Below are positions 1 through 64,000 of a DNA stretch of 64,000 nt, piece after piece. The notes beneath the pieces were generated by a model. That model made no database searches. It saw nothing but the letters and a program-made list of their open reading frames with translations, and was not told the DNA's origin. This DNA is from Pusillimonas sp. T7-7 (GTDB taxonomy: Bacteria; Pseudomonadota; Gammaproteobacteria; Burkholderiales; Burkholderiaceae_B), in the NCBI RefSeq assembly GCF_000209655.1, contig NC_015458.1, positions 1,054,001 to 1,118,000 on the forward strand. The letters are read 5' to 3'. The first letter of the stretch is position 1; each line of letters starts with the position of its first letter. Both the position numbers and the translations under genes were made by a program.

Positions 1-55
1 CCGAATCCCTGGGCTCTAGCGCTACGCGCCGGCTCTTGAAAGGACGGTATGAAAG

Positions 56-799
56 TCAGCGGACAGGCAGGAAATTGAAGAAAAGCAGCCCTTGCACGTA
101 GTTGATGCCGACGCGCCGCAAGTTCTCGTCCAACAGGTTGGCCACCAGATCAAGCCGGCCTATCAAAGCCCCGAACTCGCGCTCGAAGCTCAGGTTTGTG
201 GCCGTTACACTCATTTCATTAGCCCAAAGCAGCGGTGTGCCCGACACACTTTGACGGGTAGCCAGCAGCCAGGCGGCGGCTTCGATGTTGCGGGCTGCGT
301 TATATACATGTTCGGCGGTGAGTATGTCAGAGATGTAGAAGCGTGTTTTGCCATCGTGCGCACTGATGATCATGCTGGCCATGCCGGTGATGAAGGCCCC
401 GACACGATCGCCCCGATAGGCCGGATCCAGGGCCACGGCCAGAATTTCAATATCGCGCAGCCCGGCCAGCTCTGGCGGAGCCTGGCCCAATTCGATCATT
501 CGGCGCCCGCGCTCGATGGCGGCTTCTATGGTCGGTTCGCCTGTTTTACGCCATTCGGCGGGATTTCGCCGGTACAGTTTCTCGAGCAGACGCTCCAGGC
601 TGTCCAGGTTGTCCCGCATGGCGATGGTGACTGTACGATTGAAATCAGTTTGCCCAAGCTGGTCGAAAGACAGGTCTTCGGTATGTTGAGCGTTCGAGTC
701 TGCATTCGCGGTCGGCAGTGCGCAGCCCGAAAGAAATGCGCAGCTTGCCGCCAGAATGCCAATCGCAAGCGGCTTGCCACTCCAGCCCTTCATTTGCAT
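56..799 (-). CDS. putative lipoprotein of unknown function
   Basis: I do not recognise the family. The 247-residue product begins with a hydrophobic signal segment ending in LSGC, a good lipobox, so a lipid-anchored envelope protein is likely. The mature part is rich in Arg, Leu and Glu and probably helical, with no catalytic motif visible. The ATG at 799 is chosen because an AGGA lies just upstream; a GTG at 823 would overlap the regulator gene further. The stop codon of the upstream Lrp-type regulator gene (803-801) lies against this start, so the two are probably cotranscribed and translationally coupled. Function cannot be inferred. Confidence 0.7.
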   Translation of the reverse strand: MQMKGWSGKPLAIGILAASCAFLSGCALPTANADSNAQHTEDLSFDQLGQTDFNRTVTIAMRDNLDSLERLLEKLYRRNPAEWRKTGEPTIEAAIERGRRMIELGQAPPELAGLRDIEILAVALDPAYRGDRVGAFITGMASMIISAHDGKTRFYISDILTAEHVYNAARNIEAAAWLLATRQSVSGTPLLWANEMSVTATNLSFEREFGALIGRLDLVANLLDENLRRVGINYVQGLLFFNFLPVR

Positions 800-800
800 T

Positions 801-1262
801 TCATTCCTGTGATCCCGCAACACTGTGTTTTAGCGGTGGCAGTCGCCTTTTGACCGGTGTGGTCTTGACGATGGAAGTATTGGTTTCGGCCTGATCCGAC
901 AACTTGTCCAAAATGGCGTCGAGTTGTTCCATGGAACGCACATTAAGGCGTGCGATAAAACAGTCTTCACCCGTGACCTTATCGCATTCGGTGAATTGGG
1001 GGATGGCCTGTATCAGGCGCTCGATGGCGTGCATGCGGCCGGGCATGGGGCGAACTCGTACAATGGCCTGCAATTGGTAGCCAAAGGATTTCGGGTCTAC
1101 CGTGACGGTGTATGCAGTCAGTACGCCACGCTCTTCCAGTCGACGCAGACGCTCGGCCACGCTTGGTGACGACAGGCCGCTAATTTGGGACAAGGCCTTC
1201 AGCGACCGGCGGGAGTCTTCCATGAGCGCAGCGATTAGAATTTGGTCTGTTTCGTCCGGCAT
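801..1262 (-). CDS. Lrp/AsnC family transcriptional regulator
   Basis: The 153-residue product has the size and layout of the family: an N-terminal AsnC-type helix-turn-helix (about residues 3-60, with the recognition region around LSSPSVAERLRRLEERG) and a C-terminal RAM/ligand-binding domain (about 65-140) that normally forms octamers and binds amino acids. It is divergent from an EamA exporter gene across a 133-base AT-rich gap that contains inverted repeats. Such pairs often have the regulator controlling itself and an amino-acid exporter; that role is inference here. The lipoprotein gene downstream abuts its stop codon. Confidence 0.93.
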   Translation of the reverse strand: MPDETDQILIAALMEDSRRSLKALSQISGLSSPSVAERLRRLEERGVLTAYTVTVDPKSFGYQLQAIVRVRPMPGRMHAIERLIQAIPQFTECDKVTGEDCFIARLNVRSMEQLDAILDKLSDQAETNTSIVKTTPVKRRLPPLKHSVAGSQE

Positions 1263-1272
1263 GGCGTTTTAT

Positions 1273-1295
1273 AAGGTAAAAAGCAAATATACCTT
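1273..1295. promoter_or_regulatory. candidate Lrp-type operator (inverted repeat)
   Basis: AAGGTA at 1273-1278 is repeated in inverse as TACCTT at 1290-1295, in an AT-rich setting 11 bases upstream of the regulator start codon. The position fits autoregulation by the Lrp-type protein. No binding data are implied. Confidence 0.35.
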
Positions 1296-1306
1296 GTCAT
1301 AAAAAA

Positions 1307-1343
1307 GGAAGAAATACTTTTTCGTATTATATATTCCATGGAA
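1307..1343. promoter_or_regulatory. second inverted-repeat region before the EamA gene
   Basis: An imperfect dyad pairs GGAA and AATAC (1307-1317) with GTATT and TTCC (1324-1337). It is followed by the perfect palindrome TTCCATGGAA (1334-1343). The element lies between the divergent regulator and exporter genes and is AT-rich, so it may hold the exporter promoter and a further operator. Confidence 0.3.
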
Positions 1344-1395
1344 CGGAAGACATGAACACGTCACACTTACACCATGCAAATAGGGAGTGTGGGTA

Positions 1396-2295
1396 ATGGA
1401 TAAGCAAGTAAAACGTGGTTCTTTCGAGATGGCAAGCGCCATGCTCATTTCGGGGACGATAGGATGGTTTGTTTTGATGTCCGGGCAGGCGGTGCTGGAT
1501 GTCGTGTTCTGGCGCTGCGCCATCGGTGCTGTCACCTTGTTGTTCATTTGCGGGCTGATGGGCTTTTTGAACCCCGGGTTACTGAGCTGGAGCAAGTTTT
1601 TCTGGGCCGTGATCAGCGGCGCCTTCATTGTGGGCAACTGGGTGTTGCTATTTGCAGCCTATTCCCGCGCATCCATAGGCATAGCAACCGCCGTGTACAA
1701 CACCCAACCCTTCATGCTGGTGGGCCTGGGCGCCTTGTTCCTGGGCGAGCGTATCACGCTCGACAAGATGTTGTGGCTAAGCCTGGCGTTTCTGGGGATG
1801 CTGGCCATTACGCAGCAGCACGGCGTGGCGCCGGCTTACGGCGCTGGCGCCTATCTGGCGGGCATCGCGCTGGCGTTGGGCGCTGCCTTTTTGTACGCGC
1901 TGGCTGCCATTCTGGTCAAGAAGCTGACGGGTACGCCGCCCCATTTGATTGCGTTAATTCAGGTCTGTACCGGTATTTTGCTCTTGGCCCCCTTTGCACA
2001 GGTCTCTGCCTTGCCGGATCAGCCGCCGGTGGCCTGGTTTACGCTGCTGGCGTTGGGAGTCGTGCATACAGGTCTGATGTACGTACTGCTCTATGGCGCG
2101 ATCCAGAAACTGCCCACTTCCATAACCGGCGCTCTGTCATTCATTTACCCTATCGTGGCCATTCTTGTGGACTGGGTTGCTTTCGGGCACCGCCTGCAAT
2201 GGATGCAATGGCTGGGCGTGGCAGTCATACTGCTCGCAGCTGCCGCCATGCAGCAAGGTTGGGGTTTAAGACGTCGTGCAGCGCTAATGCCCTAG
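1396..2295 (+). CDS. EamA/DMT-family transporter (RhaT/YdcZ-type exporter)
   Basis: The 299-residue protein is almost entirely hydrophobic, with about ten membrane spans arranged as two EamA repeats, typical of drug/metabolite exporters of the inner membrane. The ATG at 1396 is preferred over the in-frame GTG at 1387 because AGGGAG (1382-1387) sits at proper distance from it. It lies divergent from an Lrp/AsnC regulator gene, which suggests amino-acid or metabolite efflux under that regulator. The substrate cannot be read from the sequence. The lrgA-like gene follows after 11 bases and may be on the same transcript. Confidence 0.9.
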   Translation: MDKQVKRGSFEMASAMLISGTIGWFVLMSGQAVLDVVFWRCAIGAVTLLFICGLMGFLNPGLLSWSKFFWAVISGAFIVGNWVLLFAAYSRASIGIATAVYNTQPFMLVGLGALFLGERITLDKMLWLSLAFLGMLAITQQHGVAPAYGAGAYLAGIALALGAAFLYALAAILVKKLTGTPPHLIALIQVCTGILLLAPFAQVSALPDQPPVAWFTLLALGVVHTGLMYVLLYGAIQKLPTSITGALSFIYPIVAILVDWVAFGHRLQWMQWLGVAVILLAAAAMQQGWGLRRRAALMP

Positions 2296-2306
2296 TAAAA
2301 ACCACT

Positions 2307-2666
2307 ATGCCTATCTTGTTTGCAATAACCATTTTATTCATGATGCAGGCCGCGGGTGAGGTCCTGGCGCGGCTTACGGGCTTGCCTTTGCCTGGCCCGC
2401 TTATCGGTATGTTGCTGATGCTGGCCGCACTGATGGCATATGGCCGGGTGCCTGCCGGTTTGCGTGATACCTGCCACCATGTGCTCAGGCATCTAATGCT
2501 GCTTTTTGTGCCGTTGGTGGCGGGCATTATGATGTATTTCGGGCCGCTGGAGCGCGAGTGGATTCCGTTCCTGCTGGCTTGTATCGGTGGTGTCGCTCTG
2601 ACGATTATCGTTACCGCCGTGACGCTGCGCTGGATGATACGGATCACGGGGCGTGAAGAATCATGA
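2307..2666 (+). CDS. lrgA: CidA/LrgA family membrane protein
   Basis: This 119-residue protein has about four hydrophobic spans and the LrgA-like signature (PLPGPLIGMLLM near residue 27, then a VPLVAGIM segment). LrgA/CidA proteins act with LrgB partners in the inner membrane. They were first described as holin-like regulators of murein hydrolases and are also linked to pyruvate or glycolate transport in other bacteria. The ATG at 2307 gives the usual family length. The same frame stays open upstream but there overlaps the EamA gene, so it is not used. The stop overlaps the lrgB start as ATGA. Confidence 0.9.
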   Translation: MPILFAITILFMMQAAGEVLARLTGLPLPGPLIGMLLMLAALMAYGRVPAGLRDTCHHVLRHLMLLFVPLVAGIMMYFGPLEREWIPFLLACIGGVALTIIVTAVTLRWMIRITGREES

Positions 2667-3388
2667 GCAACAACTTGCTTGCCGCATGGATCTATCTGGC
2701 CGATACGCCGCTATTTTGGCTGAGCCTCACCCTGGCAGCCTACTTGCTTGCCGCGATGGTTTATCAGCGCAGCGGGGGCAATCCGATATTGCTGCCCGTT
2801 CTGACTGCCGTCATTCTGGTCATTGCGTTTTTGTACGCAACCGATACGCCTTACCCGGTATACGCCAAGCACACCTGGTTGCTGCAGTTTTTGATAGGTC
2901 CGGCAACCGTGGCGTTGGCCATACCTTTGTATAGTCAACTGGGTCGTTTAAAACGCCTGTTTTTGCCTATCATGGTGGCATTGCTGGCCGGTTCCGCCTG
3001 TGCCATTTTGTCAGCCCTGGGCATCGCCTGGCTGATGGGCGCCAGCCTCCAGACACAGCTTTCATTAGGTCCCAAGTCGGCGACCATGCCCATTGCAATG
3101 GAAGTCGCCGCAATCAGCGGCGGCCTGCCATCGCTGACGACAGTGGCGGTTGCGATTACCGGTATTTCCGGCGCCATGATGACGGGTCAGCTGCTTAGAC
3201 TGCTTAAAGTCCGTGATCCTGCTACCCAGGGTTTTGCCCTGGGGCTCAGCGCCCATGCCATAGGTGTGGCCCGGGCTTTCCAGGTCAATGAAACGGCCGG
3301 CGCCTTTGCTGCCCTGGGGATGGGGCTAAATGGTATCGCCACTGCTGTGCTGGTGCCTGTTCTGCTGTCTTTGCTGGCGCTTTTCTGA
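2663..3388 (+). CDS. lrgB: LrgB family protein
   Basis: The 241-residue integral membrane protein has the full length of LrgB/CidB/YohK proteins and their conserved central segment (LGPKSATMPIAMEVA, about residues 135-149). It starts inside the lrgA stop codon (ATGA overlap), a sign of tight coupling of the two subunits. The family includes the antiholin-like LrgB and the plastid glycolate/glycerate transporter PLGG1, so small organic acid transport is as plausible as control of autolysis. No LytS/LytR-type regulator is adjacent. Confidence 0.92.
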   Translation: MSNNLLAAWIYLADTPLFWLSLTLAAYLLAAMVYQRSGGNPILLPVLTAVILVIAFLYATDTPYPVYAKHTWLLQFLIGPATVALAIPLYSQLGRLKRLFLPIMVALLAGSACAILSALGIAWLMGASLQTQLSLGPKSATMPIAMEVAAISGGLPSLTTVAVAITGISGAMMTGQLLRLLKVRDPATQGFALGLSAHAIGVARAFQVNETAGAFAALGMGLNGIATAVLVPVLLSLLALF

Positions 3389-3478
3389 CGCGGACGCTAT
3401 GATTTTGTCATCATAAGCGCCTAGGCACGTACGCTACGTCGTCATGGCAGCAGGCATAACATCTAGAAAGGAGACCCC

Positions 3479-5140
3479 ATGACCAGCATTTTTGATCAAG
3501 ACTTGCCTCAAACGCCCGCCAACTATGCGGCAATGTCGCCGCTGTCCTTTATTGAACGTTCCGCCGCCACGTATCCGCAGCAACTGGCCGTGGTACACGG
3601 AACAGGCCCGCAGGCCTTGCGTCGCAACTGGTCCGAGCTGTATCGCCGTTGCCGGCAGCTTGCCAGCGCCCTGAGCAATTCAGGCATAGGCAAGGGCGAC
3701 ACCGTTGCCGTCATGCTGCCCAATACACCACCCATGGTCGAGGCTCACTTCGGCGTACCCATGGCCGGTGCGGTACTCAACACCATCAATACACGGCTCG
3801 ATCCAAAGATGGTGGCTTTCATGCTCGACCATGGCGAAGCCAAAGTCGTGATCGTCGACCCCGAGTTTGCGCCTACCATAAGCAAGGCGTTGTCCTTGCG
3901 TACATCGTCCGCACCCATCAAGGTCATTGATGCGGCCGACAGCTTGTATACCGGATCCAACTCACCCATAGGCGATTTCGAGTACGAAGACTTTATTGCG
4001 GGCGGCGACCCTGAGTTCGCCTGGGAGCTGCCCGGCAACGAATGGGACGCCATTGCTCTGAACTATACCAGCGGCACGACCGGCAATCCCAAAGGCGTGG
4101 TCTATCACCACCGTGGCGCGGCTACGGCCGCCATCTCGAATATCCTGGAATGGGATATGCCCAAGCATGCTGTCTACCTGTGGACGCTACCCATGTTCCA
4201 CTGTAACGGCTGGTGTTTTCCGTGGGCGGTGGCGGCACGCGCCGGTGTGAATGTATGCTTGCGCCGTGTCGAGCCCCAGGCCATTTTTGATGCCATACGC
4301 GAACACGGCGTCGATCATTATTGCGGTGCGCCCATTGTGCACGGCATGCTGGTCAATGCCCCAGACAGTCTCAAGCAAGGCGTTCCGCAAGGCGTCAAGG
4401 CCATGGTGGCAGGCGCGGCGCCACCCGCTTCCATGATAGAAGGCATGGAGCGCATGGGCTTCAATCTGCTGCACGTCTATGGCCTGACCGAAACCTACGG
4501 ACCCGCCACGGTGTGCGCTCAACATCATAATTGGGGTGATCTCGACATAGGTGAACGGGCACGCCTGAATTCACGCCAAGGTGTCACTTACCACCTTGAG
4601 CGCGGTATTGCGGTCATGAACCCTGAAACCATGCAGTCGGTACCTGCCGATGGCGAGACCATGGGTGAAATCATGTTCCGCGGCAATATCACCATGAAGG
4701 GTTATTTGAAAAACCCCAAGGCCACGCAAGAAGCACTGTCGGGCGGCTGGTTCCATAGCGGTGATCTGGCGGTCATGGACCCGGATGGCTATATCAAGAT
4801 CAAGGATAGAAGCAAAGACATCATTATTTCAGGGGGCGAAAACATTTCGTCCATCGAAGTGGAAGACATCCTGTACCGGCACCCTGATGTGTTGGCAGCA
4901 GCGGTGGTTGCACGTTCCGACCCGCGCTGGGGCGAAACGCCTTGCGCCTTCATTGAGCTGAAAGACGGCGCGCAGGCTACACCCGAGTCCATTATCGAGC
5001 ATTGCAAAAAGCATATGGCGAGCTTTAAGGTGCCACGCAAAGTGGTGTTTTGCGAGCTACCCAAAACCTCTACAGGCAAGATACAGAAGTTCGAATTGCG
5101 TAAGCAGGCGGAAGCCCTGGAAACGGCTGCTGCTCAATAG
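3479..5140 (+). CDS. acyl-CoA synthetase (AMP-forming)
   Basis: This 553-residue ANL-superfamily enzyme should activate a carboxylic acid to its acyl-CoA through an acyl-adenylate. The AMP-binding signature YTSGTTGNPKG is at residues 196-206, followed by the YGLTETYGP motif, the hinge region GDLAVMDPDGYIKIKDR and the C-terminal catalytic lysine in TGKIQK (about 532-537). Overall it resembles the medium-chain or DmdB-like acyl-CoA ligases rather than long-chain FadD, but the substrate is not determined. AAAGGAG lies just before the ATG. It is a single gene followed by a long hairpin. Confidence 0.9.
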   Translation: MTSIFDQDLPQTPANYAAMSPLSFIERSAATYPQQLAVVHGTGPQALRRNWSELYRRCRQLASALSNSGIGKGDTVAVMLPNTPPMVEAHFGVPMAGAVLNTINTRLDPKMVAFMLDHGEAKVVIVDPEFAPTISKALSLRTSSAPIKVIDAADSLYTGSNSPIGDFEYEDFIAGGDPEFAWELPGNEWDAIALNYTSGTTGNPKGVVYHHRGAATAAISNILEWDMPKHAVYLWTLPMFHCNGWCFPWAVAARAGVNVCLRRVEPQAIFDAIREHGVDHYCGAPIVHGMLVNAPDSLKQGVPQGVKAMVAGAAPPASMIEGMERMGFNLLHVYGLTETYGPATVCAQHHNWGDLDIGERARLNSRQGVTYHLERGIAVMNPETMQSVPADGETMGEIMFRGNITMKGYLKNPKATQEALSGGWFHSGDLAVMDPDGYIKIKDRSKDIIISGGENISSIEVEDILYRHPDVLAAAVVARSDPRWGETPCAFIELKDGAQATPESIIEHCKKHMASFKVPRKVVFCELPKTSTGKIQKFELRKQAEALETAAAQ

Positions 5141-5175
5141 AGAGGCCTTATCTTCGCGGCTCTCGGGGTACACTC

Positions 5176-5245
5176 GCACCAGGGCCTGCCGACACCGTTC
5201 AAGGAGTCCTTGAGTCGCGTCGACAGGCCCTGGTGCATGGTTTTT
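5176..5245 (+). terminator. long two-part hairpin followed by a T-run
   Basis: A perfect 13-base inverted repeat (5176-5188 with 5224-5236) extends inward by four more pairs across one mismatch and encloses a second perfect 7-base hairpin (TCAAGGA at 5199-5205 with TCCTTGA at 5207-5213). TTTTTG follows at 5241-5246. It probably ends the acyl-CoA synthetase transcript. It also lies only 18 bases before the yajQ start, so it could equally be a yajQ leader structure. Confidence 0.6.
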
Positions 5246-5262
5246 GTTTACAGGATTTATAT

Positions 5263-5745
5263 ATGCCTTCATTTGATGTGGTTTCCGAGGTCGACAAGCA
5301 CGAGCTGAGCAATGCTATCGACCAGGCCAATCGTGAACTGTCCACCCGTTTCGATTTCAAGGGTGTGGATGCCAAGTTTGAGCTTGATGGTTTTGTCGTG
5401 ACGCAAACCGCGCCCAGCGTGTTTCAGCTGAATCAGATGCTCGATATTCTGCGTGGTCGCCTGACTGCCCGCAGCATCGATATACGTTGCATGGAAGTGG
5501 GCGACCCATTGGAAAATCTGGGCGGGGCGCGCCGCAAGGTTACGATCCGCCAGGGTATAGAGCAGGCCGTATCAAAAAAACTCATTGCTGAGCTCAAGGC
5601 TGCAAAACTTAAGGTCGAGGCGCAAATCAATGGCGAAAAACTACGGGTATCAGGCAAAAAACGTGACGACTTGCAAAACGCCATGGCGCTGATGCGCAAG
5701 TCAGACGTCGATCTGCCGCTGCAGTTCAATAATTTTCGCGACTAG
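5263..5745 (+). CDS. yajQ: YajQ family cyclic-di-GMP/nucleotide-binding protein
   Basis: The 160-residue protein begins MPSFDVVSEVDKHELSNA and contains STRFDFKG, both hallmarks of the YajQ (UPF0234) family, at the usual length of about 160. YajQ proteins are small cytosolic proteins with two similar alpha/beta folds. The Xanthomonas homologue binds cyclic di-GMP, and others have been reported to bind tRNA or nucleotides. AGGA at 5252-5255 supports the ATG at 5263. An upstream in-frame start at 5233 would fall in the hairpin region and is rejected. It converges on the DapA-like gene across a short terminator hairpin. Confidence 0.95.
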   Translation: MPSFDVVSEVDKHELSNAIDQANRELSTRFDFKGVDAKFELDGFVVTQTAPSVFQLNQMLDILRGRLTARSIDIRCMEVGDPLENLGGARRKVTIRQGIEQAVSKKLIAELKAAKLKVEAQINGEKLRVSGKKRDDLQNAMALMRKSDVDLPLQFNNFRD

Positions 5746-5754
5746 GCTTTGCTG

Positions 5755-5779
5755 GCGCTGTTAAAGGCGTTAACAGCGC
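5755..5779. terminator. bidirectional terminator hairpin
   Basis: GCGCTGTTAA (5755-5764) pairs perfectly with TTAACAGCGC (5770-5779) around a 5-base loop. It lies between the convergent yajQ and DapA-like genes. There is no long T-run, so it is called on position and stem strength. Confidence 0.6.
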
Positions 5780-5786
5780 GTCAAAC

Positions 5787-6683
5787 TCAAAGCGCGTCTA
5801 TGCTGCGCAAGACCGCTGCAACTTCAGCCATGCCGGCTTCAGTCAGAGGAGCTTGCGGCGCCAAGGGTACGCCCACGTCGTAGCCTTGCAGGCTCAGGCC
5901 CCCCTTGATGCAGGCCGCCAGGTTGTATTTGGCGAATATCTGGTTCAGACGCCACAGGCTGCGTTGCAGCTCCATGGCTTCATTCCATTTCTGGGCCCGG
6001 CAAAGCTCGTACAGTTTGACGCTTTGCCGAGGCGCCACGCACGCGGGTCCGGCCATCCAGCCCTTGCCGCCTATCAGCATGACGGCAGCAGGTATGTGTG
6101 CACTTGCGGCGAATACCTCTATGCGGCCTTCGACCCGGTTCATGATGGACAGCAAGCGGCCGGTGTTCGAAGAAGCGTCTTTGATGCCGCGTATATTGGG
6201 TATGTGGCTGAGCCGTTCGATTGTGGGTATGCTCAGGTCGCTGCGTTGGAAGTTTGGGTTGGTATAGATGACCACGGGTAGCGATGTGGCATCGGCAATC
6301 GCCTTGAAATATTTGTAGACCCCATCATCGTCCACAGGAAAGTACGCTTCCATGATGGCCAGGATGCCGTTGGCGCCCATGGCTTCGTAGCGGCGCGCCT
6401 GCTCTTGTGCATCGCGTATGGTTGTAGAGGCCACACCGGGCACCACCGGCACCTTGCCTGCCGCGGCTGTCACTACGGTCTGGACCACTTCGGAACGCTG
6501 TTCGGCATTCAAATAGGCAAACTCGCCGGTTGATCCCAACGGGGCCAGCCCATGCACTCCGGCGGCGATCAGATCGTGGCACAGGCGGGTAAGCACAGCC
6601 TGTTTGACCAGGCCCTGATGGTTGATAGGCGACACCAGATAGGGAAAAACACCGTGGAACTCTTGCTCTTGGCCTTTGGGCAT
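5787..6683 (-). CDS. dihydrodipicolinate synthase (DapA) family aldolase/lyase
   Basis: The 298-residue protein has the DHDPS/N-acetylneuraminate lyase fold. Visible are the GSTGE substrate loop (residues 50-54), the conserved Tyr in VIYTNP (Y140) and the Schiff-base lysine in GIKDAS (K168). The family includes true DapA but also many lyases acting on keto acids. The gene stands apart from lysine biosynthesis and next to a YadG/YadH-type exporter, so DapA itself is not claimed. AGAGGT precedes the ATG. The 70-base gap to the upstream permease gene allows cotranscription. Confidence 0.88.
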
Positions 6684-6753
6684 GGCGACCTCTGACTCAG
6701 TGGATGACTGCAGGACTGGGGTATATCGGCACGATAATACCCCGACCCGGGCT

Positions 6754-7515
6754 TCAGGGTTTCAGCCGATAGCCTGTGCGGAATATCCAGGCAACAAGCA
6801 CCAGGCACAATCCCAGAAAGAACAAGGTCATGCCCAGGCTCACATATATGTTGACATCGGCAATACTGTAAAAGCTCCAGCGGAACCCGCTGATCAAATA
6901 GACTACCGGGTTGAACAGGGTAACGGTTTGCCAGAAGGGCGGCAGCATGTCGATGGAGTAAAAGCTGCCACCCAGGAAAGTCAGGGGAGTGACGATCAGC
7001 AGGGGTACGATTTGCAGCTTTTCGAAGCCATCGGCCCAGATGCCGATGATGAAGCCGAACAAACTGAAGGTCAGCGAAGTCATCACCAGGAAAAAGAGCA
7101 TCCAGACCGGATGATCGATACGGAGCGGCACAAAGAACGTGGCGGTGAGCAGGATGATGGCTGCCAGAATAATCGACTTTGTGGCGGCTGCGCCCACATA
7201 GCTGATCGTGATTTCCATATACGATATCGGGGCGGAAAGCAGCTCGTATATGGTGCCGGTGAATTTCGGAAAGTAAATGCCGAACGATGCATTGGATATG
7301 CTTTGCGTCAGCAATGAAAGCATGACCAGACCGGGCACGATAAAAGCGCCATAGCTGATGCCTCCGACTTCCGTGATGCGGTTGCCGATTGCGGCGCCAA
7401 ACACCACGAAGTACAGCGATGTGGATATGACCGGCGCAATAATGCTTTGCATCAGGGTGCGCCACGTTCTGGCCATTTCAAAAAGATAAATGGCGCGCAT
7501 GGCGTGAATATTCAT
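6754..7515 (-). CDS. yadH: ABC-2 type transporter permease (YadH-like)
   Basis: This 253-residue inner-membrane protein has about six hydrophobic spans and the ABC-2 family layout. It matches the YadH permease in length and in its N-terminal segment. Its ATG overlaps the stop of the ATPase gene as ATGA (7515-7512), with GGAG inside the upstream gene, so the two are translationally coupled as one exporter. The exported substrate of YadGH systems is unknown. Confidence 0.88.
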
Positions 7516-8438
7516 GCTGAGCTCCGTACCAGTTTCACAAAAATTTCTTCAAGCGAGCTCTGCTTGGTTTGCAAGTCCTTGAATGCTATGCCCGCTAGGC
7601 CCAGGTCTTTGAATAGCGCAGCCATGTCGTTGTGCTCGTGCTGTGTATCGTAGGTGTAGATGATTTCGCATGCATCGTCCGACAGCGCCAGTTGGTAATC
7701 GGCCAGGCTTTGCGGAATAGCTTGCAGGGGTTCGTGCAGTTGCAGCGTCAATTGCTTCTTGCCCAACTTGCGCATGAGTTCCTGTTTGCCCTCGACCAGC
7801 AGGATCTCGCCATTGTTGATGACACCGACCCGATCGGCCATTTCTTCGGCCTCTTCGATGTAGTGGGTGGTAAGAATGACTGTGACGCCGGTATCGCGCA
7901 ATGATCGCACGACCTCCCACATTTCTTTGCGCAGCGAAACGTCCACGCCTGCCGTAGGCTCGTCCAGAAACAGAATCTGCGGTTCGTGCGAGAGAGCCTT
8001 GGCGATCAATACACGTCGCTTCATGCCGCCCGAGAGCGTAATCAACTGATTGTCTTTCTTGCTCCATAAAGACAACTGGCGCAGGATTTTTTCTATGTGC
8101 GCCGGGTCGGCGGGCTTGCCGAACAAGCCGCGGCTGAAACTGACAGTGGCCCAGACGGTTTCGAAGGCGTCGGTAGTGAGTTCTTGCGGCACCAGGCCGA
8201 TTTTCGAGCGCGCGGCGCGGTAGTTCTTGACTATGTCGTGGCCATCGGCGGTGACGGTGCCGCCACTGGGCTTGGCCAGGCCGCAGATGATGCTGATCAG
8301 CGTGGTCTTGCCTGCGCCGTTGGGGCCCAGCAGTGCGAAGATCTCGCCCCGGTGGATTTCCAGGTTGACGCCCTTGAGCGCCTGAAAACCCGAGGCATAG
8401 GTTTTATCAAGATTCGATACGGTAATAATGGGGGGCAT
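7512..8438 (-). CDS. yadG: ABC transporter ATP-binding protein (YadG-like)
   Basis: The 308-residue ATPase has Walker [10 protein letters not shown] (residues 38-46), signature LSGGM (135-139), Walker B LFLDEP (about 156-161) and the H-loop TTHY. Phrases such as [17 protein letters not shown] and HYIEEAE match YadG, as does the C-terminal domain of about 80 residues. The ATG at 8438 is chosen because it puts the N-terminus at the family position; an in-frame start at 8465 adds nine unmatched residues. It energises the permease encoded immediately downstream. Confidence 0.92.
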
Positions 8439-8525
8439 GAAAAGATTCCAGCTGTTCTGCGACACAATTGCTATGGTACACAGCGGCCTGTTGCGCTATC
8501 GTATATTAAACGGATATTTTTCTTC

Positions 8526-10010
8526 ATGAATGCTCCCGACCATAATCTGTCGTTGCTCACGACGACGCAAATGGCGCAAGCCGATCAGGCCGCCATTCAA
8601 TCCGGGATCAGCGGCATTGCCCTGATGGAGGCGGCAGGCGCGGCGGTGGCTGACGCCGTGAATTCACGTTGGGGACGCAGGCCCGTAACGATACTGTGCG
8701 GGCCCGGCAATAATGGCGGCGACGGCTTTGTGGCCGCCCGTCACCTTAGGGATGCGGGCTGGCCGGTACGCTTGGGTTTGCTGGGTGGCAAGGCCTTGCT
8801 GAGCGGTGATGCAGCCCACCATGCCCAATTATGGGGTGACGAAGTTCAGCCCCTGACTCCCGCATTGCTCGATGGAGCCGGCCTGGTCATCGATGCCTTG
8901 TTTGGCGCGGGTTTGTCGCGTCCATTGAGCGGCGCTGCGGCCACCACCGTTGCCGCACTGATCGAATGCGGGCTTCCGGTTTGCGCTGTTGATGTTCCCA
9001 GCGGTCTGGATGGCAATACCGGCCAAGTACTGGGCCTGGCGGCGCCAGCAAGCCTCACGGTCACCTTCTTCCGGAAAAAGCCAGCTCATGTGCTTTTTCC
9101 AGGCAGGCAGTTGTGCGGAGACGTTCAAGTGGCCGATATCGGCATTCTGGATTCGGTACTCGACTCGCTGCCTCTCGCCACCTTCCAGAACGGCCCAGGT
9201 TTGTGGCTGTCGCGCTATCCCTGGCCAGCGTTGGAAGGGCATAAGTACCAGCGCGGACACGCCCTGGTTGTGGGCGGGCGGCTCATGACAGGGGCGGCCA
9301 GGCTGGCGGCCATGGCTTGTGCACGAGTAGGCGCCGGTCTGGTCAGCATAGCTGCCCCGGCAGCGGTCTGGCCTGTTTATGCCAGCAATATGACCAGCAT
9401 TATGGTGCACTTGCTGCGTGAGTCGGGTGCGCTGGACGAAATCCTGACTGACGGGCGCATCAATGTTCTTGTGGTGGGTCCCGGGGCAGGCGTATCGGAC
9501 CTGACTCGCACGCATGCACTGCAGGCCCTGGCCAGCGGCAGGTCCGTCGTGCTCGATGCCGATGCCATCAGTGTATTCGGCTCTGATCCACAAGCCTTGT
9601 TCGCTGCGGTGGCGGGGCCTTGCGTGCTGACGCCGCACGAAGGCGAGTTCAACCGGCTGTTTTCGACCGGCGGCCATAAGCTCGACAAGGCGCGTCAGGC
9701 GGCGTGCATCAGCAGTGCAGTGGTGGTGCTCAAGGGCGCCGACACGGTAATTGCCGCGCCTGACGGGCGTGCGGTCGTCAATACCAATGCCCCTCCTTAT
9801 CTGGCTACCGGCGGCACGGGCGATGTGCTGGCGGGCCTGATTGCCGGCCTTATGGCTCAGGGCATGGCGGCTTTCGATGCAGCAGCGGCCGGCGTCTGGC
9901 TGCATGGCGAGACGGCCAGGCTGTTCGGGCCCGGGCTGTTGTCCGAAGATCTGCCCGGCATGCTGCCCCGCGTTCTGCGGCGCCTGTTGCGGCATGACCT
10001 ATCGCGTTAA
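8526..10010 (+). CDS. nnr: bifunctional NAD(P)H-hydrate epimerase / ADP-dependent NAD(P)H-hydrate dehydratase
   Basis: The 494-residue protein is a fusion of an N-terminal YjeF/AIBP epimerase domain (about residues 10-215; CGPGNNGGDGFVAARHL is the signature) and a C-terminal ribokinase-like dehydratase domain (about 230-490; signatures VVGPGAG, LTPHEGEF and NTNAPPYLATGGTGDVLAG). It repairs hydrated NADH and NADPH: the epimerase interconverts R and S forms and the dehydratase uses ADP to restore the cofactor. The ATG at 8526 gives the usual length. The frame is open further upstream only because it crosses the opposite-strand ABC gene. Confidence 0.95.
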   Translation: MNAPDHNLSLLTTTQMAQADQAAIQSGISGIALMEAAGAAVADAVNSRWGRRPVTILCGPGNNGGDGFVAARHLRDAGWPVRLGLLGGKALLSGDAAHHAQLWGDEVQPLTPALLDGAGLVIDALFGAGLSRPLSGAAATTVAALIECGLPVCAVDVPSGLDGNTGQVLGLAAPASLTVTFFRKKPAHVLFPGRQLCGDVQVADIGILDSVLDSLPLATFQNGPGLWLSRYPWPALEGHKYQRGHALVVGGRLMTGAARLAAMACARVGAGLVSIAAPAAVWPVYASNMTSIMVHLLRESGALDEILTDGRINVLVVGPGAGVSDLTRTHALQALASGRSVVLDADAISVFGSDPQALFAAVAGPCVLTPHEGEFNRLFSTGGHKLDKARQAACISSAVVVLKGADTVIAAPDGRAVVNTNAPPYLATGGTGDVLAGLIAGLMAQGMAAFDAAAAGVWLHGETARLFGPGLLSEDLPGMLPRVLRRLLRHDLSR

Positions 10011-10040
10011 ACTCCCGAAATCACATTACAAGAGCTTTTC

Positions 10041-11358
<1,318 letters not shown>

Positions 11359-11449
11359 GCGCTGCGCCAGATACCTTGCATAAGCCGGGCGGCCAACCCG
11401 CATGTATTAATATTCGCCGGTTGTCTTTAATTCCAATACAGGTTCAACC

Positions 11450-12400
11450 ATGACCCAGCAGCAACATGAGCACGACCATCATCATGACCATCACGCGCAT
11501 TCTCATAGCAAGCCAGGTGGCATCTACCTGATTTCCCCCTCTGGTGCGGTGGCCGATGCGACCACGCTGGATCTGGCGCGTCAACGGCTTGCGGACCTGG
11601 GCTTCAAGACAGTCGTCGATCGCACGGCCTTGGCTGTACACGAGCGCTTTGCGGGCACCGACAAGCAGCGCCTCGCCGCCATTGCCCGTTCACTCAAGCA
11701 AAAACATCCCATCGTCATGACCACGCGTGGCGGGTATGGGCTTAACCGGCTGCTGCCGTTCATAGACTGGGAGCAGGTGGCCGACAGCGAAAAAATATTT
11801 GTAGGCCTGAGCGACTTCACGGCTTTCAATCTGGCGTTGTTGGCCAAGACCGGGGCCAGTAGCTATACCGGCCCAACCGCAATATTCGACTTTGGCGCCA
11901 AGAAACTCGACGAGCTGACGGCCGCGCTGTTTGTGGAAAGCATGCATCAAGAGCTGGAAATCCTGAGTTTTGAAACCCAAGATGCCGATCCCGTTGATGC
12001 GCGGGGCGTATTGTGGGGCGGTAATCTGGCCATGGTCGCGTCCCTGATCGGCACGCCTTACATGCCCAAGATCCGGGGCGGCATCCTGTTTCTGGAAGAT
12101 ATAGGCGAGCATCCTTATCGTATTGAGCGCATGCTGACCCAGCTTTTGCATGCGGGCATACTTGGGCGCCAAAAGGCCATTGTGTTGGGCCGTTTCACCG
12201 AATACCGGCTGGGTGGCGCCGACAGGGGCTACGATCTGCCGTCCACCGTTGCGTGGCTGCGTTCTGCCGTCAAGGTGCCGGTCATCACAGGTTTGCCCTA
12301 TGGCCATGTCAAGGTCAAGGCCACTTTACCCATAGGAAAAAAGGTAGGTATCGCCACCGAGCCGGGCATGGCGCATTTGGTGCTTGAAGAGCATTTTTAA
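11450..12400 (+). CDS. ldcA: muramoyltetrapeptide carboxypeptidase LdcA (S66 family)
   Basis: LD-carboxypeptidases remove the terminal D-alanine from recycled cytoplasmic murein tetrapeptides. The S66 features are present: RGGYG, the serine in GLSDFTA, GTLWGGNL-like LWGGNLAM, the glutamate in EDIGEHPYRIERML and the histidine in LPYGHV. The 316-residue product is slightly longer than the E. coli enzyme because of an unusual N-terminus in which residues 6-20 are mostly His and Asp (HEHDHHHDHHAHSHS). No other ATG gives a family-length protein without this tail. A candidate SD AGG precedes the ATG. Confidence 0.92.
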   Translation: MTQQQHEHDHHHDHHAHSHSKPGGIYLISPSGAVADATTLDLARQRLADLGFKTVVDRTALAVHERFAGTDKQRLAAIARSLKQKHPIVMTTRGGYGLNRLLPFIDWEQVADSEKIFVGLSDFTAFNLALLAKTGASSYTGPTAIFDFGAKKLDELTAALFVESMHQELEILSFETQDADPVDARGVLWGGNLAMVASLIGTPYMPKIRGGILFLEDIGEHPYRIERMLTQLLHAGILGRQKAIVLGRFTEYRLGGADRGYDLPSTVAWLRSAVKVPVITGLPYGHVKVKATLPIGKKVGIATEPGMAHLVLEEHF

Positions 12401-12454
12401 CAGCGGCTTGTTAAACTAGCAGGTTGTATTCCTTTCTTATGTGAACGGCACCCT

Positions 12455-14056
<1,602 letters not shown>

Positions 14057-14074
14057 CCACGCCACCGCGTCGCC

Positions 14075-14677
14075 ATGCCAAGCACCCTGAGCAGCCTGGC
14101 CACCTACCAGGAAGACATCAAGAAAAGCCGCTTTATCGCCTTGGCCGACAAGGTGGACAGCCCTGCTCAGGCGCTGGATTTCTTTGCTGCGCACAGCGTT
14201 GCCGACGCTACGCATAACTGCTGGGCCTACCGGATAGGCGACGAATATCGTTTTAACGACGATGGTGAACCGGGCGGCACGGCAGGGCGGCCCATGCTTC
14301 AGGCCATAGACGGCCAGCAGTGCGATCGGGTCGCCGTGTTGGTCGTGCGCTGGTTCGGTGGGGTCAAGCTGGGCCCGGGTGGCCTGATCCGGGCTTATGG
14401 CGGCGTGGCCGCCCAATGCCTGCGCCTGGCACAGAAGGTGGAATTGGTCGACGAAGCGCAGGTGGAATGCCGTTGCAGCTTTGCCGATATGGCCATTGTG
14501 CAATCTCGTCTGGCCGCGCATGGTGCGCGTGTGGCCAGGGAAACGTTTGACGCCGAGGGCGTAAGCTGGCTGTTGATCTTGCCGCGCGTCAATGAAACTG
14601 CCATGGCAGAGCAATTTACCAATCTGACGCGAGGCCAGGGGCAGTGGCGCCTGGCCGACAAAGACTCAGGCGACTGA
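14075..14677 (+). CDS. YigZ/IMPACT family protein
   Basis: The 200-residue protein has the UPF0029/IMPACT N-terminal domain (about residues 1-115; hallmarks are ATHNCWAYRIGDEYRFNDD and DGEPGGTAGRPML) and a smaller C-terminal domain. YigZ-type proteins are small cytosolic proteins thought to bind nucleic acid or affect translation, with no settled reaction. It follows ybiT after 18 bases in the same direction. The end of the gene converges on the thioredoxin gene, with no convincing terminator in the 68-base gap. Confidence 0.88.
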   Translation: MPSTLSSLATYQEDIKKSRFIALADKVDSPAQALDFFAAHSVADATHNCWAYRIGDEYRFNDDGEPGGTAGRPMLQAIDGQQCDRVAVLVVRWFGGVKLGPGGLIRAYGGVAAQCLRLAQKVELVDEAQVECRCSFADMAIVQSRLAAHGARVARETFDAEGVSWLLILPRVNETAMAEQFTNLTRGQGQWRLADKDSGD

Positions 14678-14745
14678 TTGCGGCCAGGGTTGCCGGATTA
14701 TGGCAGCGCCGGCATTGAAAGGCCTGCAGGGCTTGTTAACAGACC

Positions 14746-15126
14746 CTAGCTGTCTTGCTCGCTACCGTTTTGCTGTGCTGCGATTTCGGCGTGCACTTTT
14801 TCCATATCCACTTCCTTGACCTGCTCGATCAGCTCTTGAAGCTGGGCGGGCGACAAGGCGCCGGCTTGCGAAAACAGCAGAACTTGTTCCCGGAACACCA
14901 TCAGGGTAGGAATGGAGCGTATTTTCAAGCCGGCGGCCAGCTCCTGTTCTTCTTCGGTATTGACCTTGGCGAAGACGACATCTTCGTGCTGCTCGGACGC
15001 TTCTTCGAAAACGGGAGCAAAATTGCGGCAAGGCCCGCACCAAGGCGCCCAGAAATCCACAATCAGAGGCTTGCTATCCAGAATGGACGTCTGAAAGGTG
15101 TCTTTGTTCAAATCGATGGTGCTCAT
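14746..15126 (-). CDS. thioredoxin family protein
   Basis: The 126-residue protein has a thioredoxin fold with the WCGPC redox motif (C30 and C33) and the cis-Pro in IRSIPTLMVF. It lacks a signal peptide, so it is cytoplasmic. It is longer than TrxA because of a polar C-terminal tail of about 20 residues. AGGGG precedes the ATG. A terminator-like hairpin ends only 14 bases upstream of the start codon, leaving no room for a promoter in between, so expression must pass through that hairpin. Confidence 0.93.
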   Translation of the reverse strand: MSTIDLNKDTFQTSILDSKPLIVDFWAPWCGPCRNFAPVFEEASEQHEDVVFAKVNTEEEQELAAGLKIRSIPTLMVFREQVLLFSQAGALSPAQLQELIEQVKEVDMEKVHAEIAAQQNGSEQDS

Positions 15127-15140
15127 AGGAACCCCTAAAT

Positions 15141-15169
15141 AAAAAGCGGCTTGGCAGCCGCTTGTTTTT
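15141..15169 (-). terminator. terminator or attenuator before thioredoxin
   Basis: AAGCGGCT (15144-15151) and AGCCGCTT (15156-15163) form an 8-base stem with a 4-base loop. A T-run flanks each side (T on the minus strand from 15145 down; T on the plus strand at 15165-15169). It should end the upstream purine permease transcript, yet it also lies in the thioredoxin leader. Confidence 0.7.
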
Positions 15170-15255
15170 CAATGATAGGTGAGGATCCAGTGTAACGCCT
15201 TTGGGGATGTTGTGCGACAACGTCCCGTTGTTGAAGTACGCTGCCCCGCATGGCT

Positions 15256-16548
15256 TTACTCGGGGAAGAATCCGTATTTGATGATGAACAGCACAGCCAC
15301 CAGCAGGGTGGCCGCATGAATATCGCGGAACCTGCCGGTCACCGCCTTGAGTACGACGTAGCTAATGAAGCCAAAAGCCAGGCCATTGGCGATGGAGTAG
15401 GTAAATGGCATGACGATGGCGGTCAGGGCCGCCGGTGTGGCTTCGGTCATGTCGTCCCAGTCGATTTGGGTAATTTCACGCAGCATGAGGCCGGCCACAT
15501 AAAGTAAGGCCGGGGCCGTGGCATAAGCGGGCACAGAGCCGGCCAGCGGCGCCAGGAACAGCGACAACAGGAACAATACGGCGACGGTCAAGGCCGTAAG
15601 CCCGGTACGCCCGCCGGCCTGTACGCCCGATGCGCTTTCGACGTAAGCGGTGGTGCTGCTGGTACCCAGGAACGAGCCCGCCACGATGGCCGAGCTGTCG
15701 GCCAGCAGGGCGCGACCCAGGCGGTTGGGTTTGCCGGGCTCGATCAAGCCCGCACGGCTTGCCACGCCTATCATGGTACCCGTCGCGTCGAAGACTTCGA
15801 CCAACACCAGCACCAGAATCACATGAACAAAACCGGTATGCAATGCGCCCATGATGTCGAGCTGGAAGAAGGTCGGCGCCAGGCTGGGCGGGGCGGAAAA
15901 GATGCCGTTGAAGCCGCTTTGCCCGGTAAGCATGGACAGCACGGTAACCGCCAATATTCCGATCAGAATGGCGCCGCGGACTTTCAACGCGTCGAGTGCG
16001 GCAATAATGAAAAAACCCAATAGGGCAAGCAGAGCTGGTGGGGCGGTCAGGTCGCCCAGCGCCACCTTGGTCGCGGGGTGGGCCACCACGATGCCCGCAT
16101 TGCCCAGCGCGATGATGGCCAGGAACAAACCGATACCGGCTGCGATGGCTGACCGCAGCGATCTGGGTATGCCCTGGATCAGCCAGGAGCGTACACCTGT
16201 GACTGTAATCAGTACAAAGATAATGCCTGAAATAAAGACTGCGCCCAAGGCCTGCTGCCAGCTATAGCCCAGGCTGCCGACGACAGTGAAGGCAAAAAAG
16301 GCATTCAAGCCCATACCGGGCGCCATGCCTATAGGCCAGTTGGCAACCAGAGACATAATTAATGTACCGATGGCGGCGGCCAGACAGGTGGCGACAAAGA
16401 CAGCGCTTTTGTCCATGCCCGTGCTGGACAATATTTCCGGGTTTACGAAAATAATGTAGGACATGGTCAGGAAGGTGGTTACGCCCGCCAGAATCTCGGT
16501 GCGTACCGTTGTGCCATGTTCGCGCAGCTGAAAAAATCGTTCGAGCAT
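15256..16548 (-). CDS. NCS2-family purine permease (AzgA/GhxP type)
   Basis: The 430-residue protein has about 12-14 hydrophobic spans and the conserved family motifs MSYIIFVNPEIL, GMGLNAFFAF and RSAIAAGIGLFLA near the N-terminus. It is an inner-membrane proton symporter for a nucleobase (adenine, guanine or hypoxanthine); which one is not decided by the sequence. ATG at 16548 is preferred to an in-frame TTG at 16560 because it gives the family N-terminus MLERFFQL. The gene runs alone toward thioredoxin and is divergent from tsaD. No purine riboswitch was recognised upstream. Confidence 0.9.
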   Translation of the reverse strand: MLERFFQLREHGTTVRTEILAGVTTFLTMSYIIFVNPEILSSTGMDKSAVFVATCLAAAIGTLIMSLVANWPIGMAPGMGLNAFFAFTVVGSLGYSWQQALGAVFISGIIFVLITVTGVRSWLIQGIPRSLRSAIAAGIGLFLAIIALGNAGIVVAHPATKVALGDLTAPPALLALLGFFIIAALDALKVRGAILIGILAVTVLSMLTGQSGFNGIFSAPPSLAPTFFQLDIMGALHTGFVHVILVLVLVEVFDATGTMIGVASRAGLIEPGKPNRLGRALLADSSAIVAGSFLGTSSTTAYVESASGVQAGGRTGLTALTVAVLFLLSLFLAPLAGSVPAYATAPALLYVAGLMLREITQIDWDDMTEATPAALTAIVMPFTYSIANGLAFGFISYVVLKAVTGRFRDIHAATLLVAVLFIIKYGFFPE

Positions 16549-16698
16549 GAGGTTTTCCAAGGGTTGGTATTGAATTACGGCAGGATCATGGGCGGCAGAC
16601 GCCGTTGTTGCTGCGTTCTACGCCCAATGCGTCCACCGAGAATTCTAATTCCATTTGCCGTTCAAGCGTAAGCGCAAAGGGGTTGTAAACTATCGTCC

Positions 16699-17763
16699 AT
16701 GATAATTATTGGCTTCGAAAGCTCTTGCGACGAAACCGGCGTCGCCCTGGCCTGTACCGAAAACGGGTTGCTGGCGCATGCCTTGCACAGCCAGATCGCC
16801 ATGCACCGGGAATATGGCGGTGTCGTGCCTGAACTGGCTTCGCGCGACCATATCCGGCGCATTCTGCCGCTTACGCGGCAGGTGCTGGAACAAGCCGGCA
16901 TGACCATGGCCGATATCGAGGCGGTGGCCTACACGGCCGGCCCGGGTTTGGCAGGGGCTTTGCTGGTGGGCGCCAGCGTGGCGCAGTCCTTTGCCTGGGC
17001 GCGCGGCCTGCCTGCCATACCCATTCACCACCTTGAAGGGCATTTGCTATCTCCCTTGCTGGCCGATCCGGCGCCCGACTTTCCTTTTGTCGCGCTGCTG
17101 GTGTCGGGGGGGCATACACAGTTGATGCGCGTTGACGGCGTAGGCGCTTACGAATTGCTGGGTGAAACCCTGGACGATGCTGCGGGTGAGGCTTTTGATA
17201 AAACCGCCAAACTCATGGGACTGGGCTACCCCGGTGGTCCGGCCTTGTCCAAGCTGGCTGAGCAGGGCGACGCATCGGCCTTTGATTTGCCCAGGCCCAT
17301 GCTGCATAGCGGCGACCTGGATTTCAGCTTCAGCGGACTGAAGACAGCGGTATTGACCCGCTTGAAAGCCATGAAAAAAAAAGCGGGCGCTTTATCGGCG
17401 CAACAAAGGGCTGATCTGGCGGCATCGACCGAGGCGGCCATTGTTGATGTGCTGGCCAGAAAATCCATCAAGGCCATGAAACAAACCGGCTTGAAGCGCC
17501 TGGTGGTCGCTGGCGGGGTGGGCGCCAACAGGCATTTGCGTGCGCAGCTGCTGAAGGCCATGGAACGATTGAACGGGCAGGTGTTTTTCCCGCCTCTGGA
17601 TTTATGCACCGATAATGGTGCAATGATTGCTTATGCGGGCGCCTTGCGTATCAAGGCTGGCCTGGCCGCGCTGGACGACAGCAGTCATGCGTTTACGGTC
17701 AAGCCGCGCTGGGACCTGCAGGATGTATGTGAGTCGACTGTCAGGGCTCCAGCGGAGGGTTAA
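16699..17763 (+). CDS. tsaD: tRNA N6-threonylcarbamoyladenosine synthase subunit TsaD
   Basis: The 354-residue Kae1/TsaD protein transfers the threonylcarbamoyl group to A37 of ANN-decoding tRNAs together with TsaB and TsaE. The N-terminus is [14 protein letters not shown], metal-binding histidines are in HHLEGHLL, and [15 protein letters not shown] and SGLKTAV follow in order. The last part contains [10 protein letters not shown]. Length is normal. It is monocistronic, with plsY converging on it. Confidence 0.96.
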
Positions 17764-17798
17764 ATCAGTCGGCCAGCCGAGGCAGCTTGCCTGCCGGG

Positions 17799-18437
17799 CT
17801 ATTTCTTGCCGCCTATGCGGCTTTCTTTGCCCATCATCAAGCGACTGATATTGGCGCTGTGCCTGAACAGCAGCACGACACTGATCGTGACGATGGCCAG
17901 TGCGATGGCCGTATCCAGACGCCAGGCCACATTGCCGCCCAGCAGGTAGTACAGCGGGGCGAAAATGGCCGACAGTATCGACGACAACGATGAGTAGCGT
18001 GTGACATAAGCCAGGATCAGCCAGGTGCCTGCGGTAGCCAGTGCCAGCCATGGATTAATGGCCAGCAGCACACCCAGCGCGGTTGCCACGCCTTTGCCCC
18101 CTTTGAATTTCAGGAAAATCGGAAACACATGGCCCAGGAAGGCGGCAATGGCGCAGCCGGCGACCAAAACCGAACCGATTCCGAAACGCTGGGCTACGTA
18201 TGCGGCAATGAATACCGCAAGCCAGCCTTTGGCCGCGTCGCCCAGCAGGGTCAGTGCCGCCGCCGTCTTGTTGCCGGTACGCAACACGTTGGTGGCGCCC
18301 GGATTTTTGGACCCGAAGCTGCGGGGGTCGGCCAGGCCCATGATGCGGCTGACGACTACGGCAAACGAAACCGACCCCAGCAAGTACGCGCCTATCATCA
18401 TGCCAATTATGATAAGAATAGAGGTGGCGGCTGTCAT
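17799..18437 (-). CDS. plsY: glycerol-3-phosphate acyltransferase PlsY
   Basis: The 212-residue inner-membrane enzyme transfers an acyl group from acyl-phosphate to glycerol 3-phosphate, the first step of phospholipid synthesis. Its three conserved cytoplasmic motifs are visible: GSVSFAVVVSR near the N-terminus, GSKNPGATNVLR, and GHVFPIFLKFKGGKGVAT. About five membrane spans are present. It lies between tsaD and surE and is divergent from surE. Confidence 0.95.
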   Translation of the reverse strand: MTAATSILIIIGMMIGAYLLGSVSFAVVVSRIMGLADPRSFGSKNPGATNVLRTGNKTAAALTLLGDAAKGWLAVFIAAYVAQRFGIGSVLVAGCAIAAFLGHVFPIFLKFKGGKGVATALGVLLAINPWLALATAGTWLILAYVTRYSSLSSILSAIFAPLYYLLGGNVAWRLDTAIALAIVTISVVLLFRHSANISRLMMGKESRIGGKK

Positions 18438-18547
18438 ATGAGTTCGTAAGCTCCGAAAGGTTCTGCCGCGATTCTACCCAGTGTCGCCCAAAACACCAAA
18501 ACGAGCAGGTACAATTCGCTACGTTCGGTTGATATTTATGGAAAGCA

Positions 18548-19306
18548 ATGCACATACTGGTATCCAACGATGATGGCTATACAGCGCCAGGACTGGAAGC
18601 GTTGGTGCAGTCCCTGAAAGGGCTGGGCGATCTCACTGTAGTAGCACCCGAAACCAATTGCAGCGGGGCATCCAATTCATTGACGTTGAACCGGCCATTG
18701 TCGGTGCGCCAGGCCAACAACGGCTTTTATTATGTAAACGGCACGCCCTCTGATTGTGTGCATATCGCCCTGACCGGTTTGCTCGATTTTCGCCCGGACC
18801 TGGTAGTGTCAGGCATCAATAATGGCGCCAATATGGGTGAAGACACCTTGTACTCGGGCACCGTTGCCGCAGCAACCGAAGGCTATCTGTTCGGCATACC
18901 CGCCATTGCCTTCTCGTTGGTCCAGAAGGGCTGGGAACACCTCGATAGCGCTGCCAGGGTGGCGCGCAAGATTGCCGAACAGCACATGCGCAGCCCTTTG
19001 CCCGACTTTACACTGCTGAATGTCAACATTCCCGCCGTGCCCTTCGAGGCCATACAGGAAATGCGCGTTACCCGCCTGGGCAAGCGGCATCCGTCCGAAC
19101 CAGTGGTAAAAAGTCACACTCCTTACGGAGATCCGGTCTACTGGATCGGCCCAGTCGGCGGGGTGTCCGACTCTGCCGACGATACCGATTTCGGCGCCAT
19201 CGAGCAGCAGGCTGTGTCGATGACACCACTGCGTTTTGATCTGACGCACTACGAGCAATTGAGACAAATCCGTGACTGGGCGGAGCCGCTATGCGCAAAC
19301 CCGTAG
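18548..19306 (+). CDS. surE: 5'/3'-nucleotidase SurE
   Basis: The 252-residue metal-dependent phosphatase removes phosphate from nucleoside 5' and 3' monophosphates. The metal site begins with NDDG (D8 and D9), followed by [11 protein letters not shown], the [12 protein letters not shown] loop and [15 protein letters not shown] lies before the ATG. It heads a surE-pcm-nlpD group in which reading frames overlap or nearly touch, the usual arrangement in beta- and gammaproteobacteria. Confidence 0.95.
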
Positions 19307-20109
19307 TGCCTTCACCCTTTGCCACGGGCAGCACCAACCGATTCGGCCGTTCGAGTTTCGGTGGCGGCGTTTCGGCAAGCAACAGCAATACGCGTGTTCT
19401 TCTGCACGGCAAAGCGCCGGCCAGTGTGCCGGCGGCACGCTCCACTACGTCAACAACTGTCAATTTGGGTTTGAACTCCGAGCGGTCGCGTGGCATGATG
19501 ATAGCCCGCCTACGCAAGCAGGGTATACAGGACGAGCGTGTGCTGGCTGCCATGATGGCTGTGCCAAGGCATTTGTTTGTAGACGAAGGGCTTGCCAGCC
19601 GCGCCTACGAAGATGCCGCCCTGCCCATAGGCTATAGCCAAACCATCTCGCAACCCTGGGTCGTGGCACGCATGATTTCAGCCATGTGCGAAAATCGCGT
19701 TCCGGTTAAAGTACTGGAAGTCGGTGCTGGTTGCGGCTATCAGTCTGCGGTGCTGGCCCAGTTCATTAAAGAAGTACATGCGATCGAACGGATCCGCGGC
19801 CTTTACGATGTGGCTCGCGAACGGCTTCGAAGCTTGAAACTTATTGCCCGTGTCCGCCTTGGGTTTGGCGATGGCATGGCAGGTTTACCCGGTATAGCGC
19901 CTTTCGATGGCATCATCGTTGCCGCGGCCGGCATTAAAATACCCCAGGCGTTGCTGGAACAGCTAGCGATTGGGGGCCGTTTAATTGCCCCGGAAGGGAC
20001 GACTGCGCAACGCCTGATTCTTATCGAGCGCACGGGCGCCGCCACGTGGCGCCGCGAAGAGCTCGAATCGGTGCGCTTCGTTCCACTAAGGCCGGGAACA
20101 CAGCTTTAA
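19291..20109 (+). CDS. pcm: protein-L-isoaspartate O-methyltransferase
   Basis: Pcm methylates isoaspartyl residues in aged proteins using S-adenosylmethionine. The core domain (about residues 66-272) holds [22 protein letters not shown], the SAM loop [13 protein letters not shown] and [10 protein letters not shown]. The protein is about 60 residues longer than the E. coli enzyme because of a low-complexity N-terminus rich in Ser, Gly and Thr. GGAG at 19282-19285 supports the ATG at 19291, which overlaps surE by 16 bases; an internal ATG near 19495 would give a short form. nlpD follows after 10 bases. Confidence 0.93.
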
Positions 20110-20119
20110 GGAGAGCCTT

Positions 20120-20911
20120 ATGCATGCAGGGACGTTTCAGTCTATTGCCTCGCAGACACAGAAGAAGCCTACACGTACATCTCGTTATCTGATGTTGGCG
20201 GCCGTTGCAGCAACAGTCGTGCTGGCCGGATGCGCGTCACGCACCACCCAGGCTCCCGTAACCGATATGTCGGGCGGCGTTGCAGCGCCTGTGGGCGGGG
20301 CTACCTATGTGGTCAAAGCGGGTGATACGCTGTACAAAATCGCCCAGGCCCAAAACATGAATGTTGCAGAGATTTCCCGGCTCAACAACATTACCGATCC
20401 CAGCCAGTTGCGCATAGGGCAGGTCTTGCGTTTGAACAGCAGCGTACCCGCCCCGGCGGGTTCGGGTACCGGAACGGCCACACCAATACCCGTAACACCG
20501 GTAGAGCCCGTACAGCCCACCGCAACAGCGCGCGCCAGCGATGCCGCCGTGGTCAGCTGGGCCTGGCCTGCTCCCGGCAAAATCATCCAGAGCTTCAACG
20601 CCAATACCAAAGGCATAGATATCGAAGGCATGGCCGGAGACCCGGTGCACGCCGCCGCCGATGGCAAGGTCATGTATGCCGGCAATGGTGTACGAGGCCT
20701 GGGCAACCTGATATTGCTGGGTCATGGAAATGGCTTTATTACCGCTTACGCGCATAACCAGTCTCTCTTGGTCAAGACCGGCCAGGAAATCAAGAAGGGC
20801 GCAAAAATTGCCGCCATTGGGCAAACCGACACCACGTCGCCACGCCTGCACTTTGAAATCCGCCGCAAGGGCACACCGGTCAACCCCTTGTCATACTTGC
20901 CGGCCCGATGA
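20120..20911 (+). CDS. nlpD: NlpD-type LysM/M23 lipoprotein
   Basis: The 263-residue product has a signal segment ending in LAGC (C38), so it is a lipoprotein. A LysM domain follows (about residues 58-104, YVVKAGDTLYKIAQ), then a Pro/Thr linker and a C-terminal M23 (LytM) domain. The LytM site has GIDIEG instead of the HxxxD zinc ligands, as in E. coli NlpD, so it should not cleave peptidoglycan itself but activate an amidase such as AmiC during cell division. AAGGAGAG precedes the ATG. rpoS, often downstream of nlpD, is absent here. Confidence 0.93.
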   Translation: MHAGTFQSIASQTQKKPTRTSRYLMLAAVAATVVLAGCASRTTQAPVTDMSGGVAAPVGGATYVVKAGDTLYKIAQAQNMNVAEISRLNNITDPSQLRIGQVLRLNSSVPAPAGSGTGTATPIPVTPVEPVQPTATARASDAAVVSWAWPAPGKIIQSFNANTKGIDIEGMAGDPVHAAADGKVMYAGNGVRGLGNLILLGHGNGFITAYAHNQSLLVKTGQEIKKGAKIAAIGQTDTTSPRLHFEIRRKGTPVNPLSYLPAR

Positions 20912-21690
20912 CACCCACGCTGGTCTTCGACCTTGAAACCATACCTGATGCCTGCGGCTTGCGGCGTCTGAATCCGCAGTGGGATGCGGGAATGACTGAT
21001 GTCCAGGTCATCGAGGCCGCACTTGAAGCCAGGCGCGAATCGCATGGCAATGATTTTCTGCCGCTGCATCTGCATCAGGTCGCGGTCATAGGCTGTGTAT
21101 TTCGCGACGACAACGGTTTCCGCGTCAAAACGCTGGGCGCCGCCGATGATCCTGAAGCCACGCTGCTTTCGGGTTTCTTCAAGACGATCGAGCACTACAC
21201 GCCCAGGCTGGTCAGCTGGAATGGTTCAGGCTTTGACTTGCCCGTGCTGCATTATCGCAGCCTGATCCATGGTGTGCAGGCGCCGCGTTATTGGGACACG
21301 GGCGAAGACGACCGCGATTTCAAATACAACAACTACATTAGCCGTTATCACAACCGCCATATCGACTTGATGGATTTGCTGGCCAAATACAATGGCCGTG
21401 CCAATGCGCCGCTGGATGATCTGGCCAAGCTTTGCGGTTTTCCGGGCAAGCTGGGCATGGACGGCAGTCAGGTCTGGAAGGCCTGGTCCAACGGTCAGGC
21501 CGACGAGGTCCGCGCATATTGCGAAACCGATGTCGTCAACACCTGGCTGGTTTATTGCCGCTTCCGTTTCATGAAAGGCGAACTGGACCGCCTTGCCTAC
21601 GACGCCGAAGTGCAGCTCGTGCGCGATACCCTGCTGGCCAGCGATGCGCCGCACTGGAAGGAATACATGGCCACCTGGGATGCAGATTAG
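20908..21690 (+). CDS. PolB-like 3'-5' exonuclease
   Basis: The 260-residue protein has a DEDD-type exonuclease fold: FDLETIPD near the N-terminus (D8 and E10), SWNGSGFDLPVL in the middle and YCETDVVNTWLVY near residue 210 as the ExoIII motif. It matches the predicted PolB-like 3'-5' exonuclease family, whose biological role is unclear. The ATG overlaps the nlpD stop as ATGA, so it is cotranslated with nlpD. It sits in the position where rpoS is commonly found. Confidence 0.88.
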   Translation: MTPTLVFDLETIPDACGLRRLNPQWDAGMTDVQVIEAALEARRESHGNDFLPLHLHQVAVIGCVFRDDNGFRVKTLGAADDPEATLLSGFFKTIEHYTPRLVSWNGSGFDLPVLHYRSLIHGVQAPRYWDTGEDDRDFKYNNYISRYHNRHIDLMDLLAKYNGRANAPLDDLAKLCGFPGKLGMDGSQVWKAWSNGQADEVRAYCETDVVNTWLVYCRFRFMKGELDRLAYDAEVQLVRDTLLASDAPHWKEYMATWDAD

Positions 21691-21819
21691 CGCCTATCAA
21701 TAGGGTCCAGCCCACCTTACCGGCATGAAACCGTCTGAAAGACTCTCGTTTTTTCTGAAACACGGTAGAAATTGATTCGACAGCACAATGAAGCTTCCTA
21801 CAGACCAAAAGGAATCTTC

Positions 21820-22446
21820 ATGAAAAAAACATTCGCCTACACCGCCAAGATCGCTGCCCTGACTGCTGCCATGGCTTTGGGCGGCGCCGCCTATGCGGCG
21901 ACCGGCACGCCAGCGGCTACGTCGGCGGACGCCGTCCAGGCATCTGCCTCGACCAGTGCGGAGCATGCCGGAAAGCACATGCACAAAAAAGGTTCGCATC
22001 ACCATAGGCATGGTCATCGCCATCTGCGTGACGCAGCCATGTGGGTGCCTGGCTACGGTCCCTTGAATAAAGAATTCGTCGACACACTGGCGCTCAATGA
22101 AGATCAGCTCAAACTGGTCGAGGCGGCCAAGGCTGAACAGAAGGCGGGGCGCAGCGAACGGCGCGAGGCCATGAAACTGGCGCACCAAGCCAGGCTGGAA
22201 CAGCTCAAGAGCGGAAAACTCGATCCGGAAGCCGCGCTCAAGCAGAAGGACGAGGGTATGCAGAAGGCGAGCGATGCACGCCGCAAGGCAGACGACAAAT
22301 GGCTGGCCGTATGGGATGAGCTGGACGATGGCCAGCAACAGAAGGTAGCCGCCCACTTCAATGAGCGTGCCCAGAAGTTCGCCAAGCGTGCTGAAGAACG
22401 TAAGACAGATAAAGCAAAGCCCGCTATTGAACAGGCTTCTTCCTAA
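21820..22446 (+). CDS. Spy/CpxP-like periplasmic protein with His-rich segment
   Basis: The 208-residue protein has a cleavable signal peptide (about residues 1-24, ending AAYAA), a His/Lys-rich stretch (about residues 48-67, with [14 protein letters not shown]) and a long charged helical region containing a [12 protein letters not shown] segment that resembles the LTxxQ motif of Spy/CpxP chaperones. A periplasmic stress or metal-linked chaperone is a reasonable guess. AAAGGAA precedes the ATG. The gene is alone, with a 26-base palindrome directly downstream. Confidence 0.75.
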
Positions 22447-22453
22447 GCTGTAG

Positions 22454-22479
22454 GTACAGCCGGATCGATCCGGCTGTAC
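22454..22479. terminator. 26-base perfect palindrome
   Basis: Each half is 13 bases, centred on GATC (the left arm begins GTACAGCCGG). It begins 8 bases after the stop of the Spy-like gene. It has no T-run and may act as an mRNA 3' end stabiliser or a terminator together with the next hairpin. Confidence 0.6.
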
Positions 22480-22498
22480 TTGGCAATATCGTCCTGAT

Positions 22499-22530
22499 GA
22501 GCCGGTCAATGGCCGGCTCGATTTGTTTGT
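22499..22530 (+). terminator. intrinsic terminator
   Basis: GAGCCGG (22499-22505) pairs with CCGGCTC (22513-22519) around a 7-base loop and is followed by the T-rich ATTTGTTTGT. It lies between the Spy-like gene and rlmD. Confidence 0.65.
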
Positions 22531-22589
22531 GCATCCCTTTATCGCCAGAGAATGTAAAATCCGGGCTTAACGCTTTAGGTATCCGGATA

Positions 22590-23939
22590 ATGACACTAGA
22601 AGTACTAGAAATTGAATCACTCGACCTTGAAGCGCGTGGCGTGGCCCACCGCGACGGCAAGGTCGTTTTTGTGGAAGGGGCTTTGCCGGGTGAGCGTGTT
22701 CTGGCCCGCATTGCCCGGCGCAAGCCTTCGTTTGATACCGCCAGGACTGAGCAGATACTGAAGTCGTCCTCGCAGCGTGTCGCGCCGCCCTGTCCGTATT
22801 TCGGGGTATGCGGAGGGTGCGCCATGCAGCACCTGGAACCGGCTGCGCAGGTGGCCGTCAAGCAGCGTGTACTGGAAGACGCTTTGGCCCATATCGGCAA
22901 GGTAAGCCCTGGCAGGGTATTGCCACCGCTGCATGGGCCCACTTTCGGCTATCGCTATCGTGCACGGCTGTCGGTGCGGGTGGTCAGGAAAAAGGGCGGG
23001 GTGCTGGTCGGCTTTCGTGAGCGTCGAGGCAGCTATGTGGCCGACATGACCAGCTGTCTTGTGCTGCCGCCACAGGTATCGAATTTATTGCCGCTATTGC
23101 GCGAGCTGGTGGGTTCGCTGTCGCAGCCCGATCGCATTCCCCAGATAGAGGTGGCTGTAGGCGATCAGGTCATGGCGCTGTTGCTGCGCCACATGGAAGC
23201 GTTGACGCCGGCCGATATTGCCTTGTTGCGTGATTTTGGCGAACGGCACAATGTTAGCTGGTGGCTGCAGCCCAAGGGGCCTGAAACCGTGCATCTGCTT
23301 GATGCAAGCGATGCAGACCGTCTGGCTTACACTTTGCCAGAATTCGGCTTGCGCATGCCTTACCGGCCTACCGATTTCACCCAGGTCAATCACGCCATCA
23401 ATCGGGCGCTCATTTCAAAAGCCTTGAATTTGCTGAATGTGCAAGCGGGCGATCGTGTTGCCGACTTGTTTTGCGGCCTGGGCAATTTCACTTTGCCGCT
23501 GGCCACTCGGGCTGCTGCCGTGGTGGGGATCGAAGGCAGTGCAGCCCTGACGGAACGCGCGCTTGATGCCGCACGCCAGCACGGGCTGGATGCCAAGACA
23601 GCGTTTTCGACCTTGAACTTGTTCGAGGTCGACGTGCAATGGCTGCGGGATCTCGGGCGATTCGATCGCATGCTGATCGATCCGCCCAGGGAAGGGGCCG
23701 AGGCCGTGGCCCGGGCCCTGTCGGCGTTGACGCCCGCCGAGCGGCCTCAACGCATCGTGTATGTATCCTGCAGTCCAGCCACCCTGGCACGCGATGCCGG
23801 CATACTGGTGCACGAGGGCGGTTATCGATTGGAAAGCGCGGGCGCCATCAATATGTTCCCGCATACCGGGCACGTTGAGTCTATTGCTGTGTTTGAAGCG
23901 CCAGGCATTGACGGCGCAGTTGCTCGATCAGATGCCTGA
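22590..23939 (+). CDS. rlmD: 23S rRNA (uracil-1939-C5)-methyltransferase RlmD
   Basis: The 449-residue enzyme methylates U1939 of 23S rRNA. It has an N-terminal TRAM domain, an iron-sulfur cluster motif with [10 protein letters not shown] (the fourth Cys lies later), a SAM-binding domain with [14 protein letters not shown] and the catalytic cysteine in [19 protein letters not shown] is also present. The start at 22590 gives [17 protein letters not shown], typical of TRAM. The last codons overlap the 3' end of the opposite-strand BTAD regulator gene by 59 bases. Confidence 0.95.
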
Positions 23940-26900
23940 AAAAACCTTCGTGAACCTTTAGTGCCGCTTGCAGGCCTTCATCGATGATGTGCAGCTGTTC
24001 TTTATGGCGCCCAAGAAAGCCATAAGCTTCAGCCTGTGCGTGGATGAACATGACGGCCACGCCAGGCATGATCTGCTTCACGCCCTGGACGCAATCCTTC
24101 AACTTGATCAAGCCCTCTTCGTTGCCGTCATAGGCCTGTTTCCAGCCCAGCAGCATGTCGCCGATTCCGCGCCATAACACCAATTGATGGAAATTGGCGG
24201 AATGCCGGACTTGCTGCGCCAGCCTGGCTGTAGTTTCTGCGTTGCCCAGAAAGCGATGCAGCATGGCGGCAAATGCCAACGCAAAACAAAGGGTGTCAGG
24301 GGAGTCGTGTAATTGCGCCAACTCTACCGATTGGCGGCTGACCGCCAGCGCGTCGCTGATCCGGTTCATCCGCCAATATGCCCAGGAAAGATGTGCAAGA
24401 CTGGTGACTCGTGGATCAAGCCCTTCGACGGTGCTGCCTGCCGCGTCCAAGGGATGCGCCATAGCGGCTTGGGCATAGCGGCAGGCGTCATCGAGCTGAT
24501 TGCGCCACAGGCTGATGTTGGTGGCGGCTGAGTAGGCCTGTACAAGCAGATTGTCGTTACCGCTTTTGCGAGCCAGTTGCAGCAACTGCCGGGTAATGTT
24601 CCATGATTGTTTGAAGCTGGACCCGGGGCGTGAACTGGACACCATCCATTGTCCCCACAGGACTTCAAATCGCTGCCTGTGTGAAACGCTGGCATTGTCC
24701 AGTACCAGGGCACGATCATAGACAGCTGCGGCATCTGCAGAGCCGTAGCCGCGCAATAACAGCATGCCTTGACCCAGCGAAACCAGAAACTCGCGCTCGA
24801 GCGTATCGCGTTCGTGATCCTGGGGCAGCTTCATGACAAGATCGAGTCCGGTTTGCAAGTAGCCGCAGGCTTCGGCGTTGGCCGACACACGCAAGGCCTT
24901 GCGGCCTGCGGCCAGCCACCAGGGCAGGGCCGCAGGGATATCGCCCGCGGCCGTGTAATGACGCGCGATTTCACCAGGCTGCTGGGCGGTTCGGTGAGCA
25001 TAATGCGTAGCAAGCACGACAGCCACTTGCTGATGGGCTTCTTGCATGTCGGCATGCACTTGAGATGCGTAGGCCGCCTCCTGGATGAGCGCGTGATGGA
25101 ATTGGTAGATGGCATGCTGAGGCTCGACCAAGGATATAAGGCGCGCCTCGGTCAGTTGATGCAGGATGGCCGCCAGTTTTTTATCGTCCAGCGTGCTGAC
25201 GCGTTGCAACAGATCGCGCTCGAACTTGCGGCCAATGGTGGCGGCAAACTGTAAAAGACGGCGGGCATGCGGCACGGCATCCAGGCGGATCCGAAGCAGA
25301 TAGTGCAGGGTGGCTGGTATATCGTCGTGGCCGGATGTTGAAGGCAACAGCGCCATTTCTTCAGCATATAAGGGTATGCCGTCTGCCCGCTGAACGATGT
25401 GCTCTATGGACTGCTTCGATAATGTTTTGCTGGCGGCGGCCTGGGCCAGTCGCGCGATGTGCTGCCCTTTCAAGGGATTGAGTTCGAGCACTGAACCGGT
25501 TTTCAGCCAGGAAGGCCTGAATTCACTACGGGCCGTGACCAGAGTAAAGAGCGCGACTGGATCTTTTCGATGTACAAGCCGATCCAGTAAGTCGAGACTG
25601 GTGGTGTCTAGCCATTGTGCGTCTTCGATGATCAGCAGCAATGCTCTGCGACTTGCTATGCTGTCCAGCAGGGTAAGCAGCATATCCAGGGTTTGCTGTT
25701 TGCGCTGGCGTGGTGGCAGCACTGACGCCTGGGGTGGCGCAATGGAAAGCATGGCCATCAGGATAGGGTAGGCTTGTGACGCGATGGCAGGGTGGTGATG
25801 AGCCAGGCGCCGGCCCAGTTTTTCGCGACGATCGGCAACGGTATCGTCCCCAGCGAATCCCAATGTTGCTTCAAACATGGAAATAATGGGATGGAACGGT
25901 GTGTGCTGATGTTCCGGATAGCAATGAAGATGGCGTATGACCGAGTTCGCTGGAATTGCCTGGTCGCGCAGCGCGCGCGCGAGGCGCGTTTTCCCCAGGC
26001 CCGCTTCGCCTCGCAGCACCAGAAACTGTGGTTGGCCGGACAAGGCAAGCTGCCACAGCCGTTTCAGGCGCTGAAGCTCGGATCTTCTTCCGATCAGTCC
26101 AGAGTGCGGCTGCGTTGCATCGTGGTCACCGCCCGGCGCCTCGCCGAGCAGTTTGTAAACAGGCATCTGGCTGCCGCCTGATTCGATATCATGGTCTTTG
26201 ATATGCAGCGGCTTAAGGGTCTGAAGGCGGAATCGTCCATGCAGCAGGCGCCGGGTAGTGTCGCTGACGACGATGCCGCCTCGTTGCATGCGCCGACACA
26301 GTTGCCAGGCAAAGGCGGAAACGTTGCCGATGATGTCCGGAAGGGCGGGATCGAAGCCGGTGACGATGATCCCGGTGTGTATGCCGGCCCGAAACTGATA
26401 GTGCGGCGCCAGACACGCCTGAAGTTCAAGGGCCGCCCGCACCGCTTGCGGACCGGCATGTTCAGATGCTTCGGGGTAACCCACGTAGGCATAGATATAA
26501 CCGCCTTGCCCCAGTGCAATATGGCCTGCATGGCGACGCAGCACCGATGCACAGACCGAGCGAGGCGCGGCCAGTTGCTCCAGCCCGGCGCCGCTGGCGT
26601 TGGGCTGTAATCCCACATGGCAGCACAAAATAGTGACCTGCCTGCGTCCCGTTTCGGTCAAAGGCATGGCCTGCATCAAGGCGGATGAAACATTGCTCGC
26701 CGCTTGTAGTTCGTTTCTATGTATGGACTCGAAAAGCGCCTGGGTGCTGTCTTCGGGTTCGACATTCAAGTCGCGTTCGAGCTTGTTGCGATAGACGTCG
26801 TAAAAGGTTTGTGCCGAGCCGTGCTGCCCCTTGTATGCCAGCAGGCGCATATGCTGGCGGTGACCCGCTTCGTTCCAGGGTTCCAACTGAATGCAGCGTA

Positions 26901-27507
26901 AGGCATAGGCCAGGGCTGTCTCGAGATTTCCCTGAGACTCATGGGTGTTGCTCAATTGCTCTGCCAGGGCGAAAGCCAGGCCTCGCAGACTCAGGCGTTG
27001 AGTGTCCAGCCAAATATCGAAGTCGGGCGTGTCACTCAGCGACACGCCCGCCAGGAATTCTCCTTGATAGGTTTTGAAACGCATTTCAAGGTGGCTCAGG
27101 CACGATTCACATGGTGTTGGCAGAGACTTTGTTGTGCATTGGAGACAAACCGGCGCTGGCTCGGTGAAGATTTTCAGGTCAACCCGGCAGCGCGATACAC
27201 CATGCATGAATCGCACGGTATCGCGGTTGCTGGACAGCAAGAAGGCCGCATCCGTGTGGAATGCCTGCCGCAAGTAATACAGGGCCTGGCGCAAGTTGCC
27301 GCGAGCGGCATCAGGAGGGAGGGCGGGCCAAAACAGCGCCGCCAGGTGTTCACGCGTATGGCTGCGGTCGGACTCGGCGATCAGGTAGGCAAGCAGGGCA
27401 ATGACTTTGTCGTATAGCTTTCCGTTCAGGGCCTGTTCGTCCCGCATCAGTTGCACCTCGCCCAAAAGACGTATCGACAAGGAGGGACGGGAAAAAGTCG
27501 AGCTCAT
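23881..27507 (-). CDS. large BTAD-type regulator with degenerate cyclase domain and AAA ATPase
   Basis: This 1208-residue protein combines an OmpR/AfsR-like winged helix (about residues 10-100), a BTAD helical domain (about 110-265), a degenerate class III nucleotidyl cyclase domain (about 288-455), an AAA/STAND ATPase (Walker A GEAGLGKT, about 500-507; Walker [13 protein letters not shown]) and a long helical-repeat tail. Four cysteines form CX2C-X8-CX2C at 121-136, a possible metal knuckle. The cyclase part begins [10 protein letters not shown] where active enzymes have an Asp, and its later GDTVN equivalent reads GNVSA, so it probably senses rather than catalyses. It is divergent from a 69-residue gene. 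Targets and signal are unknown. Confidence 0.85.
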
Positions 27508-27674
27508 GGACGCGGCCTGGCTTACGGTCAGTTTACGGTAATTTGTTCAAATCAATACAAAATGAGTTTTTTATTAACTATTTGACAAAGCATAACGTGT
27601 GCGCTTGAACGATGCCAGTATTTCGCTGGGCCTTGCAGCGTTGTTTTTTACTTTGTATTGATGTGCGAGACGAT
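27508..27674. promoter_or_regulatory. divergent AT-rich intergenic region
   Basis: This 167-base gap separates the BTAD regulator from the 69-codon gene. It is clearly more AT-rich than its surroundings. A consensus TTGACA occurs at 27582-27587 on the plus strand, but no good -10 box was found 16-18 bases after it, so promoters are not assigned. Confidence 0.4.
27624..27650 (+). terminator. leader hairpin with T-run before the 69-codon gene
   Basis: CGCTG (27624-27628) pairs with CAGCG (27636-27640), followed by TTGTTTTTTA. It lies 25 bases upstream of the preferred ATG at 27675, so it could attenuate expression. The stem is only five pairs. Confidence 0.35.
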
Positions 27675-27884
27675 ATGAATATTTCAGCCCACACCTTGGA
27701 AACACTGCAGCGCCTGCCCAGCCAGGACGCCTCGTTGCTGGAAAGGTTGTATGCCGCTCAGTCGCTTGAGCAGGCGGTCGAGATCGTAGCCGACTCGGCC
27801 CAGCGCCTGCAGATTGCCATTGATCGGGGCGAACTTACTTTGTATCTGCAAAGTGCGCTGACCATACCCGCCATGACGGAATGA
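27675..27884 (+). CDS. small protein resembling Nif11 leader-like peptides
   Basis: The 69-residue product has no signal peptide or membrane segment. Residues about 8-60 follow the pattern of Nif11-type leader domains: a polar helix, DASLLERLYAAQS in the place of the family's D-P-x-L-x-x-x-L-x-x-A, then EQAVEIVAD and a second helix. There is no GG cleavage site and no Cys-rich core, and no YcaO, LanM or radical SAM gene is near. The ATG at 27675 is preferred; an upstream ATG at 27612 would add 21 residues. It is divergent from the BTAD regulator and ends in a strong hairpin. The family call is tentative. Confidence 0.6.
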   Translation: MNISAHTLETLQRLPSQDASLLERLYAAQSLEQAVEIVADSAQRLQIAIDRGELTLYLQSALTIPAMTE

Positions 27885-27891
27885 AACTATT

Positions 27892-27929
27892 GCAAGGCCA
27901 AAGCATCCCATAAAGTGCTTTGGCCTTGC
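27892..27929. terminator. bidirectional terminator
   Basis: A perfect 14-base stem (27892-27905 with 27916-27929, left arm GCAAGGCCAAAGCA) encloses a 10-base loop. It separates the 69-codon gene from the convergent argH gene. Confidence 0.75.
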
Positions 27930-27934
27930 GCCGT

Positions 27935-29353
27935 TTAACGGGTTCCGTCCAGCACGCGCTGTGCTTCGATCTTGACCCGTTCAGGCGCGGTACCGCCAAT
28001 GTGATTGCGCGCGGCCACCGAGCCTTCCAGCGTCAGCACGTTGAACACGTCTTGTTCGATGGATGGATGAAAAGCCTGAAGCTGTTGCAAAGACAAATCG
28101 GCCAGGTCGCAGCCTTGGTCTTCGCAGGCGCGCACGGCATGGGCGACGGTTTCGTGCGCATCGCGAAATGGCACGCCTTTCTTGACGAGGTAGTCGGCCA
28201 GGTCGGTAGCCGTGGCAAAGCCTTGCAGGGCGGCTGCGCGCATGGCCTCGGGCTTGACCTTGATGCCGCCCACCATGTCCACAAAAATGGTGAGCGTATC
28301 GCGGATGGTGTCAGCCGCATCGAACAGGCCTTCTTTATCTTCCTGGTTGTCTTTGTTGTAGGCCAGGGGCTGGCCTTTCATGAGGGTAAGCAGGGCGATC
28401 AGGTGGCCGTTTACACGCCCGGTCTTGCCGCGCGCCAGTTCGGGTACGTCGGGGTTTTTCTTTTGCGGCATGATCGAACTGCCGGTGCAAAAGCGGTCGG
28501 CCAGATCTATGAAACCCACGCGCGGGCTCATCCACAAGACCAGCTCTTCGGACAGGCGTGAGATATGCGTCATGATCAGGGCGGCGGCGGCGCAGAATTC
28601 GATGGCGAAGTCGCGGTCGGATACGGCGTCGAGCGAGTTGCGGCAGACTTCGTCAAAGCCCAGGGCGGCAGCGACGCGCTCGCGATCGATAGGGTAAGAC
28701 GTGCCCGCCAGGGCGGCGGCGCCCAGCGGCAGGCGGTTGACCCGCTTGCGGCAATCGGCCAGGCGTTCCGCATCGCGGCCGAACATTTCGGCATAGGCCA
28801 GCAAATGATGGCCAAAGGTGACCGGCTGCGCCACTTGCAGGTGGGTGAAGCCGGGCAATATGGTGCCAGCGTGTTCCTGCGCCAAGGCGGCCAGCTTGTG
28901 ACGCAACTGGCGCAGCAAATCAATGGCCAGATCGATTTCATGACGCAGCCACAGGCGGATGTCGGTGGCGACCTGGTCGTTACGCGAACGGCCGGTGTGC
29001 AACCGTTTACCGGCATCGCCGATCAGTTCGACCAGACGTTTTTCGATATTCAGGTGCACATCTTCAAGATCGATGGACCATTCAAGCTTGTTCGATTCGA
29101 TTTCTTCCAGGATTTGGGCCATGCCTTGCTGGATGGCGACATTGTCGTCGGCACTGATGATGCCTATGGAAGCGAGCATATCGGCATGAGCCAGCGAGCC
29201 TTGAATGTCGAACGGAGCCAGGCGTTGCTCGAAGTTGATGGACGCCGTATAGCGTTTGACCAGCTCGGAGACGGGTTCGGAAAACCGGGCGGACCAGGCC
29301 TGTGCTTTGTTGGCAAACTGGTTTTGCAGATCGGAAGAAGTATTTTTTGGCAT
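27935..29353 (-). CDS. argH: argininosuccinate lyase
   Basis: The 472-residue enzyme cleaves argininosuccinate to arginine and fumarate, the last step of arginine synthesis. The superfamily signature [12 protein letters not shown] is present, with catalytic His in the [12 protein letters not shown] and [10 protein letters not shown] regions. The start [24 protein letters not shown] at 29353 gives the family length; the open frame further upstream is not used. No SD is visible, and a TATAAT box (29368-29363) lies only 9 bases upstream, so a very short leader is possible. It is divergent from a mechanosensitive channel gene. Confidence 0.95.
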
Positions 29354-29428
29354 AGTGATGTGATTATAAAGGAGGATGCCGTACGTTATGATTGAAGGTT
29401 GCCAAATACATAATATCAACGCGACGCA

Positions 29429-30721
29429 ATGCGAGAACTACCAGAACATATAGAACAAAGTTTGCTGGTCCGCTGGGTGGGCGACAACTGGATAAGCCAG
29501 AACATGCCTGACGCCGTTTGGGCCCAGGTGCTGCTGGGTTTGGCGGTGCTGGCTGCGCTAGTGGTGGTGGCCGGCTGGATCACTTCTCGCGTGCTGGCCA
29601 AGATCACCCGGCGTGCGCTGACCGCCATCGGACAAGATGATTGGTCGGTTGCGCTGTCGCGCCGTCGCGTATTCCGCAATGTGAGCTACGCAGTGCCTTT
29701 GCTGGTCATCATGTCCAATATTGGCCTGCTGCCCATAGACGGAAAATATGCGACCTTGCTGGCTCGCGTTTTCTTGTCGGCGGGTATTGTTTTTCTGTTC
29801 ATGGCTGTCAATGGCGTGCTGTCCGCCTGGCAAGACATCTATGCAGCCAGCTCGCGCGCGCAAACCCGTTCCATCAAGGGTTATCTGGAACTGGGCAAGA
29901 TCATAGTCTGGGCCGTATGCGTCATCTTGATCATTTCCATTCTGGTCAACCGCTCACCCTTATTGATGCTGTCTGGCCTGGGCGCCTTGTCGGCGGTATT
30001 GCTGCTGGTGTTCAAAGACACCTTGCTTTCGCTGGTGGCCAGTGCGCAAATGACCTCCAACGATATGCTGCGCATAGGCGACTGGATAGAAATGCCCCAG
30101 GCGGGCGCCGACGGTTTCGTCATCGATATGGCGTTGCATACGGTCAAGGTACAAAACTGGGACAAAACCGTCACCACCATTCCCACCTATAAGCTGTTTT
30201 CGGAAAGCTATCGAAACTGGCGCTATATGTTCGAGTCGGGCGGGCGGCGCATCAAACGCATTCTGCGTATAGATGCCAGCACGGTGCGATTCCTGACTGA
30301 AGACGAAATCAAGGCATTAAGCCGGTTTTCCTTGCTCAAGGATTATCTGGACGTCAAGCAGCAAGAGCTGGAAGCCAGCAACCAGGCCCTGGGGCCGCTG
30401 GGCGAACTGCAGGGTAATCGTCGGCGCCTGACCAATATAGGCACTTTCAGGGCCTATGCGCTGGCTTACTTGCGCACGCAGCGCGAGCTGCACCAGGACA
30501 TGCTGATGATAGTCCGCATGATGGAGCCCGAATCACAGGGCATACCAGTAGAAGTCTATTGCTTTGCCAACAATACGGCCTGGGTGGAGTACGAGCGCAT
30601 ACAAGGCAATATTTTCGACCACTTGCTGGCCATACTGCCCGAGCTTTCCTTGCGTTTGTATCAAGCCCCTTCGGGAGCGGATTTCAGCAAGCACTGGGGT
30701 CCCGCCACGGAACACGACTGA
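29429..30721 (+). CDS. ybdG: MscS-family mechanosensitive channel (YbdG-like)
   Basis: The 430-residue inner-membrane protein has about five N-terminal spans and then an MscS pore and cytoplasmic domain. Segments such as [21 protein letters not shown] and [21 protein letters not shown] match E. coli YbdG (MscM) closely, including the C-terminal region with [20 protein letters not shown]. Such channels give a low conductance response to osmotic downshift. It is divergent from argH and precedes glnB by 51 bases. Confidence 0.9.
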
Positions 30722-31111
<390 letters not shown>

Positions 31112-31112
31112 C

Positions 31113-31649
31113 ATGGCTTTGCGCGCCACGATATTCAAGCTTGAGCTGCATGTGGCCGACATGGACCGCAGCTATTACGGCAGCCACGTGCTGACTCTGG
31201 CGCGGCATCCTTCTGAAACCGACGAACGCATGATGCTCAGGGTGCTGGCCTTCGCCCTGTACGCCAATGAAGACTTGTCATTTACGCGTGGCCTGAGCAC
31301 TACCGATGAACCCTCGCTCTGGCAAAAAGACCTGACCGGATCCATCTTGAACTGGGTAGAACTGGGCCATCCCGACGAGCGACGCTTGCTGCAGGCGGGC
31401 GGCAAGTCGGAGCAGGTCGTGGTCTTCTGCTACGGGGGGCATGCCAGCCAGGTATGGTGGCAGGGTGTGCAGGCAGGTGTAGCCAGAATGCGCAAGCTTG
31501 ATGTGCTGTCAGTCGAACCGGCGGCGGTTCAAGCATTGGCCCGCTTGTCGCAGCGCAATATGACCCTGCATGTCACCATTCAGGAAGGTGTGGCGCTGGT
31601 CGCATCAGACAACGACAGCGTATCGGTGGACGTCGAACGCTGGCGCTGA
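31113..31649 (+). CDS. yaeQ: YaeQ family protein
   Basis: The 178-residue protein matches YaeQ throughout: N-terminus MALRATIFKLELHVADMDR, then YGSHVLTLARHPSETDERMM and a PEX/PD-(D/E)XK-like core. The fold is nuclease-like. The E. coli protein was reported as a suppressor of rfaH defects, but no biochemical role is settled. It starts one base after the glnB stop and is cotranscribed with it. It converges on ubiC with one base between stops. Confidence 0.93.
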   Translation: MALRATIFKLELHVADMDRSYYGSHVLTLARHPSETDERMMLRVLAFALYANEDLSFTRGLSTTDEPSLWQKDLTGSILNWVELGHPDERRLLQAGGKSEQVVVFCYGGHASQVWWQGVQAGVARMRKLDVLSVEPAAVQALARLSQRNMTLHVTIQEGVALVASDNDSVSVDVERWR

Positions 31650-31650
31650 G

Positions 31651-32247
31651 TTATAGTCGTGCCGGATTCAACCCCTGCGCATAGGCGGATTTGGCCGCCA
31701 GCGCCCAGAACTCAGGCAAAAAACATTCGGCTACGAGCAGGGGCTCGCCACCACGCCAGAAAACCGAACAGCGTGCCAGCAGCTTATGAGCTGGCGGGCG
31801 CTGGGCGCCCATGGTCCGTTGGGCTGTCTCGTACAGGGGGTTCTGTTCATGTAAACGACAGGAAAAAAACCGAGAGCGTGTGATCTGGGGATCATGGTAG
31901 AGCATGTCGGCCAAGGGGCGCGAACGCAGGCGGCGCATGCCTTGCCACAGCCCGTGTGACGCCATAAGAGGGGTGAAGCTGCGTGCGAAAACACTATCGA
32001 CACCGTCTATGGACATCATGATTTCGCGTATCCAGATAGGGCTGCGTACTGGGCGCTGCAACATCCAGGCTTCGGCCGGATGCAGGCCGATGGCCTGTTC
32101 GTTGATGACACGTAATTGCACCTGGCCCAGTTGGCGCAGGCCTGCAGTCAGGGCGCCGGGCCGGAAAAGCCAGTGTTTTTGAACCCGGCCCAGACCGGCT
32201 CGGGGGAAGGGCGTCCATGTGCTGCGAGGTGTGGGCTTTAATTCCAT
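31651..32247 (-). CDS. ubiC: chorismate--pyruvate lyase UbiC
   Basis: The 198-residue enzyme makes 4-hydroxybenzoate from chorismate for ubiquinone. The UbiC pattern is seen with [27 protein letters not shown] and [18 protein letters not shown] near the end. ATG at 32247 gives MELKPTPRS and is chosen over an upstream ATG at 32271. It is divergent from the rluF-like gene, with 36 bases between start codons. No ubiA is adjacent. Confidence 0.88.
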
Positions 32248-32283
32248 AAACGTTATTATCGCCAAAGTCATAAAATAGCGCTT

Positions 32284-33018
32284 ATGGAAAAAATACGAAT
32301 TTCAAAATTGATGGCCGAACGCGGTTTGTGCTCGCGCCGCGAGGCTGACGCCTATATCGAGCGCGGCTGGGTACGGGTCGACGGCGTGGTGGTCTCGGAA
32401 CTGGGCAGCAAGGCCTGGCCTGACCAGAAGATCACGCTTGATAAGCAGGCGCAGCGTCGCCAGACTTCACGGGTGACCATACTGCTAAACAAGCCAGTGG
32501 GCTATGTATCGGGGCAAGCCGAGCAGGGCTATCGGCCGGCTGTATCGTTGATCAGCGCCAGCACGCGTTACCGGGTAGACAAGTCTCCCTTAAAGTTCGA
32601 GCCCGGCCATTTGCGTGGCCTGGCGCCGGCGGGTCGGCTGGATATCGATTCGCAAGGTTTGTTGGTGCTTACGCAAGACGGGCGAATTGCGCGCCAGCTG
32701 ATCAATGAAGATTCTGAAATAGATAAAGAGTACCTGGTGCGGGTTCAGGGAAAAATTGCGGGTAATGGCCTGGCCCAGCTTAATTTCGGCTTGTCGCTGG
32801 ACGGCAAGCCGCTGCGTCGTGCACATGTGGAATGGCAGAACGAGGATCAACTGCGTTTCGTCCTTCAGGAAGGCAAAAAGCGACAGATCCGTCGCATGTG
32901 CGAACAGGTCGGCCTGAAGGTCATAGGCCTGAAACGGGTGCGCATGGGGCGTATCGTACTGGGCGATCTGCCTCCCGGACAGTGGCGGTATTTGAAAGAG
33001 GGCGAGCGGTTTTTGTAG
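32284..33018 (+). CDS. rluF: RluF-like rRNA pseudouridine synthase
   Basis: The 244-residue protein belongs to the RsuA/RluB/E/F group. It has an N-terminal S4 domain (about residues 5-60, [22 protein letters not shown]) and the catalytic motif [17 protein letters not shown] with the active-site Asp. The C-terminal [24 protein letters not shown] resembles E. coli RluF, which modifies U2604 of 23S rRNA. The extra basic C-terminal tail of E. coli RluF is missing. The exact target is inferred. Confidence 0.88.
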
Positions 33019-33119
33019 TTGTTGGTCATTAGTGAATGGTTGATTGGCTGCCCGACACACCTCAGGCAACGTCATCAGAAACCAGCCATACACCAGCAAG
33101 CCAATAAATCGTCGTCAGG

Positions 33120-33974
33120 CTAAGAACCGTGCTGCTTCAGCGTATATCCCGCCCGATCATCCATTTTCAGCTTCTCGCTTAACCAGGGCAAAGCAACGGC
33201 CAGCTCATCGTGCAGCGTCCAGGGCGGATTCAGCACAAACATGCCACTGCCATGCAAACCGTGGCCATCGCCCGAAGGCTTGCGCACCGTCAGGCTGGCA
33301 TGTACCCAAGGCGTTTTAAGACGCTCCAGCGAACGGACCAATTCCTGCACCTCAAGACGCTGCACCAGGGGGTACCACACGGCAAAACAACCGGTGGCAA
33401 ACCGCTTCAAACCCTCGTTCACTGCCTGCAAAGTCTTGCGGTAATCCTGCTTGTCTTCATACGAAGGGTCGATAATGATGACTCCCCGCCGTGGCGCGGG
33501 AGGCAATTGGCTTTTTAAACCCGAAAACCCGTCTGCCTCGTAAACCGTAGTTTGGCGCAATGTACTGCGGCCCTGGGTGCTCAGATTCTGTTTTAGTACA
33601 TCGATCTCGGATGGATGCATTTCAAACAGCTTCAGGCGGTCTTGCCCCCGCAGTGCACGCAAGGCCAGCCAGGGAGAGCCTGGGTAGAAGTTTGCAACAC
33701 CGTCGGGATTGAAATGATGCACCTCTTCCAGATAACGCTCTATCAGGGGCGGCATGTTCTCGGCGCCCAACAGGCGATCCAGGCCGTCGGTGAACTCACC
33801 GTTCTGGCTGGCCCACTCGCTGCGCAAATCGTACAAGCCCGCTCCGGCATGCGTGTCTATCACCCAGTATGCACTGTCCTTGCGGTTCAGATGGTCCAGT
33901 ATGTGCACAAAGGTCGCGTGCTTCAGGACATCGGCTTGATTGCCGGCGTGAAAAGCGTGTCGATAGCTGAACAA
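33120..33974 (-). CDS. rlmJ: 23S rRNA (adenine-2030-N6)-methyltransferase RlmJ
   Basis: The 284-residue enzyme starts MFSYRHAFHAGNQADVLKHAT, which is the RlmJ N-terminus, and contains DTHAGAGLYDL and the catalytic DPSYE motif (IIDPSYEDKQDY). It methylates A2030 of 23S rRNA. The start codon is TTG at 33974, supported by an AAGGAAA just upstream on the minus strand and by the exact fit to the family N-terminus. The opposite-strand rluF-like gene converges on it. No terminator was seen in the 100-base gap. Confidence 0.94.
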   Translation of the reverse strand: MFSYRHAFHAGNQADVLKHATFVHILDHLNRKDSAYWVIDTHAGAGLYDLRSEWASQNGEFTDGLDRLLGAENMPPLIERYLEEVHHFNPDGVANFYPGSPWLALRALRGQDRLKLFEMHPSEIDVLKQNLSTQGRSTLRQTTVYEADGFSGLKSQLPPAPRRGVIIIDPSYEDKQDYRKTLQAVNEGLKRFATGCFAVWYPLVQRLEVQELVRSLERLKTPWVHASLTVRKPSGDGHGLHGSGMFVLNPPWTLHDELAVALPWLSEKLKMDDRAGYTLKQHGS

Positions 33975-33983
33975 GAGATTTCC

Positions 33984-34763
33984 TTACGAAGAAGCAGCCG
34001 AGCTTCTTGCGAAGCTGGTTGGCAAAATGGTTTTGATTTCATCAGTAATGACTGCATTGCAGCCCCAGTCCAGCAGTTCCCGTGCGCGCGCCGGATCGTT
34101 GACTGTCCAGACGGCGAGCGTGTAGCCGGCACTGCGTATCGCCTCTACAAGAGCGCGCGTGGTGTAGCGGTCGTTCAAGTTGAGGCCCTGGCATTTCAGC
34201 CGCTGTACGCGCTCGGGCCAGTCTGGCGGCGCCTCTTTTGAAATCAGCAAGGCGCGTGGCAGTTCGGGGGCCTCTTGCAAGGCTGCCTGCAACGCGGTTT
34301 CCGAGAATGAGGATAGCAGCGGAGGTAGGGTGGCGCCCGCCCAGAGGGCCCGAGCCAGCCTTGCGACTTGCTTGCCGGTTTCGGCTTCCAACCCGGTATG
34401 AGGTTTGATCTCTATGTTGCTATGTATGCCGTTGGCCCGCGTAAAGGCTGCAATGGCATGCAAAGAAGGGATGGGTTCGCCTGCATAGCCGGCCGAATGC
34501 CAGCCGCCTGCATCTACCGTGGCCAGTTCGGCCCAGGACTTGTCGGCAGCGTTGCCGGTGGCGTTCGAGGTACGATCCAGTGTGTCGTCGTGCAGCAGCA
34601 GCGCGATGCCGTCCCGACTGAGCTTGACGTCATATTCCATCATCATGAACCCATGGGCCGCCCCCATGCGCATGGCTGCCAGCGTGTTTTCAGGCGCCTG
34701 ACGGCCTGCGCCGCGGTGTGCAATCAGGGCAGGGTAAGGCCAGTCGGGCCGGTATTGCGTCAT
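33984..34763 (-). CDS. ugpQ: glycerophosphodiester phosphodiesterase UgpQ
   Basis: The 259-residue protein has the GDPD TIM-barrel motifs: ALIAHRGAGRQAPENT near the N-terminus with HRG, then EYDVKLSRDGIALLLHDDTLDRTS with the metal-binding E and D residues and H. No signal peptide is present, so it is cytosolic like UgpQ, splitting deacylated phospholipid diesters to glycerol 3-phosphate. It is probably cotranscribed with rlmJ, which follows after 9 bases. No ugpBAEC genes are adjacent. Confidence 0.9.
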   Translation of the reverse strand: MTQYRPDWPYPALIAHRGAGRQAPENTLAAMRMGAAHGFMMMEYDVKLSRDGIALLLHDDTLDRTSNATGNAADKSWAELATVDAGGWHSAGYAGEPIPSLHAIAAFTRANGIHSNIEIKPHTGLEAETGKQVARLARALWAGATLPPLLSSFSETALQAALQEAPELPRALLISKEAPPDWPERVQRLKCQGLNLNDRYTTRALVEAIRSAGYTLAVWTVNDPARARELLDWGCNAVITDEIKTILPTSFARSSAASS

Positions 34764-34988
34764 TTTTCGGATTCCGCTTAAAAAGCCAATTGGGTAGGGC
34801 CATGCACGACGGAAGGTGCATCAGGGGCATTTTATCCCCCCGCAAACAGCCTTACGGTAAGGGTGGTGGTAAACTGCATAAAATTTTTACGTTCAGCCCT
34901 GAGTTTTTATAATATTGGCGATTCTTATCGCCTTTTTTGATGTTACCGTCTTGCGGGCTCTTGTGGGTCGCAGGTCAGTGAGTGATTA
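34764..34988 (+). promoter_or_regulatory. structured intergenic leader before ppiD
   Basis: This 225-base gap holds a series of hairpins: ATGCAC/GTGCAT (34802-34821), GGGG/CCCC (34824-34839) and CCTTA/TAAGG (34850-34862). A TATAAT box is at 34908-34913 with TTTACG 16 bases upstream. GGCGAT/ATCGCC (34917-34932) plus TTTTTT (34933-34938) follows directly as a terminator. No coding region or tRNA was found. Confidence 0.5.
34917..34938 (+). terminator. intrinsic terminator in the ppiD leader
   Basis: GGCGAT (34917-34922), a TCTT loop and ATCGCC (34927-34932) are followed by six T. It is a compact intrinsic terminator 50 bases upstream of the ppiD start codon. Confidence 0.65.
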
Positions 34989-36956
34989 ATGTTCGATTTT
35001 ATTCGTACCCATCAACGCCTGATGCAATTGGTTCTGCTGGTGTTGATTCTTCCGTCTTTCGTGCTGATAGGCGTAAGCGGCTACACCAACTATGTGTCGG
35101 GCGACCACGATATCGTCACGCTTGGTGATACATCGATAACCCAGCAAGACTTCGATCAGGCGCGCCGCAATCAGCTGCAGCAACTGCAACAGAGCAGCCA
35201 GGGCGCTTTCGATCCGGCCATTCTCGATAGCCCCGCAGCGCGCAGTGCCTTGCTGGAGTCGCTGATAGACCGGACTGTGCTGGTCGAAACCGCCACCAAA
35301 GAACGGTTCAGCGTGTCCGACAGCGTGTTGCGACAGACTATCGCCTCTATGCCTCAACTGCAGGTAGACGGGCAATTCTCTGCCGAGCGCTATAACGATG
35401 TGTTGGCTTCTGCCGGGCTGACCACGCGCGATTTTGAACAGAGCCAACGAGGCGAACTGGCACTGGGCCGTGTCTTGGGGCCCGTGACCATGACAGCCTC
35501 GGTCCCTTCTGTGGTCATTGACAAGCTCAAGCTGGCCCTGACCGAACAGCGCACAATACGCCTGTTGGCTTTCCCCGCAGCTGAGCAGGAAAAAGAAGTA
35601 CAGATTACCGACGCAGACATTCAGGACTGGTACGAGAAAAACAAGCAAAGCCTTGAACTGCCCGAACAGCTTAGCGCGCAGTACTTGTTGCTGAACGAAG
35701 AAGCCGCCATGGCGAACCTGCCGCAGATCAGCGATGAAGACCTGCAAAAGTATTACGAGCAGAACAAGGCTCGTTATGTGCAGCCTGCGCGGGTAAATGT
35801 CAGCCATATCCAGATCAATATTCCCGCCGACGCCTCTGAAGCGCAACGAAGCGAAGCGCTGGCCAAAGCGCAAGACATCGCCAAACGGGCGCAGGCTGAT
35901 GCAGCCGCGTTTGCCGAGTTGGCCCAAAACGAATCACAAGATGCCGGCACAGCCAAGGAAGGCGGAAAGCTGGGCTGGATCACCAAAGGCTCCTGGCCGG
36001 CACAGCTGGAGCAAGTGGTATTTGCACTCAAGGCTGGGCAGGTGTCCGATGCTGTAGAAGGGCCAGGCGGTTACCATGTTTTCCTGGCCAATGAAGTTCA
36101 AGCTGAAAAGGGCGAGTCCTTCGAAGAAGCCAAGGCCAAGGTTCAGGCCGAAGTCAGCCGCCAGCTCGGGGCCGATCGCTACGCCGACATGGCCACCAAA
36201 CTTACCAGCCTGGTCTACGATAATCCCGACAGCCTGCAAGCCGCTGCTGACGAACTTGGCCTGAAGGTCAAGACCGCGACAGGGATTGCCCGCGATCGTT
36301 TGTTGGCCTCTGACGAAGTCCCTGCCGATGCTGCTTCGGCCAGCGAAGATGCCGCACTGCTCGACGATGTGCGCGTGCGCAGGGCCTTGTTTTCACCTCA
36401 GGTTTTGAACGAAAAGCAGAATTCGGGGGTTATCGAAATTTCCCCTGACACCATGATGGTGGTTCGCGTGGCAAACGTCACACCCGCACACGTTCCGGAA
36501 CTGGCGCAAGTGTCTGACCATATCCGTGAGCAACTGAAGACTGAGCGTGCATTGCTTGCCGCAGAACAGGCCGGCCAGGTCGCCCTGGAAACCTTCAAGA
36601 AGCAGGATCCGAGCCAGGTGCCCGAGGGTTTTGGTACTCCCCTTGAAGTCAGCCGAATCGACCCACAGGGCCTGGATCAGGCTGTCACTGATGCCGCTTT
36701 CAATGTCTCGACCGAAACCTTGCCCGTTTATACCGGTGTTAAAGGATCGCAAGGCTATGTGCTGGTGCGTGTCGAAAGCGTCAAGCCTGGTGATGTCGAC
36801 AACCCCTTGCTGGCTGGACTGCCCATGCAGTTGGATCAGGCCTGGGGCCAGGCGGAAGAACAAGCCGTGCTCGAGGCCATGCGTGCACAGGCCAAGGTAA
36901 CCCTGCTGCCCGAAGCCCAAGAGGCGCTTGCAGGCGAGAACGACTCACAAAACTGA
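34989..36956 (+). CDS. ppiD: PpiD-type peptidyl-prolyl isomerase chaperone
   Basis: The 655-residue protein has one N-terminal membrane anchor (about residues 12-34), a SurA-like N-terminal chaperone region and a parvulin domain (about 265-365, with ISHIQI-like VSHIQINIP and GGKLGWITKGSWPAQLEQVVF). The rest is an alpha-helical periplasmic part. PpiD sits at the Sec translocon and helps exported proteins fold. In many bacteria hupB is directly upstream; here it is not. A structured leader precedes it and a perfect 19-base terminator follows. Confidence 0.93.
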   Translation: MFDFIRTHQRLMQLVLLVLILPSFVLIGVSGYTNYVSGDHDIVTLGDTSITQQDFDQARRNQLQQLQQSSQGAFDPAILDSPAARSALLESLIDRTVLVETATKERFSVSDSVLRQTIASMPQLQVDGQFSAERYNDVLASAGLTTRDFEQSQRGELALGRVLGPVTMTASVPSVVIDKLKLALTEQRTIRLLAFPAAEQEKEVQITDADIQDWYEKNKQSLELPEQLSAQYLLLNEEAAMANLPQISDEDLQKYYEQNKARYVQPARVNVSHIQINIPADASEAQRSEALAKAQDIAKRAQADAAAFAELAQNESQDAGTAKEGGKLGWITKGSWPAQLEQVVFALKAGQVSDAVEGPGGYHVFLANEVQAEKGESFEEAKAKVQAEVSRQLGADRYADMATKLTSLVYDNPDSLQAAADELGLKVKTATGIARDRLLASDEVPADAASASEDAALLDDVRVRRALFSPQVLNEKQNSGVIEISPDTMMVVRVANVTPAHVPELAQVSDHIREQLKTERALLAAEQAGQVALETFKKQDPSQVPEGFGTPLEVSRIDPQGLDQAVTDAAFNVSTETLPVYTGVKGSQGYVLVRVESVKPGDVDNPLLAGLPMQLDQAWGQAEEQAVLEAMRAQAKVTLLPEAQEALAGENDSQN

Positions 36957-36964
36957 TGACAGCA

Positions 36965-37004
36965 ACAAGACAAGCGGCCCGTAAATACGGGCCGCTTGTC
37001 TTGT
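36965..37004. terminator. perfect 19-base inverted repeat terminator
   Basis: Positions 36965-36983 and 36986-37004 are exact reverse complements (left arm begins ACAAGACAAGCGGCCC), with only two bases in the nominal loop. It lies between ppiD and the convergent tesA gene and serves both. Confidence 0.8.
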
Positions 37005-37038
37005 ATTGAAGTCAAAAGTTTAGCTGTCTGTGCTGTTG

Positions 37039-37692
37039 TTATTTGCCATGCGCTTGCAGCATGGGCGCCAATTGTTCCCATACGTTTTCGGCAAGCACTG
37101 ACTGCGCCTCTTCGTTGGGGTGTATGCCGTCTGCCTGAAACCGGCTGCGGTCGGCAGCAATGCCATCTAATAAGAACGGGGTCAGCTGCGTGTTGTGCCG
37201 CTCGGCCAGCATAGGGTATAAATTCTGGAATTGCTCGGTGTACTTGCGGCCGTAATTGGGCGGTATTTGCATCCCCAGCAAAAGTACCCGCGCATTGGCT
37301 TGCTGCGACAGCTCAATCATGTCAGCCAGATTTTTTTCTGTCATGCTCAGAGACAGGCCCCTCAGGGCATCATTGGCGCCCAGTTCAATGATCACAATAC
37401 CGGGCTGGTATTGCTCAAGCGCAGCAGGAAGGCGGCTAAGGCCACCGCTGGTGGTGTCGCCGCTTATGCTGCTGTTGTGTATTTGGTAGGTTGGATTCTG
37501 TTCGCTCAGGCGTTGCTCGATGACGGATACCCAGCCGGAACCGCGCCGCAGCCCGTATTCAGCAGAAAGACTGTCGCCCAGCACCAGTATGGTGGACTCG
37601 GGGCTGGTATGCTGTGGGCTGGCCCAGGCCAAGCTGCCTGCAAACTGAAAACAACACAGTGCAACGACTGCAAAACTACGGCGTATCCACAT
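37039..37692 (-). CDS. tesA: arylesterase / acyl-CoA thioesterase I (TesA, GDSL family)
   Basis: The 217-residue SGNH hydrolase has a signal peptide (about residues 1-25, ending AWAS) and the GDS nucleophile at 39-41 in LGDSLSAEYG. The GANDALRG oxyanion motif and the catalytic DGIHPN triad end follow. It should act in the periplasm on thioesters, lysophospholipids or aryl esters. ATG at 37692 is chosen; an upstream start at 37710 would run into the divergent ybbA-type gene. The two start codons are only four bases apart. Confidence 0.92.
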   Translation of the reverse strand: MWIRRSFAVVALCCFQFAGSLAWASPQHTSPESTILVLGDSLSAEYGLRRGSGWVSVIEQRLSEQNPTYQIHNSSISGDTTSGGLSRLPAALEQYQPGIVIIELGANDALRGLSLSMTEKNLADMIELSQQANARVLLLGMQIPPNYGRKYTEQFQNLYPMLAERHNTQLTPFLLDGIAADRSRFQADGIHPNEEAQSVLAENVWEQLAPMLQAHGK

Positions 37693-37696
37693 CAGT

Positions 37697-38365
37697 ATGA
37701 TCCATTCCATTGAAGTTAAACAGCTTTGTCAGCGTGTCGTTGACTCTTCCGGTGTGCTCGATATTTTAGACAAAGTCAGTTTTACGGTGGACGCAGGTCA
37801 GGCTGTGGCCATTACGGGCAGCTCGGGCTCGGGCAAATCAACCCTGCTTGGACTGCTGGCTGGCCTGGATGTTCCCAGTTCGGGCCAGGTCTTGCTGCTG
37901 GGGCACGATTTATTTGCGCTCGATGAAGAAGCCCGAGCCGCACTGCGGGCGGCGCATGTGGGCTTTGTATTTCAGTCATTCCAGCTATTGCCCAACCTGA
38001 CTGCCCTTGAAAACGTGATGCTGCCCCTGGAACTTGCCGGCAAGCCGGCCCTGGATGAGGCCAAAAGCATGCTGGAGCGCGTGGGTTTGAAGGAACGACT
38101 GCATCATTACCCCAAGACGCTGTCAGGTGGTGAGCAGCAGCGTGTATCGCTGGCGCGTGCATTCGTGGTCCAGCCCAGCTTGCTGTTTGCCGACGAACCC
38201 ACGGGCAGCCTGGACGCCCGTAACGGCGCCCGAGTCATTGAGTTGATGTTCGAACTGCATCGCGAGCTTGAAACGACACTGCTCATGGTAACGCACGACC
38301 CGCAGCTGGCGGCCTTGTGCCAGCGCGAACTGCATTTGTCAGGCGGGCGTGTGCAAGCCGCCTGA
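37697..38365 (+). CDS. ybbA: ABC transporter ATP-binding protein (YbbA/LolD-like)
   Basis: The 222-residue ATPase has Walker A GSSGSGKST (residues 41-49), signature LSGGEQQR and Walker B LLFADEPTGSLD, typical of the LolD/YbbA/MacB class. Divergence from tesA matches the E. coli tesA-ybbA arrangement. There the partner permease ybbP follows; here the next gene is the opposite-strand dctM, five bases away, so the permease is missing from this locus. The substrate is unknown. Confidence 0.9.
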   Translation: MIHSIEVKQLCQRVVDSSGVLDILDKVSFTVDAGQAVAITGSSGSGKSTLLGLLAGLDVPSSGQVLLLGHDLFALDEEARAALRAAHVGFVFQSFQLLPNLTALENVMLPLELAGKPALDEAKSMLERVGLKERLHHYPKTLSGGEQQRVSLARAFVVQPSLLFADEPTGSLDARNGARVIELMFELHRELETTLLMVTHDPQLAALCQRELHLSGGRVQAA

Positions 38366-38370
38366 TCGGG

Positions 38371-39672
38371 CTACATTTTCATGTTGCGGGGCAACCATGT
38401 GGCGACTTCAGGGACGACGTAAAGTATAAGCACGCCAGCTATCATCAGCAGGAACATGGGCAAGGACACACGGGCGAGATAGGGCAGTTCTTTTTTGGTC
38501 ATGCCTGACAGCACGAACAGGTTGAACCCCACCGGCGGCGTGATCTGGGCCATTTCAATAACAAAGACCAGGAAAATGCCGAACCAGATCAAGTCTATGC
38601 CGGCCGAGGTTACGGTGGGCAGCAGTATGCCCATGGTAAGCACCACTATGGAAATGCCGTCCAGAAAGCAACCCAGCACAACGAAAAAGACCATCAGGGC
38701 CATGAGCAGTCCGAACTGCGAGAGCCCCAGCGAGGCTATCCATTCGGCCAGGGCGCGCGGCAAGCCTATATAACCCATGGATAAGGTCAGGAACTGTGCG
38801 CCGGCGAGAATCAGGGCAATCATACAATAAAGCCGTGTCGCGCCCATTAGCGATTCTTTGAACACCGCCCAGTTCATGGAGCCTTGCAGGGACGACAGGA
38901 TAAGTGCACCTATGACGCCGACAGCGGCGGCTTCAGTGGCTGTGGCAAAACCTGTATAAATAGTGCCCAGCACCACAGCAATAAGAATAACCACGGGGAT
39001 CAGGTGGCGGGACTGGTATAGCTTTTGGAAAAAGCTCAGTTCCTGGTCTGCGGCGGGAATTTTCCCGGGGTGCAACAGGGCCCAGATGGCGATATAACCC
39101 ATGAACAGCCCCGCCAGCAACATGCCTGGAAAAATACCGGCAATGAACAGCTTGGAAATCGAGACATCGGCCGCCACGCCATAGACAATCATGATGATGG
39201 AGGGCGGTATGAGCAGACCCAGCGTACCGGCGCCGGCAAGCGTCCCGATGATTTGGTCTTGAGGGTAGCCCCGTCTGGTCAGCTCCGGAATGGTCATTTT
39301 GCCTATGGTGGCGCAGGTGGCGGCCGACGAGCCGGACACTGCGGCAAAAATGGCGCAGCCAACGATATTGGTATGCAGCAGTCGGCCGGGAATCCGGTCC
39401 AGCCACGGCGCAAGCCCCTTGAAAAGGTCTTGCGACAGGCGCGAGCGGAACAGGATTTCACCCATCCAGAGGAATAAAGGCAGGGCGGTGAGCGTCCAAC
39501 TGGATGATGCTCCCCAGATGGTGATGGCCATGGCATCGCCCGCCGGGCGGCTGGAAAACAATTCCATACCCAGCCAGGCTGTGCCCGCCAGGGTCAGACC
39601 CACCCATACGCCGCCGGCCAGGAATCCAAAGATGGACACGACCAGCATGGTGATGACCAATGCTTCATTCAT
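38371..39672 (-). CDS. dctM: TRAP transporter large permease (DctM)
   Basis: The 433-residue protein has about 12 hydrophobic spans and the DctM pattern, including GASSSWTLTALPLFLWMGEIL and LLIPPSIIMIVYGVAADVSI. It forms the ion-coupled transport channel with DctQ. Start at 39672 is chosen; upstream in-frame codons would lie in dctQ. The first codons overlap the end of dctQ by eight bases, a common coupling in this operon type. Confidence 0.94.
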   Translation of the reverse strand: MNEALVITMLVVSIFGFLAGGVWVGLTLAGTAWLGMELFSSRPAGDAMAITIWGASSSWTLTALPLFLWMGEILFRSRLSQDLFKGLAPWLDRIPGRLLHTNIVGCAIFAAVSGSSAATCATIGKMTIPELTRRGYPQDQIIGTLAGAGTLGLLIPPSIIMIVYGVAADVSISKLFIAGIFPGMLLAGLFMGYIAIWALLHPGKIPAADQELSFFQKLYQSRHLIPVVILIAVVLGTIYTGFATATEAAAVGVIGALILSSLQGSMNWAVFKESLMGATRLYCMIALILAGAQFLTLSMGYIGLPRALAEWIASLGLSQFGLLMALMVFFVVLGCFLDGISIVVLTMGILLPTVTSAGIDLIWFGIFLVFVIEMAQITPPVGFNLFVLSGMTKKELPYLARVSLPMFLLMIAGVLILYVVPEVATWLPRNMKM

Positions 39673-40171
39673 AGTGTGCTTCTTCGCTCTGGACGGTTTC
39701 AGGAATGCCTTTATATCGTCGGATGGTCTCGTCCAGAATGGCAATAAAGAAGATCAGTGCACCGACAGCCATCGATATCTGCGGTATCCATAAAGGTGTG
39801 GCGTCGTCGCTGGTCGATATATCGCTATAGGCGTAGGAGTCAAGCACCAGCTTGAAGCTGAACCAGCACAGGTTGGCTGCAATGATGCAGGCAATGACCA
39901 GTGCGCAAAGATCCAGCCGCATGCGTCCTTTGGCAGGCAATGAAGACAAGATCAGCGTGACCCGTATGTGCTCGCCGCTTTTGAAGGTATGTGCCAGCGC
40001 AAGAAAACCTGCCGCAGCCATGGAATAGCCGGCATAGGCATCAAGGCCGCCTATGTGGACTCCCAATTGGCGAGTGATGATGGACATAGAGACCGCCACC
40101 AGAACACCTACAGTGAAAACGGCGGCCAGGCCGCCGCTCACAAGATAAAGTTTGTCGAGAAAGCGGCGCAT
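39665..40171 (-). CDS. dctQ: TRAP transporter small permease (DctQ)
   Basis: The 168-residue membrane protein has four predicted spans and the DctQ signature region (GVHIGGLDAYAGYSMAAAGFLALAHTF is the conserved second-third span area). It anchors the complex with DctM. It lies 55 bases downstream of dctP and overlaps dctM. Substrate is set by DctP. Confidence 0.92.
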   Translation of the reverse strand: MRRFLDKLYLVSGGLAAVFTVGVLVAVSMSIITRQLGVHIGGLDAYAGYSMAAAGFLALAHTFKSGEHIRVTLILSSLPAKGRMRLDLCALVIACIIAANLCWFSFKLVLDSYAYSDISTSDDATPLWIPQISMAVGALIFFIAILDETIRRYKGIPETVQSEEAHYE

Positions 40172-40226
40172 GGTTGGGGCCTGTCAATGCGATAAAAGAG
40201 ACTTGTGTTCAAGCTTGACCGACGCG

Positions 40227-41198
40227 TTATTTGGCCTGGAATTTATCAATGACTTGCTGGCCATCGGGTCCGGCACGCTTGATCCATTCTTCGAGCATGG
40301 TGTCGCCGACTTTGTCCAGGCCGCTCATGAGTTCGGCGCTGGGCTTGATGATTTCCATGCCATTCTCGGCCAGCTTGTCCAGATACCACTGGGTTTTTTC
40401 CTTGGATAATGCCCAGCCGCGTTTTTCAGCGGCGGCGCCGGCTTCCAGCAGGGCCTTCTTGCTGTTTTCGTCGAGGCTGTCGAAGGCCTTTTTATTGACG
40501 ATGAGCGCGTTCTTGGGCAGCCAGGCCTGAGTGTCGTAGAACTTTTTGATGTATTCATAGGTTTTGGTGTCCCAGCCGGTGGAGCCCGAAGTCATGAAGG
40601 CATCGACAACACCCGTGGCCATGGCCTGGGCCAGTTCAGATTGCTGGATCGTTACGGGCTGGGCGCCAACCAGTTCGGCGATGCGCGCGGTAACGGGGCT
40701 GTAGGCACGCCATTTGACCCCTTCAAGGTCTTTGACCGTTTTGATATCTTTATTGGCGAAAATGCCTTGAGGCGGCCAGGCCACGGTATACAGCAGGGTC
40801 ATGCCCTGTGATTCAAGTTTTTTGTTGAGCAGGTCTTTCTGGGCCTGATAGAGCTTCCAGGCGGCATCGTAGCCGGTGGCCAGGAACGGAAGACCGTCAA
40901 GCGCGTAAATAGGATCTTCGTTGGCGTAGTTGGTAAGCAGGATTTCACCGATCTGCGCTTGGTTGCCTTGAACGGCGCGCTTGATTTCAGGCGCCTTGTA
41001 CAAAGAGGCACTGTGATGCAGCGTGATCTCGAGTTCACCCTTGGACAGTTCCTTGACGTCTTTGACGAACTGCTCAAGGTTTTGGGTGTGTAGATTGGAT
41101 GCCGGATAGGCACTGGGCAGATCCCATTTGGTGGCGGCCTGTGCGTTGAGCGTCAAAGCAGCACCTGCTACCGTAAGCAAAGCTAGCGTCTTCTTCAT
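40227..41198 (-). CDS. dctP: TRAP transporter solute-binding protein (DctP)
   Basis: The 323-residue protein has a signal peptide (about residues 1-22, ending AQA) and the DctP fold. The conserved Arg that pairs with a substrate carboxylate is visible in VKWRAYSPVTARIAEL near residue 160. It should capture an organic acid in the periplasm and deliver it to DctQM. ATG at 41198 is chosen because AAGGA lies just upstream. The exact acid cannot be read from sequence. It is the first gene of the dctPQM operon. Confidence 0.93.
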   Translation of the reverse strand: MKKTLALLTVAGAALTLNAQAATKWDLPSAYPASNLHTQNLEQFVKDVKELSKGELEITLHHSASLYKAPEIKRAVQGNQAQIGEILLTNYANEDPIYALDGLPFLATGYDAAWKLYQAQKDLLNKKLESQGMTLLYTVAWPPQGIFANKDIKTVKDLEGVKWRAYSPVTARIAELVGAQPVTIQQSELAQAMATGVVDAFMTSGSTGWDTKTYEYIKKFYDTQAWLPKNALIVNKKAFDSLDENSKKALLEAGAAAEKRGWALSKEKTQWYLDKLAENGMEIIKPSAELMSGLDKVGDTMLEEWIKRAGPDGQQVIDKFQAK

Positions 41199-41283
41199 GA
41201 TAGGAATCCTTTGGTTAATATGCAATGAAAGCAATACATGATCCGGTCTGCTTCCTGAAATTATTGTTCAGCCGGATTGTAGT

Positions 41284-41305
41284 GTGCGTTTGATCCGGTA
41301 CGCAC
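41284..41305. promoter_or_regulatory. inverted repeat upstream of dctP
   Basis: GTGCGT (41284-41289) and ACGCAC (41300-41305) flank a 10-base spacer in the 190-base gap between dctP and the M23 gene. It is a possible operator for either gene. The rest of the gap shows no coding region. Confidence 0.3.
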
Positions 41306-41388
41306 CGCCCATGGGCAATTTAGGGGTTATTCCTAGTGACCGGGCCTTGATTGCCTAGGGGCCTGGATATGCGCTAAGCTCTTTCGCC

Positions 41389-42246
41389 ATGCAATCCATC
41401 CTTATGCGTTATCCATTCCTTTTGATCGTGACAGCGGGTCTGCTACTGCCGGCGCTGGCCAGTGCACAGGGCTATATCAGCCGCTTGTTGAACCATCCTG
41501 TTCCTGGCGGCGTTGCCGTGGTCGATCTGGGGCTGGCCAATGAGTCGCCCCGTGTTTTCTACAAAGACGATAGGGTCATGGTCTTGCGCGATAGTGATGA
41601 TACCTGGATTGCCGTGGTGGGCATAGATCTGAAAACCGAGGTCGGGCCGCAGCACATACAAGTAGAAGGCAGCCAGGGTAAACGTAAGCTCGAATTCCAG
41701 GTGCGCGCCAAGAAATATAAGGCTCAGCATATCAAGCTCAAGAACAAAAGCCATGTGAATCCCGACCCGGCGCAAACCCGGCGTTTCGAGCGCGAATACA
41801 AAGAGCAGATTCAGGCCTATGGTAATTTTCGCACTGCAGGGCCCAGCAATGTATCACTGGACAAGCCCGTCAATGGGCGTCTGTCCAGCCCTTTTGGGCT
41901 AAGGCGCTTCTTTAATGGAGAAGAGCGTAACCCACATTCCGGATTGGATTTTGCCGTGCCTGCAGGTACCCCGGTAAAAGCGCCGGCCGATGGGGTCGTG
42001 ACCATCGTGGCTGATTACTTCTTTAACGGCAAAACCATTTTCATTGATCATGGGCAGGGCTTCATTACCATGTACTGCCACTTGTCGGGCTTTCAGGTAG
42101 AGCCTGGGCAGGAGGTCCGTCGGGGCCAGGTCATTGGGCTGGTGGGTGCAACAGGCCGAGCAACCGGTCCGCATTTGCACTGGAATGTAAGCTTGAACAG
42201 TACGCGCGTCGATCCAGCCATTTTCATCAATGCCTTTAAACCCTGA
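41389..42246 (+). CDS. M23 family peptidoglycan peptidase
   Basis: The 285-residue secreted protein has a signal peptide (about residues 1-26, ending ALASA) and an N-terminal domain of unknown fold. The C-terminal M23 domain (about 180-280) retains the zinc ligands: HSGLD supplies the HxxxD motif and GPHLHW the final HxH. It is therefore likely an active endopeptidase cutting cross-links, unlike the nlpD product in this window. No strong SD precedes the ATG; an internal ATG at 41404 is an alternative. Confidence 0.9.
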   Translation: MQSILMRYPFLLIVTAGLLLPALASAQGYISRLLNHPVPGGVAVVDLGLANESPRVFYKDDRVMVLRDSDDTWIAVVGIDLKTEVGPQHIQVEGSQGKRKLEFQVRAKKYKAQHIKLKNKSHVNPDPAQTRRFEREYKEQIQAYGNFRTAGPSNVSLDKPVNGRLSSPFGLRRFFNGEERNPHSGLDFAVPAGTPVKAPADGVVTIVADYFFNGKTIFIDHGQGFITMYCHLSGFQVEPGQEVRRGQVIGLVGATGRATGPHLHWNVSLNSTRVDPAIFINAFKP

Positions 42247-42267
42247 TTGAGCCGTTAACGCATTCTG

Positions 42268-44538
<2,271 letters not shown>

Positions 44539-44553
44539 AGCCGCCCCTGACGA

Positions 44554-44757
44554 TCAGGTTGGGACTTTGCGCAGCATTTCCAGGCCGGTTACACCAGCGG
44601 CTATTTCGCGTAGAGCGGTGACGGTTGGCTTGTTCTTGCTGTCTAGGCGTGGTTCGTGGCCCTGTGCCAGCTCGCGTGCGCGATAAGTGGCGGCCAGAGT
44701 CAGGTTAAAGCGGTTGGGGATATGCCCCAGGCAGTCTTCAACAGTAATGCGAGCCAT
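44554..44757 (-). CDS. rpoZ: RNA polymerase omega subunit
   Basis: The 67-residue protein starts [19 protein letters not shown] and contains [13 protein letters not shown] and [13 protein letters not shown], the omega signature. It helps assemble RNA polymerase and forms part of the ppGpp site, which fits its place before spoT. AGGT precedes the ATG. Confidence 0.96.
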
Positions 44758-44789
44758 TTTTTACCTATGGATTTAAGTAGTTAAAGGGA

Positions 44790-45425
44790 TCAGGCAACAG
44801 TTTTGCTGATGCCTAGTTGTGAAAAGAGTTCTGTGTGGCGCTGCGCTTGAGCAGGGTAACGCAGGCGTGTGGCGGCAACAATTTGCGCCAGTTGCTGCAA
44901 TGCCAAGCTAAATTCTTGATTAATAATAACATATTGACACTCTGAAGCATGCGACATTTCGCTTCCCGCAGCCAACAGACGACGGGAAATGACCTGAGGC
45001 GCGTCTTGTCCGCGCTTGGTCAGACGCAGCTCCAGAGCCTCGATGGACGGAGGCAAAATAAAAATACCAACCGCTTGGGGAAAATGCTCGCGCACCTGGC
45101 GTGCGCCTTGCCAGTCAATTTCCAGCAGAACGTCCTGGCCCTGGTTGAGCGCAGCATCGATGCGGTCACGGGGTGTGCCGTAGAAGTTTCCATGCACCTC
45201 GGCCCATTCCAGCAAGGCATTCTGTTCTTGCAGTGCCTTGAACTGCTCATGGCTGACGAAGCGATAGTGCTTGTCGGCTTCTTCGCCGGGACGGGCCTTG
45301 CGGGTGGTGCATGATATAGACAGCACCAGAGTGGGATCTTCGGCCAGCAGGGCATTGACCAGGCTGGATTTGCCTGCGCCGCTGGGGGCCACCACCATGA
45401 AAATATTGCCAGAATGAGACGACAT
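44790..45425 (-). CDS. gmk: guanylate kinase
   Basis: The 211-residue enzyme phosphorylates GMP to GDP. The P-loop APSGAGKSS is near residue 13, followed by [13 protein letters not shown] and the GMP-binding [10 protein letters not shown]. No SD can be seen before the ATG. A promoter-like pair TTGCTA (45466-45461) and TATTTT (45443-45438), 17 bases apart on the minus strand, would start the mRNA about six bases upstream of the ATG. It heads gmk-rpoZ-spoT. Confidence 0.95.
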
Positions 45426-45489
45426 GATAAGAGTTACAAAATATGCGCAAGCGGCAAGAATAGCAAAAGAACAGTGTTAGTGGCTAGCG

Positions 45490-45532
45490 CCAGCACACAG
45501 CCAGCTAGTTGAGTTGGCTGGCTGTGTGCTGG
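45490..45532. terminator. 16-base perfect inverted repeat
   Basis: Positions 45490-45505 and 45517-45532 are exact reverse complements (left arm CCAGCACACAGCCAGC) with an 11-base loop. The repeat covers the last codons of the minus-strand hypothetical gene ending at 45505 and probably terminates it. No T-run follows. Confidence 0.6.
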
Positions 45533-45840
45533 CCAAGCTCTTCGAGCGTGTGCCGGTACACCTGCTCGTTCCCGCACAAGAACACTGCCGCATCGCCCAG
45601 ATTCATATTGAAGGCCATGTCCTGAATCTGAACCAGCGACTCATCGGGGTGGCTGATGGCCGTTACGTGTACGTCGCCATCCTGTTCGAATTGTTCCGCA
45701 GGCACGAAGTCGGCAACCAGATTGATGTCGGGCTCGCTGATCACCACGTAGGCCCTGAACTGTAAGTCTTCAATCACGACATCAAGAATCACACCGTGTT
45801 CAAGGGTATCAATTAGGGTGCTCTGCGGGTGGGTGCTCAT
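45505..45840 (-). CDS. hypothetical protein, 111 residues
   Basis: I do not recognise the family. The acidic 111-residue product has no signal peptide or membrane span and appears as a small alpha/beta protein with alternating hydrophobic residues (GVILDVVIEDLQFRAYVVI). The ATG at 45840 overlaps the methyltransferase gene upstream by 32 bases, and no clear SD is present, so coupling to that gene is likely. The last codons lie within a strong inverted repeat. Confidence 0.6.
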   Translation of the reverse strand: MSTHPQSTLIDTLEHGVILDVVIEDLQFRAYVVISEPDINLVADFVPAEQFEQDGDVHVTAISHPDESLVQIQDMAFNMNLGDAAVFLCGNEQVYRHTLEELGQHTASQLN

Positions 45841-46471
45841 GGTGTGGTGGAGAAAGCTTGATGGTGTGAAACGAGAAAGTGGCTACCTTGGCGGGGGGCA
45901 GGTTGGCCCAGACTACGCTGGAGCCGGTTTGCCTGGCCTGGATATGCCTATGCCATTTAGGCCTGTGCAGATTGTACGTGAACTGGACGGCTATGCCTGA
46001 GTCATGAAGCAGACGCTGCCATTGTTGCACAATCGATTGCGTGACGGCTTCGGGTAACGAGCATAGAGGCAGGCTGGAAACAATGGCGGAAACTTTAACG
46101 CCTTTGGGCACAATCTGGCACAGATCCGCTGCATTGCCGTGCACGATAGTGACATGGGGAAATTGTTTGCGCAGGCGTTGTACAAATCGATTTGAATACT
46201 CGACCACCAGCAGGCGTTCAGGAGCAACACCTTGTTTCAGCAATGCTTTGGTGACGACACCCGTGCCAGGCCCCAGTTCAATAATCAACCCATCTTTATA
46301 ATGCGCAACTTCACGCGCCATGCGGTGGGCAAGAAAGCGTGAGCTGGGACAGATCGCGCCTACAGTGCCTGGCCGGGCACAAAACTCCTGGAGAAAGACA
46401 CCCGGCGCCAGCTTTTTCAGGTAATCCGATACTTGCCTTGCCTGCCTTAACCTCAACACCCGTTGCATCAT
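45809..46471 (-). CDS. SAM-dependent methyltransferase (phospholipid N-methyltransferase-like)
   Basis: The 220-residue protein has a class I methyltransferase fold with the SAM loop IELGPGTGVVTKALL. The N-terminal VGAICPSSRFLAHRMA and the later SSLPLCSLP segment match PmtA-like phosphatidylethanolamine N-methyltransferases and related rRNA-dimethylase-type enzymes. It may therefore modify membrane lipids, although substrate is unproven. The C-terminus is a His/Pro-rich tail (PPHHEHPPAEHPN) which lies in the overlap with the next gene. Confidence 0.78.
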   Translation of the reverse strand: MMQRVLRLRQARQVSDYLKKLAPGVFLQEFCARPGTVGAICPSSRFLAHRMAREVAHYKDGLIIELGPGTGVVTKALLKQGVAPERLLVVEYSNRFVQRLRKQFPHVTIVHGNAADLCQIVPKGVKVSAIVSSLPLCSLPEAVTQSIVQQWQRLLHDSGIAVQFTYNLHRPKWHRHIQARQTGSSVVWANLPPAKVATFSFHTIKLSPPHHEHPPAEHPN

Positions 46472-46545
46472 ATGATCCGTCCTGGAAAAGTTCGCGCTAC
46501 GTTAACAAGAGAATCGGGATAGCGGGTGTCGAGATGTAAGGGGGA

Positions 46546-47334
46546 TTATGAACGATTAAAGTCCAGTGTGGCAATAACCGGCGTGTGATCTGATGGCTGT
46601 TCGTTGTTTCTGGGTGCCTTGTCTATGACGCAGGCCGAGCAATAGGGCTTTAAGGCATCAGACAGCAGAACGTGGTCTATGCGCAGGCCGGCATTGCGGC
46701 GAAAGGCAAAGCGGCGATAGTCCCACCAGGTAAACGATTTTTCTTCTTGTTCGAACTCGCGAAATGAGTCGGTCAGGCCCAGCGAGAGCAGGGCGTTGAA
46801 TGCTGCCCGTTCGGGTTCCGATACCAATACATCGCCTTCCCATTTCTTAGGGTCGTGCACATCATCGTTGTGGGGAGCAACGTTGTAATCGCCCAAAATA
46901 GCCAATCGGGGGTACCGTTGCAACTCTTGCTCCAGCCACTCTTGCAAGGCCAGGAACCACTTGAGCTTGTATTCGTATTTATCGCTACCAACCGCCTGCC
47001 CATTGGGGCAGTAAGCGCAGATAACCCGGACATCGCCAACCGGGCTGGGTAGTGTCGTGGCAATAATACGCTGCTGGTGATCTTCGAAGCCGGGCAGATT
47101 GCGCTGTATGTCGGTACCTGGCACTTTGGTAATGATGGCTACCCCGTTATAGGTTTTCTGGCCAGCCCAGCAGGCTTGGTAGCCGGCCTCGGTAAATGCA
47201 TCGATGGGGAACTTGTCGTCAGTCAGTTTCAATTCCTGCAAGCACAGTGCTTCTACAGGTGAGTTTTCCAGCCAGTCCAGCACTTGCGGCAGGCGGACTT
47301 TCAGCGAGTTGACGTTCCATGTTGCTAGCTTCAC
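46546..47334 (-). CDS. xthA: exodeoxyribonuclease III
   Basis: The 262-residue AP endonuclease/3' exonuclease acts in base excision repair. The motifs are WNVNSLKVRLPQVLDWL, the metal-binding Glu in LQELKLTDD, GDYNVAPHNDD and SDHTPVIATLDF. The start is a GTG at 47334 with GGGA just upstream. The product has the normal length. It is divergent from the 47-codon small gene. Confidence 0.94.
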   Translation of the reverse strand: MKLATWNVNSLKVRLPQVLDWLENSPVEALCLQELKLTDDKFPIDAFTEAGYQACWAGQKTYNGVAIITKVPGTDIQRNLPGFEDHQQRIIATTLPSPVGDVRVICAYCPNGQAVGSDKYEYKLKWFLALQEWLEQELQRYPRLAILGDYNVAPHNDDVHDPKKWEGDVLVSEPERAAFNALLSLGLTDSFREFEQEEKSFTWWDYRRFAFRRNAGLRIDHVLLSDALKPYCSACVIDKAPRNNEQPSDHTPVIATLDFNRS

Positions 47335-47408
47335 GTGATTCCCGTTATATGTAAGTTATTGAGCTAATTGGATTTATTCCTGCCAATAGGTTACCCTAAA
47401 AGAGTACG

Positions 47409-47429
47409 AAGGCGCGCGGTGCGCCTTTT
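47409..47429 (+). terminator. terminator-like hairpin in the small-gene leader
   Basis: AAGGCGC (47409-47415) pairs with GCGCCTT (47421-47427) around GCGGT, followed by TTG. It ends 22 bases before the ATG of the 47-codon gene, so it may act as an attenuator. Confidence 0.45.
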
Positions 47430-47451
47430 GTAATGCACTAAGGAGTTCAAC

Positions 47452-47595
47452 ATGGCAAGCAAACCGACTGCAAAAAAGCAGCCTTTCGTAATTGAACCAC
47501 TTAACTGGGTAGCACCTGGCACAACAGACGACAACGTTGAAAAACGCGCCGATGATGCGAAGCAGCCCGCCCAGCAAAAAGAATCCCAGAGCTGA
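47452..47595 (+). CDS. 47-residue hypothetical small protein
   Basis: I do not recognise this protein. The frame starts with ATG preceded by AAGGAG at ideal distance (47440-47445) and ends in TGA, and is followed 19 bases later by a strong intrinsic terminator. This makes a complete single-gene unit. The product is basic at the N-terminus (MASKPTAKKQPF), has a short conserved-looking FVIEPLNWVAPG centre, and a polar Gln/Glu-rich tail. There is no signal peptide or membrane segment. It is likely real; function is unknown. Confidence 0.65.
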   Translation: MASKPTAKKQPFVIEPLNWVAPGTTDDNVEKRADDAKQPAQQKESQS

Positions 47596-47614
47596 TCCAG
47601 CCTGATTGAAATCT

Positions 47615-47653
47615 AAAATACGGCAGAGCCCACAAGCTCTGCCGTATTTTTTT
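47615..47653 (+). terminator. strong intrinsic terminator
   Basis: A perfect 15-base stem (47615-47629 with 47636-47650, left arm AAAATACGGCAGAGC) with a 6-base loop, then a T-run continuing to 47653. It ends the 47-codon gene. Confidence 0.85.
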
Positions 47654-47738
47654 ATCCAGTGTCATCAACAAACCTCGATTTGTGCACTGCGGTAATATTC
47701 ATTATTAAATACTTGATTTACGCTCACGGAGGCCACAC

Positions 47739-48920
47739 ATGGAAGAAGTAGTTGTAGTTGGAGCTTGCCGCACTGCTATCGGAGACTTTGGCGGAGGTCT
47801 GAAAGACGTGCCCCCCTGCGATTTGGGCGCTGCGGTGGTCAGGGCAGTGCTGGATCGCAGCAATATTCCCGCTGCAGAGGTCGGCCACGTTGTTTTCGGT
47901 CACGTCATCAACACCGAGCCGCGCGATATGTATCTGTCGCGAGTCGCATCCATGCAGGCGGGCATTACCCACGAAACACCTGCCTTCAATGTCAATCGCC
48001 TATGCGGATCCGGGCTGCAGGCCATTATTTCCGCTGCGCAGTCCTTGATGCTGGGTGATACCGAAGTGGCGATCGGAGCTGGCGCTGAAAGCATGAGCCG
48101 CGCGCCGTACAGCGTTCCGGCGCATCGTTGGGGCGGCCGCATGGGCAACAGCACCATGGTCGACATGATGACGGGCGCGCTGGCTGATCCGTTTGAAAAC
48201 ACGCATATGGGCGTGACTGCTGAAAACGTGGCCAAGAAATACTCCATCAGCCGCGACGAACAGGACGCACTGGCCCTGCTGTCGCATCAGCGCGCAGAGG
48301 CGGCGATCACGCAGGGCTATTTCAAGGAGCAGATTGTTCCCATCGTGCAAAAAACCCGTCGTGGCGATGTGATATTCGATACCGACGAACATGTGCGCAT
48401 GGGTGCGAACGCCGAGAACTTTTCCAAGCTCAAGCCTGTATTCATCAAGGAAAACGGCACGGTTACCGCAGGCAATGCATCAGGCCTGAACGATGGCGCC
48501 GGCGCCGTACTGCTCATGACGGCACGGCAAGCCCAGGCCAGGGGGCTGGCGCCCATGGCCAAGCTGATCTCGTATGGCCATGCCGGTGTTGATCCGCAAT
48601 ACATGGGTATTGGTCCTGTGCCAGCCACCCGCATTGCACTGAAAAAGGCCGGCTTGAGCATAGACCAGATGGATGTCATCGAGGCCAATGAGGCATTTGC
48701 GGCGCAGGCATGCGCGGTGATCAAAGGCCTGGAAATGGATCCGGCCAAGGTCAATCCCAACGGCAGCGGCATCAGCCTGGGCCACCCGATAGGCGCGACC
48801 GGCGCCATCATTACCGTCAAAGCCTTGCACGAACTGAATCGCATTCAGGGCCGGTATGCGCTGGTGACCATGTGCATAGGCGGCGGTCAGGGTATTGCCG
48901 CGATCTTCGAACGTGTTTGA
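47739..48920 (+). CDS. bktB: beta-ketothiolase (BktB-like acetyl-CoA acetyltransferase)
   Basis: The 393-residue thiolase has the acyl-binding Cys in NRLCGSGLQA, the His in GHPIGATGA and the second Cys in CIGGGQGIAA. The full length closely follows Cupriavidus BktB, including INTEPRDMYLSRVA and PVPATRIALKKAGL, which accepts longer chains than PhaA. It acts in 3-hydroxyalkanoate or fatty-acid metabolism, joining or cleaving acyl-CoA units. AGGAGG-like CGGAGG precedes the ATG. The spermidine-synthase-like gene starts in its last codons. Confidence 0.93.
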   Translation: MEEVVVVGACRTAIGDFGGGLKDVPPCDLGAAVVRAVLDRSNIPAAEVGHVVFGHVINTEPRDMYLSRVASMQAGITHETPAFNVNRLCGSGLQAIISAAQSLMLGDTEVAIGAGAESMSRAPYSVPAHRWGGRMGNSTMVDMMTGALADPFENTHMGVTAENVAKKYSISRDEQDALALLSHQRAEAAITQGYFKEQIVPIVQKTRRGDVIFDTDEHVRMGANAENFSKLKPVFIKENGTVTAGNASGLNDGAGAVLLMTARQAQARGLAPMAKLISYGHAGVDPQYMGIGPVPATRIALKKAGLSIDQMDVIEANEAFAAQACAVIKGLEMDPAKVNPNGSGISLGHPIGATGAIITVKALHELNRIQGRYALVTMCIGGGQGIAAIFERV

Positions 48921-49683
48921 GCAAGCAGGCCCGTCGCAGGACGATGAGCCCAGTTTGTCGGAGCTGGACGGTATTCGCTACCTGCACTTTGGTACTGAAT
49001 GGGTGCAAGGGGCGATGCAGGTGGCAAAACCTGCCGAGCTGGTGCTGGCCTATACGCAGCAGATGATGGCTTGGCTGCTGTTTCTTGAGCCGGCCAAAAC
49101 AGACACGGTGGGTATTTTGGGTTTGGGCGCAGGCTCTTTGCTTCGATACACGCTCAAGCATACGCCGGCGTCGGTGGTTACGGTGGAGTGGAATCCGGCG
49201 GTCACGGCCGTGTGCCGCGCGTACTTCCGCTTGCCGGAATCACGCAGATCCAGCATTGATCATTGCGATGCTGGCCTGTGGGTGAAACAAAGCCAGAGCA
49301 TCAATCGATGCACTGCACTCATGGTCGATTTGTATGACGCTTATGCGCAAGGTCCTGTGCGTGACTCGCTTGAGTTCTACCAGGGCTGCTATCGCAGCCT
49401 GGCCGAAACCGGCGTCATGTCCGTGAATCTGTTTGGCGACCATAGCAGTTTTGCGCCCAACATCCAGAATATCCGTGATGCCTTTGATGGTCGGGTGCTG
49501 GAGCTGCCCGAGATAGATGCCGGCAACCGCATTGTGCTTGCATTCAAAGGACCTTTGCTTGATGTGACAGCCCGGCAGTTTCTGTTGCGTGCCGAAGAGG
49601 TCGAGTCCAAATACGGTTTGCCTGGGCGTCGTTGGGCCAAAGAGCTGTTGTCCCAGAGGCCTGGCCGGTCAATGACGGTATAG
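48913..49683 (+). CDS. spermidine synthase-like methyltransferase-fold protein
   Basis: The 256-residue protein has a SpeE-like Rossmann domain with GILGLGAGSLLRYTL and TVEWNPAVTAVCRAYF, and an acidic LMVDLYDAYAQG segment. The N-terminal beta-barrel of classical spermidine synthases is shorter here. Polyamine synthesis is therefore uncertain; the group has many members of unknown substrate. The GTG at 48913 overlaps bktB by eight bases; a TTG at 48895 is an alternative. It ends before a 24-base palindrome. Confidence 0.75.
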   Translation: MFEQAGPSQDDEPSLSELDGIRYLHFGTEWVQGAMQVAKPAELVLAYTQQMMAWLLFLEPAKTDTVGILGLGAGSLLRYTLKHTPASVVTVEWNPAVTAVCRAYFRLPESRRSSIDHCDAGLWVKQSQSINRCTALMVDLYDAYAQGPVRDSLEFYQGCYRSLAETGVMSVNLFGDHSSFAPNIQNIRDAFDGRVLELPEIDAGNRIVLAFKGPLLDVTARQFLLRAEEVESKYGLPGRRWAKELLSQRPGRSMTV

Positions 49684-49723
49684 CGGCCTGGGCGCTCCGG
49701 GTACGCTGTCATGTACTCGTGAC

Positions 49724-49747
49724 GCCTAAAGGGATATCCCTTTAGGC
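49724..49747. promoter_or_regulatory. 24-base perfect palindrome
   Basis: Each half is 12 bases (left arm GCCTAAAGGGAT). It lies 40 bases after the spermidine-synthase-like gene and 81 bases before the ABC solute-binding gene. It could be a terminator (T-poor) or an operator for the transporter operon. Confidence 0.5.
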
Positions 49748-49828
49748 ATTTGGATCTTTAACGAGTTAGACTAACGCCCATCTCTGGCACAAATTCCGTG
49801 CCTCCGGTTATTCGTTAAGGAGCAATCC

Positions 49829-50797
49829 ATGAGGTTTAGCAACACTGCCAAGTTGGCTTTAGGCACTGCGGCGATTCTGGGCGCGCTGGTTCATACACCA
49901 GTCATGGCGCAATCGGTGGCAGTCACTTCCATCGTCGAGCATCCGGCTCTGGACTCCATAAAGGACGGCGTCCTGCAGGCGCTGACCGAGGCTGGCTATA
50001 CCCAGGCCAAAGGGCTGGACTGGCAATTCCAGACGGCGCAGGGCAATACCGCCATTGCAGGGCAAATTGCGCGTAAATTCGTGGGTGACAACCCCGACGT
50101 CATTGTGGCCATCGCGACGCCATCAGCCCAGGCTGTGGTTGCCGCCACCAAGACCATACCCGTGGTTTTTTCGGCGGTTACTGATCCTGTAGCCGCCCAG
50201 TTGGTTCCATCGATGGGGCCGTCGGGCACCAATGTTACGGGTGTTTCCGACAGCCTGGCGCTCGAAAAACAGGTCGAACTCATCAAGAAAGTCGTGCCAG
50301 AAGGCAAGCGTGTCGGCATGGTCTATAACCCCGGCGAAGCCAATTCGGTTGTCGTCGTCGAGCAAATGCGCAAGCTCTTGCCCGAGGCCGGTATGTCGCT
50401 GGTCGAAGCAACGGCTGCGCGTACGGTAGACGTGGGCGCGGCTGCACGCAGTCTGGTTGGCAAGGTTGATGTCATCTATACCAATACCGACAACAACGTG
50501 GTATCGGCCTACGAGGCCCTGGTCAAAGTCGGCAACGACGCCGATATTCCCCTGATTGCATCCGATACCGATAGCGTCAAGCGCGGCGCCATTGCCGCAT
50601 TGGGTGTCAACTACAAAGACTTGGGCCTGCAAACCGGCAAAATGGTCATTAAAATCCTCAAGGGTGCAAAGCCGGGCACGCTTGCATCTGAAACCAGCAA
50701 CAAGCTTGAGCTTTATGTGAATCCGGGCGCGGCCGAGAAGCAGGGCATTACCCTGTCGGAAGCCTTCATCAAGTCAGCGACCCAGGTTGTCGAGTAA
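49829..50797 (+). CDS. ABC transporter substrate-binding protein (TrpX-like, pfam04392)
   Basis: The 322-residue protein has a signal peptide (about residues 1-27, ending VMAQ) and the pfam04392 ABC solute-binding fold. It contains VAIATPSAQAVVAATKTIPVVF and FSAVTDPV near residue 110-118, typical of this group. In streptococci the TrpXYZ transporter of this type takes up tryptophan; substrates in proteobacteria are unknown. AAGGAG precedes the ATG. Two hairpins separate it from the permease gene. Confidence 0.88.
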   Translation: MRFSNTAKLALGTAAILGALVHTPVMAQSVAVTSIVEHPALDSIKDGVLQALTEAGYTQAKGLDWQFQTAQGNTAIAGQIARKFVGDNPDVIVAIATPSAQAVVAATKTIPVVFSAVTDPVAAQLVPSMGPSGTNVTGVSDSLALEKQVELIKKVVPEGKRVGMVYNPGEANSVVVVEQMRKLLPEAGMSLVEATAARTVDVGAAARSLVGKVDVIYTNTDNNVVSAYEALVKVGNDADIPLIASDTDSVKRGAIAALGVNYKDLGLQTGKMVIKILKGAKPGTLASETSNKLELYVNPGAAEKQGITLSEAFIKSATQVVE

Positions 50798-50810
50798 AAT
50801 CTTGCCGTTG

Positions 50811-50827
50811 GTCGATTGAAAATCGAC
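50811..50827 (+). terminator. small hairpin after solute-binding gene
   Basis: GTCGATT (50811-50817) pairs with AATCGAC (50821-50827) across a three-base loop, 14 bases after the solute-binding gene. Confidence 0.4.
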
Positions 50828-50838
50828 TGCACGGATTA

Positions 50839-50880
50839 AAGCAGGCGGGTTGTTGCCTACAGCCCGCCTGCTTCTATTTT
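50839..50880 (+). terminator. partial terminator within the ABC operon
   Basis: AAGCAGGCGGG (50839-50849) pairs with CCCGCCTGCTT (50863-50873), followed by CTATTTT. Such hairpins after a solute-binding gene often let most transcripts stop, giving excess binding protein over permease. Confidence 0.6.
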
Positions 50881-50900
50881 GGCTACACTGAATTAGAACA

Positions 50901-51794
50901 ATGTCTATTTATTCTTTATGGGGCGCGCTTGAAATTGGCCTGATCTTCGGCCTGGTCGCGCTTGGGGTGTTCATCTCTTTCCGGGTGTTGCGTTTTCCCG
51001 ACCTGACTGTGGATGGCAGCTTTCCACTCGGTGGAGCCGTTGCCGCCACACTGATCAGCATGGGCATGGATCCGTTTACGTCCACCCTGATTGCAGCCTT
51101 TGCAGGTGCAATCGCCGGCATGATAACGGGCTGGCTGAACGTCAAGCTGAAAATCATGGATTTGCTGGCCAGCATTCTGATGATGATCGCCCTATATTCG
51201 ATCAATCTGCGCATTATGGGGCGACCCAATGTGCCGCTTATTTCCGAACCCACCGTATTCACTATCTTGCAGCCTGAAGGTATCAGCGACTATATCGTTC
51301 GTCCCCTGATCTTGCTGGTGCTGGTCATTGCGATCAAGTTTGCGCTCGACTGGTACTTTTCCACCAAAGCCGGCCTGGCCATGCGGGCAACAGGCTCAAA
51401 TCCACGCATGGCGCGCTCTCAGGGTGTGGCCACCGGCAACCGTGTACTGGCTGGCATGGCCATTTCCAATGCGCTGTGCGCACTGGCTGGCGCGCTGTTT
51501 GCGCAATCACAGGGCGGCGCCGATATCTCCATGGGCATAGGAACCATCGTGATCGGCCTGGCGGCGGTCATTGTGGGTGAAAGCATCATGCCTTCACGCC
51601 GCATGATTGTGCTGACGCTTGCCGTGATCGTGGGGGCGGTGCTGTATCGCTTTTTTATTGCGCTGGCGCTGAATGCCGATTTCATAGGCTTAAAGGCCCA
51701 GGATTTGAATCTGGTCACCGCCGTGCTGGTCACCATCGCCCTGGTCATTCCGCTGCTCAAGCAGCGACTGCGCGGCAAGAAGGGGGGCCGCTGA
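50901..51794 (+). CDS. ABC transporter permease (TrpY-like)
   Basis: The 297-residue inner-membrane protein has about eight spans and the BPD_transp_2 layout, with the FRVLRFPDLTVDGSFPLGGA segment and RATGSNPRMARSQGV as the likely ATPase-contact loop. It pairs with the solute-binding and ATPase proteins on either side. It begins 103 bases after the binding protein. The ATPase gene follows after one base. Confidence 0.9.
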   Translation: MSIYSLWGALEIGLIFGLVALGVFISFRVLRFPDLTVDGSFPLGGAVAATLISMGMDPFTSTLIAAFAGAIAGMITGWLNVKLKIMDLLASILMMIALYSINLRIMGRPNVPLISEPTVFTILQPEGISDYIVRPLILLVLVIAIKFALDWYFSTKAGLAMRATGSNPRMARSQGVATGNRVLAGMAISNALCALAGALFAQSQGGADISMGIGTIVIGLAAVIVGESIMPSRRMIVLTLAVIVGAVLYRFFIALALNADFIGLKAQDLNLVTAVLVTIALVIPLLKQRLRGKKGGR

Positions 51795-51795
51795 A

Positions 51796-52590
51796 ATGTT
51801 GAGCGCCAAGAATCTTACTATCACCTTCAACCCTGGCACGCCCATAGAAACCCGTGCGCTACGCGGACTTTCGCTGGAAATCCCGCCTGGTCAGTTTGTG
51901 ACCGTGATCGGTTCGAACGGTGCGGGTAAATCCACCTTCCTGAATGCCGTCTCGGGCGATTTGCCCGTCGATAGCGGGAGTATTGTTATCGATGGGCAAG
52001 ACGTTACACGTCAGCCGGTGTGGACCCGCGCCGAGCGTGTTGCGCGTGTATTCCAGGACCCCATGGCGGGTACCTGCGAAGACCTTACGATCGAAGAGAA
52101 CCTGGCTCTGGCCTATAGCCGCGGCGAGCGTCGCGGCCTGGGTAAAGCGGTTCAGAAGTCAATGCGCGAGGAGTTTCGCGAACGGCTTTCCGTACTGGGC
52201 CTGGGCCTGGAAAATCGTCTTGCCGACCGCATAGGCCTGTTGTCGGGCGGTCAGCGCCAGGCGGTCAGCTTGCTTATGGCCACCTTGCGCCCCTCGCGCA
52301 TATTGTTGCTTGATGAGCATACCGCCGCACTTGATCCACGCACAGCCCAATTTGTGCTGGAGCTGACTACGCGCATTGTGACCGAAAGCAAGCTCACCAC
52401 CATGATGGTCACTCACAGCATGCGCCAGGCACTGGACGTGGGCGAGCGCACGGTCATGCTTCACCAGGGCAATGTGGTCCTGGATGTGGCCGGCCCCGAT
52501 CGCCAGGGCCTTGACGTTCCCGACTTGCTGCACATGTTCGAACGCGTCAGAGGCGAAGCCTTGGCTGATGACGGGCTGCTGCTGAGCTGA
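51796..52590 (+). CDS. ABC transporter ATP-binding protein (TrpZ-like)
   Basis: The 264-residue ATPase has Walker A GSNGAGKST (about residues 36-44), signature LSGGQRQA, Walker B LLLDEHTAALD and H-loop MMVTHSM. The Walker B Glu is followed by His-Thr rather than Pro-Thr, as commonly seen in this subfamily. It ends the three-gene importer operon. The BON lipoprotein gene converges on it 31 bases later. Confidence 0.92.
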   Translation: MLSAKNLTITFNPGTPIETRALRGLSLEIPPGQFVTVIGSNGAGKSTFLNAVSGDLPVDSGSIVIDGQDVTRQPVWTRAERVARVFQDPMAGTCEDLTIEENLALAYSRGERRGLGKAVQKSMREEFRERLSVLGLGLENRLADRIGLLSGGQRQAVSLLMATLRPSRILLLDEHTAALDPRTAQFVLELTTRIVTESKLTTMMVTHSMRQALDVGERTVMLHQGNVVLDVAGPDRQGLDVPDLLHMFERVRGEALADDGLLLS

Positions 52591-52621
52591 CAGTCCGGGC
52601 GCAAGCAGGGGCCGTGGCGGT

Positions 52622-52939
52622 TTACTGTTTGCCCACCTTGATGTCGTAGTTTACTTTCTTGACGCCAGCCACTTGTCGCGCCGCCTGTATGGCGTTCTGG
52701 GCGGCCAACTGGTTGTCGACCGTGCCTCGTAAAGTGACGACACCTTCATAGGTACTGACCTGCATGGTGTTTGCATGGACGCCAGGCACACCTATTACGG
52801 CTGCCTGTGCATTGGTATTGATGGACGTGTCGTCAGTGTATTGTGCGGCGTCACGTTGCGAGTAATCACCTGCGCAGGCGCTCAAGGCAAGCACGGCTGT
52901 CATGATCATCAGTGTACGAGAGAGTCTGGGGTGGGTCAT
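52622..52939 (-). CDS. BON-domain lipoprotein (OsmY-like)
   Basis: The 105-residue protein has a signal segment ending in LSAC and one BON domain (about residues 40-102; TVDNQLAAQNAIQAARQVAGV). BON domains occur in periplasmic stress proteins and are thought to bind membranes. AGGAG precedes the ATG. It is divergent from the RND efflux operon, from which it is separated by a 264-base gap. Confidence 0.88.
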   Translation of the reverse strand: MTHPRLSRTLMIMTAVLALSACAGDYSQRDAAQYTDDTSINTNAQAAVIGVPGVHANTMQVSTYEGVVTLRGTVDNQLAAQNAIQAARQVAGVKKVNYDIKVGKQ

Positions 52940-53203
52940 GAAGAACTCCTAGGTTGATGAGTAAATATTCCGTTGGGAACTATGCAATACAACCAGCAAT
53001 TTCCATGCCGTAGTTGTGCTGCCCCATATGTTTTTTGGGCTATTTTTATGCAAGGCCCAAGCCGACGATATCAACCTTACACAGGATTAAGGCCGATTTT
53101 GTGGCTATCTGCAACATTTTCCCTTTATACTCTCGCTTTACAAAGAACCAGCCACAAGGCGCAGGCGGGCTCACGAAGTACCGCACAGCACAGGAGCTAA
53201 TGA
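52940..53203. promoter_or_regulatory. RND operon upstream region
   Basis: This 264-base gap is AT-rich relative to its neighbours. A TATACT box is at 53126-53131 on the plus strand, but no good -35 was found at normal spacing. No coding frame, repeat operator or tRNA was recognised. Confidence 0.4.
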
Positions 53204-54505
53204 ATGCCGAACCTTTTACTGCCTTCCCGGCGGCAAGGATATATTGTTGCCTTATCCAGCATGCTGTTGCTGGCTGCTTGCGGCGAAAAGCCTCAGCAAG
53301 GCCCGGGGGACATGAAGGTGCCTGTGAGCGTGGTTACAGTTGAGCCCTCGCGCACCGAGATCTTTGTAGAACTTCCCGGTCGGGTTCAGGCAACCAAGGA
53401 TGCACAGATCCGCGCCCGCGTTACCGGGATTGTCACTGAAATCAATTTCGAGCAGGGCAGCGACGTCAAAGACGGGCAACTGCTGTTTACGATAGATCCC
53501 GCTCCTTATGCCGCTCAGCGTGCTCAGGCTTTCGCACAGCTCAAGAATGCCGAGGCCGAAGTACGTAGCGCCCGGTTGTTGGCAGAGCGCTATTCAAAAC
53601 TGATCAAGGCCAACGCGGTCAGCCGCCAGGAATACGACAACGCTGTCGCGCAGTCAGGCCAGGCTGAAGCGGCGGTTGCGGCGGCCAAGGCCGCCTTGCA
53701 AGAGGCAGATATCAATCTGGGGTATACCAAAGTGGTGTCCCCTATCGACGGCCGCATTGGTCGATCGATGGTAACCGAGGGCGCCCTGGTCAGTGCGGCC
53801 GAAGCAACTCAAATGGCGCTGGTTCAGCAGCTCGACAAAGTCTATGTCGACGTAACCCGCTCAACCACCGAGCTTGCGGCCCTGCGCCGCGCGCTTGCCG
53901 CCGGCACCCTGACGCAGTCCGGCGACGGTCATGCTGTAGTCCAGGCTTTGCTTGAAGACGGTTCGCCTTACGCCCATGAAGGCAAGCTGCTGTTTTCGGG
54001 TGTGACGGTTGACCCGGGCACTGGCCAGGTCAGCATGCGCGCCGAATTCCCCAATCCCGATCAAATCCTGCTGCCAGGCATGTATGTGCGAGTCCGTGTG
54101 CCGCAGGGCGTAGACGACAAGGCCCTTAAGGTTCCACAACAAGCCGTTCAGCGCACCGCCGATGGGCTCAGCAGCCTGATCGTGGTTCGCGAGGGCAAGG
54201 CACAAGTCGTGCCGGTGTCTACAGGCATGCTCGACAAGGGCCAGATGATCATCACCAAAGGCCTGAAGGCCGGCGACAAGGTGGTGGTTGAAGGGTTCCA
54301 GAAAATACGTCCGGGCGCACCCGTGCAGGCAATTCCCTGGAAACAGGGTGCGCAAGGTGCAGCAGGCCAGGGCGCTGCAGCGGCGCCGGAAGGCGGCAAG
54401 GGCGCCGCACCCGCAAAGGATGGCGCCGGGGCCAAGCCGGCAGAAGCTGAACCAGCCGTCAAACCGGCTGAAGAACCCGCAGCCAAACCCGCTGAACAAG
54501 GCTGA
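53204..54505 (+). CDS. RND efflux periplasmic adaptor (AcrA/MexA-like)
   Basis: The 433-residue lipoprotein has a signal segment ending in LLAAC and the membrane fusion protein layout: a lipoyl half (VTGIVTEINFEQGSDVKDGQLLFTID), an alpha hairpin with AVSRQEYDNAVAQ, and the beta-barrel part (LLPGMYVRVRVPQG). Residues about 380-433 form an unusual Ala/Pro/Lys/Glu-rich tail with AKPAE-like repeats. CAGGAG precedes the ATG. It links the inner-membrane pump to the outer-membrane channel encoded downstream. Confidence 0.94.
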   Translation: MPNLLLPSRRQGYIVALSSMLLLAACGEKPQQGPGDMKVPVSVVTVEPSRTEIFVELPGRVQATKDAQIRARVTGIVTEINFEQGSDVKDGQLLFTIDPAPYAAQRAQAFAQLKNAEAEVRSARLLAERYSKLIKANAVSRQEYDNAVAQSGQAEAAVAAAKAALQEADINLGYTKVVSPIDGRIGRSMVTEGALVSAAEATQMALVQQLDKVYVDVTRSTTELAALRRALAAGTLTQSGDGHAVVQALLEDGSPYAHEGKLLFSGVTVDPGTGQVSMRAEFPNPDQILLPGMYVRVRVPQGVDDKALKVPQQAVQRTADGLSSLIVVREGKAQVVPVSTGMLDKGQMIITKGLKAGDKVVVEGFQKIRPGAPVQAIPWKQGAQGAAGQGAAAAPEGGKGAAPAKDGAGAKPAEAEPAVKPAEEPAAKPAEQG

Positions 54506-54584
54506 GTTTCAGTGTCAAACCAGCTGCATGGCCTGACCGAATCCCAGGCTGCGCAGCGCGCCAATGCTAGCAAAGTGAGCACTT

Positions 54585-57500
54585 ATGCCGCAGTTTTTTA
54601 TTGAACGTCCCGTATTTGCCTGGGTGATAGCCCTGGCGATTACATTGGCCGGAATCCTGGCTCTGGCCAACATGCCGGTATCGCAGTATCCCGAGGTGGC
54701 GCCGCCAACCATCTCGATACAGGCAACCTATCCGGGAGCATCCGCAGACGACGTATCCAAGTCCGTGGCCAGCGTGATCGAAAACGAGCTGAACGGCGCT
54801 ACCGGCCTGCTGTACTACGAATCGGTCAGCGACTCTTACGGTTCGGCTGAAATCAGCGCTACTTTTGCGCCGGGTACTGATCCTGATATGGCTCAGGTCG
54901 ATGTGCAAAACCGTATTTCGAACATTACGTCGAAATTGCCGGCAGCCGTCATGCAGCAGGGTTTGAAGGTCAGCAAAAGCAATTCCAACTTTTTGATGGT
55001 GGTGGCGCTGTCTTCGACTGATGGCTCCATGGATCAGTTTGCCCTGGCTGACTACATCACTCGCAATATCCAGAACAGCGTATCCCGTGTCCCCGGGGTG
55101 GGCAGCTTCCAGCTTTTTGCAGCGCCGCGCGCCATGCGTATCTGGGTTGATCCCGACAAGCTCACTGGCTACAACCTGAGTATGAGCGAGGTCAATGCAG
55201 CCGTCGGTTCACAGACCGCCCTGATTTCCGCAGGCATTCTGGGCTCACCGCCCAACCCTGATAGCCAAAGGGTTTCCGCCCCTATTGTGGTCAATGGCGA
55301 GCTGTCCACCGTTGAAGAATACGAGAACATCATCCTTAGATCCAATCAGGATGGTTCCAGCGTGCGTATACGCGATGTGGCCCGAGTAGAGGTTGGCGCC
55401 GACAGCTACCAGTTTGGCGCCCGCCTCAATGGCAAACCCACCGCGGCTTTCGCGATTTCTCTGGCGACCAATGCCAATGCGCTGGCCACGGCCGAGGGCA
55501 TCAAGGCTCAGATGGATGAACTCTCCACGTTCTTCCCAGGCAATATCGAGTACTCCATACCCTACGACACAACGCCTTATGTGGAAATTTCCATCGAGCA
55601 GGTAATACACACCCTGTTCGAAGCCATGATCCTGGTGTTTGTGGTGATGTTCGTCTTTCTTCAGAACGTCCGCTACACGCTCATACCGGCGCTTGTTGTT
55701 CCGATTGCCATTCTGGGCGCTTTCGGTGTGATGCAGGTCATGGGGTTTTCAATCAACGTGCTCTCCATGTTCGCCATGGTGCTGGCCATCGGGATCCTGG
55801 TTGATGATGCGATTGTGGTGGTCGAGAACGTAGAACGCATCATGGTTGAAGAAGGGATATCACCCAAAGAGGCCACCAAAAAAGCCATGCCGCAAATTAG
55901 TGGCGCGGTGGTCGGGATGACTCTGGTGCTGGCCACGGTGTTCTTGCCTCTGGCCTTCATGAGCGGCTCGGTAGGGGTGATTTACCAGCAGTTCTCAGTG
56001 GCCATGGCGGTGTCCATTGCGTTTTCGGGCTTTCTGGCCTTGAGCTTTACACCGGCTTTGTGCGCAACCATACTCAAGCCCATTCCCAAGGGCCACCACG
56101 AGCAGAAGAAGGGGTTTTTCGGCTGGTTCAACAAGTCCTTCGACAAGGTGACCAACCGCTACGAGGGCTGGGTCGGACGCAGCCTGAAGCGTGGCGGTCG
56201 CATGATGCTGGTATATCTGATACTGGTCATTGCGATGGGTTGGATGTATTTGCGCTTGCCTACCTCCTTCCTTCCTGATGAAGATCAGGGTTATGTGGTT
56301 GCCAACATTGAACTGCCTTCCGGCGCCACGGCCAATCGGGCCATGGATGTCATTAAAAAAGTCGAAGAGTATTTCATGGCGTTGCCACAGATGCAAAACA
56401 TCGTGGCGGTTCAGGGTTTCAGCTTCAACGGCAATGGCCTGAACTCCGCGATTGCTTTTGTGCCACTCAAGGATTTTTCAGAACGCAAGGGTGAGGAAGA
56501 TTCCGCACAGGCAATTTCAGCCAAGGCTACCCAATCGCTGCTGTTTGGCTTGCCGGATTCCATGGTGTTTTCGGTCATGCCGCCCCCCATTTCCTCTTTG
56601 GGTAATGCATCGGGCTTCGACTTGCGCTTGCAAGACCGCGGCTCACAAGGGCATGATGCGCTGATGGCCGCAACGCAACAATTGCTGCAACTGGCCAATG
56701 AAAGTCCGGTGCTGGCCAACACCCGTGTTACTGGTCTTGGCGGCGGCCCTCAACTGAGGCTAACCATAGACAGAGAAAAAGCCGCGGCACTCGGCGTGAG
56801 CTTCAGTGAAGCGGCCAACCTGATCTCCACGTCCCTGGGTTCGTCCTTTGTGGCCAAGTTTCCCAATATGGGGTGGATACAGAACGTCTGGGTCCAGGCC
56901 GATCAAGATCACCGGATGGATGTGGCCGATATCATGAAGCTCAATGCCATCAATAACCAAGGTGAAGCGGTGCCGCTGGCTTCCTTTGTGACCGCAGACT
57001 GGGAGCAAGGTCCGGTTCAAGTCGTACGCTACAACAGCTATGAATCCATCCGTCTAGGCGGAGCGGCGGCGCCAGGCTATTCAAGCGGGCAGGCCATGGA
57101 TGAAATGCAGAGGCTGGTGGCCGAGTTGCCTGCTGGCTTCGGTTACGAATGGACCGGGTTGTCCTACCAAGAAAAGCAGGCCGGCAGTCAGTCCATCTAT
57201 CTGATGGCCCTGGCCATGCTGGTGGTTTTCATGGTGCTGGCAGCTCTGTACGAAAGCTGGGCCATTCCGGTTTCCGTGATGCTGATGGTGCCGCTGGGCA
57301 TGTTGGGTGCGGTGGGCATCGTGACCGCTTTGGGTATGTCCAACGATGTGTATTTCACGGTGGGCATGGTAACGGTTATAGGCTTGGCGGCCAAGAACGC
57401 CATTCTGATCGTGGAGTTCGCCAAGGACACCTACGCTCAAGGCGGAGACATCATCGACGCCACCGTCGAAGCTGCACGCTTGCGTTTCCGCCCCATTCTG

Positions 57501-57779
57501 ATGACATCTTTCGCCTTCATTCTGGGTGTGGTCCCGCTGGCCATTGCCACGGGGGCAAGCTCGGCCAGCCAGAATGCGGTAGGCCGGGGCGTTGTGGGCG
57601 GCATGTTGGCCGCCACGCCGCTGGCCATGCTGTTCGTGCCAACGTTCTTTGTGGTGGTGATGGGCGCGTTCAAAGTCAAACCCAAGCTGCTCGGCGCCCA
57701 CGCGCCGCTCACCAGCGTGCACCACGACGAATCAACACAATCGGAGCCCCATACTACGGATGATGGGGGTAAAGCATGA
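54585..57779 (+). CDS. RND efflux inner-membrane transporter (AcrB/MexB-like)
   Basis: The 1064-residue pump starts MPQFFIERPVFAWVIALAI, the HAE1-family N-terminus. The proton relay is complete: GILVDDAIVVVENVER near residue 405 supplies the two Asp residues and GLAAKNAILIVEFAKD near 935 the Lys. It exports hydrophobic compounds, including antibiotics, using proton motive force. Its stop overlaps the outer-membrane gene start as ATGA. The 79-base gap after the adaptor gene holds no ORF. Confidence 0.95.
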   Translation: MPQFFIERPVFAWVIALAITLAGILALANMPVSQYPEVAPPTISIQATYPGASADDVSKSVASVIENELNGATGLLYYESVSDSYGSAEISATFAPGTDPDMAQVDVQNRISNITSKLPAAVMQQGLKVSKSNSNFLMVVALSSTDGSMDQFALADYITRNIQNSVSRVPGVGSFQLFAAPRAMRIWVDPDKLTGYNLSMSEVNAAVGSQTALISAGILGSPPNPDSQRVSAPIVVNGELSTVEEYENIILRSNQDGSSVRIRDVARVEVGADSYQFGARLNGKPTAAFAISLATNANALATAEGIKAQMDELSTFFPGNIEYSIPYDTTPYVEISIEQVIHTLFEAMILVFVVMFVFLQNVRYTLIPALVVPIAILGAFGVMQVMGFSINVLSMFAMVLAIGILVDDAIVVVENVERIMVEEGISPKEATKKAMPQISGAVVGMTLVLATVFLPLAFMSGSVGVIYQQFSVAMAVSIAFSGFLALSFTPALCATILKPIPKGHHEQKKGFFGWFNKSFDKVTNRYEGWVGRSLKRGGRMMLVYLILVIAMGWMYLRLPTSFLPDEDQGYVVANIELPSGATANRAMDVIKKVEEYFMALPQMQNIVAVQGFSFNGNGLNSAIAFVPLKDFSERKGEEDSAQAISAKATQSLLFGLPDSMVFSVMPPPISSLGNASGFDLRLQDRGSQGHDALMAATQQLLQLANESPVLANTRVTGLGGGPQLRLTIDREKAAALGVSFSEAANLISTSLGSSFVAKFPNMGWIQNVWVQADQDHRMDVADIMKLNAINNQGEAVPLASFVTADWEQGPVQVVRYNSYESIRLGGAAAPGYSSGQAMDEMQRLVAELPAGFGYEWTGLSYQEKQAGSQSIYLMALAMLVVFMVLAALYESWAIPVSVMLMVPLGMLGAVGIVTALGMSNDVYFTVGMVTVIGLAAKNAILIVEFAKDTYAQGGDIIDATVEAARLRFRPILMTSFAFILGVVPLAIATGASSASQNAVGRGVVGGMLAATPLAMLFVPTFFVVVMGAFKVKPKLLGAHAPLTSVHHDESTQSEPHTTDDGGKA

Positions 57780-59308
57780 GTTCACGAGGTTTTCGACTAA
57801 CCGCCTTGCCGGTGCTGGTTTCGCTGGCGCTGGCGGGCTGCTCGCTGGCGCCCAAATATGAACGGCCGGCCATGCCCGTGCCGGGCCAGTACCCCGACAG
57901 TGACGCCGTGAGCAACACCGGGCCCCGTAGCGCCAGTGCTGTATCGCCACAAGTCGGCAACAGCTCCGACCTGGGTTGGAGCGAGTTTTTTACCGATGCC
58001 CGTCTTAAAGCCTTGATTAGCGAGGCGCTGGCCAATAACCGCGATATGCGTATTGCCGTGGGGCGTGTAGAAGAGGCGCGGGCGCAGTATGGTATTGCCG
58101 CCAGCGACCGCCTGCCCACCATAGGGATTGGCGCCAACGCGCAAATCACCCGTAATCCGGAAAATCTGCGCGCCAATTCCGACAGCGGCAGCGTTAGCCG
58201 CTATTACCAGGCTGGCGTGGGCATGACCTCGTTTGAGCTTGATTTTTTCGGTCGTGTGCGCAATTTGTCGGAAGCAGCCTTCCAGCAGTATCTGGCTACA
58301 GCGCAAGCAGGGCGTACCGTGCATATCAATCTGGTGGCCCAGGTTGCCGAGGCTTATTTCCGCTTGCGCACCACCGAGCAGCTCAAGGCGCTCATGCAAA
58401 GCACCCAGCAGTCTCGTACCAGCACGCTTGAGCTGGTACAGGCCCGCTACGATGGCGGCGTGGCCTCCGCGCTGGATTTGAATCAGGCACGCTCACAACT
58501 CGATACCGTGCGAGCCGATCTGGTGGCTATTGAGCGCGCCGAAGCGCAAGCCATGAATGCCTTGAACCTGTTGCTGGGTGCGCCCATTCCCGAGGGTCTG
58601 CCCAAACCGGCGGTGTTCGGACGAGACCAGGTGCTGGCGGCCATTCCCGTGGGCTTGCCGTCCGATCTGCTGGAGCGCCGTCCCGACATCATGGGGGCCG
58701 AAAACTCCCTGTTGGCGGCCAATGCCAATATTGGCGCGGCTCGCGCGGCTTTCTTCCCCAATATTTCCATTACCGGGCTGTTTGGCTTTGCCAGCACCCA
58801 GTTGGGCGGTTTGTTCGGATCCGGCCAGCGCTTCTGGCAGTTTGCGCCGCAGTTGCAAACACCCATATTCGGTGGTGGTGTTGGGGGCAACCTGGATCTG
58901 GCCAAGGCCCGCAACAATATCGCCGTGGCTCAATACGAGAAAAGCATACAGACCGCTTTTCGTGAAGTGGCCGACGCCCTGGCGGGCGAGGCGACCTACA
59001 CCCGGCAGCTGGATGCCTTGCGCGCGCTTGAAGCATCAGCACAAGAAACGCTACGCCTGGCCAAATTGCGCTACGAAACAGGCATAGACAGCTTCCTGCA
59101 GGTTCAGAATGCCGAAGTCGACCTATACGCCACTCAGCAAAGCTTCTTGCAAACAGGCATGGATTCCTTGCTTAACCGGGTTGAACTCTACAAAGCGCTG
59201 GGCGGCGGCTGGCTGAAGGACTCAGCCCAAGGCTCTGCCAGTGTTACCAGCGGTACCGAGACAGGCACGGTCGAGGGCGCCGACGTTGCCGGGACAAACA
59301 TTCAATAA
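57776..59308 (+). CDS. RND outer-membrane factor (OprM/NodT family)
   Basis: The 510-residue lipoprotein has a signal segment ending in LAGC and two outer-membrane efflux (OEP) domains, with conserved YGIAASDRLPTI, FELDFFGRVRNLSEAA and RYDGGVASALDL segments. It forms the outer-membrane tunnel of the tripartite pump. Having all three subunit genes in one operon matches mexAB-oprM rather than E. coli acrAB, where tolC is separate. Confidence 0.94.
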   Translation: MSSRGFRLTALPVLVSLALAGCSLAPKYERPAMPVPGQYPDSDAVSNTGPRSASAVSPQVGNSSDLGWSEFFTDARLKALISEALANNRDMRIAVGRVEEARAQYGIAASDRLPTIGIGANAQITRNPENLRANSDSGSVSRYYQAGVGMTSFELDFFGRVRNLSEAAFQQYLATAQAGRTVHINLVAQVAEAYFRLRTTEQLKALMQSTQQSRTSTLELVQARYDGGVASALDLNQARSQLDTVRADLVAIERAEAQAMNALNLLLGAPIPEGLPKPAVFGRDQVLAAIPVGLPSDLLERRPDIMGAENSLLAANANIGAARAAFFPNISITGLFGFASTQLGGLFGSGQRFWQFAPQLQTPIFGGGVGGNLDLAKARNNIAVAQYEKSIQTAFREVADALAGEATYTRQLDALRALEASAQETLRLAKLRYETGIDSFLQVQNAEVDLYATQQSFLQTGMDSLLNRVELYKALGGGWLKDSAQGSASVTSGTETGTVEGADVAGTNIQ

Positions 59309-59362
59309 CAGGCAATAATGCTTGTGTAATGTTGAAACCGGAAAGAAGGAGCGTGAAGCAAA

Positions 59363-60097
59363 ATGATTGAATTGGGCGTGAATATTGATCATGTTGCCAC
59401 GCTGCGCCAACAGCGCTACACAAGCTATCCTGATCCCATACAGGCCGCCTTGCGGGCCGAAGAAGCCGGCGCCGACCTTATTACCTTGCACCTGCGCGAA
59501 GACAGGCGTCACATACAGGACGCCGACGTGGAAGCCATGCGGCCGCTGCTGCGCACACGCATGAACCTGGAATGCGCCGTCACCTCTGAAATGCTCGACA
59601 TCGCCTGCCGGGTCCGGCCACAAGATGTGTGCCTGGTACCCGAGAAGCGGGCCGAGCTGACCACCGAGGGCGGGCTCGACGTGCTGGGCCGGTTCGAGCA
59701 GGTCAGGCAGGCGGTTGCGCAACTGCAAGACGCCGGTATAAGGGTCTCGCTGTTTATCGACCCCGAAGCCGAACAGATAGACGCCGCGCAAAGGGCGGGG
59801 GCCACAGTCATAGAACTCCACACGGGTGCTTATGCCGATGCCGGCGGCCAGGCCGCCAGCGACTTCGAGCTTGCACGCCTGCGGGCTGGCATAGCACTGG
59901 GTGTCAGGCATGGCTTGCGCGTGAATGCGGGCCATGGCTTGCATTACGACAACGTTCAGACTATTGCCGAGATGCCCGGCCTTGCCGAGTTGAATATCGG
60001 TCACGCCATTGTGGCCCGTGCCGTCTTCGATGGATGGGAAAAGGCCGTGCGCGATATGAAGGCGCTCATGGTCACCGCCAGCGTGCAAGGCGCTTGA
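59363..60097 (+). CDS. pdxJ: pyridoxine 5'-phosphate synthase
   Basis: The 244-residue TIM-barrel enzyme joins 1-deoxyxylulose 5-phosphate and 3-amino-2-oxopropyl phosphate to pyridoxine phosphate. The signature [16 protein letters not shown] starts the protein, and [14 protein letters not shown] and [15 protein letters not shown] follow. AAGGAG lies upstream. acpS, which often follows pdxJ, is absent: a nitroreductase gene comes next. Confidence 0.96.
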
Positions 60098-60235
60098 CAG
60101 GCTGGACGACCAGCCGTTGTGGTGGCCTGAAGGCGCGAAACTATCCGACCAAGACATCTTGTTTTCTGGCGCTGCAGCAAACGGCTCACTCTGGTATAAG
60201 AGTAGGTCACGCTATTCATACAGGAAAATTTGTCA

Positions 60236-60811
60236 ATGTCTGCAGCGGCTCTCGATTATCTATTGTCCCGACGTTCAGCAAAGTTTGTTCAAGCTCCCGG
60301 CCCCAGCGAAGACGAGCTGGCGCGTATCCTGCAATCGGCGATGTCTGCGCCCGACCATGGCAAGCTCAGGCCCTGGCGGTTTACATTGATACGCGGCGAT
60401 GCCGTTGAGCGTTTTGGCGATCTGGCCCTTGCAGCAACCAAAGCTGCCGGTTTACCCCTTACCTCTGAAAAAGAAGCCAGCACGCGCAGATGGCTGGCGC
60501 AGGTTCCGCTGCTGATCGCCGTGGCATGCCGACTGGATCATTCCAATACCAAAATCCCCGAGCACGAGCGTATGCTTGCAACAGGCGCAGCCGTCACCAA
60601 TATATTGAATGCGTCCCATATGCTGGGTTACGCTGCTTTCTGGAGCACCGGGCTGGGTACCTATGTAGAGGAAGTCGCCGAAGCACTGGGTTTCGACAGC
60701 CTGGATTATCGTTTCATGGGTTATGTGGCGGTGGGCACGCCCATTGATGCGCCTCAAGAGCAGGCCAGGCCCGACTACCGTGATTTCGTCAACGAGTGGA
60801 AGGGCGCCTGA
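60236..60811 (+). CDS. nitroreductase family protein (YdjA-like)
   Basis: The 191-residue flavoprotein has the nitroreductase fold with the phosphate-binding SRRSAKFV segment and APDHGKLRPWRF, similar to YdjA. It should use FMN and NAD(P)H to reduce nitro or enone substrates; the natural one is unknown. ATG at 60236 is chosen because AGGA lies 10 bases upstream; a TTG at 60230 adds only two residues. Confidence 0.88.
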   Translation: MSAAALDYLLSRRSAKFVQAPGPSEDELARILQSAMSAPDHGKLRPWRFTLIRGDAVERFGDLALAATKAAGLPLTSEKEASTRRWLAQVPLLIAVACRLDHSNTKIPEHERMLATGAAVTNILNASHMLGYAAFWSTGLGTYVEEVAEALGFDSLDYRFMGYVAVGTPIDAPQEQARPDYRDFVNEWKGA

Positions 60812-60897
60812 GTATTTTCATCATCCACGCGTGAGCGTGACGGCATTCCAGCATCGCGCCGTTCACTCGCCTGGCATTTCCGACTGGAGCACGATTC

Positions 60898-62337
60898 ATG
60901 AAAGCACTGAGTACTGATGTTGCCATTATTGGTGCAGGCACGGCGGGCCTGTCGGCCTATCGCACAGTCAAGGCGGCTGGCAAGCAAGCCATACTGATCG
61001 AAGGCGGACCTTATGGAACGACCTGCGCCCGCGTGGGCTGCATGCCGTCCAAGTTGCTGATTGCCGCAGCCGAGGCTGCTCATACCGCTGCCACTGCGGC
61101 GCCTTTCGGCGTACATATTGAAGGTAAGCTGCGCATTGATGGCAGGCAGGTCATGGACCGGGTCAAGCGCGAACGCGACCGCTTCGTCGGTTTCGTGCTC
61201 GAGAGCGTTGAAAGCATACCTGCTGCCGATAAGGTTCGAGGCTATGCACGATTTCTGTCAGACACGGTGCTGCAGGTCGATGAGCACACCGAAATTACAG
61301 CCGGCAGCGTTATTATCGCCACGGGCTCCACACCTTTTGTTCCCGAGCCTTACCGGGCCTTGGGCGATCGAGTGGTGATCAATGACGATGTGTTTTATTG
61401 GGATGAGCTGCCCGGCAGCGTCATGGTGGTTGGAGCCGGTGTTATCGGGCTGGAGCTGGGGCAGGCTCTGGCACGCCTGGGCGTCAAGACCACTATTATC
61501 AATCGTAGCGGCGGGGTGGGTGGTCTGACCGACCCCGAGGTGCGTGCCAGTGCCGTTGCAGCCTTTCAGGCAGAGCTGGCTCTTAAGTTGAATGCCAGCA
61601 TCAAGAGCGCGCGTCGTGAGGGTGATCAGGTTGAAGTGAGCTATCAGACAGAAGACGGGGCGGAGCATAGGGCCAGTGTAGATTATCTGCTGGTGGCCGC
61701 GGGGCGCAGGCCCAATGTGCAGGCGCTGGACTTGCACAATACTTCAGCGGTGCTCAACGACAAGGGCATGCCGGAATATGATCAGGCCACTTTGCAGTTG
61801 GGCAACAGTCCGATTTTCATCGCTGGAGATGTCAATGGCATACTGCCTCTGTTGCACGAGGCGGCCGACGACGGGCAGTTCGCAGCTGAAAATGCCGTCG
61901 CCTATCCCGAAGTGGCTCCCGCTGAACGTCGTGCGCCTATGGCTGTGGTGTTTTCAGATCCGCAGCTTGCCCAGGCGGGCATCCGGTTCAAGGATTTGCC
62001 CAGCCAGGGAGTAGTAATAGGCGAAGTGGATTTCTCTAATCAGGGCCGTTCGCGCGTGATGCTGAAGAATCGCGGCAAGCTGAGGGTGTACGGGAGTGTA
62101 CGGGACGGCCGTTTCCTGGGCGCTGAAATGGCGGGTCCAGCCATGGAGCATATTGCGCATCTGCTGGCTTGGGCAGTGCAAAAAGAGCTGACTATCGCTG
62201 AAATGTTGAAGATGCCGTTTTATCATCCGGTGGTGGAAGAGGGCTTGCGGACGGCGCTCCGGGATTGCGCCAAGAAGCTGGTGGCGGCTGAATTGGAGCA
62301 TGTGTGCGAGGGGGATCAGGCGGTCAATAACGCCTGA
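60898..62337 (+). CDS. dihydrolipoamide dehydrogenase-like flavoprotein
   Basis: The 479-residue pyridine nucleotide-disulfide oxidoreductase has an FAD site (IIGAGTAGLSAY), the redox pair C43 and C48 in TTCARVGCMPSK, an NAD site (VVGAGVIGLELGQAL) and a C-terminal catalytic His-Glu pair (H443 and E448 in YHPVVEE). The dimer interface half is complete. It differs from true Lpd in several positions and stands alone without 2-oxoacid dehydrogenase genes, so the substrate disulfide is uncertain. GGAG precedes the ATG. Confidence 0.87.
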   Translation: MKALSTDVAIIGAGTAGLSAYRTVKAAGKQAILIEGGPYGTTCARVGCMPSKLLIAAAEAAHTAATAAPFGVHIEGKLRIDGRQVMDRVKRERDRFVGFVLESVESIPAADKVRGYARFLSDTVLQVDEHTEITAGSVIIATGSTPFVPEPYRALGDRVVINDDVFYWDELPGSVMVVGAGVIGLELGQALARLGVKTTIINRSGGVGGLTDPEVRASAVAAFQAELALKLNASIKSARREGDQVEVSYQTEDGAEHRASVDYLLVAAGRRPNVQALDLHNTSAVLNDKGMPEYDQATLQLGNSPIFIAGDVNGILPLLHEAADDGQFAAENAVAYPEVAPAERRAPMAVVFSDPQLAQAGIRFKDLPSQGVVIGEVDFSNQGRSRVMLKNRGKLRVYGSVRDGRFLGAEMAGPAMEHIAHLLAWAVQKELTIAEMLKMPFYHPVVEEGLRTALRDCAKKLVAAELEHVCEGDQAVNNA

Positions 62338-62345
62338 TTGACCGC
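62315..62345. terminator. two overlapping hairpins at the gene end
   Basis: ATCAGGCG (62315-62322) pairs with CGCCTGAT (62331-62338). GCGGTCAAT (62320-62328) pairs with ATTGACCGC (62337-62345). The two stems share bases and cannot form together. They span the stop codon of the flavoprotein gene, convergent with the Sco gene. Confidence 0.5.
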
Positions 62346-62398
62346 TCAGATCGCAAATCGCGAGAGCCTTCTGAGGCTACACACGAAATAGCAGTGAA

Positions 62399-62998
62399 CT
62401 ACCCTTGCTGATCCAGCAGCGTCTTCACTCCGGCTGTAAGCACTTCCACCGATTCAGTATCAGCCGCCAGATAACGCGCACGGCCGGAGGCGTCGAAAAT
62501 ATACACCCCCCGGCTATGGGCTACTTCATAGTTATCCGGATTATCACCCGTAGGTTTCTCGATCTGGAAAGCAACACGATAGCGGCGGGCCACATCGGCC
62601 ACCTGCTTCTCAGTGCCTGTAAGGCCAATGGCATTGCTGTCGAACGCCTTAACATAAGCCTGCAGAATGTCTGGTGTATCTCGATGCGGATCCACACTGA
62701 TGAACACAATCTGCACCTTGTCGGCATCATCGTCCAGTTCAAGCATGACCTGAGACAGTTGGGCCATCGTTGTAGGGCAGACATCCGGGCAACTGGCGTA
62801 GCCGAAAAACAGCATGACCGTACTGCCCTTGAAATCATCCTCGGTAACTGTTTTGCCCCCTGCCGCCTGCAGTGTAAAGCGCAAGTCGGGCAAAAAGCCG
62901 CGTACATTGTGCAGGGCTGTTTCAGCTTGGGCAACACCGGACCAGGCAAGTACGGCGCTTGCAAGAAAACCCAGGAAAAAACGATACATGATACGCAT
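62399..62998 (-). CDS. Sco1/SenC/PrrC family copper protein
   Basis: The 199-residue protein has a signal or anchor segment (about residues 1-24) and a thioredoxin-like fold with the copper ligands C70 and C74 in SCPDVC and the later His in VAHSRG. Sco proteins deliver copper to the CuA site of cytochrome oxidase or act in redox control. ATG at 62998 is chosen over a TTG at 63007. No cox genes are adjacent. It lies 68 bases downstream of the M3 peptidase gene. Confidence 0.92.
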   Translation of the reverse strand: MRIMYRFFLGFLASAVLAWSGVAQAETALHNVRGFLPDLRFTLQAAGGKTVTEDDFKGSTVMLFFGYASCPDVCPTTMAQLSQVMLELDDDADKVQIVFISVDPHRDTPDILQAYVKAFDSNAIGLTGTEKQVADVARRYRVAFQIEKPTGDNPDNYEVAHSRGVYIFDASGRARYLAADTESVEVLTAGVKTLLDQQG

Positions 62999-63066
62999 GG
63001 CAGTCAAAACAAAAAACAGGGCAATAGCGCCTTAAAAGATTATAAGCCAGCGACTTGCAGAACCGG

Positions 63067-64000
63067 CTAGGCCATACCGCTGTGACGCAGCAAGGCATCG
63101 ATAGACGGCTCGCGGCCACGAAAGGCCTTGAACGACTCGGCGGCTGGGCGTGATCCTCCCACAGCCAGTATCTCGCTCAGGAAACGTTGGCCGGTTGCGG
63201 CATCGAGCGTGTCGAGCGGCTGTCCTTCAGCCGCAGGGGGGCTATTTTCCTCGAACGCGGCATAGGCATCGGCCGACAGCACTTCGGCCCATTTATAGCT
63301 GTAGTATCCGGCGCCGTAGCCCCCGGCGAACAAATGGGAGAAGTTGTGGGGGAAACGGTTCCATGACGGTGGGAATAATACAGCTACTTCCTGGCGCACT
63401 TCATCGAGCAGGGCAAGCACAGCGCCCATGCTCATGCCATGGGCTTGGTGATGGATACCCATGTCGAACAGCGAAAACTCGATCTGCCTCAACATCTGCA
63501 TCCCGCCTTGAAAGTTGCGGGCGGCCAGTAGCTTGTCGTAGAGCGCGCGGGGCAGGGCCTCGCCGGTATCCACGTGCGCCGACAAGGCCTGTACAACTTT
63601 GTATTCCCAGCAGAAGTTTTCCATGAATTGCGACGGCAGTTCTATGGCATCCCATTCGACACTGGCAAATGCGGCAGCCCCCGGATCATCGACCTGCGAC
63701 AGCAAGGCGTGCAAAGCATGCCCGCTTTCGTGAAAAAGCGTAATGACGTCATCGTGGGTGAGCAGGGCGGGTTTGCCATTTTGCGCCCGCGAGAAGTTGC
63801 AGGTCAGGTAAACCACGGGTGTCTGAATGGCTTGGCCGTGACGGCGGCGATTGCGTTCGCTGTCGACCCAGGCGCCGCTTTGCTTGCCCTGGCGTGCGTA
63901 CAAATCTATGTACAGTGTGCCCAGCACGTCGTTCTGTGCTGAAATCACTTCGTAAGCCTGGGCATCGTCATGCCAGGTGCTTGCATCGCTCGCGCGCAGG
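63067..64000 (-). CDS. prlC: oligopeptidase A / M3 family metallopeptidase (partial)
   Basis: The frame continues beyond the window edge, so only the C-terminal 310 residues are seen. The zinc motif HESGHALH is intact, and the later GYGAGYYSYKWAEVLSADAYAAFE segment is typical of PrlC/OpdA-like M3 peptidases. The enzyme cuts short peptides in the cytosol, including signal peptide fragments. The N-terminal half lies outside the window. Confidence 0.92.
   Translation of the reverse strand, partial: LRASDASTWHDDAQAYEVISAQNDVLGTLYIDLYARQGKQSGAWVDSERNRRRHGQAIQTPVVYLTCNFSRAQNGKPALLTHDDVITLFHESGHALHALLSQVDDPGAAAFASVEWDAIELPSQFMENFCWEYKVVQALSAHVDTGEALPRALYDKLLAARNFQGGMQMLRQIEFSLFDMGIHHQAHGMSMGAVLALLDEVRQEVAVLFPPSWNRFPHNFSHLFAGGYGAGYYSYKWAEVLSADAYAAFEENSPPAAEGQPLDTLDAATGQRFLSEILAVGGSRPAAESFKAFRGREPSIDALLRHSGMA

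Follow-up and report, generated by a model that had tools for sequence, protein, structure and literature searches.

In the window, the whole 64,000-nucleotide stretch of Pusillimonas sp. T7-7 analysed here, the gene of a large SARP-like regulator stands divergently to a 69-codon gene whose product is, judging from its sequence, a coreless leader domain of the Nif11 type. Both genes are real and conserved. We consider it moderately probable that they form a local SARP-type cassette in which the regulator controls the small gene and itself, the coreless leader domain acting as an intracellular protein-binding factor. The computational support consists of the homology of the coreless leader, the neighbourhood, a conserved operator-like repeat and purifying selection, while the lack of any Nif11 model over cut-off on the window protein counts against it.

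Organization of the locus

The earlier note had described a 1208-residue regulator facing a 69-codon gene, and the open reading frames bear this out (Table 1). The two genes are separated by a divergent region of 167 bp. A mobile cassette was rejected: a plasmid search, made with the small protein only, gave no match, and the GC content of the regulator gene (0.582) and of the small gene (0.571) is close to that of the window (0.572). A known RNA element was likewise rejected, as no Rfam match over gathering score was obtained in 23800-28000.

Table 1. Features of the locus, in window positions
Feature	Position	Strand	Basis
Large SARP-like regulator, 1208 aa	23881..27507	-	ORF and Pfam/TIGRFAM models
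Candidate operator, 11-bp direct repeat GGCTTACG-N3-AGTTTACG	27519..27537	+	Repeat of this kind in 6/6 clade loci
Near-palindromic block TTTGTTCAAA adjoining the repeat	27542..27551	+	Alignment of six upstream regions
Conserved block AAGCATAACG, possible promoter element	27588..27597	+	Invariant in five small-gene loci
69-codon gene, coreless Nif11-type leader domain	27675..27884	+	ORF and homology through relatives
14-bp perfect hairpin and one G-U pair	27892..27929	.	Between small gene and convergent argH

Two hairpins had been proposed around the small gene. The one following it was confirmed, with 14 Watson-Crick pairs and one G-U pair; the 75 bases that follow the stop give a z of -5.3 when compared with 200 shuffles. 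It has no T-run 3' of the stem and sits between convergent genes. The terminator-like hairpin claimed in the leader of the small gene (27624-27640) was not confirmed, with one found against 0.9 ± 1.0 in shuffles, and in the window the 85-base stretch ahead of the start shows no more folding than shuffled sequence (z 0.45). By eye, a pre-start stem with a T-run was seen only in P. noertemannii among five loci (z -2.7). Attenuation by a 5'-leader hairpin, being at chance level and not conserved, was rejected.

Distribution of the cassette

Strong homologues of the small protein were found in 5 of 268 family genomes, and all five face a regulator orthologue between rlmD and argH; in cassette-free relatives rlmD lies next to argH (4/4 checked). 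The scan of named genomes used two peptide patterns and was non-exhaustive. A regulator with more than 50% identity is present in 6 of 151 family genomes. To the question of whether the two proteins are always neighbours, raised in the earlier note, the answer is yes from the side of the small protein (5/5) but not from that of the regulator (5/6), since at the sixth locus, in Parapusillimonas granuli, the gene opposite the regulator encodes a protein with an RTX repeat match and the small gene is not adjacent.

Beyond the small gene and on its strand, Pusillimonas MAG bin3 and P. caeni encode a TPS-domain protein (ORF lengths 1333 and 1345 aa) as well as a ShlB/POTRA transporter, together a two-partner-secretion pair. 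This pair had been overlooked in the earlier reading of the locus as a self-contained regulatory pair; the reading of a regulatory pair holds, its sensing of a signal and its control of only the small protein being conjectural, and these two cassettes carry more than the pair. It could be imagined that the ancestral cassette comprised regulator, small gene, TpsA and TpsB, that the small protein, or its gene with a terminator, helps to make or time the secreted protein, and that the window holds what remained after loss of tpsA and tpsB. The two Pusillimonas loci and the RTX-repeat match in P. granuli speak for this reading, which we nevertheless regard as rather unlikely: the three of five cassettes that lack tpsA and tpsB keep a small gene of the same length under purifying selection, and in each of the two TPS loci a stem with a T-run was seen by eye behind the small gene, although the region folds better than shuffles only in the MAG (z -5.9) and not in P. 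caeni (z -0.6).

The coreless leader domain

All six aligned homologues are 69 aa long and end before the Gly-Gly signal and the core. The small protein aligns from its first residue with the GG-type leaders of Pollutimonas sp. M17, and compared with that leader the window protein is without the last 12 residues. For LahT, the motif that is recognised has been mapped to the final 13 residues of the leader (PMC6363468). That the small protein stops before the Gly-Gly signal, and is coreless, had been overlooked before. An AF2 model, built from a shallow alignment of six, shows four helices with a pLDDT of 84.9. The five coreless proteins linked to a SARP regulator cluster at 77/89 in a tree built from 14 short leaders. 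CGAGA precedes the small-gene start in the five aligned loci.

The small gene is under purifying selection. NG86 gave dN/dS values of 0.06-0.41 over 10/10 pairs, and dN/dS was at most 0.50 by NG86 or YN00 in every computable pair, YN00 values being missing for three of the 10. Together with the identical end point in six sequences and the position beside the regulator in 5/5, these values make it improbable that the gene is a decaying RiPP precursor whose core was lost, even though its homology to GG-type precursors and the absence of C39 and LanC-like matches from the genome would agree with such decay.

No RiPP modification gene was seen among the ORFs read by eye in 18 to 34 kb of the window, in agreement with the earlier note. 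The genome-wide search, which was confined to C39 and LanC-like genes, found no C39 peptidase in the five pair-bearing genomes and no LanC-like gene in the seven genomes searched; a C39 peptidase is encoded in P. granuli. As the product has neither protease signal nor core, the small gene is most likely not a natural-product precursor. RiPP leaders can be recognised separately from their cores, and the small protein keeps the leader domain, so it might act in trans and switch on a RiPP-modifying enzyme encoded elsewhere; in view of the LanC-like (0/7) and C39 (0/5) results we hold this to be very unlikely.

Kinship with Nif11 leaders

A TIGR03798 search with the 69-residue protein gave no match at E up to 10 (curated cut-off 32.3 bits), which by the earlier note's own rule would refute its reading, and TIGR03798 found nothing in the window's genome at E 0.01. 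PF07862 reached 12.9 bits (E 0.14, residues 17-39), below its gathering score of 23.8. Because the direct TIGR03798 test was negative, homology had to be shown through relatives, and by this route the proposed Nif11 leader-like pattern does hold. In a single-genome search, where matches with E above 0.001, mostly inside long ORFs, were left unused, a GG-type precursor matched with 49% identity over 63 residues (E 1.4e-10). The six-sequence profile A1 matched three tandem GG-type genes (E 1.6e-14, 6.1e-12 and 3.9e-11), which adjoin a C39-ABC exporter, a second ABC transporter and an outer-membrane efflux protein. A database search with the single sequence found no more than 4 proteins, and two of these belong to the window itself. 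The larger search with profile A2 was excluded as independent proof because A2 itself holds GG-type rows.

Against six precursors that had been picked with TIGR03798 and not for any likeness to the small protein, hhalign scored 34, compared with 20.4 for the best of 300 column shuffles and 10.5 for the reversed alignment. This set (A5) is six of the 12 TIGR03798 matches; it omits four matches from G018 and one from G038, both being genomes that the query had already picked up, as well as a 395-aa protein from G121. G011 contributes three members of the set, one of which was also found by the A1 profile (2.2e-4), and two members are 95% identical to each other. The TIGR03798-selected profile matched 9zn4, a solved Nif11 protein, at 1.3e-10 and A2 matched it at only 0.28; no solved close relative was found in the PDB profile search. 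A chance likeness between short helical proteins would fit the failure of the direct Nif11 models and the ranking of unrelated chains above 9zn4 in that search, but is hardly credible beside the 49% identity and the hhalign score; the homology of the small protein to GG-type Nif11 leaders is well supported.

The regulator

The regulator is composed of a BTAD part with a putative winged helix (about 1-265), a cyclase-like domain (about 288-455), an AAA/STAND-like ATPase (about 471-650) and a C-terminal half with weak TPR matches, all sub-threshold. The earlier description as BTAD, pseudo-cyclase and ATPase is upheld over Pfam cut-offs for BTAD (PF03704, E 1.6e-13, 51.7 bits against a cut-off of 22.1) and AAA_16 (PF13191, E 2e-20, Walker A GEAGLGKT), while the cyclase domain stays below its cut-off (Guanylate_cyc, E 0.0011). 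Class III nucleotide cyclases have two metal-binding Asp residues. By eye, ILCCHVG and GQGG occupy the expected Asp positions in the regulator, and the domain looks degenerate. PF00486 (E 0.016) and the SARP model BagI_FevR (1.9e-5 at 38-293) also remained below cut-off; the secondary structure of an AF2 model of residues 1-270 (pLDDT 73.8) fits a winged helix by eye. PDB profiles gave no match to the regulator at 0.001. A CX2C...CX2C insert near the BTAD domain is complete in 4/5 full-length orthologues aligned.

The shared control region

A direct repeat with an 11-bp period (heptamer and 4-bp spacer) is found at the regulator starts in 6/6 clade loci, and in P. granuli both copies read AGTTCACG. 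PMC7040171 describes SARP sites as heptamer direct repeats with 4-bp spacers. We infer that the repeat, overlooked in the earlier reading of the shared promoter, is a SARP-type operator. The best 7-base match at lag 11 was reached by 0.4-1.8% of 500 shuffles across the six loci, and the best 9-base match by 0-2.2%, the window being the weakest; the six loci are related and not independent. TTGnTCAAAT adjoins the repeat in all six. No consensus sigma-70 promoter occurs in 27400-28000, where only 0.4 would be expected.

In the window 11 bp separate the repeat from the start codon of the regulator, and 137 bp separate it from the small gene. This position speaks against a ready link to the small gene, whose control by the repeat is put forward as a proposal. 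The pattern, drawn from the window site and its relatives, has one perfect match in the genome, the window site. Other regulon sites were sought and rejected: there were 13 genome matches at up to 2 mismatches against 14 for the reversed control, which gives no ground for naming any additional site. The 11-bp repeat was also sought in front of the matched part in 14 regulators of greater distance (L038 and L046-L054 left out); only L040 reached 0.02, the other 13 being at 0.097 or higher, and so the repeat is claimed for the window's clade only.

Proposed mechanism

The regulator most likely binds the repeat in the divergent region. A signal met by its ATPase/C-terminal part would lead it to turn on the small gene and tune its own. 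DNA binding and activation are thus attributed to the regulator by inference. The small gene would then yield a stand-alone four-helix Nif11-type leader domain, free of protease signal and core, that most likely serves as an intracellular protein-binding factor. As our best guess, its partner would be the regulator itself or another regulon client; its job, its binding partner and the signal are all guesses. A feedback partner of the C-terminal half fits poorly with P. caeni, whose regulator has only 688 aa and which keeps the small gene and the repeat. In P. granuli both regulator and repeat have been retained with no small gene next to them, so such a regulator can persist without the small protein.

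Since a leader-only protein shares its control region with a large regulator, a leader may here have been put to new use in regulation. A bolder form of this idea, which we advance as doubtful, is that a RiPP leader domain became a stand-alone regulatory protein, serving as ligand or co-effector for the SARP-type STAND ATPase that controls it from one shared operator, and that the pair formerly timed a secreted exoprotein.

Comparison with known systems

RiPP leaders have mostly been studied as enzyme handles. A conserved leader with a dedicated regulator and with neither core nor detected C39 peptidase would reveal what such a domain is capable of by itself, and regulator and small gene make a two-gene system small enough for testing. 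The pair may also tie a SARP-like regulator to secreted exoproteins instead of antibiotic clusters. Among the papers listed in the literature searches, neither a coreless Nif11 leader with a SARP regulator nor SARP control of two-partner secretion was found.

The Nif11 name derives, according to PMC2887384, from nitrogen-fixation-linked proteins of no known function. The window protein shares the N-terminal leader domain of Nif11-derived precursors (N11P, TIGR03798/PF07862) but has no Gly-Gly motif or core, no model over cut-off, and no C39 or LanC-like match in its genome. The 68-aa coreless Nif11-like proteins of Parapusillimonas and relatives (P0008, P0010, P0011) are also leader-only, P0008 and P0010 being 34 and 32% identical to it; both of the loci that were read place them next to lexA, and no SARP regulator was seen in the vicinity.

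TIGR03903, the TOMM kinase/cyclase fusion, scored 364.6 bits on the regulator (cut-off 705.75), residues 284-1202 aligning with model positions 281-1227; model positions 1-280 are unmatched, and the SARP part stands there. Large SARP regulators have winged helix, BTAD, NTPase and TPR (PMC7040171). The window regulator has a like domain order, its winged helix and TPR array being putative, and a heptamer direct-repeat site of 11-bp period at its gene start; it differs in coming from a betaproteobacterium, in having no biosynthetic cluster seen in 18 to 34 kb of the window, and in adding a degenerate-looking cyclase-like domain and the CX2C...CX2C insert near BTAD.

Small protein

Although the earlier note had read the small protein as Nif11 leader-like, none of the NCBIfam Nif11 models, TIGR03798 included, matches it, and PF07862 gives 12.9 bits; the homology was established instead through relatives, to GG-type Nif11 precursors, which have a Gly-Gly cleavage motif and a core. 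Single-genome searches found three tandem genes in G018, Pollutimonas sp. M17 to judge by the names of proteins P0005–P0007, that match the small protein with E down to 1.4e-10. A six-homologue profile matches them at 1.6e-14 to 3.9e-11. They carry the Gly-Gly motif and are also detected by TIGR03798, under its cut-off. An independent profile-profile comparison, for which six of the 12 TIGR03798 matches were chosen as precursor set, scored 34.2 to 35.1; the highest of 300 column shuffles scored 20.4, and the reversed alignment 10.5.

The small protein aligns to the leader part only and ends ahead of the Gly-Gly signal. The ORF proved to be conserved at homologous loci in five genomes, with a length of 69 aa in all six homologues and dN/dS of 0.06–0.41 by NG86 (10 of 10 pairs) and 0.09–0.50 by YN00 (seven pairs). 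AF2 predicts four helices (pLDDT 84.9). On the basis of the leader-only alignment, constant length, dN/dS and predicted helices, the small protein is a leader domain standing alone, with the core absent.

None of the five genomes that carry the pair gave a C39 peptidase match; G018 and Parapusillimonas granuli did. LanC-like proteins were found in none of seven genomes searched, M17 among them. No RiPP pathway was seen in these searches, which covered C39 and LanC-like proteins. In M17, the three tandem precursors adjoin a C39-ABC exporter, another ABC transporter and an efflux protein of the outer membrane, and a further GG-type Nif11-like precursor adjoins a long ORF that by eye resembles a polyketide synthase. 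A second coreless Nif11-like protein (68 aa) adjoins lexA in P. granuli and the relative G024, where no SARP regulator was seen nearby.

Distribution and pairing

The six-sequence profile matches 10 of 268 family genomes at E ≤0.001. Five matches are strong (E 5e-38 or better), namely the window, P. harenae, P. noertemannii, P. caeni and the Pusillimonas MAG bin3; the other five genomes contain GG-type or other leader-like proteins. Among 399 genomes sampled from the order, the window's genome (3.92 Mb, grouped by the tool in one genus with Pollutimonas harenae) was the sole match at 1e-4. The regulator has matches at 1e-20 in 28 of 151 family genomes, with >50% identity in six, the window counted, and a non-exhaustive scan of named genomes recovered the same five relatives.

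The pair is flanked by what we take, from their sequences, to be rlmD and the convergent argH, which are likewise present at the relatives' loci. As to whether the two genes are always neighbours, the small gene faces the regulator between rlmD and argH in all five strong cases, but the sixth regulator, that of P. granuli, lies elsewhere, opposite a protein of 1113 aa that matches an RTX repeat. In the four cassette-free genomes checked (G020, G056, G018, G024), rlmD adjoins argH.

Features of the pair and of related loci (window positions unless a locus is named)
Feature	Position	Strand	Remark
Regulator ORF	27507 to 23881	minus	1208 aa
CX2C...CX2C insert	27100-27189		regulator residues 107-136
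Small-gene ORF	27675-27884	plus	69 codons
Repeat, Pusillimonas			GGCTTACG-N3-GGCTTACG
Repeat, Pollutimonas			one or two changes from GGCTTACG-N3-GGCTTACG
Repeat, P. granuli			AGTTCACG-N3-AGTTCACG, same difference in both copies
P. caeni regulator orthologue	L059:11445-13511		688 aa
M17 exporter and tandem precursors	L055:2381-10087
M17 further precursor and long ORF	L065:9646-18999
lexA-linked coreless proteins	L056, L057, ~9.3-10.1 kb		68 aa

Shared control region

The two start codons are 167 bp apart. An 11-bp direct repeat lies near the regulator start in six of six loci, which do not amount to six independent tests because the loci are related. At lag 11, 0.4–1.8% of shuffles (500 for each locus) attain the best 7-base match, and the window has the weakest result. 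The parallel change of both P. granuli copies is, at the level of sequence, the strongest single argument for the repeat. Among 14 more distant regulators, one has an 11-bp repeat at 0.02 and the other 13 have none. The perfect pattern occurs once in the genome; looser matches are at control level. The SARP site described in PMC7040171 consists of heptamers with 4-bp spacers.

The hairpin ending the small gene holds up with 14 Watson-Crick pairs (z −5.3 versus shuffles), while the terminator-like hairpin claimed for the small gene's leader falls to chance level (1 found, 0.9 expected). No consensus sigma-70 promoter was found in 27400–28000, an absence of little weight since just 0.4 was expected.

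Regulator

BTAD (1.6e-13) and AAA_16 (2e-20) exceed the Pfam cut-offs; matches to a cyclase domain (0.0011), winged helix (0.016) and TPR are under them. The cyclase motif has two metal-binding Asp residues; by eye, the cyclase-like part of the regulator has Asp at neither position. In the AF2 model of residues 1–270 (pLDDT 73.8), strands and helices come first, in an order that looks like a winged helix, and further helices follow. Cys 107, 121, 133 and 136 are invariant in a five-sequence alignment and Cys 124 is missing in P. granuli. The CX2C...CX2C insert, which lies close to the BTAD domain and may be a metal or redox site, is intact in four of five full-length orthologues aligned and absent from three distant relatives. 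The P. caeni orthologue extends into rlmD and lacks the C-terminal half, yet its locus retains an intact small gene and an intact 11-bp repeat.

Exoprotein cargo and proposed mechanism

Downstream of the small gene and on its strand, the MAG and P. caeni encode a two-partner secretion (TPS) domain protein with MBG and YDG domains (46–55% identity between the two) and a ShlB/POTRA transporter (71%). Visual inspection shows a stem and T-run between the small gene and tpsA in both; the stem region folds better than shuffles in the MAG only (z −5.9; P. caeni −0.6).

Most likely, the ATPase/C-terminal half of the regulator would receive a signal, the SARP part would bind the tandem repeat and switch on the small gene, and its product, as a leader fold released from the core, would work by binding some intracellular protein. 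The main rival, the small gene as an accessory of the exoprotein, draws on the cargo still carried by two of five cassettes. The simplest feedback model, in which the small protein would act on the regulator, sits poorly with P. granuli, which has the regulator without an adjacent small gene, and with P. caeni, which has the small gene with half a regulator.

Comparison with known systems

Among the literature matches listed, open papers only, none describes a SARP regulator together with a coreless Nif11 leader; the observation itself is sound and the function is a proposal. Regulator residues 284–1202 align to TIGR03903 (TOMM kinase/cyclase) with 364.6 bits, under the cut-off of 705.75. Compared with the GG-type leader of M17, the small protein of the window is without the last 12 residues; for LahT, PMC6363468 maps the recognition motif to the final 13 leader residues.
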